Source: a virus
Virus record (IMG/VR): IMGVR_UViG_3300033182_000549
Span: 1-30,791 of that record
Reading direction: 5' to 3' (one strand)
Length of the DNA: 30,791 bases
Shown: positions 1 to 30,791 of the stretch, piece after piece
Layout of the letters: every line of letters starts with the position of its first letter
How positions within the stretch are numbered: the stretch's first letter is position 1
The notes under the pieces: model-generated
The model's input: only the letters and a program-made list of their open reading frames with translations
What the model was told of the DNA's origin: nothing
The model's database searches: none
Position numbers and translations under genes: made by a program

Positions 1-338
1 TCAAGTTGTAGTGTGGTAGCAGCACTCTGGGTTGCCATCTCGTACATTACCTGATGAATATCTTCAGATTCTACAGAAAAACTTTTTTCAAACTCTTGAC
101 GTTTGATTTCAGTTTCCTGTACCATATAATCTTTTTGCTTCTCAGTATATTCGGGAGCAGGACCAAACCACTCATCATCTTTTAGATATGCTGGTGCTGG
201 AATACCTGTGTAAGGTTCTTCTTCCATTACTGCACAATCAACTGTTTGTTCGTCAATAGCACATTCAATTTCTTCTTCAGAAATCTGTTTATTAAGTCCA
301 AGGATACCCTTAAGGGCGTCTGTAAGTGTTGTGATCAT
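1..338 (-). CDS. Hypothetical acidic protein, 3' part beyond window
   Basis: An open frame runs from an ATG at 338 to the window edge, giving at least 112 residues. It begins MITTLTDALKGILGLNKQ and is acidic, rich in Glu and Asp. No signal peptide or domain is recognised. The start is supported by a 4-nt ATGA overlap with the stop of the lysozyme-like gene upstream, the usual phage translational coupling. The end is outside the window, so length and function are open. Confidence 0.6.
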   Translation of the reverse strand, partial: MITTLTDALKGILGLNKQISEEEIECAIDEQTVDCAVMEEEPYTGIPAPAYLKDDEWFGPAPEYTEKQKDYMVQETEIKRQEFEKSFSVESEDIHQVMYEMATQSAATTLQL

Positions 339-904
339 GCGAGAACAAGCTTCTTTGAATAGTTATAAGAGTAAATCTCACGATTACCCTTGATGCCCCA
401 TCCTAACCAATAGTAGGCGGGAATCATGTATTGCTGGACAGTTTTACCACTGCCCTCAAATTCTGGAAGAACTTTCTGGAAGTGGATTTCGTTAATCATA
501 TATTGAGTTTGACCCTCCAAACTGCTAGGGTCACAGTTGTACTTCTGACAGAACAGACCTAACCCCAGATAACGGCTCTCAGTGGTCCACTGAATGAGTC
601 CGTACCCACCCCGATGGCAATCAGCATAAGGAACTCTAGCCCCTCCCTCGCAAATGTTGGGATAGAACTTGCTTTCCTGTTTAATATTTCCCAGTATCGT
701 TGCCAGGGCATTTTTATCCGTGATTCTAGTTTTGTCTTGGAGTTGTTCAAGGACATACTGTTCTTCAGGTGTGCAATCAATACACTTCCAAGTAGGAACA
801 TATGGTTCTACAGGAATACTTACAACATCTTTTTCCACTGCTTTGGTGGCACAAGAAGCACTGATGAGTGCTACAGAAGCAAAGGCAGCGATCCGTCCGA
901 ACAT
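335..904 (-). CDS. Secreted lipoprotein with phage tail-lysozyme domain
   Basis: A 189-aa protein. The N-terminus (MFGRIAAFASVALISASCA) is a signal peptide with a lipobox-like Cys at residue 18. After a linker, residues about 55-185 contain ATILGNIKQESKF, GGYGLIQWT and AYYWLGWG, the pattern of the phage tail-lysozyme (Phage_lysozyme2) family, which cleaves peptidoglycan; the Glu of QES is the likely catalytic residue. The lipoprotein signal suggests anchoring at the host cell envelope rather than virion assembly, but that is inference. A strong promoter lies 31 nt upstream and a terminator hairpin sits directly before the ATG. No Shine-Dalgarno sequence is visible. Confidence 0.8.
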   Translation of the reverse strand: MFGRIAAFASVALISASCATKAVEKDVVSIPVEPYVPTWKCIDCTPEEQYVLEQLQDKTRITDKNALATILGNIKQESKFYPNICEGGARVPYADCHRGGYGLIQWTTESRYLGLGLFCQKYNCDPSSLEGQTQYMINEIHFQKVLPEFEGSGKTVQQYMIPAYYWLGWGIKGNREIYSYNYSKKLVLA

Positions 905-905
905 T

Positions 906-927
906 AAAAAGGGGGCATAGTACCCCC
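906..927 (-). terminator. Intrinsic terminator after the hli cassette
   Basis: Read on the minus strand, GGGGG, a 7-nt loop and CCCCC are followed at once by TTTTT. The hairpin would end read-through transcripts from the hli genes just before the lysozyme ATG at 904. The predicted start of the 930-958 promoter falls inside its 5' arm, so new transcripts would lack most of that arm. Confidence 0.75.
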
Positions 928-929
928 GA

Positions 930-958
930 ATTATAGATTATTCTGTTGTGCGTGTCAA
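930..958 (-). promoter_or_regulatory. Sigma70-type promoter for the lysozyme-like gene
   Basis: TTGACA at 958-953, a spacer of exactly 17 bp, and TATAAT at 935-930 on the minus strand: a full consensus match. The -35 overlaps the stop codon of the 955-1095 gene. The -10 starts 31 nt before the ATG at 904, the same distance as other promoters in this window. It should be read by host RNA polymerase early in infection. Confidence 0.85.
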
Positions 959-1095
959 GTGGTGGGATTGTATACAGGTTGCATCATTCCACCACTCATG
1001 TCGTCGTCATCATCAACGTTTCCATCGGTCAATAGGGCAGCAAAGATAAACCCTCCTATCATGGAAGCTGCTATGACTAACATGTCGTTCACCAT
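955..1095 (-). CDS. Small single-span membrane protein
   Basis: A 46-aa protein beginning MVNDMLVIAASMIGGFIFAA. One transmembrane segment (about residues 5-22) is followed by an Asp run (DDDDD) and a Met/Pro-rich tail. The start overlaps the end of the hli gene by 7 nt (ATGGTGA), indicating coupled translation. Position next to hli suggests a thylakoid or membrane partner, but the function is unknown. Confidence 0.7.
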   Translation of the reverse strand: MVNDMLVIAASMIGGFIFAALLTDGNVDDDDDMSGGMMQPVYNPTT

Positions 1096-1199
1096 ACACC
1101 TGGGATTACTTGACCAGTTGCAAGGTAAGAACCTACTGCTGCAATGAATCCAACCATTGCTGCACGACCATTCAGTTTTTCTGCTTTTTCATTAAACAT
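1089..1199 (-). CDS. hli: High-light-inducible protein, short form
   Basis: A 36-aa protein made almost only of the Hli/chlorophyll-binding motif: NGRAAMVGFIAAVGSYL followed by a short tail ending PGVW. The motif is residues 10-26, one transmembrane helix with the conserved N-x-R pair. Cyanophage Hli proteins are thought to protect photosystem II and bind pigment during infection. The start overlaps the stop of the 51-aa gene upstream by 8 nt, and the stop overlaps the next gene. Despite its small size the motif match is very strong. Confidence 0.93.
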   Translation of the reverse strand: MFNEKAEKLNGRAAMVGFIAAVGSYLATGQVIPGVW

Positions 1200-1347
1200 T
1201 TTTTTTATCCTCTAGTGTTTTGTTTGTAATGATAATCTTTTCACCGTCATGAGTGAATTGTAATTCGTCGTCAGGATGCCACAGAAGCTCTTCGTACATA
1301 TCGTCAAGTTTCTGGATATCCTGCCAAAGTGCGTCTGGGTTAGGCAT
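1192..1347 (-). CDS. Conserved cyanophage small protein (51 aa)
   Basis: A 51-residue acidic protein beginning MPNPDALWQDIQKLDDMYEE, with HDGEKIIITNKT near the end. It lies directly upstream of the short hli gene, overlapping it by 8 nt, and downstream of the longer hli gene, so it belongs to the hli cassette. It looks like the small proteins commonly carried by T4-like cyanophages. No function is known to me. The overlap at the end and uninterrupted frame support it as real. Confidence 0.7.
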   Translation of the reverse strand: MPNPDALWQDIQKLDDMYEELLWHPDDELQFTHDGEKIIITNKTLEDKKNV

Positions 1348-1375
1348 AATTTTTCAATCGTTTCTTCTAATTATA

Positions 1376-1579
1376 TCAGAAAATGCCGAAAAAGAAATTA
1401 CCAGTGAAGGCATAAGAGATGAAACCAGAGACGATTCCCATCATAGCCCAACGACCGTTATAGGTCTCAACATATTGTTGTGGGGATTCAAGACCCTTAC
1501 GGTTGTACTCTTCTACAACCATTTGGGGTTCTTTGGCGAACAGGTTATTCTGTCCAAACTCGTTCGTCGTTACAGTCAT
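1376..1579 (-). CDS. hli: High-light-inducible protein, long form
   Basis: A 67-aa protein. The N-terminal 40 residues are a soluble extension (MTVTTNEFGQNNLFAKEPQ and on). The C-terminus holds NGRWAMMGIVSGFISYAFTG (residues 41-60), the Hli helix with its chlorophyll-ligand region. The role is photoprotection of the host photosystem. It is the first gene after a consensus promoter built into a terminator (1606-1642), with the -10 starting 32 nt before the ATG. It is clearly distinct from the short hli gene 177 nt further on, so the cassette carries two Hli types. Confidence 0.93.
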   Translation of the reverse strand: MTVTTNEFGQNNLFAKEPQMVVEEYNRKGLESPQQYVETYNGRWAMMGIVSGFISYAFTGNFFFGIF

Positions 1580-1605
1580 TTACTTAATGTTGTAAATCTT
1601 TACAT

Positions 1606-1634
1606 ATTATATAGTAAAAAAGGACCTCTGTCAA
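1606..1634 (-). promoter_or_regulatory. Consensus sigma70 promoter inside a terminator
   Basis: Minus strand: TTGACA at 1634-1629, 17-bp spacer, TATAAT at 1611-1606. The -35 covers the loop and stem edge of the terminator at 1616-1642, and the spacer is the second stem arm plus the U-tract. It drives the long hli gene (ATG at 1579). Confidence 0.88.
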
Positions 1635-1642
1635 GAGGTCCT
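1616..1642 (-). terminator. Rho-independent terminator overlapping a promoter
   Basis: A perfect 9-bp stem AGGACCTCT / AGAGGTCCT with a 4-nt loop, followed on the minus strand by six Ts. It ends transcripts of the 1675-2087 genes. Confidence 0.9.
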
Positions 1643-1674
1643 ATGTAGTGGTTTATACTCAAGCAGGAAGATTG

Positions 1675-1881
1675 TCAATAGCGTCCTAAGATGCGATTTA
1701 GTTTTTGTTCTAAAGCATCATATTTTCGTGACAATTGCATATGTTCATTCTCCATATCTTCCAAACGATATTGGAGTCTTTCTACTAGTTCGTACAAATT
1801 CTTACATTCAGAAATGTTCTTGTCACCCCTATCAGTCTCCTGATAGAACCATTCCAACATCTTCTGTACTTTTTTCTTCAC
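1675..1881 (-). CDS. Hypothetical coiled-coil protein (68 aa)
   Basis: A charged, helical 68-aa protein beginning MKKKVQKMLEWFYQETDRG. Residues 28-66 show heptad-like spacing of Leu, Met and Tyr (LYELVERLQYRLEDMENE), suggesting a coiled coil. The start overlaps the upstream stop by 4 nt (ATGA). A terminator follows 32 nt after the stop, so it ends the Pho-module transcript. No domain is recognised. Confidence 0.65.
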   Translation of the reverse strand: MKKKVQKMLEWFYQETDRGDKNISECKNLYELVERLQYRLEDMENEHMQLSRKYDALEQKLNRILGRY

Positions 1882-2087
1882 CAGTCATCTTCTCCCAGAC
1901 TTAGATTTTCTTGGTGTTCTGCATTATTTTTACAATACCCATGAACATCTATTTCCATCTTTCGGTGAGCATCTAGATGAATGCTCTCAATGGCAATGAA
2001 AATCCCAAGCAGACCAGCGGGGAGTAACCATAGTTGTGAGGAGCAACATGCAATGCACCACTGCTTCCACTTGGGATCACATTTCAT
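1878..2087 (-). CDS. Hypothetical membrane protein (69 aa)
   Basis: Begins MKCDPKWKQWCIACCSSQLW. A hydrophobic segment at residues 17-34 is a probable membrane span, followed by a charged tail ending GEDDW. Four Cys lie in the first 15 residues. The start codon shares one base with the stop of the upstream secreted propeller gene (TGATG), and its end overlaps the coiled-coil gene by 4 nt, so the three are probably co-translated. Function unknown. Confidence 0.6.
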   Translation of the reverse strand: MKCDPKWKQWCIACCSSQLWLLPAGLLGIFIAIESIHLDAHRKMEIDVHGYCKNNAEHQENLSLGEDDW

Positions 2088-3343
2088 CAGAATTTGAAGA
2101 TAGAGATAGAGTTCTTGGCGTCCTTCTCGTTAGAAGTAATGAATAGTCCTTCATCTTCCAGAGCAAGAAGTCCTTCAGGTGCTTTACCAGTAGGAAGGAT
2201 CTGGAGAAGTTTAGGAGCAGACAAATCAGTGATATCATAAACACCAACTGCGTTTGCTCTCTCAGCACCTACGAACAGCATACGAGTGCCACCATAGGTT
2301 CCAACCGTGACGGATTCAGGTTCAACACCTTTCTTCTCAGCACGTTTGTCATTCCAGTAACCTGCCTTTGCGAGAGTATTCTCAAAGGTGTTACCTGAGT
2401 CATACACAATCGTACCATCCTTATGGAAGATTGTAAACCCTCTAGAACCACCACGCTTGTGCTCACCACGACGCTTCAGTTTGTAATCACCCTCATTGGC
2501 AGTAACGAAGTGATCTGAATCAATCCAAGCAACAGCATCGGGCTCACGACGAACACCCTGACGAGAACCGACAGGAAGATAGTATCCATCTTTGGTGTCG
2601 TCAATGTCATAGAGGTCTACGGTGCCAGCAGAGAAATTGGAGATGACATTACCACTGGAATCAAGAACAACCATATGATTATTCTCTTGCAGAGTAACAA
2701 CAATCTCACCCTTGTCATTGACATCAACAAACTCAGGTTCAGGATCACTAGGAGCAATGCCAGCAAGTCCACGAACATCTGCATAATTTACTTCACCATC
2801 AAGAGTTACAATTGCAACATTACCTGCAGGATACTGAGGGATCAGTCCGTCGTTGAGGTCTTCGTCTCGTTCATTTTCAATAGCAATAGCAGCAAACTTC
2901 CCATTGGGACTAATAGACACAGCATCTGGTTGACCAGCAAGGGCAATCTCCTTTACTACTTTATAGTCCCACATATCAATCACTACCACCTTACCCGATG
3001 GATTCGTGAAGGATGATGAGGTGTTAACAGCCGCAACTGCATATCCGTCACGGATCGCCACGCTGGTTGGTTCACCGCCGACATCCACAGAAGTGACAGA
3101 GGTAGGGTTAGAAGGGTCAGAAATGTTAACGAAGTCAACACTTCCTTTATCCGAATTGGTGTATGCGAGAATTTTTCCATCGGATGCAATAATCTCAGCA
3201 GCGGAATCTTCACCGACACCATACTGACCAACTTGTGTGAATTCTTGGGCGTAAGCACTAGAAAGGGCAGAAACATCTGCCCCAACCAATGCCCCACCGA
3301 CTGCAACTGGTAACGCAACCAGTTTGATGAGGTCTAAAAACAT
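2087..3343 (-). CDS. Secreted choice-of-anchor-I beta-propeller, PhoA-like
   Basis: A 418-aa protein with an N-terminal signal peptide (about residues 1-32, ending SAYAQ). The rest is repeated beta-propeller sequence: EIIASDGKILAYTNSDKGSV, PTSVAIRDGYAVAAV, DAVSISPNGKFAAIA, PDAVAWIDSDHFVTANEGDY, GVEPESVTVG and PEGLLALEDEGLFITSNEK. This layout fits the choice-of-anchor-I/esterase-like family to which atypical cyanobacterial PhoA-type phosphatases have been related. Cyanophages are known to carry a phosphate-regulated phoA beside pstS, and this gene is 13 nt after pstS. Alkaline phosphatase activity is therefore plausible but not shown by a recognised catalytic motif. Confidence 0.65.
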   Translation of the reverse strand: MFLDLIKLVALPVAVGGALVGADVSALSSAYAQEFTQVGQYGVGEDSAAEIIASDGKILAYTNSDKGSVDFVNISDPSNPTSVTSVDVGGEPTSVAIRDGYAVAAVNTSSSFTNPSGKVVVIDMWDYKVVKEIALAGQPDAVSISPNGKFAAIAIENERDEDLNDGLIPQYPAGNVAIVTLDGEVNYADVRGLAGIAPSDPEPEFVDVNDKGEIVVTLQENNHMVVLDSSGNVISNFSAGTVDLYDIDDTKDGYYLPVGSRQGVRREPDAVAWIDSDHFVTANEGDYKLKRRGEHKRGGSRGFTIFHKDGTIVYDSGNTFENTLAKAGYWNDKRAEKKGVEPESVTVGTYGGTRMLFVGAERANAVGVYDITDLSAPKLLQILPTGKAPEGLLALEDEGLFITSNEKDAKNSISIFKF

Positions 3344-3356
3344 AACTCTCCTTATA

Positions 3357-4319
3357 TCAGAGGGACTCTACAGCAGCAAGCGACTTCTGTCGAAGAGACT
3401 CAGGGAGAGGTACATATCCCAGAGAATCTGAAGCCGATTGTGCTTCTTCACTCAGCATATAACGGAGAGCAGGTTTGACCGAATCAGTTTTGTGACCAGG
3501 TTCTGCAAGAATCCAGGTCAAAGAAACGATGGGGAATGCGTTTGCACCAGCAGGGTTAGCGTCGGTTCCACGCAGTTTACTGTCCAGTTTGATTTGTGCA
3601 AGACCAGCAGCAGAGGTCTTACCATTTGCCTTCACATAGTTGCCTGCTTTGTTTTGGATAGCAGCCTGTTGAAACTTGTCACCAACAACATAACCATAGT
3701 TCAAGTAACCAATCGCACCAGGGGTGTTACGAATAACACCAGCAACACCAGAGTTACCCTTACCAGCAACAGTACCAGCAGCAGGCCATGCAACTGACTT
3801 ACCACGTCCTACTTTAACTGCCCAATAAGGCGAGAAAGCAGAAAGAGAGTTGGTGAAACCAGCGGTCGTGCCCGAACCATCAGAGCGAACAGCGACAGTG
3901 ATAGGACCTGCAGCACAACCGAGTTGCGACCAGTTATTAATACGTCCATAGAAGACCTTGGTGAGTTCGACTTGGGACAGTTTGAGGTCACAACCAGGCT
4001 TGTTGTATGCAACAGCAATTGCACCACCAGTCATAGGAATCTGAACCATCTCACGGGAGATGCCAGCAAGTTTCTTATCAGAAACTGCTTTATCAGATGC
4101 ACCGAAATCAGTAGTGCCTGCTTTGTATTGTCTTACACCAGCACCAGACCCAACTGCCTGGTAGTTTACCTTATTACCAGTCTTAGCAGCGTAGTCCTGA
4201 AACCACTTCTGATAGATTGGTGCGGGGAATGATGCTCCAGCAGCATTCAGATTTTCTGCTGCTTGAGCAGAGGGAGCAGCCAGGGCAAGTGTGCCCAGAG
4301 CAAGTGCAGCAATTTTCAT
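3357..4319 (-). CDS. pstS: Phosphate-binding protein PstS
   Basis: A 320-aa periplasmic phosphate-binding protein of the PstSCAB transporter. A signal peptide ends at AQA (residue 20). The mature part starts with LNAAGASFPAPIYQKWF, then GSGAGVRQY, FGASDKAVS and SDGSGTTAGFTNSL, all hallmarks of PstS phosphate-binding loops. The length is normal, so the gene looks intact. It lies between a small secreted protein and the PhoA-like gene, with gaps of 31 and 13 nt, downstream of Pho-box-like repeats. Phage PstS is thought to raise phosphate uptake through the host transporter during infection. Confidence 0.96.
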   Translation of the reverse strand: MKIAALALGTLALAAPSAQAAENLNAAGASFPAPIYQKWFQDYAAKTGNKVNYQAVGSGAGVRQYKAGTTDFGASDKAVSDKKLAGISREMVQIPMTGGAIAVAYNKPGCDLKLSQVELTKVFYGRINNWSQLGCAAGPITVAVRSDGSGTTAGFTNSLSAFSPYWAVKVGRGKSVAWPAAGTVAGKGNSGVAGVIRNTPGAIGYLNYGYVVGDKFQQAAIQNKAGNYVKANGKTSAAGLAQIKLDSKLRGTDANPAGANAFPIVSLTWILAEPGHKTDSVKPALRYMLSEEAQSASDSLGYVPLPESLRQKSLAAVESL

Positions 4320-4350
4320 TTGAATATCTCCAGTCGTGTTTACTTTATGA

Positions 4351-4725
4351 TCAGAATTCGTAGGTCAGAGTACCTTCATACTTCCATTCCATATCAGAAC
4401 CAGACTCATTCAGTTGAGTGAACTCAGCCTTGACCTTGGAAGAAATGTTGTCGGTCAGTTTGATCTTGGTGCCGATTTCCAGTTGTCCCATGGTTGTTGC
4501 ATCTTCACCATCTTTGGTTTCCCATGCAGGACCAACTTCGATATAAGGCTTCAGGTTGCCGTACTTGGTCTCGTATCCTACGCGGGTCTCGATATATGAC
4601 TTGTCGAAATCGCTTCCTTCACCTTTTGCACCAACTTTGGTGGTGAGGTAAGGACCAGCCATAGCAGGTGCCACAGAGGCAGCGCCCAGGACTGCCAGAG
4701 CAGAAAGTGCCAGTGCTTGTTTCAT
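4351..4725 (-). CDS. Small secreted beta-rich (porin-like) protein
   Basis: A 124-aa protein with a signal peptide (MKQALALSALAVLGAASVAP, cut near AMA-GPY). The mature part has alternating polar and apolar residues (YIETRVGYETKYGNLKPYIE, IKLTDNISSKVKAEFTQL) and ends in aromatic Phe (GTLTYEF), typical of outer-membrane beta strands. At about 100 mature residues it could form a small barrel or a fragment of one. It is the first gene of the pstS transcript and has the Pho-box-like region directly upstream. It has the same length, same GPY mature start and similar ending as 4941-5315, so the two are probably paralogues. Confidence 0.7.
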   Translation of the reverse strand: MKQALALSALAVLGAASVAPAMAGPYLTTKVGAKGEGSDFDKSYIETRVGYETKYGNLKPYIEVGPAWETKDGEDATTMGQLEIGTKIKLTDNISSKVKAEFTQLNESGSDMEWKYEGTLTYEF

Positions 4726-4764
4726 TGTTGTGTAACTCCGTAAAAACTTTTGGTTTACTTGATA

Positions 4765-4868
4765 AGTATAACAGGATTCTTAAATCCTGTATTTAAGGGT
4801 AAGTTAAGATAGTTTTACCCTCAAATAGTCAAACCACAGTATATAGAGCAGGTTAACCGTAATTTAAC
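4765..4868 (-). promoter_or_regulatory. Pho-box-like repeats and promoter for porin-pstS-phoA
   Basis: On the minus strand CTTAACTT (4808-4801), a 3-bp spacer and CTTAAATA (4797-4790) match the cyanobacterial PhoB repeat YTTAAYYW at 8/8 and 7/8. A weaker TTTAAGAA follows at 4784-4777, then a -10 TATACT at 4770-4765, 40 nt before the ATG. A second pair lies further up: GTTAAATT (4868-4861), 3 bp, GTTAACCT (4857-4850). No good -35 is present, as expected for an activator-dependent promoter. An 8-bp inverted repeat (ACAGGATT...AATCCTGT, 4771-4790) overlaps the third repeat. Confidence 0.6.
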
Positions 4869-4890
4869 TTAATAAAGTACACTCAGGCAC

Positions 4891-4917
4891 AAAAAAAGGA
4901 CCCACGTCAGTGAGTCC
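4891..4917 (-). terminator. Terminator of the 4941-5315 gene
   Basis: Minus strand: GGACTCAC, loop TGAC, GUGGGUCC (8 bp with one G-U pair), followed by seven Ts. It lies 24 nt after the stop of the second porin-like gene and separates it from the Pho-controlled transcript. Confidence 0.85.
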
Positions 4918-4940
4918 GAAAAAAGTTATGTAAAGTGGTA

Positions 4941-5315
4941 TCAGAAGTTGTACTTCAGACCCAGCTTAGCACCGTATCCACGGTCAATATCCTCATCGCC
5001 AGAACCAACGAAGGAGACTTCTCCATATGCACCCAGTGCATCGGTGACTGCGAAACCAATACCTGCCTTACCAGAAGGAACGGTATCGGTCTCACCACCG
5101 TCAGGGCTGACCAGAGTAGCACCACCCTGGACGTAGTAGGAAGCACCGGTCTCACCGATAACTCCTTCGTAACCCAGGTGGAGATCCGTCGCGGCACCAT
5201 TGTACTCCGAACCCGTCCAACCTGCGTTGGTTTCCACGTTCACGTAGGGACCTGCAAGGGCAGCGCCTGCGGACATTGACAGAGCAGCAGCAGCTGCGAA
5301 TACAGATTTGATCAT
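4941..5315 (-). CDS. Small secreted beta-rich (porin-like) protein
   Basis: A 124-aa protein with a signal peptide (MIKSVFAAAAALSMSAGAAL, cut near ALA-GPY). The mature chain is glycine-rich with short amphipathic strands (LHLGYEGVIGETGASYYVQG, GAYGEVSFVGSG) and ends GLKYNF, a C-terminal Phe typical of beta-barrel proteins. Its length and mature start match the 4351-4725 protein. It forms its own transcription unit, with a terminator after it and a long leader (5316-5451) before it. Outer-membrane insertion is inferred. Confidence 0.7.
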   Translation of the reverse strand: MIKSVFAAAAALSMSAGAALAGPYVNVETNAGWTGSEYNGAATDLHLGYEGVIGETGASYYVQGGATLVSPDGGETDTVPSGKAGIGFAVTDALGAYGEVSFVGSGDEDIDRGYGAKLGLKYNF

Positions 5316-5387
5316 TTGTTTTTACCTCTTAGTTTACTTGCGGAATGGTTACCCGCAGATGAAAGGGGAATCGACAACTCCCCGTTA

Positions 5388-5451
5388 CCTTTTGTTATAT
5401 TACGACAAAAGGTTAAGTATTTATACTAACAGATTCTTAAGAATCTGTCAA
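5388..5451 (-). promoter_or_regulatory. Palindrome-rich leader/promoter of porin-like gene
   Basis: Contains a perfect 20-bp palindrome (5429-5448, centre TTAA) whose edge completes TTGACA (5451-5446). With a 17-bp spacer comes TAGTAT (5428-5423). Overlapping it is TATAAATA (5425-5418), the T4 late-promoter core. CTTAACCT (5417-5410) is a perfect Pho-type repeat. An 8-bp inverted repeat CCTTTTGT / ACAAAAGG spans 5388-5412. The palindrome resembles the 4771-4790 inverted repeat before the other porin-like gene. Which element is used cannot be decided by eye. Confidence 0.45.
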
Positions 5452-6281
5452 CTTGGTGGGTTTTCCGCATTCTGCTGTGCAGAACTGTGAACGATCCGAC
5501 CAAGATAAGGATCATAGTTCATCCAGTCTCGGATGTCAACTGCAGCTCCTTGCTGCTGCCAATAGTTTGTAAGGGCAGCATGAGGACCCTGATGGAACAC
5601 TCCAATGTGCTCCTGATGTATCGTAGATCCGAACTGCAGGTTATACAAAAACAATGGAATAGAAAATGTCTTTCCAGATTCTAGGACTACATCCTCAGAT
5701 ACTGCTCTGGGTTGAACCCCATTATCAAGTTTATACTTATCACCACGAACATGATGCTTCATGATTTTTGCGGCATGATGTCTAGAGATCAAGTATGCAG
5801 CTGCAGAGAAATCATTAATAAATTTCAAATGCAACTTGACATGAATATCTCCTGTAGTAATCGTAGTCATTTGAATGCAGTCCCAATCATAGGGAAGCAA
5901 TCCCACAAATTCATGCCAGGTAAAATTCCAATATCTAACTGTAGAGAAGTCCACATCATCCTCAAGGATCATGCAGTATTCATCATCAGTTTCTTCATAG
6001 AAGTGTTTGATTGCTTTGAGGTGAGACATGCAGCATCCCAATTCGGGTTGACTCACATTATCAGGGATTCTCCCCTTCAAATATCCAGACACGTCATCTT
6101 CTCTAGCATCATACCCAACAATACGGGTATGATTTTCAATCTCCCAATACTTAAACTGCTCCTCCATATAGAACCGTCTGTTCTCATCGGCATCTAGATT
6201 AAGCCAATAGATTGTAGGGAGACCTTTCAGTTTAAATGCGGACTTGTTCTTGTCCATTTTACTAAATGCGTGTCCATCCAT
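5448..6281 (-). CDS. GT25-family glycosyltransferase
   Basis: Up to 277 aa. The N-terminus has LPTIYWLNLDADENRRFYME, then ELGCCMSHLKAIKHF and YCMILEDDVDF, the signature of family 25 LPS glycosyltransferases (beta-galactosyl or glucosyltransferase types), which add sugars to LPS core at the cytoplasmic membrane. LEDD is the likely metal/nucleotide-sugar site. It is the last gene of the sugar island. The longest ATG (6281) overlaps the upstream GT11 stop by 20 nt; an in-frame ATG at 6257 would leave a 4-nt gap and is equally plausible. Donor and acceptor are unknown. Confidence 0.8.
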   Translation of the reverse strand: MDGHAFSKMDKNKSAFKLKGLPTIYWLNLDADENRRFYMEEQFKYWEIENHTRIVGYDAREDDVSGYLKGRIPDNVSQPELGCCMSHLKAIKHFYEETDDEYCMILEDDVDFSTVRYWNFTWHEFVGLLPYDWDCIQMTTITTGDIHVKLHLKFINDFSAAAYLISRHHAAKIMKHHVRGDKYKLDNGVQPRAVSEDVVLESGKTFSIPLFLYNLQFGSTIHQEHIGVFHQGPHAALTNYWQQQGAAVDIRDWMNYDPYLGRIVHSSAQQNAENPPS

Positions 6282-7062
6282 CGGGAATTAAGTCAGAAGT
6301 ATCGTGGTCTTTAGTGTATCCAGTTCCAAACCACTGGACAGGGGCAATAACTTTCTTGTTCTTATTGGCAGAGAGCCATGCTCCCCACCAGGAGAAAGTA
6401 GAATTAGCAATAATAAAGTCATTACAGAGAGACATCAAACAGAGATCAACTCTATTGTCAGTATTCTCAGAAATCAGGAATCTATCATCAGTAAAGTTTT
6501 CATTACACCATTCAGGGTCATCGGAGAAGACAATCACATTACGGTCACTATCAAAATGATCTAGTCCTTTTTGATAATACTCAAGAGAACAAGGAGGGTG
6601 ATTAGCACTATTCTTTACATAATCACCACGACGAACATGAAGTGCGATTGGATTGTCAACATCAGCAATCATTACCTTACATGGGTCAAGAATTCCATCC
6701 GTAAATGTAAAGTCACTACGGATCTCATCTTCAATGTGTTTGAAATATTTTTCCGTTTGAAAATATCCCTGCAAGCTCACATGATCGGGACACATACGAA
6801 AGAGTTCTTCATCAAAGTGAAAGAATCTTTCCTGTACCACAGGTGCATGTCCTTTATTTAATAGACCTACATTGACTTGAAGATCGAAAGAATCGAACAG
6901 TTCAGTGCGTAGCATATTTCCAATGCCATCGTCAACTGCCTGCTCATAATAGGGAATGCAGAAGTCCACACCAGTATTCCTTGCAATGCCTTTTAGAGAG
7001 GCATACTGGAACATCTGGTTGGCAAGTCTACCCATTCTTCCAAGGGCATTAAATCCAATCAT
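6262..7062 (-). CDS. GT11-family alpha-1,2-fucosyl/colitosyltransferase
   Basis: A 266-aa protein with all GT11 marks: GRLANQMFQYASLKGIA near the N-terminus, HVRRGDYV at 142-149 (the HxRRGDY GDP-sugar-binding motif) and NSTFSWWGAWLS near the C-terminus. GT11 enzymes transfer L-fucose, and in some O-antigens L-colitose, from the GDP sugar to galactose. The gene is downstream of the GDP-sugar genes of the same island. It overlaps the GT2-like gene before it by 4 nt (ATGA). Confidence 0.9.
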   Translation of the reverse strand: MIGFNALGRMGRLANQMFQYASLKGIARNTGVDFCIPYYEQAVDDGIGNMLRTELFDSFDLQVNVGLLNKGHAPVVQERFFHFDEELFRMCPDHVSLQGYFQTEKYFKHIEDEIRSDFTFTDGILDPCKVMIADVDNPIALHVRRGDYVKNSANHPPCSLEYYQKGLDHFDSDRNVIVFSDDPEWCNENFTDDRFLISENTDNRVDLCLMSLCNDFIIANSTFSWWGAWLSANKNKKVIAPVQWFGTGYTKDHDTSDLIPDGWTRI

Positions 7063-7865
7063 TTCAGTTGTTCTCTACGTGTTTTCAGATAGTCCTGGTT
7101 CTCATAATAGTTCACTAACTGGTCTCTGTCAAACGTTTTGATTGTATTCCAGAGTTGCCAGTTGTTATTGAAGTTTGGATTACTAAACCAAGAGTTGTGT
7201 GTTCTACCATGTTCAAGATGGTAGACATAATCATCGACCCTTCCAATACGATTACCCAGTGTGCTCATACGGAAGTAGAATTCATCATCTTCACATCCCC
7301 AGGACACAAAGTTTTCATTCATCATATAAGAATCAATATATTTTTGACGATCAACAAACTGCGACCATCCAATAGTTGAATTAGATATAGTCTTATTCTT
7401 ATCTAGTACAGCAGTTCCACTCCAAGATTGAACAAATTCACTGAAGATCTGCATGTTGTAGTCTGCCTTCCACTGATAGATGCCACATCCATAAGGATAG
7501 ACAACATCAAAGTGATTGTCTCTAATCATCTCATAGGCTCTTGTATATGATGAAATTGGAAGAATACAATCTGCATCATAGTTAGCAACAACCCTGGTAT
7601 CGGCAGCAACAATTAAGTCATTTAGAACTTTACTCTTACAGAAGAGTGGATCATTGCTCTCTTCATACAGGCAAGTTAAGTTTTCAGTATCAGCATACTT
7701 TTTAATCTCAGGAAGTGCTCTGAACTTAAAGGTGTTTCTCCCAGATACTTCTTTTACAATAACCTTTGCGTGTACATGCCGTAACAAATATGAGACCGAT
7801 GAGATGATATTTCTCAATCGGTCTTCTGTTTCAATTCTAGTTGGAATCAGGAAAGTAAGATCCAT
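7059..7865 (-). CDS. GT2/GT27-like glycosyltransferase
   Basis: A 268-aa GT-A-fold transferase. DLTFLIPTR at the start and VVANYDADCILP (about 93-104) give the nucleotide-sugar-binding DxD. FVSWGCEDDEFYFRMSTLGN (about 187-206) is the acceptor-side W-G-x-E-D-D/E motif seen in family 2/27 and galactosyltransferase C-terminal domains. It lies between two GT11 genes, overlapping the first by 4 nt and sharing one base with the second, so the three probably act in sequence on one glycan. Specificity cannot be read from the sequence. Confidence 0.8.
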   Translation of the reverse strand: MDLTFLIPTRIETEDRLRNIISSVSYLLRHVHAKVIVKEVSGRNTFKFRALPEIKKYADTENLTCLYEESNDPLFCKSKVLNDLIVAADTRVVANYDADCILPISSYTRAYEMIRDNHFDVVYPYGCGIYQWKADYNMQIFSEFVQSWSGTAVLDKNKTISNSTIGWSQFVDRQKYIDSYMMNENFVSWGCEDDEFYFRMSTLGNRIGRVDDYVYHLEHGRTHNSWFSNPNFNNNWQLWNTIKTFDRDQLVNYYENQDYLKTRREQLK

Positions 7866-8791
7866 TATGATTTCTCTACAGCATTAAACTCAGGGTCAAC
7901 AAGTTCATCAGGCAATTGTCCTTTTATCCATTGCTCAGGATAAAAATCTTTCAGGTCTTTGTAGCAAGGATTGATATTATAAAAGAATGGACCAAAGTAT
8001 GGGAACTGATAGACAGTATTATACTTCTTATCTTTCTGTAACCAGGATCCCCACCATCCGAAAGTGCTGTTTGGAATGATAGATCCGTTGCACAAACTAA
8101 TCATACAAAGATCAATCCAAGGCAGCAAACTATATTCCATTTCACCACGACCATTCAAAACTTTGTAATTAGAATACTCTCTCTGTTCAGAGATAAGGAA
8201 TCTATCTTGTTTGAAAAGTGACTGCTCCTGAACCCAATTGAGTTGATCAGTAAACACAAGGACTGGTACATCATCAGGAAAGTTTTCCTTTAACATCTTT
8301 TCATACCAGTCAACTGATGCTACAGGATACATGTCAGGTCTACCAGTAGCATCAGTTCTACGCACATGAAGTGCAATTACATTGTTATCAAATTGACTGA
8401 TAAACTCTTTACATGGATTGTAAACCTCATCAACAAATTCAAAGTCCTCTCTAATCTCCTTCTCAATGTGCTGAAAATATTTGGTGGATTGCCTGTATCC
8501 ATCAATGTTTATGTTATCAGGACAGTTTTCAAAAAACACAGGATCGAAATCATGTGAAGGTTCATCATGCGTTTGCCAGTCAGCAGGGACGTACCCTATG
8601 TTCTCCTCCTTGAGGTGTGGGAGTTTGAAACCATCCATTAGCACATACTCTGCCATATGATTCGTTTCAGTATCTCTAGGAGGAACACACCACTGATACC
8701 CATGCTTGGCAGCAATGCCTCTTAGAGAGGCATACTGAAACATTTGATTACCTAATCGGCCATTGATACCAAGTCTATTATATCCAATCAT
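7865..8791 (-). CDS. Second GT11-family fucosyl/colitosyltransferase
   Basis: A 308-aa protein with MIGYNRLGINGRLGNQMFQY at the N-terminus and NSTFGWWGSWLQ near the C-terminus, clear GT11 features. Its HxRRGDY motif reads HVRRTDAT (142-149): Gly and Tyr are replaced, which may mean a changed donor or acceptor. It shares its N-terminal pattern with the 6262-7062 protein but is longer by about 40 residues. It follows the ColD-type gene by 18 nt. Confidence 0.88.
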   Translation of the reverse strand: MIGYNRLGINGRLGNQMFQYASLRGIAAKHGYQWCVPPRDTETNHMAEYVLMDGFKLPHLKEENIGYVPADWQTHDEPSHDFDPVFFENCPDNINIDGYRQSTKYFQHIEKEIREDFEFVDEVYNPCKEFISQFDNNVIALHVRRTDATGRPDMYPVASVDWYEKMLKENFPDDVPVLVFTDQLNWVQEQSLFKQDRFLISEQREYSNYKVLNGRGEMEYSLLPWIDLCMISLCNGSIIPNSTFGWWGSWLQKDKKYNTVYQFPYFGPFFYNINPCYKDLKDFYPEQWIKGQLPDELVDPEFNAVEKS

Positions 8792-8809
8792 GATTGCATT
8801 AAAAGTAAA

Positions 8810-9967
8810 TTATATATCCATCAATTGAATAAGATGCTGCAGTTTATCAAAGCAGACAAACTGACTGTTCCCAACATAAAGTCCATGGTCATGGAGAATG
8901 TTGACATTGGGAGTTTCTCTTTGAGTACAGAGACTATACTTTCTAAAGGCAGGGTGATACAGAAGGTTACCACTAATCACTGGTCGATACTCAATGCCTT
9001 CATCTTTAAATACTTGCTTCAGTTTTTGAGCATTCTCCTTTTCCCTACAAATCAAAGGGAAGGAGAAACTACTATTACCTTTTTGAAACTCTGGAAGATG
9101 ATATTTAAAGATATAATCTTGTGCTTTTTTCAACCACCATTCATAGTTCTCTCGACGGATTTCCACATTCCTATCTAATTTCTTAAGTTGAGATGAACCA
9201 AGAACTGCACATACTTCATGGTTGCGGAAATTATATCCATCAGTCACAAACAGGAAAGCAGGATCAATATTTGGATTCTGAGCAGCATATTCCGATGCAT
9301 GAAGATCAGACTCTCTTGCCATTCCATGAGATCGTTTGATTCTCATCAGGTCATGAAGTTCTTCATTGTCGGTGCAGATCATTCCACCTTCAATGGTCGT
9401 GATGTGATGTCCAAAGTAGAAACTGAAGGTGGACCCAATACTATGAGTTCCTCGTTTCTTACCATCTGGACCTTCTACACCATGAGATTCACACACATCC
9501 TCCAAAATCAGAGCATCGGGAAAGATCTCTTTCACATACTCAACATCAGATGACAGTCCAATAAGGTGTGTAATGAACACCATTTTAATATCAGGATGTT
9601 GTTCTGCAACATACTTCAACTCATCCTTATCGAAGGAATAATTGTTTAGATTGATGTCACAGAAAATTGGTTCAAGATTGTTCTGAATGATGGGAGCAAC
9701 ATTTGTCATCCAGGTAGTTGCAGGAACAAGAACTTTGTCCCCGTCTTTGAGATCGTAATATTCTTTTACTGCAGCAACCAGAAGAAAGTTTGCAAGACTT
9801 CCGTTACCAACATAGAGAGAGTTTTTTGTGCCAAGCCAGTCCGACCATTCTTTTTCAAACCGACGAACTCTAGGTCCATTAGTAAGACGACCACTTGTCA
9901 AAATAAACTTTGCCATCTTAAGACGATCCATAAAAGTGATCGTCTCTTCCATCAAAGGCCAATACAT
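8810..9967 (-). CDS. ColD/RfbH-type PLP 3-dehydratase
   Basis: A 385-aa member of the DegT/DnrJ/EryC1/StrS PLP fold (GNGSLANFLLVAA, VPATTWMTNVAPI, LEDVCESHG, GMARESD, YNFRNHEV). In ordinary members the Schiff-base Lys sits in an S-F-x-x-x-K-x-x-T-x-x-E-G-G block. Here the block is FSFYFGHHITTIEGG, with His187 at the Lys position and His188 next to it. Lys-to-His is diagnostic of sugar 3-dehydratases such as ColD (GDP-4-keto-6-deoxymannose 3-dehydratase) and RfbH. With gmd and an epimerase/reductase directly upstream, the product is probably GDP-4-keto-3,6-dideoxymannose, the colitose precursor. Its start shares one base with the upstream stop. Confidence 0.82.
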   Translation of the reverse strand: MYWPLMEETITFMDRLKMAKFILTSGRLTNGPRVRRFEKEWSDWLGTKNSLYVGNGSLANFLLVAAVKEYYDLKDGDKVLVPATTWMTNVAPIIQNNLEPIFCDINLNNYSFDKDELKYVAEQHPDIKMVFITHLIGLSSDVEYVKEIFPDALILEDVCESHGVEGPDGKKRGTHSIGSTFSFYFGHHITTIEGGMICTDNEELHDLMRIKRSHGMARESDLHASEYAAQNPNIDPAFLFVTDGYNFRNHEVCAVLGSSQLKKLDRNVEIRRENYEWWLKKAQDYIFKYHLPEFQKGNSSFSFPLICREKENAQKLKQVFKDEGIEYRPVISGNLLYHPAFRKYSLCTQRETPNVNILHDHGLYVGNSQFVCFDKLQHLIQLMDI

Positions 9968-10914
9968 TACTTTTTCTCCTCTAATTTAAAGTATTCGTAT
10001 GCAAAATGAAGACCTTGGTCTAAACTGGTTTTAGCAGACCATCCAAGATTAGTCAATTTTGAAACATCAAGTAGACGTTGCTTTACTCCCTCTGGTTTAG
10101 TTTCGTCCCACTTAATCTCACCCTCATATTCTACCACATCTACAATGTGAGCAACAAGTTCTTTGATTGATACATCTTTTCCTGGTCCAATATTAATCAC
10201 ATCTGGACAATCTTTAGTGTTCATAATATGAATCAAAGCATCTGCAAGATCTTCCACATAGATAAGTTCTCTCCTAGCATTACCTGTTCCCCAACATTCA
10301 ACTTCAGTCTTGCCAGATAATTTTGCCTCATGGAATCTACGAATCAATGCAGCAACAACATGACTTGAGGATGGATTAAAATTATCCCTAGGACCATAAA
10401 CATTACAAGGGTTCACAGTGATATAGTTTGTACCATACTGTTCATTGTATGCTTGACATAACTTAGTTCCTATGATTTTTGCCATACCATAAGAATCATT
10501 TCCTGGTTCTAATTTACCAGTTAACAAATAATCTTCCTTAATTGGTTGCATAGAGTATGCAGGATAAACACTTGCAGAACCCAACATAATCATTTTCTTG
10601 ACCTTCACACTATGGCAAGAAGAAATGATATTTGTTTGAATCTTTAAGTTATCTTCAAGATACTGAACAGGATGAGCCTTGGTGTCACCTATCCCACCAC
10701 ACTTAGCTGCAGCAAGAAAAACATAGTCAGGTTTCATTTTTTCAAAAAACCTCTTAGTCACCTCTTCGTCACGAAGATCTAGATCCCTATGAGTTGTGAA
10801 TATTAAGTTTTTATATCCCTTCTCTCTAAGAATACGGACAAGTGCAGATCCAACGAGACCAGTATGACCTGCAACATAGATTTTACTATCAAGATTCATT
10901 TTTACACATGTCAT
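9967..10914 (-). CDS. GDP-fucose synthase / ColC-like epimerase-reductase
   Basis: A 315-aa short-chain dehydrogenase of the WcaG/Fcl family: NAD(P) loop [59 protein letters not shown]. The catalytic Ser113, Tyr142 and Lys146 and the acid His185 are present. The usual GSSCIYP block is GSASVYP (112-118): the Cys that acts as epimerase base is Ser115. That could suit a 3-deoxy substrate needing only C5 epimerisation, as ColC does, or just be a variant fucose synthase. An in-frame ATG at 10899 fits the family N-terminus better than 10914; both overlap gmd. Confidence 0.88.
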
Positions 10915-11890
10915 AAACTAAATCGTCAAAGGTAATCTTTGGACTCCATCCTAAAGCATTCTTTGCTTTTGAACAATCCCCAAGTAGGGTATCAACCTCA
11001 GATGGTCTATAGTATTTTGGATTTACTTTCACAACCACTTTGCCAGTATTACTATCAATACCAACCTCATCATCACCTTCACCTTTCCACACAATGTCCA
11101 TACCAAAGTAAGGAGCAGATTGTTCAACAAACTTACGAACTGTGTGCTGTTCTTCTGTTGCGATTACATAATCATCTGCTTGTTCTTGCTGAAGCATCAA
11201 CCACATTGCTTCAACAAAATCTTTGGCATGTCCCCAATCACGTTTTGCATTTAGATTTCCAAGTGTCAGAACTTCTTGCTTTCCCTCTGAGATTGCCTTT
11301 AAACCACGGGTGATCTTTCTCGTCACAAAAGTTTCACCACGTCTTGGTGACTCATGATTAAACAAGATACCACTGCAAGCATACATTCCATATGCCTCTC
11401 TGTAGTTCTTTGTAGTCCAATATGCATAGACTTTAGCACATCCATAAGGAGATCTAGGGTGAAATGGTGTAGTCTCCTTCTGAGGGATCTCTCTGACCTT
11501 ACCAAACATCTCTGATGTAGATGCCTGATAGATTCTGGTCTTACCCTCAAGACCCAAAAGACGGACAGCCTCAAGGACACGAAGTGTCCCAAGACCATCC
11601 ACCATACCTGTATATTCAGGGGTCTCAAAAGACACTTTCACATGACTTTGAGCACCCAGGTTATAGATTTCATCTGGTTGAACTTTCTGAATCACACGAA
11701 CCATATTAGTGGAATCAGTAAGATCTCCATAATGAAGATTGATCTCACCAAAGATATGATCAATTCTATGAGTGTTGATCATAGAAGATCTTCGGATGAC
11801 TCCATGAACTTCATATCCTTTTTCTAAAAGGAACTCAGCAAGGTATGAACCATCCTGACCTGTAATGCCTGTAATAAGTGCCTTCTTCAT
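10889..11890 (-). CDS. gmd: GDP-mannose 4,6-dehydratase
   Basis: A 333-aa enzyme converting GDP-mannose to GDP-4-keto-6-deoxymannose, the shared precursor of GDP-fucose, perosamine and colitose. NADP loop [15 protein letters not shown] (7-21), HGVIRRSS (29-36), YGDLTDS, STSEMFG (124-130), catalytic Tyr149/Lys153 in [24 protein letters not shown] and [13 protein letters not shown] are all present. The length is normal for Gmd. It overlaps the epimerase/reductase by 11 or 26 nt, a typical gmd-fcl/colC pairing. Confidence 0.96.
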
Positions 11891-11893
11891 AAA

Positions 11894-12997
11894 TCAATTC
11901 TCTGAAAGGAATGCAAACAACTCATCATAATTCTGATCTTCCTTATAGAAACGGCAAACTTTTCTATCACTGCGTCCAAGAATCAGATCAGCAAATTGAG
12001 TTCTGTTCTGAATGATTTGATCACCAATGATAACTTGATTAGTTTTGCAGTAATAAGCAGCAAGATCTCCTGGACTCGTACCAGTATTAATAAAGTTATT
12101 AGAGTCGTCCACAATCGTCAACAATGATCTTACATCAAGATTACCCCTCATGTCAATATAGTGAACGTACTCACTTTCAATCTCAGGGAATCTAACAAGG
12201 TCATGAATAACAACGATGTTCTTTTTATTCTTGATATGGAAATCAATTACTTTGGCATAGAAATCAAATTCAACACTACCAAATCCAAGATCACCAGAGG
12301 TTCCATCCTTACCTACAAGGTAATCATCGATGTTAGCAGAACCATAATTTCTCGTCTTAAAACTATTCTTTACGAAGAACGTATTGTACTCTCCGATATC
12401 CAAACTCTCTCCTCGTTTGAAAGAGTTATCCCACAGATTCAAGTCATATGACTGAACTTTATCGATGTAGTATTTGCAACTTGGGAAACGCCATGGACCG
12501 TCTTCACCATCAGCATACTGATGACCAGGACCAGGTGGCCAACCAAGTTCCCAAGGAAGTCTCTTTCCGATTGGGTATACAATGTTTCTGAAAGTGTATC
12601 CCGAGAATGCATCTTCATATGCATCCTCATCAAAGTTGCGAACAGTAAACCAGAATGCAACTCCACGATCATCAATTGTTTTGAAGTTATTGAGAAGCAG
12701 TTCTGTTTCTTGATTGTTTGAGTATGCCTTTGTAGTGTCAAGAAAACCCTCAAGGCTAACCAGAATATCTACCTTACCTTCATAAAAAACCTCTTGACCA
12801 GGAAAACAAAATCCCAGAATAGGTCCCTTCACATCTTCAAAGAACTCTCTAAAAAGTTCATTGAAGTATGTGGGATAGAATCCGTATTCAGTCCAAACAT
12901 AATTGACCAATGAATACTCTTCAGTGTTAATGGTATCAAGAATTCCCTTGATCTCATCAACAGATTTGATTGAAAGATTTTTTGTTTCTCTAGTCAT
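11894..12997 (-). CDS. Unknown protein of the sugar island
   Basis: A 367-aa protein I do not recognise. It has no signal peptide or membrane span. Notable stretches are GPILGFCFPGQEVFYEG, a Trp/Pro/Gly-rich block RLPWELGWPPGPGHQYADG (about 143-161), and a C-terminal region (FINTGTSPGDLAAYYCKTNQ) that resembles the donor-side helix-loop of GT-B glycosyltransferases. It sits 3 nt upstream of gmd and overlaps the dehydrogenase gene by 4 nt, so a role in glycan synthesis is likely from context only. Confidence 0.7.
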   Translation of the reverse strand: MTRETKNLSIKSVDEIKGILDTINTEEYSLVNYVWTEYGFYPTYFNELFREFFEDVKGPILGFCFPGQEVFYEGKVDILVSLEGFLDTTKAYSNNQETELLLNNFKTIDDRGVAFWFTVRNFDEDAYEDAFSGYTFRNIVYPIGKRLPWELGWPPGPGHQYADGEDGPWRFPSCKYYIDKVQSYDLNLWDNSFKRGESLDIGEYNTFFVKNSFKTRNYGSANIDDYLVGKDGTSGDLGFGSVEFDFYAKVIDFHIKNKKNIVVIHDLVRFPEIESEYVHYIDMRGNLDVRSLLTIVDDSNNFINTGTSPGDLAAYYCKTNQVIIGDQIIQNRTQFADLILGRSDRKVCRFYKEDQNYDELFAFLSEN

Positions 12998-14151
12998 AAT
13001 TCAACAATAAATACGGGTTCTTTGATGTGCTCTCTACTATCAACAAATCTCACTCTATCTCCATACTTTACATAGAGTTCTTCTTGAATTTGTGGAACTG
13101 CTTTGTGATCATTACGGACATAAACTCTATGTCCACGATCAAGGAAGTCAGTGCATAGTTTAAGTTGCTGACTTTCAGTTAGGATATCAGTTCCTTTCTT
13201 ATATGCAATAGAGTCAAAGTAGAAAGGATTGTTGCTAGTGTTTACAGATTCATAATACTCACAAAGGAACACTGCATGTTGTGTGTTAATTTCATCAGTA
13301 ACGAATCCCAAATTATATTCTAATCCAGATTCTTTTGCAAAGGCAGCAAATGCTCTATTGTCCCTTGGCAGACAAGGACCACCATATCCATATCCATAGT
13401 TCAGATACTTTTTACCAACTCTACTATCTGCACCAATGGCACCAAGGACAGAAGTGATCTCATCTCCACATCCAGATTGACGCAACACATCACCCAACAT
13501 GTTTGCGTAACTAATCTTAGTGGTCAAGAAACAGTTAGTTGCAATCTTTGTTACTTCAGCAGCAGTGTTTGACATTGTGCAAACAATTGCTCTGGTTGTT
13601 TGAATCTTGATATACAGTTTTTTGATATCAGCAACTATGTCACTGATTGTTTCATCTTGCAGATCATGACCCAACAGAACCATGTCTGCTGTCCTCAAAT
13701 CACTGATGATAGATCCCTGAGCAATAAACTCTGGGTTGTAAAATACCTTGACATTGCTAGGAAGTTCTGCTGCGAACTTATCACAGTCCCCAGGATTTGT
13801 TGTACATCCAACAACAAAGTATTTCTTCTTCTCTACACCTTCAAAACACTTTACAACATCCCACACGGAAGAAACATTATAAGATCCATCAGGCAATGAG
13901 GGAGTTGCTACAAGTGTGTAAATCAAATCACACTCTTCAATAACCTCTTTATTGTCTGTTGTTGCTCTAAAGTTCTTTGCTCTCTTCAGAAGATTAGAGA
14001 CCTCTGGTTCATTAGTGATGATCTCTCTATTGTTCAAACTGTTTACGTAGTCCTCTCTAATATCAGAAACAAGGACATCATATCCTGCCTCCTCACAAAG
14101 GAGTGCAAAACAAATTCCAAGCCTACCAGCCCCAATAACTCCAATTTTCAT
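12994..14151 (-). CDS. UDP-glucose/GDP-mannose dehydrogenase family
   Basis: A 385-aa nucleotide-sugar dehydrogenase, which oxidises the C6 alcohol of a UDP- or GDP-hexose to a uronic acid. The N-terminal NAD loop is MKIGVIGAGRLG. NPEF (139-142), AAEVTKIATNCFLTTKISY (198-214, Lys202) and GYGYGGPCLPRDN (253-265, catalytic Cys260) are the family active-site blocks. The C-terminal domain has AYKKGTDILTES. The usual C-x-P-K-D is C-L-P-R-D, Lys changed to Arg. The substrate is not clear: UDP-glucose, UDP-HexNAc or GDP-mannose are possible. Confidence 0.88.
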   Translation of the reverse strand: MKIGVIGAGRLGICFALLCEEAGYDVLVSDIREDYVNSLNNREIITNEPEVSNLLKRAKNFRATTDNKEVIEECDLIYTLVATPSLPDGSYNVSSVWDVVKCFEGVEKKKYFVVGCTTNPGDCDKFAAELPSNVKVFYNPEFIAQGSIISDLRTADMVLLGHDLQDETISDIVADIKKLYIKIQTTRAIVCTMSNTAAEVTKIATNCFLTTKISYANMLGDVLRQSGCGDEITSVLGAIGADSRVGKKYLNYGYGYGGPCLPRDNRAFAAFAKESGLEYNLGFVTDEINTQHAVFLCEYYESVNTSNNPFYFDSIAYKKGTDILTESQQLKLCTDFLDRGHRVYVRNDHKAVPQIQEELYVKYGDRVRFVDSREHIKEPVFIVEL

Positions 14152-14161
14152 TTTACAACTC

Positions 14162-14941
14162 CTACGATTTTGGTTTTGCAGTGATCAGCAGGTGCCAACC
14201 AATTTTCTTTTCAAGTACATCAAACATTTCTTGGGGCATTGCCTCAAACCATGGTTGTTTAACATATTCTCCCTTCTTGTATGGTTCAATTTGATAAGGG
14301 AAAATGTGATCTCTCTCAATAGAAACTACATCAAAGTGATCACCTAGAAGATCATGAATCTCCTCCTCAGTGTAAGTGTAAGCAACAGGACATCCGTACT
14401 GCGCCTCAGGTTGATCAAGACCAATGCTGATCATGTAGTTCTTCCAAGATTCAGAAGAATACAGCATCAGTTTAAACACACCATCCTTCGCAAGATACTT
14501 ACTGATCTCTGCCATAGCTCTCTCAGGATGAGGAGTGTGGTGCAGAACACCCCATGAATAGATCAAATGATACTTCTCAGGAGGAAGGAATGATGAGAGT
14601 TCCTCAGCATTTCCTTCATAGAACTCACCTGCTTGATCATACACCTCAAATCGTCTCTTTGCAAGTTCAAGGCTTTCTGACGACAATTCAACTCCAGTGT
14701 ACTCAGCACCATATCTTGCAAAGTTAATCCCTGCCGTAGCAAGTCCACATCCAATCTCTAATACCTTCTTACCGTTCCATTCGTTGAACTTTGAGAATGA
14801 TTTGATATGAGGTTCAACGAAGAATTTCTTTTTCTCTACCTCATCAAAATATTCTTTTGATCCAACTTCTTTCTTAGAATGTCGAACGTTGCAGGGTCTG
14901 GTATTCCAAAAATCCTGCACATCTTTAATAGTATTTTTCAT
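14162..14941 (-). CDS. SAM-dependent class I methyltransferase
   Basis: A 259-aa protein with motif I VLEIGCGLATAG (60-71), an acidic motif II (YTGVELSS), YSWGVLHHTPHPERAM and LMLYS: a Methyltransf_11-type Rossmann fold binding S-adenosylmethionine. In a sugar cluster it probably O-methylates a glycan or sugar nucleotide. The N-terminus RPCNVRHSK is seen in sugar-cluster methyltransferases. Its start overlaps the stop of the GT11-like gene by 4 nt. Confidence 0.85.
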   Translation of the reverse strand: MKNTIKDVQDFWNTRPCNVRHSKKEVGSKEYFDEVEKKKFFVEPHIKSFSKFNEWNGKKVLEIGCGLATAGINFARYGAEYTGVELSSESLELAKRRFEVYDQAGEFYEGNAEELSSFLPPEKYHLIYSWGVLHHTPHPERAMAEISKYLAKDGVFKLMLYSSESWKNYMISIGLDQPEAQYGCPVAYTYTEEEIHDLLGDHFDVVSIERDHIFPYQIEPYKKGEYVKQPWFEAMPQEMFDVLEKKIGWHLLITAKPKS

Positions 14942-15897
14942 GCGTAACTGGTAAAGTCGTAATTTACTTTAGTAGAATTGAATGTGAATGGTCCGTTAGT
15001 AAAATTATCTCTCACAATCTTTTGATTGCTATTGAGTAATGATGCAATCCAAGAGAAAGAACTATTTGACATCACAAACATATCAGCATGTGACATGTGG
15101 TATAAGTCAGTAATAGCATCTTCATCCAGATGTGCAATGATATTAAAGTTGTCTGTCTTTAACTGTGTAAATTCAGTAAAGTCAGACGTAAATCCTTGAG
15201 AGTGAATGTGCAGATTCACATCTTTGTCAGCAAAAGTATTCTTCAAGACAGTAATTAAATTTACATATCTTTGATAATCTTTTTCATAAAAATATAACTC
15301 CCTCAGAGGAGAAACAATCTCTGCTGGTACATCATTTGGATTTGGTGTCCTAACATGCCAGGAGATATTGATCTTATCATCGAAATACTTCTCACCATTA
15401 TATACCAAATTTGCTCTCATCTTGTCAACTCTTTCTTTTGTAAAGATTTGAGAGGCATTTACCTTACAAAACTGTGCCAGATATAAATGACACCAGTGGA
15501 GATTGACTAATATATTCTCCTCACTATTTCTATGCTGTTCAATAAAAGATTGTAACTCACCATTGAATATTTCAGCACCTCTAGGATCTTGAGTGCCAGA
15601 AAGTTGTGCGAACATGTGAACTCTGTCCCACTCTTTCTTGATATTAGATAAGTTGAAGAACTCATCTAGAGACCCACAGAAATCATTTTCAGATTTACCT
15701 GTATAAGAATGGTGGGAGAGATTCGTTGTTCCAGAGAAAGTGTAATCAACACCCATAAAATCAGCAAAGAAGGCCAGTAGGATCTGGTATTGAAACACAG
15801 ATCCTATGCCTTCAGTTCCCAATCCACTATAGGGTGGGATCTCTTTCTTCCAAGTGTCATCAGACACTTCGTCACTAACAATTAAGCAGACACTCAT
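14938..15897 (-). CDS. Divergent GT11-like glycosyltransferase
   Basis: A 319-aa protein that keeps GT11 landmarks in order but weakly: GIGSVFQYQILLAFFADF (31-48, like the G-L-G-N-Q-x-F-Q-Y block), SWHVRTPNPNDV (HxR motif) and MSNSSFSWIASLLNSNQK (the N-S-S-F-S-W block). The GDY of the donor motif is absent. It is therefore probably a GDP-sugar glycosyltransferase of the GT11 superfamily with altered specificity. It overlaps both neighbours by 4 nt. Confidence 0.65.
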   Translation of the reverse strand: MSVCLIVSDEVSDDTWKKEIPPYSGLGTEGIGSVFQYQILLAFFADFMGVDYTFSGTTNLSHHSYTGKSENDFCGSLDEFFNLSNIKKEWDRVHMFAQLSGTQDPRGAEIFNGELQSFIEQHRNSEENILVNLHWCHLYLAQFCKVNASQIFTKERVDKMRANLVYNGEKYFDDKINISWHVRTPNPNDVPAEIVSPLRELYFYEKDYQRYVNLITVLKNTFADKDVNLHIHSQGFTSDFTEFTQLKTDNFNIIAHLDEDAITDLYHMSHADMFVMSNSSFSWIASLLNSNQKIVRDNFTNGPFTFNSTKVNYDFTSYA

Positions 15898-16637
15898 ACA
15901 GTAAAGGTTGGGATGGGAATCATCTTGTGCTTGTTCTTGGTGTTGAAGTCATGAAGGATTCTAACTGCAGGTCCAGTTCCATGTTCCATAGCATACTCCA
16001 AATCTTCATAAGATGCACCCAACTGATCTTCATCAGTTCTACCATCATCCCAAAGACCATCAGTAGGTTTAGCATTGATGATTCTTTCATCGATGCCAAA
16101 GAACTTTCCAAGTTCCCATACTTCTGTCTTATAAAGATCTGCAATTGGTGCAATATCTACACCACCATCACCATATTTCGTGTAGAATCCGACACCATAG
16201 TCCTCAACTTTGTTACCTGTACCAACAACAATACCACCAACAGTAGCAGCAACTTGATAAAGAGTTACCATACGGAGACGAGACCTGGTGTTGGCAAGTG
16301 CCATCTTATCAGATCCATAATCTTCGCCCATGATACCCTTGAAAGTAGCAAAGGTATCAGAGTGATCAAACCTGAGAACAGTCACGTTATCAAACTTCTC
16401 ATCCAACCAATTCAGGTGTGTTTCTGAAAGGTCTTTTTGATCAGAAATCTGGTCAATAGGCATTCCAATGGCATACGTTGGAAGTCCAGTGGAAGCAGCA
16501 AGAGTAGAACTTACTGCAGAATCAATGCCACCAGAGACACCAATTACCAATGCTTTGATATTGTTGATAGAACAGTAGTTGTGCAACCACTCAACAATGC
16601 GATCCTTCAATCCAGAATACTCAGTAAAACGGTTCAT
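15894..16637 (-). CDS. nadE: NH3-dependent NAD+ synthetase
   Basis: A 247-aa ATP-pyrophosphatase-fold enzyme that amidates deamido-NAD to NAD+. The PP-loop SGGIDSAVSSTLA (35-47), NTRSRLRM, VVGTGNKVEDYGVGFYTKYG and GGVDIAPIADLYKTEVWEL are classic NadE blocks. There is no glutaminase domain, so ammonia would be the nitrogen source. The gene seems complete. It is the first gene after the promoter at 16663-16691, within the sugar island. NAD+ is the cofactor of the dehydrogenase and epimerases here, so a supply role is plausible. Confidence 0.93.
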   Translation of the reverse strand: MNRFTEYSGLKDRIVEWLHNYCSINNIKALVIGVSGGIDSAVSSTLAASTGLPTYAIGMPIDQISDQKDLSETHLNWLDEKFDNVTVLRFDHSDTFATFKGIMGEDYGSDKMALANTRSRLRMVTLYQVAATVGGIVVGTGNKVEDYGVGFYTKYGDGGVDIAPIADLYKTEVWELGKFFGIDERIINAKPTDGLWDDGRTDEDQLGASYEDLEYAMEHGTGPAVRILHDFNTKNKHKMIPIPTFTV

Positions 16638-16662
16638 TGAATTTTCTTAACAATTTAACAGA

Positions 16663-16691
16663 ATGATAGCATATAAAAATGCTTTAGACAA
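16663..16691 (-). promoter_or_regulatory. Probable sigma70 promoter for nadE and downstream genes
   Basis: TTGTCT (16691-16686, 4/6), 17 bp, TATCAT (16668-16663, 5/6) on the minus strand. The -10 starts 31 nt before the nadE ATG, the same distance as the better promoters. The -35 covers the last codons of the cupin gene. Confidence 0.55.
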
Positions 16692-17070
16692 CTCTTCCGT
16701 AGTTATCTTCCAATCTAACGATATCGTCTTCATCACAGATGGGTTGAATTCCCACTCCCCTCTGAACTTCAATAAAAGTTAGTCCATCTGGACCTGCAGT
16801 TGCTCTATGAATACTTTTTGCTGGGATGTGAAATCTATCTCCAACAACACAATTGTCTTCCCATTCCCCATGTCTGATTTTTCCAGAACCCTCTACGATA
16901 ATCCAATCTTCACAACGGTGATTATGGTACTGAAGAGAGAACGATTGATCTGGATTGACGTATATTCTTTTTACTTTATACATATCTGTGTCATATAAAG
17001 TTTCAAATATACCCCATGGTCTTTCAGTTTGGAATGAAGAAGTCATGGTCGTTGATTCCTCTATCGTCAA
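16684..17070 (-). CDS. Stand-alone mannose-6-phosphate isomerase type II cupin
   Basis: Up to 128 aa. RPWGIFETL, KVKRIYVNPDQSFSLQYHNH, EDWIIVEGSGKIRHGE and HIPAKSIHRATAGPDGLTFI are the blocks of the C-terminal isomerase domain of bifunctional ManC/AlgA. The metal ligands are the His pair in QYHNH and His of SIHRA. It would interconvert fructose-6-P and mannose-6-P, feeding GDP-mannose synthesis; no guanylyltransferase domain is attached. The start at 17070 overlaps the HAD gene by 47 nt; an ATG at 17046 gives 23 nt and removes a low-complexity N-terminus. Confidence 0.85.
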   Translation of the reverse strand: MTIEESTTMTSSFQTERPWGIFETLYDTDMYKVKRIYVNPDQSFSLQYHNHRCEDWIIVEGSGKIRHGEWEDNCVVGDRFHIPAKSIHRATAGPDGLTFIEVQRGVGIQPICDEDDIVRLEDNYGRVV

Positions 17071-17356
17071 TATACAGATCTGCAGCAGGTTTACCTAGAA
17101 ACAAGTCATGGAATTTACAACCCCATGACTCTAGTTGTTTCCAGGTGAAATCGTAGAATGTCTTCTCTGCGATCTCTCGGCAGTTGTCAAATTGACCCAT
17201 ACCTCTAGCTGTCAGGTAGATAATGGTGTGCCCATCATCGTACAGTTTATTTATGAAGTCAATTCTATCCTTTCTAGGAGTAGCAAGAGTGTATCTACTT
17301 TCTCTGTCAGGTCCAGGATCACAGATAGTACCGTCAATATCTACGACATACCTCAT
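17024..17356 (-). CDS. Small HAD-type sugar phosphatase
   Basis: A 110-aa minimal HAD hydrolase: MRYVVDIDGTICD has the nucleophile and acid Asp (DxDGT), IIYLTARG is motif II with Thr, and KPAADLYIDDRG supplies the Lys and the motif IV acidic residues. This matches the short capsule/LPS phosphatase family of sugar clusters. It probably dephosphorylates a sugar phosphate, but the substrate is unknown. It overlaps the gene before it by 4 nt. Confidence 0.82.
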   Translation of the reverse strand: MRYVVDIDGTICDPGPDRESRYTLATPRKDRIDFINKLYDDGHTIIYLTARGMGQFDNCREIAEKTFYDFTWKQLESWGCKFHDLFLGKPAADLYIDDRGINDHDFFIPN

Positions 17357-17787
17357 TCATCTTCAAATTTCAAACCAAGATTAGAGAGAACAGGATAATC
17401 TGTCTTCACATAATTGATCTTAATGTCCTTGAATCCTTCACTGAACTTCTCAACGATTTCAGATTTAACACCATTGCGGGTGCCATTCAAATCACGCACC
17501 AGCAGGGCAAGTTTACCAATTTCTGCAAGTGGAAGGTCATTTGCATCAACCACAGGACCAGTTCCATTGCGACTGTCCATCAGTTTACGCATTCTGGTTT
17601 CATAATCCCAAAGAGTTCCGTTAATTTCATACATCTTTTCAACGTATGGAGTGACTTCTTCAGCATTATACTGACCAATTTCCTCAGAATATGAGTTCAC
17701 CTCATGAGAAACATCCTCATTAGTGCGTTCGGACTTGAGTTTAGAAATTGTATAACGGTCAATGATTTCGGAAATAGGCATTTTCAT
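17353..17787 (-). CDS. Hypothetical protein of the sugar island (144 aa)
   Basis: A soluble helical protein beginning MKMPISEIIDRYTISKLKSE. The ISEIIDRYTI-K-K-ER opening is a pattern I have seen in uncharacterised bacterial proteins near surface-sugar genes, without assigned activity. It overlaps the HAD phosphatase by 4 nt and follows the next gene by 11 nt, so it is in the operon. Function unknown. Confidence 0.7.
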   Translation of the reverse strand: MKMPISEIIDRYTISKLKSERTNEDVSHEVNSYSEEIGQYNAEEVTPYVEKMYEINGTLWDYETRMRKLMDSRNGTGPVVDANDLPLAEIGKLALLVRDLNGTRNGVKSEIVEKFSEGFKDIKINYVKTDYPVLSNLGLKFEDE

Positions 17788-17798
17788 AGTGACACCTC

Positions 17799-18533
17799 TT
17801 AGTTTGGAATGTAGACAGGATTTTTTGAGAAGGGGATGTGCTTCACATCATCATTGTGATTCCCCTGATACATGATATATTTTTCTGCCTTGATATCTAG
17901 CATATCAATCAGATAGGGCACAGATGTATGTACTGTATGGATCTCTTTTGCATTTTCAATGACTTTACACCAATCAAATAAGGAGAATCCATCAACAATA
18001 TCTAGGTTTACTGCAGGATATTTAAAGTCCTGCATCACCAATACATCATTTTTACGGTTATCTGTGTTTGAATAACGGTTTACAAAGGTATATTCTGAGT
18101 CATCTTTCAAACCAAGGACATCATAATAGAGTTTATTTTCCTTGTCAATGTTGCGATTGAACTTGAATCCCTTAGACCAGTCATGCCAATCAAGATGCAT
18201 GAGATCATACTTAGCAGACATGCAAGCACAGGTATCCTCATCAGATACACCGTAGTCATTGCCCCAAAGATGTGCTTTCATGACACCAAGATAGACAAAA
18301 TTGGGTGCTACGATGATCATATCTTGACCATAGTATTGTTTTCCAGGAAAATCATCATTCATTGAACAGAATTCAATGTCAGGAATGTAATCCTTGATCC
18401 ACATAATCTTGTCTCTCAGTGGCCAAATGACCCGATACCCCATAGCAAGGTACTTTCTTGCGACATATTGCAGGAAAAATACGTCACCAACTCCAGCAAA
18501 GTGGTGAATGAGGCAAATCTTATCGTTGTTCAA
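17799..18533 (-). CDS. GT-B (heptosyltransferase-like) protein
   Basis: A 244-aa protein. KICLIHHFAGVGDVFFLQYV (5-24) is the glycine loop at the start of GT9/heptosyltransferase-like GT-B enzymes, and the C-terminal FDWCKVIENAKEIHTVHTSV (186-205) resembles their donor-side region, where a small-residue pair follows the strand. The rest is not conserved to my eye. A glycosyltransferase role is likely from fold hints and context. Start overlaps the GT10 gene by 14 nt. Confidence 0.6.
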   Translation of the reverse strand: MNNDKICLIHHFAGVGDVFFLQYVARKYLAMGYRVIWPLRDKIMWIKDYIPDIEFCSMNDDFPGKQYYGQDMIIVAPNFVYLGVMKAHLWGNDYGVSDEDTCACMSAKYDLMHLDWHDWSKGFKFNRNIDKENKLYYDVLGLKDDSEYTFVNRYSNTDNRKNDVLVMQDFKYPAVNLDIVDGFSLFDWCKVIENAKEIHTVHTSVPYLIDMLDIKAEKYIMYQGNHNDDVKHIPFSKNPVYIPN

Positions 18534-19374
18534 AGTAGTTCTCCCAGATATAATCTTCAGTGTTTTGCATCTTCAGTGCTCTTTCAAAGTTGTCTTTGAT
18601 AGCATCCATTCTGGAGTAATACATCTCCTCAGTCAGTTCTTCAATGTCAAATCCATCCTCAAGAGTGATGATTCCGTCAGTGTTGAACCACTTACCAATG
18701 TTTGGAGTGCCGTAAAAGATAGGTACAGTACCACAAAGGAAGCAATCAATAATCTTTTCGGTGAACCAGTTGTCCATATTCTCAATGGCAACAGAGAACA
18801 TGTAGTCAGCAAGACCCTCTTCCTTTCTTTCAATCTCCATATCACCACGTCCCTTACCATACCAGGGAGCATATGGTGCCAGTTGTTCAACCATTGCAAG
18901 ACGATCACGATGCCCAGGCAACCAAGATTGCATGGAGCAAATGATCGACACTAGTTTGCTCTTAGGATAGATCTGAGGTTCATCAATGTAAGTTCCATAC
19001 CCAGGAATCCAACAAATCCGTTCATGAAGATCACAAAGTTCTTCAGACCAAGTGAAAATCTTCTCATAGCAGTTCATGTATGCATCGAGATTCTCTTTTA
19101 CCTGATCAATAACTGGTTGCATAATCCAACCACATTCAAAAATGATGCCATATTTGACAGCACTTGTCGAATCCTGAAGTCCAGCAGGGAGAAACTTATC
19201 AACATAGAAGGTCTCATCGGTTGCTACAAGAGAGTTAAAGGTTTCTTGTTGCTTTCCTTCTCCACAGTGAACCCAATCAATATACTTGGAATCTTTACCA
19301 TGAATCATGTGACCTTTGTTTCCATTACTTAAATGAATCCAACTGTCATTCAGTAGTTTAAATTGTTTTTTCAT
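18520..19374 (-). CDS. GT10-family (alpha-1,3-fucosyltransferase-like)
   Basis: A 284-aa protein from the ATG at 19374 (MKKQFKLLND), chosen because it is 1 nt after the upstream stop; a longer frame starts at 19398 inside that gene. The C-terminal block FSVAIEN (193-199), FTEKI (204-208) and GTVPIFYGTPNIGKW (215-229) is the GT10 donor-binding signature for GDP-fucose or GDP-like sugars. The N-terminal half is divergent, as usual in GT10. It adds another GDP-sugar transferase to the GT11 enzymes in this island. Confidence 0.85.
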   Translation of the reverse strand: MKKQFKLLNDSWIHLSNGNKGHMIHGKDSKYIDWVHCGEGKQQETFNSLVATDETFYVDKFLPAGLQDSTSAVKYGIIFECGWIMQPVIDQVKENLDAYMNCYEKIFTWSEELCDLHERICWIPGYGTYIDEPQIYPKSKLVSIICSMQSWLPGHRDRLAMVEQLAPYAPWYGKGRGDMEIERKEEGLADYMFSVAIENMDNWFTEKIIDCFLCGTVPIFYGTPNIGKWFNTDGIITLEDGFDIEELTEEMYYSRMDAIKDNFERALKMQNTEDYIWENYFEQR

Positions 19375-19375
19375 A

Positions 19376-20299
19376 TCAACACCCATCTGCGATAACAAAC
19401 ATTTCGTATTTTAGATCTGGATTCATACACATAGAAGCAAGGAACATATTACTACTACTTCCAATGGCAAGATCAGTTTTAGATGTCAGGATAACATCAA
19501 GGAATGCATTCTGATACTCAGTATCATACTCAGCATTAGTCATAGGTTCTTGCGTATATCGTCCACCTTTCCAATCAATATCAATTGGAAAACGATCTCT
19601 ATTAGTCGTGATCAATCTGTCACCAAACATATCACGAAATTGATCAACAAAAGGTTGGATCAATGTGGTAAGGAGAATCGCATCATAATCATCAATGCGT
19701 TCCTTTACGCAACGAATAGCATTCTCCATAACTGCAGGACCACCCAGTTTATATCCCTTGGTTGCCCCAGCATAGTGCTCAGAGTGACGAAGCATAAGGG
19801 TCATGACCTTCTTGCCTTCGATCAGTTTCTGCTCCTCTGCAACTAGGTTCTTCATACGGTCAGTGAAAGTAAATTTGTTCCACTGATTATTCAAAGCAAT
19901 CCTAGTTTTATTAAAAAACTCAGTGTCGGAGTATTGTTCTTTCTTACTTCCTCTACCATCATACTTCAAAGTGTCTTCTGGATAATTAGAAAACTGATCT
20001 TTGACATCCGCAGGATACGTTTCAAAATAAGTAAACTCATCAGGATATTCCCTGGTCATATACTCATTTGGTTCAAAGAAATCGAAGAGAATATTTTCTC
20101 CTACAACTTCATCAATATTATTACAGTCAGCAGAGTTAAACCAACGATAGTTAGAGTAACTACTCCCAGGATAGTGGGTTTTATTTCTAGTGTGCAGAGC
20201 AAGATTAACGTCTGGGTTTTTCTCTGCAGTTTCCATCCACGCCAGTTGTGCTAGGAACCCACTAAAGGTCCCAGCACAATTACCAGAAACGACATTCAT
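19376..20299 (-). CDS. Probable glycosyltransferase, O-fucosyltransferase-like fold
   Basis: A 307-aa protein of uncertain family. VMTLMLRHSEHYAG (about 165-178) looks like the H-x-R donor loop of GT23/65/68 O-fucosyltransferase-like enzymes, and DLAIGSSSNMFLASMCMN near the C-terminus resembles their S-x-N/S-S region. The N-terminus (VSGNCAGTFSGFLAQLAWME) has the small-residue acceptor loop expected there. It lies 1 nt after the GDP-mannose epimerase gene. Its role in surface glycan building is inferred from these hints and position. Confidence 0.55.
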   Translation of the reverse strand: MNVVSGNCAGTFSGFLAQLAWMETAEKNPDVNLALHTRNKTHYPGSSYSNYRWFNSADCNNIDEVVGENILFDFFEPNEYMTREYPDEFTYFETYPADVKDQFSNYPEDTLKYDGRGSKKEQYSDTEFFNKTRIALNNQWNKFTFTDRMKNLVAEEQKLIEGKKVMTLMLRHSEHYAGATKGYKLGGPAVMENAIRCVKERIDDYDAILLTTLIQPFVDQFRDMFGDRLITTNRDRFPIDIDWKGGRYTQEPMTNAEYDTEYQNAFLDVILTSKTDLAIGSSSNMFLASMCMNPDLKYEMFVIADGC

Positions 20300-20300
20300 G

Positions 20301-21338
20301 TCAAATAATCCCCGCTAGTTCAGGTGCGGTTGCCTCTTCACTTTGTTGGACTTGCTCATTGACCCACTCATAGGTCTTAGCAATACCCTCTTCAAGAGTC
20401 ATGGTGTAGTCCCAACCAAGTTTCTCACGAACGAGATCATTATTGGAGTTGCGACCACGGACACCAAGAGGACCATCAATGTGCTTCTTGACAATGGTTT
20501 TGCCAGCAGCCTTAGCAGCAAGATCTGCAAGTTGATTGATAGTAACCATCTCTTCAGATCCAATATTCACAGGACCAGAGAAGTCAGATTCCATCAAACG
20601 ACGAGTTGCCTCAACACATTCATCGACATAAAGGAATGAACGAGTTTGCTCACCATCACCCCAGATCTCAACCTCTCCACCATCTTCTGCCATCGCAACC
20701 TTACGACACATAGCAGCAGGAGATTTCTCCCTACCACCAGTCCAAGTGCCTTCAGGACCAAAGATATTATGAAAACGACCGATATGAACTTCGATGTTGT
20801 GATTGCGGTTGTATGCAAGGAAGAGACGTTCTGAGAAGAGTTTCTCCCATCCATATTCAGAGTCAGGACCTGCAGGATATGCATCCGTTTCCTTCAGACC
20901 TGGATTATTTACATCCATCTGAGCATACTCAGGATACATGCAGGCACTGCTGCTGTAGAAAATTTTAGTTTTGTTTACACCCTTGGTCTCATTCAACTCC
21001 CTTTGTGCTTCAAGGAGGTTGATGTTGATGGATGCAGAATTGCTCATGATCTCAGAGTCATTATCACCACTGAAAACAAATCCAGCACCACCCATATCAG
21101 CAGCATACTGATAGATCTCGTCAAAAGTGTCTCCCGAATATTCAATGACACGTTTGACCAAACCAGCATCGGTAAGATTGCCCTGAACAAACTCATCAGC
21201 AACCGTAGCAGAATACTCTGGGTACTTTTGATCTACACCACGAACCCAATATCCCTCACTACGCAGTCTCCTTACCATGTGACTACCAATAAAACCACCA
21301 GCACCCAACACTAGTGCTGTCTTCTTACGTTCAGTCAT
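20301..21338 (-). CDS. GDP-mannose 3,5-epimerase
   Basis: A 345-aa extended short-chain dehydrogenase. LVLGAGGFIGSHMVRRL (9-25) binds NAD. AADMGGAGFVFSG (79-91), SSSACMYPEY (129-138, catalytic Cys133), EYGWEK (Tyr162, Lys166), RFHNIFGPEGTWTGGREKSP and NIGSEEMVTINQLADL match the plant-type GDP-mannose 3,5-epimerase closely. It turns GDP-mannose into GDP-L-galactose and GDP-L-gulose. It is the first gene of the island, preceded by a promoter, a terminator and a structured leader. The length and motifs are complete. Confidence 0.93.
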   Translation of the reverse strand: MTERKKTALVLGAGGFIGSHMVRRLRSEGYWVRGVDQKYPEYSATVADEFVQGNLTDAGLVKRVIEYSGDTFDEIYQYAADMGGAGFVFSGDNDSEIMSNSASININLLEAQRELNETKGVNKTKIFYSSSACMYPEYAQMDVNNPGLKETDAYPAGPDSEYGWEKLFSERLFLAYNRNHNIEVHIGRFHNIFGPEGTWTGGREKSPAAMCRKVAMAEDGGEVEIWGDGEQTRSFLYVDECVEATRRLMESDFSGPVNIGSEEMVTINQLADLAAKAAGKTIVKKHIDGPLGVRGRNSNNDLVREKLGWDYTMTLEEGIAKTYEWVNEQVQQSEEATAPELAGII

Positions 21339-21365
21339 AAAATTTTGATAATTGTGTTAGTATAT

Positions 21366-21394
21366 ATGATAATAAAAAAGACGGTTGATGTCAA
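21366..21394 (-). promoter_or_regulatory. Sigma70 promoter of the sugar island
   Basis: TTGACA (21394-21389), 17 bp, TATCAT (21371-21366) on the minus strand. The -35 forms the centre of the terminator hairpin at 21374-21399. The -10 starts 33 nt before the epimerase ATG, copying the hli promoter layout. Confidence 0.75.
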
Positions 21395-21399
21395 CCGCC
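21374..21399 (-). terminator. Terminator/attenuator before the epimerase gene
   Basis: Minus strand GGCGGTTGA, short loop, TCAACCGTC, then six Ts: about 8 bp including one G-U. It would stop read-through from 21509-21742 or act as attenuator of the structured leader upstream. Confidence 0.78.
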
Positions 21400-21404
21400 T
21401 TCAA

Positions 21405-21508
21405 AGGTCTTTCATGCACGCCACTTGCTCTTTTACCTGAAGCAAGAAACAGGGCGGGAGTGTTACCTCCATCCGCACCACTTGCTCTTAGGTAAAGCAA
21501 GAAACCGT
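21405..21508 (-). ncRNA. Structured leader with repeated, complementary-loop hairpins
   Basis: Two hairpins have the same 6-bp stem CTTGCT/AGCAAG (arms 21481-21486/21496-21501 and 21424-21429/21441-21446). On the minus-strand RNA the first loop has UUACCU and the second AGGUAA, exact complements. A third AGGUAA sits between them at 21468-21463 inside GGAGGUAACACUCC. The arms' flanks repeat too (CCACTTGCTCTT and AGCAAGAAAC, twice each). No gene fits. The terminator and the epimerase gene follow. Location recalls the wcaG RNA motif reported in cyanophages upstream of exopolysaccharide genes, but I cannot confirm the match. Confidence 0.55.
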
Positions 21509-21742
21509 TCAAATGTGTTTGAACTTTCCAGGGAATGCTTCTTTCAGAGCAGCTGCAAGACCATCTGGCCATCCAGCACTTACAGGTGCGGGGGCATTTA
21601 ATTTTTCGGAGAGTTGATGAAGTTTGACTTCAATCTCTGCCAATCTGCCTTCAATAACCTTAAGTCTACCTTCTACTTCAACATCATACTTGGACATTGA
21701 TGCTCCAGTTGCAGATCTTGCTGCCTTTCCTTGAATTGCCAT
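21509..21742 (-). CDS. Hypothetical coiled-coil protein (77 aa)
   Basis: Begins MAIQGKAARSATGASMSKYD. Residues 22-48 (VEGRLKVIEGRLAEIEVKLH) form a regular coiled coil, followed by a Pro/Ala linker and a C-terminal GWPDGLAAALKEAFPGKF. No known domain. A late-type motif CTAAATA lies 26 nt upstream of the ATG, suggesting a late or structural role; this is inference. Confidence 0.65.
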   Translation of the reverse strand: MAIQGKAARSATGASMSKYDVEVEGRLKVIEGRLAEIEVKLHQLSEKLNAPAPVSAGWPDGLAAALKEAFPGKFKHI

Positions 21743-21767
21743 TTGTACAATTAATAACTTCTCTGTT

Positions 21768-21774
21768 TATTTAG
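21768..21774 (-). promoter_or_regulatory. Possible cyanophage late promoter motif
   Basis: CTAAATA on the minus strand, preceded by an A run and placed 26 nt before the 21742 start codon. It matches the late-promoter core described for T4-like cyanophages. A 7-bp motif in AT-rich DNA is weak evidence alone. Confidence 0.4.
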
Positions 21775-21778
21775 TTTT

Positions 21779-21820
21779 TTAGAAGGGTCTAGTGACTCCA
21801 CCAGTACTGTTATAGTCCAT
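21779..21820 (-). CDS. Possible micro-ORF (13 aa)
   Basis: ATG at 21820 opens MDYNSTGGVTRPF and stops at 21779. The same frame is open upstream to a TAA near 21865, reading LALVGIPPKSR before the Met, which looks protein-like, but no normal start codon is there. It fills the gap between the 77-aa genes. The region also has GTGACT/AGTCAC repeats that can pair, so it may instead be RNA. Confidence 0.25.
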   Translation of the reverse strand: MDYNSTGGVTRPF

Positions 21821-21854
21821 CCGTGACTTAGGGGGTATCCCGACCAGGGCTAGT

Positions 21855-22088
21855 TTAACGACTTACCGAGTCACGAACATAACAAGGCACACCTTCAGGA
21901 TCTAACCATTTAGTGTACTCAAAGTCATCAATCGCAGTCATAAGTTGCATCTGATTATCAAGGAGATACATGTCACTGTATCTCTTGGTATAATGATGTG
22001 CTTTTTGAATGCGGTAATCTGGCATACCATTTTCTAGTACACCAGATTCAACATAACGATAGGGAAAACGTTCTAGGAGAACCTTCAC
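21855..22088 (-). CDS. Hypothetical protein (77 aa)
   Basis: A 77-aa basic/aromatic protein beginning MKVLLERFPYRYVESGVLEN and ending in VRDSVSR. It has many Tyr and Asp, no membrane span and no recognised domain. Its start overlaps the stop of the next upstream gene by 4 nt (ATGA), supporting reality and co-expression. Confidence 0.65.
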   Translation of the reverse strand: MKVLLERFPYRYVESGVLENGMPDYRIQKAHHYTKRYSDMYLLDNQMQLMTAIDDFEYTKWLDPEGVPCYVRDSVSR

Positions 22089-22300
22089 GCTACCTCCACA
22101 GACTCAAGATCGACAGCGATTTGCTCCATCAAAATATCATAATCATCAAGAGGATCTCCAGAGAAGACGACTCCATTGTTCTCATAATAACGACGGACCT
22201 TTTTGAGAAGTTTCGGATTCTTCACATCCAGGAAAAAGTCACCGTTTACAGCACCACGAAGAGTGCTGATATCTTTCTTGAACTTGCTAGTCAGTGTCAT
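22085..22300 (-). CDS. Hypothetical protein (71 aa)
   Basis: From the ATG at 22300 (MTLTSKFKKDISTLRGAVNG). A longer frame from 22351 is rejected because it would include the promoter at 22323-22351 and start next to the tRNA end. The chosen start is 28 nt after the beginning of the -10, as in other units here. The protein has FFLDVKNPKLLKKVRRYYEN and an acidic tail. Function unknown. Confidence 0.6.
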   Translation of the reverse strand: MTLTSKFKKDISTLRGAVNGDFFLDVKNPKLLKKVRRYYENNGVVFSGDPLDDYDILMEQIAVDLESVEVA

Positions 22301-22322
22301 TGTCTTGTTTGTTGACCTTAGT

Positions 22323-22351
22323 ATTATAAGGGTTTGACGGAAATCCGTCAA
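22323..22351 (-). promoter_or_regulatory. Sigma70 promoter within an inverted repeat
   Basis: TTGACG (22351-22346), 17 bp, TATAAT (22328-22323) on the minus strand. The -35 is the left arm of an 8-bp inverted repeat TTGACGGA/TCCGTCAA (22334-22351) that begins right after the tRNA 3' end. It serves the 22085-22300 gene. Confidence 0.82.
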
Positions 22352-22424
22352 TAGGGGTTGTGAGGATCGAACTCACCTTAGGCAAATTATGAGTTTGCTG
22401 CATTCACCAGATTGCTAAACCCCC
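22352..22424 (-). tRNA. tRNA with CAT anticodon (Met or Ile2)
   Basis: 73 nt with 7-bp acceptor GGGGGTT/AACCCCT, anticodon stem GCAAA/TTTGC with loop CTCATAA, and T-arm GTGAG-TTCGATC-CTCAC. Anticodon CAT is either elongator Met or, if lysidine-modified, Ile for ATA; this cannot be told by eye. CCA is not encoded. Confidence 0.92.
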
Positions 22425-22499
22425 TGGTAGGACTGCTGAGAATTGAACTCAGTTGACCCCGTTATAAGCAGAGCGCATTAACCAATATGCGACAGTCCC
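22425..22499 (-). tRNA. tRNA-Ile(TAT)
   Basis: Acceptor GGGACTG/CAGTCCT, anticodon loop CTTATAA (anticodon TAT, reads ATA), T-arm CTGAG-TTCAATT-CTCAG, discriminator A at 22428 followed by an encoded CCA (22427-22425). It abuts the CAT tRNA directly. An ATA-reading tRNA is rare in many bacteria and would help AT-rich phage codons. Confidence 0.92.
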
Positions 22500-22679
22500 T
22501 CAAGATCCTTCATTGTGGTCTGTGTACATGCGTATGAGTTCATCATCCGCTGGAACCATTACTGCTCTATCTCCATTCTTATTCTCTACACCTATTGTCT
22601 CCCCGTTCTCCACTCTATCCATCAAAGTTTCCCAGTTCTCTTGCCAGTATTCCACAGAATAAAAGTGCATAGTTGTCAT
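22500..22679 (-). CDS. Phd/YefM-like antitoxin, no partner toxin seen
   Basis: From the ATG at 22679, 59 aa: MTTMHFYSVEYWQENWETLM, then DRVENGETIGVENKNGDRAV. This matches the Phd/YefM antitoxin fold opening, where a helix is followed by R-V-x-x-G-E-x-I-x-I and a beta strand. No toxin gene is adjacent. A longer frame (to 22799) would read through tRNA-Pro and is rejected. The stop abuts the tRNA-Ile 5' end, so tRNA processing trims the mRNA. It might neutralise a host toxin or act as a small repressor. Confidence 0.65.
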   Translation of the reverse strand: MTTMHFYSVEYWQENWETLMDRVENGETIGVENKNGDRAVMVPADDELIRMYTDHNEGS

Positions 22680-22689
22680 ATTTAGACAA

Positions 22690-22763
22690 TCGGAATGACA
22701 GGATTCGAACCTGCGACCCCTGCTTCCCAAAAGCAGTGCTCTACCAAACTGAGCTACATTCCG
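22690..22763 (-). tRNA. tRNA-Pro(TGG)
   Basis: 74 nt with acceptor CGGAATG/CATTCCG, anticodon stem CTGCT/AGCAG with loop TTTGGGA (anticodon TGG) and T-arm GCAGG-TTCGAAT-CCTGT. Canonical in all arms. CCA is not encoded. Confidence 0.95.
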
Positions 22764-22901
22764 TAAATAATGCGTCAGTGATATCCTGCAGAATAACACT
22801 GACGGGCATCAAGAGGGGTCCCACCTCTCTCTCACATGGGTTGGTGTTCCGATTCTTTTTTCTCTCGGAGATGTGAGCCAGGATGCATTCCAGTCCCTTA
22901 T
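22764..22901 (-). ncRNA. Highly structured leader upstream of tRNA-Pro
   Basis: A region of about 140 nt without a gene, transcribed from the promoter at 22908-22936. On the minus strand it has CGTCAGTG/CACTGACG (8 bp), AGAGG/CCTCT, CTCACAT/ATGTGAG (7 bp) enclosing CCGA/TCGG, and GCAT/ATGC. The density of perfect stems suggests a folded RNA or tRNA-processing leader. No known family recognised. Confidence 0.4.
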
Positions 22902-22907
22902 GCACTA

Positions 22908-22936
22908 ATTATAACTCTACTTGTGCCCTCTGTCAA
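22908..22936 (-). promoter_or_regulatory. Consensus sigma70 promoter for the tRNA-Pro unit
   Basis: TTGACA (22936-22931), 17 bp, TATAAT (22913-22908) on the minus strand, a full match. It lies in the last codons of the 53-aa membrane gene and would transcribe the leader, tRNA-Pro, the antitoxin-like gene and the two following tRNAs. Confidence 0.87.
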
Positions 22937-23078
22937 ATGGTGCCCAGTGCTCCCATCCATACTTGTGAACTAGGTGCATACCGATGATGGGAACAAACAC
23001 TAGTGCCATACACATTGGTCCTAGTGTCCATGGATTGTTTAAAGTCCATGCAGCAAAGTGTGCGATTTTATGAATCAT
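22917..23078 (-). CDS. Small membrane protein (53 aa)
   Basis: Begins MIHKIAHFAAWTLNNPWTLG and ends GWEHWAPFDRGHK. One hydrophobic helix at about residues 17-39 (LGPMCMALVFVPIIGMHLVH) with several His and Trp at its ends. The start overlaps the upstream stop by 4 nt (ATGA). It is the last gene of the PTOX-gnd-zwf operon. Function unknown. Confidence 0.7.
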   Translation of the reverse strand: MIHKIAHFAAWTLNNPWTLGPMCMALVFVPIIGMHLVHKYGWEHWAPFDRGHK

Positions 23079-23224
23079 GGGTTTCTAGGATCGATACCTA
23101 AACTTTTAAGATACTCTAACCACCAATCTTGATCTTTGATATAACGCCAATTAGGAACTTCTTCTCCACGTTCTACAACATAATACTCATATAAGGATTC
23201 ATCTATAATCTGTGCGATCTCCAT
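23075..23224 (-). CDS. Hypothetical acidic protein (49 aa)
   Basis: From ATG at 23224: MEIAQIIDESLYEYYVVERG, then GEEVPNWRYIKDQDWWLEYL. I prefer this start over 23305, which would add 27 low-complexity residues overlapping the neighbour; a GAGG lies about 6 nt upstream. It is rich in Trp, Tyr and acids. Overlaps neighbours by 26 and 4 nt. Function unknown. Confidence 0.6.
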   Translation of the reverse strand: MEIAQIIDESLYEYYVVERGEEVPNWRYIKDQDWWLEYLKSLGIDPRNP

Positions 23225-23408
23225 ACTCCTCTTCCTCTTCATCAACGTCCGCATATGCATCTGCCAGATAGGGTCCGTGTGGTTTTCTGGATTCTGATTC
23301 GACATACTTTTCTTCTGAGTAAATTCCTGACAACCATACTGCTAGTTTCATAACAATAAAAATAATAACCAGTGGTGATAGACATGCTGCAAGAATAACT
23401 GGATTCAT
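23199..23408 (-). CDS. Small membrane protein with acidic tail (69 aa)
   Basis: Begins MNPVILAACLSPLVIIFIVM: a single N-terminal membrane span (about 4-27), then a soluble part ending in an acidic run (DVDEEEEEYGDRTDYR). Its start overlaps the 39-aa gene stop by 4 nt. Part of the redox operon, function unknown. Confidence 0.65.
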   Translation of the reverse strand: MNPVILAACLSPLVIIFIVMKLAVWLSGIYSEEKYVESESRKPHGPYLADAYADVDEEEEEYGDRTDYR

Positions 23409-23524
23409 GAGTCATCCTCCTCTTCGTAAAGTGGGCAAGGTTCTTCAAAAAGATGTTCCATTCTTAGTTGTTTGATCCTTTCTCTGAGTCCCTTGTAGAA
23501 CTCCCTCTTTTCGTCTTTGTCCAT
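23405..23524 (-). CDS. Small charged protein (39 aa)
   Basis: A 39-aa protein beginning MDKDEKREFYKGLRERIKQL and ending in an acidic PLYEEEDDS. It starts 4 nt after the zwf stop and overlaps the next gene by 4 nt, which supports translation. It is helical and soluble. No function is known to me. Confidence 0.6.
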   Translation of the reverse strand: MDKDEKREFYKGLRERIKQLRMEHLFEEPCPLYEEEDDS

Positions 23525-23527
23525 AGG

Positions 23528-24961
23528 CTATGCTGGATAATCCCATTTGGTAATTTGTTCGGTCTTATGTACTGGACCCCATAATCCTTCATGATATATG
23601 TAAGGTGCCGTTCTAATAGGGCATTTATCACCAGTGCAAAGTAAATCATCAACAATTCTCCATGATTCAATCACTTCTTCAGAGTGAACAAAGTGTGATT
23701 GATCTGCACCAATTGCATCATGTAAAAGTTTTTCATAACCATCAACACCTAACCAATCAGGATACCTGTGAGTCAGTGTTGCCAACTCAACTTCTTCACT
23801 GAGTCCAGGAGACTTTACATCTATTTGAATATCTAGGTGTGCATGTGGTTGCAACCTCATAACAATACGTCCAGGTGTCTCTCCTTCAAACAATCCAACA
23901 GGTGGTGCTTTGAGTTTGACAACAACCTCAACACATTGGTAAGGCATTTTCTTTCCAGTCATGAAATAGAATGGTACACCTTTCCATCTCCAGTTATCAA
24001 TATAGATATCACCAGCAACAAAGGTTTGAGTCATGGATTCAGGTCCTACACCCTGTTCATCACGATAACCCTCATACTGACCAGTAACAAGTTTCTTACC
24101 AAGTCTAGTTGCAGAAAGAACCTTTGTTTTCTCTCTACGAATCTCTTTAGCATCCATTTTACAAGGTGCTTCCATCGCAATCAATGCCAGAACCTGAAGC
24201 ATATGGTTCTGTAGCATATCTCTTACGACACCTGCACCCTCATAATATTGTGAACGACCTTCACAACCAATAGTTTCAGTTGCAAAGATCTGAACCTCCT
24301 CTATGTACTCCCTGTTCCAAAGTGGTTCCAATAAAATATTGCCAAAACGGGTGGCAAGGATATTATTAACAGTATCTTTGCCGAGATAATGATCAATGCG
24401 ATAGACTTGTTTCTCGCGTAGATGTCTAGAAACCACAGATTGTAAATGATCAGCAGATTTAAGATCGTACCCAAAGGGTTTTTCAATAACAACACGGGAT
24501 GTTTCTGGGTCATCTAAAAATCCTCCTTGCTTGAGGTTGATGATTGCCCACTCGTATCTTTCGGGTGGGACAGATAAGAAGTAAGTTGTGTCGTCAGTCT
24601 CTGGAAGTTTATTCAAACTTTCTGGGTCATCCAAATCACACGAAACATAATCCAAATGATGAAAGAATTCCTCTGGATAATCTCCAAGAGATGCCTTCCA
24701 TTTTTCTGTTCCAGGATCTCTCCTAGACGCACCCGTAATTAAAAAATTATTTGGAAGAAGATCTTTCTCCCACAACTTGTGCAGAGCAGGGATTAGTTTC
24801 TTCTTGCACAGATCTCCCGTTGCTCCGAAGATAACAATTCCTTTAGTGAGCGGTTCCGTTTCCATCGTACTTGTCTGTTTCGTAGTAGTTATTTTCACCC
24901 TTTCGTATCCCGAAATATACTGTGGATAATACAAAGGGTATTGAGACCCACGCAAGAACAT
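23528..24961 (-). CDS. zwf: Glucose-6-phosphate dehydrogenase
   Basis: 477 aa from the ATG at 24961, which shares a base with the gnd stop (TAATG). It oxidises glucose-6-P to 6-phosphogluconolactone and makes NADPH, the first step of the oxidative pentose phosphate pathway. IFGATGDLCKKKLIPAL (44-60) is the NADP loop, EKPFG (160-164) and RIDHYLGK (188-195) the substrate site. The first about 32 residues (FLRGSQYPLYYPQYI...) are unusual; a Met at 33 (24865) would give a family-typical N-terminus. It runs in tandem with gnd. Confidence 0.95.
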   Translation of the reverse strand: MFLRGSQYPLYYPQYISGYERVKITTTKQTSTMETEPLTKGIVIFGATGDLCKKKLIPALHKLWEKDLLPNNFLITGASRRDPGTEKWKASLGDYPEEFFHHLDYVSCDLDDPESLNKLPETDDTTYFLSVPPERYEWAIINLKQGGFLDDPETSRVVIEKPFGYDLKSADHLQSVVSRHLREKQVYRIDHYLGKDTVNNILATRFGNILLEPLWNREYIEEVQIFATETIGCEGRSQYYEGAGVVRDMLQNHMLQVLALIAMEAPCKMDAKEIRREKTKVLSATRLGKKLVTGQYEGYRDEQGVGPESMTQTFVAGDIYIDNWRWKGVPFYFMTGKKMPYQCVEVVVKLKAPPVGLFEGETPGRIVMRLQPHAHLDIQIDVKSPGLSEEVELATLTHRYPDWLGVDGYEKLLHDAIGADQSHFVHSEEVIESWRIVDDLLCTGDKCPIRTAPYIYHEGLWGPVHKTEQITKWDYPA

Positions 24962-25998
24962 TAGCGAACGTCATGACCACCAAACATAGCTCTCATTCCG
25001 TTCAGGACTTTGTTTGCGAATCGTCCAAGTTGACGAGATCCGAATCGTTCATATAACGCACTGCTAATGACAGGAGCGGGTACACCAAGATCCACAGCAG
25101 CGTGTACAGTCCAACGACCCTCACCACTATCTGATACTCCCCCATCGAACTTGCTAAGCTCTCTATCGCTGCGTAATACATCAGCGGTAAGGTCAAGCAA
25201 CCAAGAACCAACCACACTGCCACGACGCCATAACTCAGCCACTTCAGCAACGTCAATATCGTAGCAATAATCTTTCGGGTTTTCCATCGGAGCAACCTCA
25301 GCATCGCCCTCTTTAACGTAATCTGCCCCAGCATTAGCTTCATGCAGGATATTAAATCCTTCTGCGTATGCTTGCATGATTCCATACTCTACACCGTTAT
25401 GAACCATTTTGACAAAGTGTCCTGCACCTGCTGGTCCACAATGCAACCAACCGTATTCTGCAGATGTTGCACGACTGGTTGGATCTGTGCGAGGGGCAGA
25501 TCCGATACCTGGTGCGAGTGCCCTAAAGATAGGAGAGCAGATGGATACTGCAGTATTTGTACCACCAACCATAAGACAGTATCCACGGTCCAAACCGTAA
25601 ACACCACCACTAGTACCACAGTCAATATATTGGATGCCCAATTTTTCAAGCCGTTCTGCCCTGCGTCTAGAATCTTTAAAGTTGCTATTGCCATGGTCAA
25701 TAATAATATCCCCGTCGCCAAGTAATGGTAGTAACTCATTGATGGTGTCCTCTACTAGTTCTGCAGGAATGACAAGTTGAAAGATACCTGGTGCTTTACC
25801 AACCATACCCTCCTGTTCGTGTACTACTTGAACAAGGCTTTCCAGAGAAGTGGTAACTCCACTGACATAACCTGCTTCAAACGCTTCTTGAGCTTTTGCA
25901 TAGTTTCTCCGATAACCCCATACTTCGATACCTGCTTTCATCATACGACGAGACATACCCTCGCCCATTCGACCTAGACCGATTAAACCTACCTTCAT
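24961..25998 (-). CDS. gnd: 6-phosphogluconate dehydrogenase, short form
   Basis: 345 aa, converting 6-phosphogluconate to ribulose-5-P with NAD(P)H formation. GLIGLGRMGEGMSRRM (4-19) is the cofactor loop, GTSGGVYGL the substrate loop and GHFVKMVHNGVEYG carries the catalytic Lys. The length and sequence fit the shorter YqeC/GndA-like class rather than the 470-aa class. It overlaps the membrane gene before it by 4 nt and zwf after it by 1 nt. Together they feed NADPH and pentose to nucleotide synthesis. Confidence 0.94.
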   Translation of the reverse strand: MKVGLIGLGRMGEGMSRRMMKAGIEVWGYRRNYAKAQEAFEAGYVSGVTTSLESLVQVVHEQEGMVGKAPGIFQLVIPAELVEDTINELLPLLGDGDIIIDHGNSNFKDSRRRAERLEKLGIQYIDCGTSGGVYGLDRGYCLMVGGTNTAVSICSPIFRALAPGIGSAPRTDPTSRATSAEYGWLHCGPAGAGHFVKMVHNGVEYGIMQAYAEGFNILHEANAGADYVKEGDAEVAPMENPKDYCYDIDVAEVAELWRRGSVVGSWLLDLTADVLRSDRELSKFDGGVSDSGEGRWTVHAAVDLGVPAPVISSALYERFGSRQLGRFANKVLNGMRAMFGGHDVR

Positions 25999-26228
25999 CC
26001 TTTAACCTCTTTTTGAAAATATTCTGGGAGTGGACATCCTTTAAAGTTGTTGATTTCGTTTACTGATAATACAAACATAGTGACAAATCCAAGGCAGAAA
26101 GCAAAAAGCATTTGGGGAAAATTATAGTTTCCCATGTATGCGGTGGGATCGGGTTCATCATCATGGGGATGAAGATGCCTTGCTATCTCTTTTATTCTTT
26201 TTTGTTTCTCCTTTTCTTTGTCATCCAT
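25995..26228 (-). CDS. Small membrane protein (77 aa)
   Basis: Begins MDDKEKEKQKRIKEIARHLH, a strongly basic/acidic N-terminus, then one membrane helix at about 38-54 (FPQMLFAFCLGFVTMFVLSV). It lies between the 27-aa peptide gene (gap 1 nt) and gnd (4-nt overlap), inside the PTOX operon. A link to the thylakoid redox function is suggested only by position. Confidence 0.68.
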   Translation of the reverse strand: MDDKEKEKQKRIKEIARHLHPHDDEPDPTAYMGNYNFPQMLFAFCLGFVTMFVLSVNEINNFKGCPLPEYFQKEVKG

Positions 26229-26229
26229 G

Positions 26230-26313
26230 TTACCCTCGGTATCTACCTGGCCATGTTAGTTGCATTCCAGCAATTAGCAACGAAATATAGACAAACACAA
26301 ACAAAGTGGTCAT
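26230..26313 (-). CDS. 27-aa membrane peptide after PTOX
   Basis: MTTLFVFVYISLLIAGMQLT is followed by WPGRYRG and a TAA stop. Nearly all of it is one hydrophobic helix with a positive C-terminal end, like small photosynthetic-complex subunits. Its ATG overlaps the PTOX stop by 4 nt (ATGA) and its stop is 1 nt before the next ATG, so it is tightly coupled on both sides. It is shorter than most gene callers accept. Confidence 0.62.
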   Translation of the reverse strand: MTTLFVFVYISLLIAGMQLTWPGRYRG

Positions 26314-26819
26314 TTGATCATCTCAATTGCTTTATGTAGTTCTCTTGAGTGTTCCAGTTCATCATTCAAGATCTCAAGGATCTTGTCATCATGACCATTC
26401 AGAGCAAGATACTTGGCATATGTTTCTGCCGCATGAATCTCTACTTCGTAGGAGAGATGGTAAGCAGACCTAGGAGCCACCCAGTAATAAACCACGTTGA
26501 CCCAATAGTAGATAAGTACAAGGTGTCTGGCGAAAGCACGATCCACCCAATAAGCACTACCGCCCCTACTTTCCATGTATTCCAGATGTTCTGTTTCGTT
26601 AAGAGTTTGAGCAAAATGTTCCTCCATCAGATAGATGTGTTCTGGACCACGTAAACCCATAGATTCACGCAAATGTAGCACACTCAAAAACGCAAAATAG
26701 GGTGCCCGAGCAATCTCCTCAAGCACCCAAAAACGTTGATAATCTCTTCCTTGATACAGGAAGTCAATAACTGCAATAGTAAAATTTAGAACAAAAGTAT
26801 TAAATGTTCTCATAAGCAC
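26310..26819 (-). CDS. Plastoquinol terminal oxidase (PTOX)
   Basis: 169 aa, a diiron alternative-oxidase-family enzyme that moves electrons from plastoquinol to oxygen and relieves over-reduction of the photosynthetic chain. LEEIARAPYFAFLSVLHL (33-50), NETEHLEYME (74-83, E75/H78), LSYEVEIHAAETY (122-134, E125) and DELEH (153-157, E154/H157) are the iron-ligand blocks. It is shorter than plant PTOX, as in other cyanophages. It heads an operon with gnd and zwf. Confidence 0.93.
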   Translation of the reverse strand: MLMRTFNTFVLNFTIAVIDFLYQGRDYQRFWVLEEIARAPYFAFLSVLHLRESMGLRGPEHIYLMEEHFAQTLNETEHLEYMESRGGSAYWVDRAFARHLVLIYYWVNVVYYWVAPRSAYHLSYEVEIHAAETYAKYLALNGHDDKILEILNDELEHSRELHKAIEMIK

Positions 26820-26853
26820 CTCTTAGAGGTTCTTCTTTATATATCTTTAAACA

Positions 26854-27024
26854 TTAAGCACGACCGACTAATGACAGGACTCCATGACAATAGAATGTCA
26901 GAAGTATTCCACCAAGGATCGCACTTATAACTGTAGCAGTTTTATTATGCTTATCGATTGCTTTATCAATGAGTTTCTGACACTCTTCTTTCGTGATGTA
27001 GTGCTCAGGTTTAATCTCGTCCAT
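26854..27024 (-). CDS. Small membrane protein (56 aa)
   Basis: From ATG at 27024: MDEIKPEHYITKEECQKLID, then a membrane helix (VISAILGGILLTFYCHGVL). This start is preferred over 27069 because that longer version lies within the upstream gene. It overlaps the 53-aa gene by 14 nt. No domain recognised. Confidence 0.6.
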   Translation of the reverse strand: MDEIKPEHYITKEECQKLIDKAIDKHNKTATVISAILGGILLTFYCHGVLSLVGRA

Positions 27025-27172
27025 CCTGTGAGACATTTGGTGCTTTGTCCATCGGGTCTGGTAACCCATTTACTATAGCACAAGCTCTTGTATAAAAGAA
27101 GTTGTCTGTTGTTCCGTTTTCCTCAAATTTCTCCTTGATAATTTTCCAGTTTTGTAACTCGTCGGGATGCAT
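27011..27172 (-). CDS. Conserved small protein (53 aa)
   Basis: MHPDELQNWKIIKEKFEENG, then TTDNFFYTRACAIVNGLPDP and an Asp-rich end. A soluble, helical, uninterrupted frame with protein-like composition between tRNA-Ser and the next small gene. Overlap of 14 nt with the following gene supports coupling. No function known to me. Confidence 0.62.
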   Translation of the reverse strand: MHPDELQNWKIIKEKFEENGTTDNFFYTRACAIVNGLPDPMDKAPNVSQDGRD

Positions 27173-27252
27173 GATGGTAGAAAGATTGTCTACGCAGTAT
27201 CTAGTGTATCAGAGTGTTACAAAAATATTAAATGTTAGGAAATTATAACGAA

Positions 27253-27335
27253 CGGAGAGAACAGGAATCGAACCTGCGAAGTTTTTACACCCGACTGTTT
27301 TCAAGACAGCTTCCTCGACCAACCGGACCCTCTCC
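27253..27335 (-). tRNA. tRNA-Ser(TGA)
   Basis: 83 nt with a long variable arm, as expected for Ser. Acceptor GGAGAGG/TCTCTCC, anticodon loop CTTGAAA (anticodon TGA) and T-arm GCAGG-TTCGATT-CCTGT. Discriminator G, typical of tRNA-Ser. CCA is not encoded. Confidence 0.94.
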
Positions 27336-27340
27336 AATTA

Positions 27341-27589
27341 TTATCGGACTTCAAAGTCCAATCTACGAACTTTGCGTCTACGTCTCTCCTCTTGATAGAG
27401 GAGTTCTGATCTAGAGAAATGACTGTTAATCTTATTCTCTACGTTGTTAGATACCATTACGACTTTATCCAAGTCAACAGCACCAACTTTGTTATCCGCA
27501 ACTCTCATTTGGTTGGGACATCCACAGAACTGAACTTTACTAGTGCTTGTCAGTTCTGTTCCGCATTCTTTGCAACGTACAGTAATCAT
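27341..27589 (-). CDS. Small zinc-ribbon protein (82 aa)
   Basis: Begins MITVRCKECGTELTSTSKVQ; CKEC and FCGC form a probable four-Cys zinc site (residues 6, 9, 22, 24). The rest has a basic tail (EERRRRKVRRLDFEVR) that could bind nucleic acid. A strong AAGGAGG Shine-Dalgarno sequence lies upstream. Its stop is 5 nt before the tRNA-Ser 5' end. Confidence 0.7.
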   Translation of the reverse strand: MITVRCKECGTELTSTSKVQFCGCPNQMRVADNKVGAVDLDKVVMVSNNVENKINSHFSRSELLYQEERRRRKVRRLDFEVR

Positions 27590-27614
27590 GGATCATGTTC
27601 CTCCTTGGTGGGAA

Positions 27615-27686
27615 TGCTTGCTGACGGGATCGAACCGCCGACACCCAGAATGTAACTCTGGTGTTCTACCGCTGAACTAAGCAAGC
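27615..27686 (-). tRNA. tRNA-Val(TAC)
   Basis: 72 nt with acceptor GCTTGCT/AGCAAGC, anticodon stem CCAGA/TCTGG with loop GTTACAT (anticodon TAC) and T-arm GGCGG-TTCGATC-CCGTC. Discriminator A. Its first 21 nt are also the 3' end of the HNH nuclease gene. Confidence 0.94.
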
Positions 27687-28097
27687 GTATTTGGGGTGGG
27701 ACTTATTTTTGTATCGGCCACCCTTGCTTTTTTGAGGTGCTTGAGTTTTACAAGCGTGACAATTAGGACAAAGAACTTGTAAATTGTCAGGAGAGTGATT
27801 AAAGGGATTATCATCTATATGATCGATTTCCAGAGGAACTCTACCAGTATGGATGTTAGTGCCACTCCAACCACAATTAGAGCACTTGTGACCTGCCTCC
27901 TCTAAAAGATGGTTTCTTACATACTGTGATAGTTGATAAGAAGATCCACCTGAAACTAAACCTTGTTTCCATTCAGCAATATACTGTTTTCTTTTATGTT
28001 CTTGCTGACATTTATTATTACAATACTTACCACGTTTATGGTGAGGATTGTAATCAAATACAGTAGAACAGTTTAGGCAAGTAGCAGTTTGTTTCAT
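27666..28097 (-). CDS. HNH endonuclease (free-standing homing type)
   Basis: 143 aa. An N-terminal Cys motif (C7, C10, C26, C30) looks like a zinc finger for DNA binding. The HNH fold follows: C72/C75, LEIDHIDDNPFNHSPDNLQV (89-108) with D92/H93 and N105, then C110/C113. It nicks or cuts DNA and, being in a tRNA cluster of a T4-like phage, is probably a homing endonuclease. Its stop lies inside tRNA-Val, so tRNA processing would cut off its last codons. A hairpin with an internal late promoter is directly upstream. Confidence 0.88.
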   Translation of the reverse strand: MKQTATCLNCSTVFDYNPHHKRGKYCNNKCQQEHKRKQYIAEWKQGLVSGGSSYQLSQYVRNHLLEEAGHKCSNCGWSGTNIHTGRVPLEIDHIDDNPFNHSPDNLQVLCPNCHACKTQAPQKSKGGRYKNKSHPKYACLVQR

Positions 28098-28103
28098 TAT
28101 GTT

Positions 28104-28143
28104 TTAGTAGAGCACTCTGTTATTTATAAAAGTGCTCTACTAA
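28104..28143 (-). promoter_or_regulatory. Hairpin with T4-type late promoter in its loop
   Basis: A perfect 13-bp inverted repeat (TTAGTAGAGCACT/AGTGCTCTACTAA; arms 28104-28116 and 28131-28143) encloses a 14-nt loop containing TATAAATA (28128-28121), the T4 late-promoter core. It begins right after tRNA-Asn and ends 6 nt before the HNH ATG. Late transcripts would start in the second arm and lose the hairpin, while early read-through RNA would keep it. Confidence 0.7.
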
Positions 28144-28216
28144 CTCCCATCGTAGGTACTGCCCCTACCAATCTCCGATTAACAGTCGGGCCCGTTCGCT
28201 TGCTCGGTCGATGGGA
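28144..28216 (-). tRNA. Non-canonical tRNA-Asn(GTT)
   Basis: 73 nt with acceptor TCCCATC/GATGGGA, discriminator G, anticodon loop CTGTTAA (anticodon GTT) and T-stem GTAGG/CCTAC. The T-loop is GGCAGTA in place of T-T-C-R-A-N-Y, the D-loop has no G-G pair (AGCAAGCGAA) and position 27-43 is a C-A mismatch. The D/T loop contact of normal tRNA cannot form, so it may be a decayed or specialised tRNA. Confidence 0.65.
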
Positions 28217-28221
28217 ATATG

Positions 28222-28288
28222 TATGGATGACGGGATTTGATACCCGCAATACTCTCCGAAGAGGCGTGTTTCCTTACATCACATCCAT
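28222..28288 (-). pseudogene. tRNA-like relic
   Basis: Acceptor-like 7-bp stem ATGGATG/CATCCAT (9 bp if extended), a D-loop-like TAAGGAAA and a T-arm GCGGG-TATCAAAT-CCCGT with one extra base in the loop. The anticodon arm is only a short CTC-TTCGGA-GAG hairpin. Total 67 nt, too short for a normal tRNA. No anticodon can be assigned. Confidence 0.5.
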
Positions 28289-28328
28289 ACTTGGCGTCTT
28301 TTTATGCTATCTGCATAACGACTACCAA

Positions 28329-28400
28329 AGCGGGTGATCGGGTTCGAACCGACGACATTCAGCTTGGAAGGCTGACGTTCTACCACTGAACTACACCCGC
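28329..28400 (-). tRNA. tRNA-Gly(TCC)
   Basis: 72 nt with acceptor GCGGGTG/CACCCGC, anticodon stem TCAGC/GCTGA with loop CTTCCAA (anticodon TCC) and T-arm GTCGG-TTCGAAC-CCGAT. Canonical. Confidence 0.95.
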
Positions 28401-28415
28401 AGTGCGGGTCTTACA

Positions 28416-28442
28416 CAGGAGAGGAGGTGGTGGTCTCTCCTG
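28416..28442 (-). repeat. 8-bp inverted repeat upstream of tRNA-Gly
   Basis: CAGGAGAG/CTCTCCTG with an 11-nt loop, between the 28457-28486 promoter and tRNA-Gly. No T run follows, so it is not a standard terminator. It could be a tRNA-processing hairpin. Confidence 0.55.
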
Positions 28443-28456
28443 ATGCCCAAGTGACA

Positions 28457-28486
28457 ATCATAACATGGTGGATGCATGATTGTCAA
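28457..28486 (-). promoter_or_regulatory. Promoter inside a 10-bp inverted repeat
   Basis: TTGACA (28486-28481), 18 bp, TATGAT (28462-28457) on the minus strand. Both elements lie in the arms of the repeat TGACAATCAT/ATGATTGTCA (28476-28485 and 28452-28461). It starts right after tRNA-Arg and serves tRNA-Gly and the genes beyond. Confidence 0.65.
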
Positions 28487-28558
28487 CAGGCTCACTAGGA
28501 ATCGAACCTAGAACAATTGCTTAGAAGGCAATGGTTATATCCATTTAACTATGAGCCC
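28487..28558 (-). tRNA. tRNA-Arg(TCT)
   Basis: 72 nt with acceptor GGGCTCA/TGAGCCT, anticodon stem ATTGC/GCAAT with loop CTTCTAA (anticodon TCT), T-arm CTAGG-TTCGATT-CCTAG, discriminator G. It reads AGA/AGG. Confidence 0.95.
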
Positions 28559-28561
28559 ATG

Positions 28562-28596
28562 TGGTAGTTCCTATCGCCTCTAACCCTGAACTACCA
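28562..28596 (-). repeat. 9-bp inverted repeat upstream of tRNA-Arg
   Basis: TGGTAGTTC/GAACTACCA with a 17-nt spacer, between the 28616-28846 stop and the tRNA-Arg 5' end. The arms resemble D-arm and T-arm pieces of tRNAs. Possible processing hairpin; no T run for termination. Confidence 0.45.
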
Positions 28597-28615
28597 AGGG
28601 GGTTACAGCAGTTGA

Positions 28616-28846
28616 TTATGCTCTTTCGATGCCGTCAGAGTAATCAACAAAGTCATCATACTGGTCTTGAGTGATTTCGTCAAGTGATACAACCTCTAAA
28701 TCTTCTTTGGGATCGAACCATTCGTCAAACTCTGCCATGATTGCCATTTGATCGTAGATTCGTTCTACTCCTTTACCATTATACTCTTGAACTTTATCGA
28801 TTGCCCACTGTCGAATGTCAGTAACAATTTCTTCAGTCTCCATCAT
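28616..28846 (-). CDS. Hypothetical acidic protein (76 aa)
   Basis: From ATG at 28846 (MMETEEIVTDIRQWAIDKVQ); a second Met follows at 28843. A frame open to 29062 is rejected because it lies in another frame of the nuclease gene. The protein is acidic (DEWFDPKEDLEV) and soluble. It overlaps the nuclease stop by 14 nt. Function unknown. Confidence 0.6.
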   Translation of the reverse strand: MMETEEIVTDIRQWAIDKVQEYNGKGVERIYDQMAIMAEFDEWFDPKEDLEVVSLDEITQDQYDDFVDYSDGIERA

Positions 28847-29276
28847 AATAATCTTTTCGGAAGTATCTGCTGAGGATGTTACTATTGTAGTAGGCAGGTC
28901 CTCCTGTGTCAAGGGATTCGGTGAGGACTCCGTGGACAAAGAGTTGTCTTGTTTCCTCGAAGTTTGTTTTGCCAGCTGTTTTATGTAAGCTGAGGATAGT
29001 GCGACTAAAGTTTTGTCTACCCAGTCGTTCAATGTCCTCTTTAAGTTCTGGACAAGACCCATAGTACTTTTTCCAATCAGATTCTTTTTTTACTCGTCGT
29101 TTTTTTCCTGGAGGTTTTCGATGAGACCAAAAATACTTTCTCCCAATGTATTGTCGTTGGTTGGTGAGATTGGTAATGTTATAAACAAAACCATAGTAGT
29201 CGTTAATATCGTCACTAGAAAAAGGTCTGTCACAATATATCCAGGGATTTTCATAATCGATACTCATCAATTGCAT
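28833..29276 (-). CDS. GIY-YIG-like endonuclease
   Basis: 147 aa. DYYGFVYNITNLTNQ (27-40; GFVY at the GIY position) and YIGRKYFWSHRK (43-54; YIG) give the nuclease core, FEETRQLF carries the metal-binding Glu, and the middle is basic (KKRRVKKESDWKK). This is a widespread putative endonuclease of T4-like phages. An in-frame Met at residue 4 is an alternative start. Overlaps both neighbours. Confidence 0.8.
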   Translation of the reverse strand: MQLMSIDYENPWIYCDRPFSSDDINDYYGFVYNITNLTNQRQYIGRKYFWSHRKPPGKKRRVKKESDWKKYYGSCPELKEDIERLGRQNFSRTILSLHKTAGKTNFEETRQLFVHGVLTESLDTGGPAYYNSNILSRYFRKDYYDGD

Positions 29277-29412
29277 CCAGCACCATATTGAGATATTTAT
29301 GTGCTAGACCACGGGCTTCAGACCCGTACTTATGTTCCTCCCAGTAAAGTTCATTTTTGATTCTCTCTACTTTCGTTTTGATTTCTGCAGCAGAAATCTG
29401 ATTCCTAGGCAT
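29251..29412 (-). CDS. Conserved small protein (53 aa)
   Basis: MPRNQISAAEIKTKVERIKN, then ELYWEEHKYGSEARGLAHKY and a short end. Helical, charged, and overlapping the nuclease start by 26 nt. Its ATG lies at the foot of a perfect 11-bp hairpin. No function known to me. Confidence 0.65.
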   Translation of the reverse strand: MPRNQISAAEIKTKVERIKNELYWEEHKYGSEARGLAHKYLNMVLDAIDEYRL

Positions 29413-29436
29413 AAGGGGAGATGCGTCTCCCCTTAT
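29411..29436 (-). promoter_or_regulatory. 11-bp hairpin at a start codon
   Basis: ATAAGGGGAGA/TCTCCCCTTAT with a 4-nt loop between nrdB and the 53-aa gene. The 5' arm carries the only Shine-Dalgarno-like run (AAGGGGAG) and the 3' arm ends in the AT of the ATG at 29412. No T run follows. It probably limits translation of read-through RNA or stabilises the nrdB 3' end. Confidence 0.6.
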
Positions 29437-29448
29437 CTATAGCACAAA

Positions 29449-30597
29449 TCAGAGTTGGAAACCACTGAATGTGTCCTTTTTCACATCTTGCTTGATACCA
29501 CCAACAACATAGGACTCTACCTCTGTCTCCTGTGGTGCCACCTGGAGACCCTTAGAGGAGATCCAGTGTTGCGTCCAAGGCAGTGGATTGTTCTTGGCAG
29601 CAATATCATACTGTGGTTTCAGACCAATTGCTTTCAGACGACGGTTAGCAATCCATTCAACATACTGTTGGAGGAGTTTGTCATTCAGACCGATCATAGA
29701 TCCATCCTTGAACAAATAATCTGCCCAACGTTTCTCTTCGTTAACGGCAGTATCAAATGCCTTGTAAGTCCACTCCTCTTCTTCTTTCATGATCCTCTTC
29801 ATTTCAGGATCATCTCCAGAAGCCCATTTGTTCAGGATGTTTTGAGTAATTGCGAGGTGTTGGTTCTCGTCCCTGGCAATAAGGGAGATAATTTTTGCAG
29901 AACCTTCCATGAGTTTAAGTTCACCAAAAGCAAAACTGCAAGCAAAAGAAACATAAAAACGGATTCCTTCCAGTATGTTAACATTAGCAACTGCTCTATA
30001 AAGTTTGCGTTTCAATTCATAACGGTCATACTGACCTGCGGTGTGACCCTCTGTAGCAAGTTCCCACATAGTGCTATTGTCATACTGATGAGCACCACTG
30101 ATAAAGTCATCATATGCTGCTGTAACACTACTAGCACGTTCTAAGATGCGATCATCAGTCACGATCTTATCAAAGACCTCTGATGGATCCGAATAAACAT
30201 TCTTGATAATGTAGGTGTAGGAACGACTGTGGATCATCTCCATGAATCCCCAGACCTCCATACATGCCTCTAATTCAGGTAAGCTGCAGTAAGGAATAAA
30301 AGCCATCCCAGGACCACGCCCTTGAATGGAGTCAAGCATAATCTGGTATTTGAGGTTAGAGGTATAGATATGCTTTTGTTCTGGACGAAGTGTTTGATAG
30401 TCCCCACGGTCTTTTTGCAGTGAAACTTCTTCTGGTCTCCAAAAATATCCTAACTGCTGTGTAGTAAGTTTGTCGAAGATTGGGTATTTGTAAGAGTCAT
30501 ACCTCTGTACCCCCAGAGGTTGACCAAAAAACATTGGTTGCTTTTTAGTATTTACTTGTTCAGTGTTAAAGACGGTCATGCCCTTAACTTTAGTCAT
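29449..30597 (-). CDS. nrdB: Ribonucleotide reductase class Ia beta subunit
   Basis: 382 aa from ATG at 30597 (MTKVKGMTVFNTEQV), chosen for the upstream GAGG at good distance; an in-frame GTG at 30642 would add 15 residues. It holds the diiron-tyrosyl radical that drives reduction of ribonucleotides by NrdA. EMIHSRSYTYIIKN contains E120, H123 and the radical Tyr127; GELKLMEGSAKIISLIARDENQHLA holds the remaining ligands. The C-terminus FSGFQL is the NrdA-binding tail. It makes dNTPs for phage DNA, fed by zwf/gnd NADPH. Confidence 0.95.
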   Translation of the reverse strand: MTKVKGMTVFNTEQVNTKKQPMFFGQPLGVQRYDSYKYPIFDKLTTQQLGYFWRPEEVSLQKDRGDYQTLRPEQKHIYTSNLKYQIMLDSIQGRGPGMAFIPYCSLPELEACMEVWGFMEMIHSRSYTYIIKNVYSDPSEVFDKIVTDDRILERASSVTAAYDDFISGAHQYDNSTMWELATEGHTAGQYDRYELKRKLYRAVANVNILEGIRFYVSFACSFAFGELKLMEGSAKIISLIARDENQHLAITQNILNKWASGDDPEMKRIMKEEEEWTYKAFDTAVNEEKRWADYLFKDGSMIGLNDKLLQQYVEWIANRRLKAIGLKPQYDIAAKNNPLPWTQHWISSKGLQVAPQETEVESYVVGGIKQDVKKDTFSGFQL

Positions 30598-30622
30598 GTT
30601 ATTGTCCTCTACGGAAGAAACT

Positions 30623-30709
30623 TTAAACTGCACAGGATTCACACTCTCCCTCCTCGGATTGTTCTAACTCACACATTCTATTTAACTCTCCAAAATATTT
30701 GGTTTTCAT
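30623..30709 (-). CDS. Micro-ORF ending in CxxC, upstream of nrdB
   Basis: 28 codons: MKTKYFGELNRMCELEQSEE then GECESCAV. TTGGAG precedes the ATG by 4 nt, and an internal ATG at 30676 also has GGAGAG before it. The acidic C-terminus with CESC near the end resembles the redox tails of class I NrdA proteins. The frame is closed upstream by TAA, so it is not the end of a long NrdA. The promoter -10 overlaps the first ATG. Confidence 0.45.
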   Translation of the reverse strand: MKTKYFGELNRMCELEQSEEGECESCAV

Positions 30710-30736
30710 TATACTCCAAGATTATGGTTTTGTCTA
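30708..30736 (-). promoter_or_regulatory. Promoter upstream of nrdB
   Basis: TAGACA (30736-30731), 17 bp, TATAAT (30713-30708) on the minus strand. The expected transcript begins near 30701 and contains the internal ATG of the micro-ORF and all of nrdB. Confidence 0.65.
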
Positions 30737-30741
30737 TTGAA

Positions 30742-30791
30742 TCACACTATTTGTGCTTTTAATATTGGTTCATTTTTTTCTGGTTTAAAAA
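30742..30791 (-). CDS. Possible C-terminal end of an upstream gene
   Basis: From the window edge one frame reads KPEKNEPILKAQIV and stops with TGA at 30744-30742. Composition looks protein-like, but only 16 codons are visible, so this is tentative. Confidence 0.3.
   Translation of the reverse strand, partial: FKPEKNEPILKAQIV

Follow-up and report, generated by a model that had tools for sequence, protein, structure and literature searches.

The wcaG locus and its neighbors

On the minus strand of the window (the whole stretch analyzed here, 30,791 nucleotides of viral DNA), a structured RNA element lies between a small phrog_481 gene and the first gene of a sugar island. In the direction of transcription, the locus comprises the features below, in which H and Y denote two types of RNA module, X the connectors and R1 our model of the Y module, which was built from 58 sequences with both Y modules of the window among them.

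21855-22088, minus strand: small protein of 77 aa (phrog_481); its gene overlaps the first pseudoknot module with its final codons and stop
21836-21876, minus strand: first Y module (GACUCGGUAAGUC...GCCCUGG plus the start of the next connector); R1 44.3 bits, E 3e-13; holds the phrog_481 stop codon
21831-21842, minus strand: connector hairpin X1 (CGGGAUACCCCC), from direct reading of the sequence
21793-21831, minus strand: second Y module (AGUCACGGAUGGACUAUAACAGUACUGG plus the start of the next connector); R1 40.5 bits, E 5.5e-12
21785-21800, minus strand: connector X2 (UGGAGUCACUAGACCC), also read directly
21768-21774, minus strand: late-promoter-like CTAAATA before the embedded 77-aa ORF, a consensus-like match only
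21509-21742, minus strand: embedded small ORF of 77 aa (phrog_35121), between the Y and H modules
21410-21509, minus strand: Rfam wcaG match (H1-X3-H2-E), 93.8 bits (gathering score, 42)
21481-21506, minus strand: H module 1; S1 GGU/ACC, 21506-21504 with 21493-21491; S2 CUUGCUU/GAGCAAG, 21501-21495 with 21487-21481
21454-21480, minus strand: connector X3 (UGGUGCGGAUGG...CUCCCGC), joining H module 1 and H module 2
21424-21453, minus strand: H module 2; S1 CCUG/CAGG, 21453-21450 with 21439-21436; L1 UUU; S2 CUUGCUU/GAGCAAG, 21446-21440 with 21430-21424
21374-21402, minus strand: predicted intrinsic terminator, 11-bp stem plus six Us; hairpin 21402-21377, -15.1 kcal/mol
21366-21394, minus strand: predicted sigma-70-like promoter of the sugar genes; TTGACA (21394-21389) in the terminator stem-loop, 17 nt, TATCAT (21371-21366)
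20301-21338, minus strand: nucleotide-sugar epimerase, first gene of the sugar island (PF01370, E 2.1e-41; phrog_540)

Our analysis confirmed the suggestion of an earlier, sequence-only reading that the element is the wcaG RNA, as the Rfam covariance model (RF01761) matches with an E value of 7.5e-17 over all 98 model positions (1-98). The features picked out by that reading are indeed present on the minus-strand RNA: two hairpins with CUUGCUU/GAGCAAG stems (21501-21481 and 21446-21424), UUACCU in the first loop, AGGUAA in the second and a third AGGUAA within GGAGGUAACACUCC, followed by the terminator hairpin with its six Us (21379-21374) and then by the epimerase gene. The folding of the element region beats 200 dinucleotide shuffles (z -3.7). 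A coding reading of the stretch, through a 71-aa frame at 21357-21572, was rejected because element lengths in relatives differ by non-multiples of three.

The wcaG motif itself is already known. Its 2010 description places it in cyanophages, close to exopolysaccharide and high-light genes, and rates it as probably cis-regulatory and probably a riboswitch (Weinberg 2010, PMC2864571). In the literature we found no function for wcaG RNA beyond this proposal, which later cyanophage papers repeat untried.

Relatives of the element and the H-type pseudoknots

Three pattern scans of IMG/VR yielded at least about 280 loci. Since the first two scans fixed the H1 or H2 stem, covariation was analyzed only in sequences anchored on the X3 connector. 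This alignment, A1, holds 115 relatives among the matches listed, with neither hairpin selected by the search; 17 of 132 sequences were left out by eye, namely, five unrelated coding matches and 12 without a canonical H1 or H2. The motif is present in IMG/VR and Kyanoviridae records, that is, in T4-like cyanophages and marine viral sequence. When the pattern of the first scan was run against the genomes of 84,980 bacterial and archaeal species, it matched four stretches, three of them without the motif beyond the pattern itself; the fourth, on a MAG contig (L124), has a plain wcaG. With this contig as the only plausible cellular match, wcaG is essentially a cyanophage feature. The contig is binned as Euryarchaeota archaeon TMED129 and is probably a misbinned cyanophage fragment. 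No match was found in the Prochlorococcus phages P-SSM2, P-SSM4 and P-TIM68 or in Synechococcus phage S-SSM7, indicating that the RNA is dispensable.

In A1, 97.0% of the stem cells are paired, compared to 81.5% after shuffling (115 relatives, among the matches listed), and the stems covary at nearly every pair, with 415 double-change cells versus 112 in shuffled alignments (0/500 shuffles) and 19 to 47 with slid partners. Comparison of the relatives' sequences furthermore shows each H hairpin to be a predicted H-type pseudoknot, the loop pairing with the bases directly before its own stem. For pseudoknot 2, the loop pairs with the 4 nt just 5' of its stem in 109 of the 115 relatives among the matches listed (shuffled 34.8, maximum 50), through five main pair sets (CUGG/CCAG, CCUG/CAGG, CCAG/CUGG, CAGG/CCUG and CUAG/CUAG), and by blind mutual information its two middle pairs rank first and second in the alignment. 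The same pairing is weaker for pseudoknot 1, where it occurs in 72 of these 115 listed relatives (shuffled 30.8, maximum 46). As G-U cells exceed A-C cells by 271 to 50, selection acts on the RNA transcribed from the strand of the element. The resulting module layout is S1 (3 to 5 nt), UUU, S2 (a 7-bp stem), S1' in the loop, an A-rich loop, S2' and UGG. For arrays with three H modules, the pseudoknot of the first module failed this comparison among the matches listed (8/35, with a shuffled maximum of 8), and the pseudoknot S1 is unsupported in the class with coding sequence extending across the first H module.

These data offer a different account of the loops from that of the sequence-only reading, which had UUACCU kiss AGGUAA and the identical stems swap arms, producing two alternative states. 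The covariation check on relatives divided the proposal, in that the stems covary while the loop-loop complementarity of UUACCU and AGGUAA stays at the shuffled level (2.72 versus 2.72, sd 0.05; 115 relatives among the matches listed). Swap-capable pairs fared no better, numbering 56 where 54.6 were expected in the same listed relatives. Loop complementarity of at least 5 nt is confined to 3 of the 115 (the window, L044 and L072), and identical stems occur in 24 of the 115, again among the matches listed; both features are thus real in the window and in some relatives but are not conserved. While the window sequence allows kissing and arm swap, and folding the stretch on its own even gives a minimum-free-energy structure with the swapped pairing between the two hairpins, the chance level of both features in the relatives leaves the two-state model so improbable that we give it almost no weight. 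UUACCU and AGGUAA are mostly the 3' strands of the two pseudoknots, ACC pairing with GGU in module 1 and CAGG with CCUG in module 2.

The array upstream of wcaG

As judged from the sequences of its relatives, wcaG makes up the 3' half of an extended pseudoknot array, usually of three or four modules, of which the Rfam model represents only the last two H modules. Many loci have more modules of the same style upstream of wcaG. The H modules are spaced 48 to 57 nt apart, and the same search detected 783 of them in the loci versus 77 in shuffled loci (among the matches listed). The Y module, a second type, consists of a GUC-type hairpin with a GG loop, an A-rich stretch and CUGG. It has a covarying stem, with 98.6% of cells paired, a descriptive count for S1 because the Y set was chosen by requiring a 4-bp stem, as well as a covarying lone pair (CG:62/UA:24) at columns 39-60 that was not subject to selection. 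An Rfam scan of 21360-22150 returned nothing at the two Y modules of the window (21793-21876).

In ten large records, wcaG was found at one locus each, with the Y matches (E < 1e-8) within about 400 nt; there is one wcaG locus per genome, Y matches adjoin wcaG in nearly every genome having them, and the named isolates concur. The commonest architectures among the matches listed are Y~HHH (42 loci), YYHH (42), YHH (24), YY~HH (19) and YHHH (14), where the tilde marks an embedded small ORF. The window has the YY~HH layout, with the gap after the second module that characterizes the 19 listed loci of this type. For comparison with the CTAAATA that precedes its embedded ORF, the late promoter of S-PM2 is NATAAATA (PMC2984593). 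In L001 (near 4345-4428, minus strand) and similar Y~HHH loci, the embedded ORF encodes a membrane protein and begins directly after connector X1, whose hairpin (GGGAGCAAACCCC) includes a likely Shine-Dalgarno sequence. In the Y~HHH class, translation of the embedded ORF could be coupled to the array. Two hypothetical proteins annotated on the array, gp208 of Syn9 (NC_008296, 163128-163286) and SRSM4_042 of S-RSM4 (FM207411, 29622-29735), are probably spurious ORFs.

In the literature searched, we did not find the extended array, its position or the relation of promoter and terminator; the 2010 drawing may already show the pseudoknots. Neither the RF01761 model nor the published text searched (PMC2864571) includes the 5' modules (Y, first H and X2), a start on a stop codon or the position at a tRNA cluster. 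The window is a direct member of the motif, with the same hairpins in the same kind of phage.

Genomic position and probable function of the array

The array sits at the end of an nrdB/tRNA cluster, behind phrog_481. Among the matches listed, the gene directly before the array is a phrog_481 homolog in 148 of 194 loci, to which five isolates can be added; an upstream stop codon falls about -10 to +30 nt from the first module in 153 of 192 loci, compared to 60 of 585 random points; and a tRNA gene is located at most 2 kb upstream in 146 of 169 loci versus 14 of 155 downstream. The isolates S-RSM4, S-CREM1, Bellamy, Syn9 and S-PM2 share this upstream side: all have phrog_481, in some followed by phrog_604 or another small gene, and most have nrdB or tRNAs farther upstream. 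Their downstream genes vary. The array is followed by an epimerase gene in Bellamy, hli in Syn9, tRNA-Gly in S-PM2, tRNA-Met in S-CREM1, and tRNA-Gly and then a tail-fiber-like gene in S-RSM4. Conserved synteny, as read from these gene orders, lies mainly upstream. In the metagenomic set, an epimerase gene within 1.5 kb is the commonest downstream gene (93 of 171 loci among the matches listed).

Two side observations concern the same neighborhood. A manA RNA (RF01745) lies between tRNA genes of the same cluster in L137 (3782-3991) and OP535465 (10215-10429), a position that suits an RNA of the tRNA cluster better than the leader of a mannose gene. At L140:11626-11893 (minus strand), a group I intron and an abiF-like RNA are found about 3.4 kb from the array.

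Sugar or hli genes often come after wcaG, separated from it by a terminator and in many cases also by a promoter-like sequence. A hairpin with a T-run follows the array in 180 of 207 loci, mostly 35 to 50 nt past the last module, and in about a tenth of the loci, which have no terminator, the array goes directly into an ORF or tRNA (both among the matches listed). A TTGNNN-17-TANNNT promoter-like sequence straddles the terminator, its -35 box lying within the hairpin or ahead of it, in 98 of 186 listed loci, compared to 0 in shuffles and 19 of 245 other terminators of the same loci. The search for antiterminator pairing gave nothing above chance, the longest complement of the element to the terminator 5' arm measuring 6.97 versus 6.98 shuffled (n=199, among the matches listed). 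The transcription-attenuating switch envisaged by the sequence-only reading is not supported, the complementarity of element and terminator being no better than in shuffles and the downstream gene having its own promoter-like sequence across the terminator. Overall, that interpretation was partly supported: it was right about a conserved RNA and about wcaG, and its kissing loops, arm swap and switch are unsupported.

The discoverers made a related proposal: wcaG would belong to the leader of the exopolysaccharide genes, as a riboswitch or attenuator whose aptamer controls terminator read-through. The 2010 paper rates both cis regulation and a switch as probable (PMC2864571). Downstream genes are far from random, as the frequency of the epimerase gene demonstrates, and so read-through regulation of the sugar island keeps a share of the probability; a terminator usually follows the element. 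H-type pseudoknots, moreover, are known aptamer folds, as in preQ1-I and SAM-II. The missing conserved antiterminator, the next gene's frequent promoter-like sequence, isolates in which tRNAs, a tail-fiber-like gene or hli come next while the upstream side stays constant, and the start of the array on an upstream stop codon nevertheless argue against it, and we consider a leader riboswitch unlikely.

Taken from the sequence comparisons, the array is probably a structured 3' UTR or 3'-end RNA of the nrdB/tRNA-cluster transcript and not a ligand switch for the sugar genes. The comparison of relatives shows, within the limits of sequence data, a covarying module structure that starts at a stop codon, is usually followed by a terminator and occurs as a single copy per genome. 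In our model, a chain of usually three or four pseudoknots would form the untranslated end of the transcript, with transcription coming from upstream. The chain would start where a small gene, either phrog_481 or the one after it, has its stop codon. Short hairpins would join its modules, and a small ORF can sit in the middle. Its usual end would be an intrinsic terminator, with the predicted -35 box of the next gene often lying in the same hairpin, and the sugar genes would start from their own predicted promoter. The folded chain would serve as a structured 3' end, most likely as a nuclease shield for the upstream RNA or as a binding scaffold.

Two further explanations have to be weighed against this 3'-end model. 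A stable noncoding RNA, processed from the tRNA-cluster transcript and acting in trans, would be the positional counterpart of T4 rnaC and rnaD, two late RNAs with no assigned function that close the T4 tRNA cluster on its 3' side (PMC9697503). The single copy, the usual three or four modules and the location at the 3' end of the cluster fit such an RNA, as does the placement of rnaC/rnaD after tRNA-Arg at the cluster end. The likeness, however, is one of position: rnaC and rnaD have neither H-type pseudoknots nor a match to the Y model and were rejected as homologs. A late-promoter-like sequence within 40 nt upstream of the first module was seen in only 2 of 195 loci among the matches listed, so that a late promoter of the array's own directly upstream was likewise rejected, and the overlap with a stop codon fits a 3' UTR better; a trans-acting RNA is, in our view, improbable. 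A recombination site at the DNA level, used for the exchange of cargo genes and with RNA structure only secondary, would resemble the PeSLs of T4-type phages, promoter-terminator cassettes that are reported to be shuffling sites (Comeau 2014, cited in PMC4503421). A PeSL is reported to be an intrinsic terminator stem-loop overlapping an early promoter in gene-shuffling regions, and the window has such an overlap at the sequence level only (TTGACA-17-TATCAT), like the 98 listed relatives noted above. The composite, the variable cargo downstream and the small ORFs embedded in the array suit a shuffling site. The composite found here differs from a PeSL in coming after a pseudoknot chain and in having a promoter predicted from sequence, and the deep covariation together with the excess of G-U over A-C needs selection on the RNA of this strand, which makes a mere recombination site very unlikely.

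More tentatively than the 3'-end model itself, we put forward a broader possibility, that wcaG may be a fragment of a larger, unnamed phage RNA: a modular, single-copy chain of tandem pseudoknots that sets in at a stop codon where the cyanophage tRNA cluster ends, accepts a small ORF between modules and makes a protected or scaffolding transcript 3' end, as a phage counterpart of the tandem-pseudoknot 3' UTRs found in plant RNA viruses. In tobacco mosaic virus, the upstream pseudoknot domain of the 3' UTR has several H-type pseudoknots in a row, located after the stop codon and before the RNA 3' end. This is an analogy only, for that virus is a plant RNA virus with unrelated sequence, and a tRNA-like end follows its pseudoknots. 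Since 2010, wcaG has been listed among the candidate riboswitches of sugar genes. Should it prove to be the last part of a chain closing the tRNA-cluster transcript, the search for ligands would have started from the wrong gene, and an RNA that is widespread in cyanophages and strongly constrained in its fold would be left without a known role; the isolates with the array (Syn9, S-PM2, S-RSM4, S-CREM1 and Bellamy) make the question testable.

The Y~HHH layout also resembles that of tmRNA, which has four pseudoknots with an ORF after the first, but tmRNA has a tRNA-like domain and the array does not. A tmRNA identity was rejected, as ARAGORN finds only tRNAs in the window and the Rfam scans, including that of 21360-22150, report no tmRNA family. 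In two other cyanophage contigs, ARAGORN did find circularly permuted tmRNA genes, L033:663-964 (plus strand) and L207:4685-4983 (minus strand), several kilobases upstream of the array and on the same strand. Their tags, ANKIVAFSRSKVATLV and ANNIVAFSRSKTTALV, end in TLV/ALV and not in the usual AA degron, and these may possibly be phage tmRNAs that tag proteins without marking them for proteolysis.
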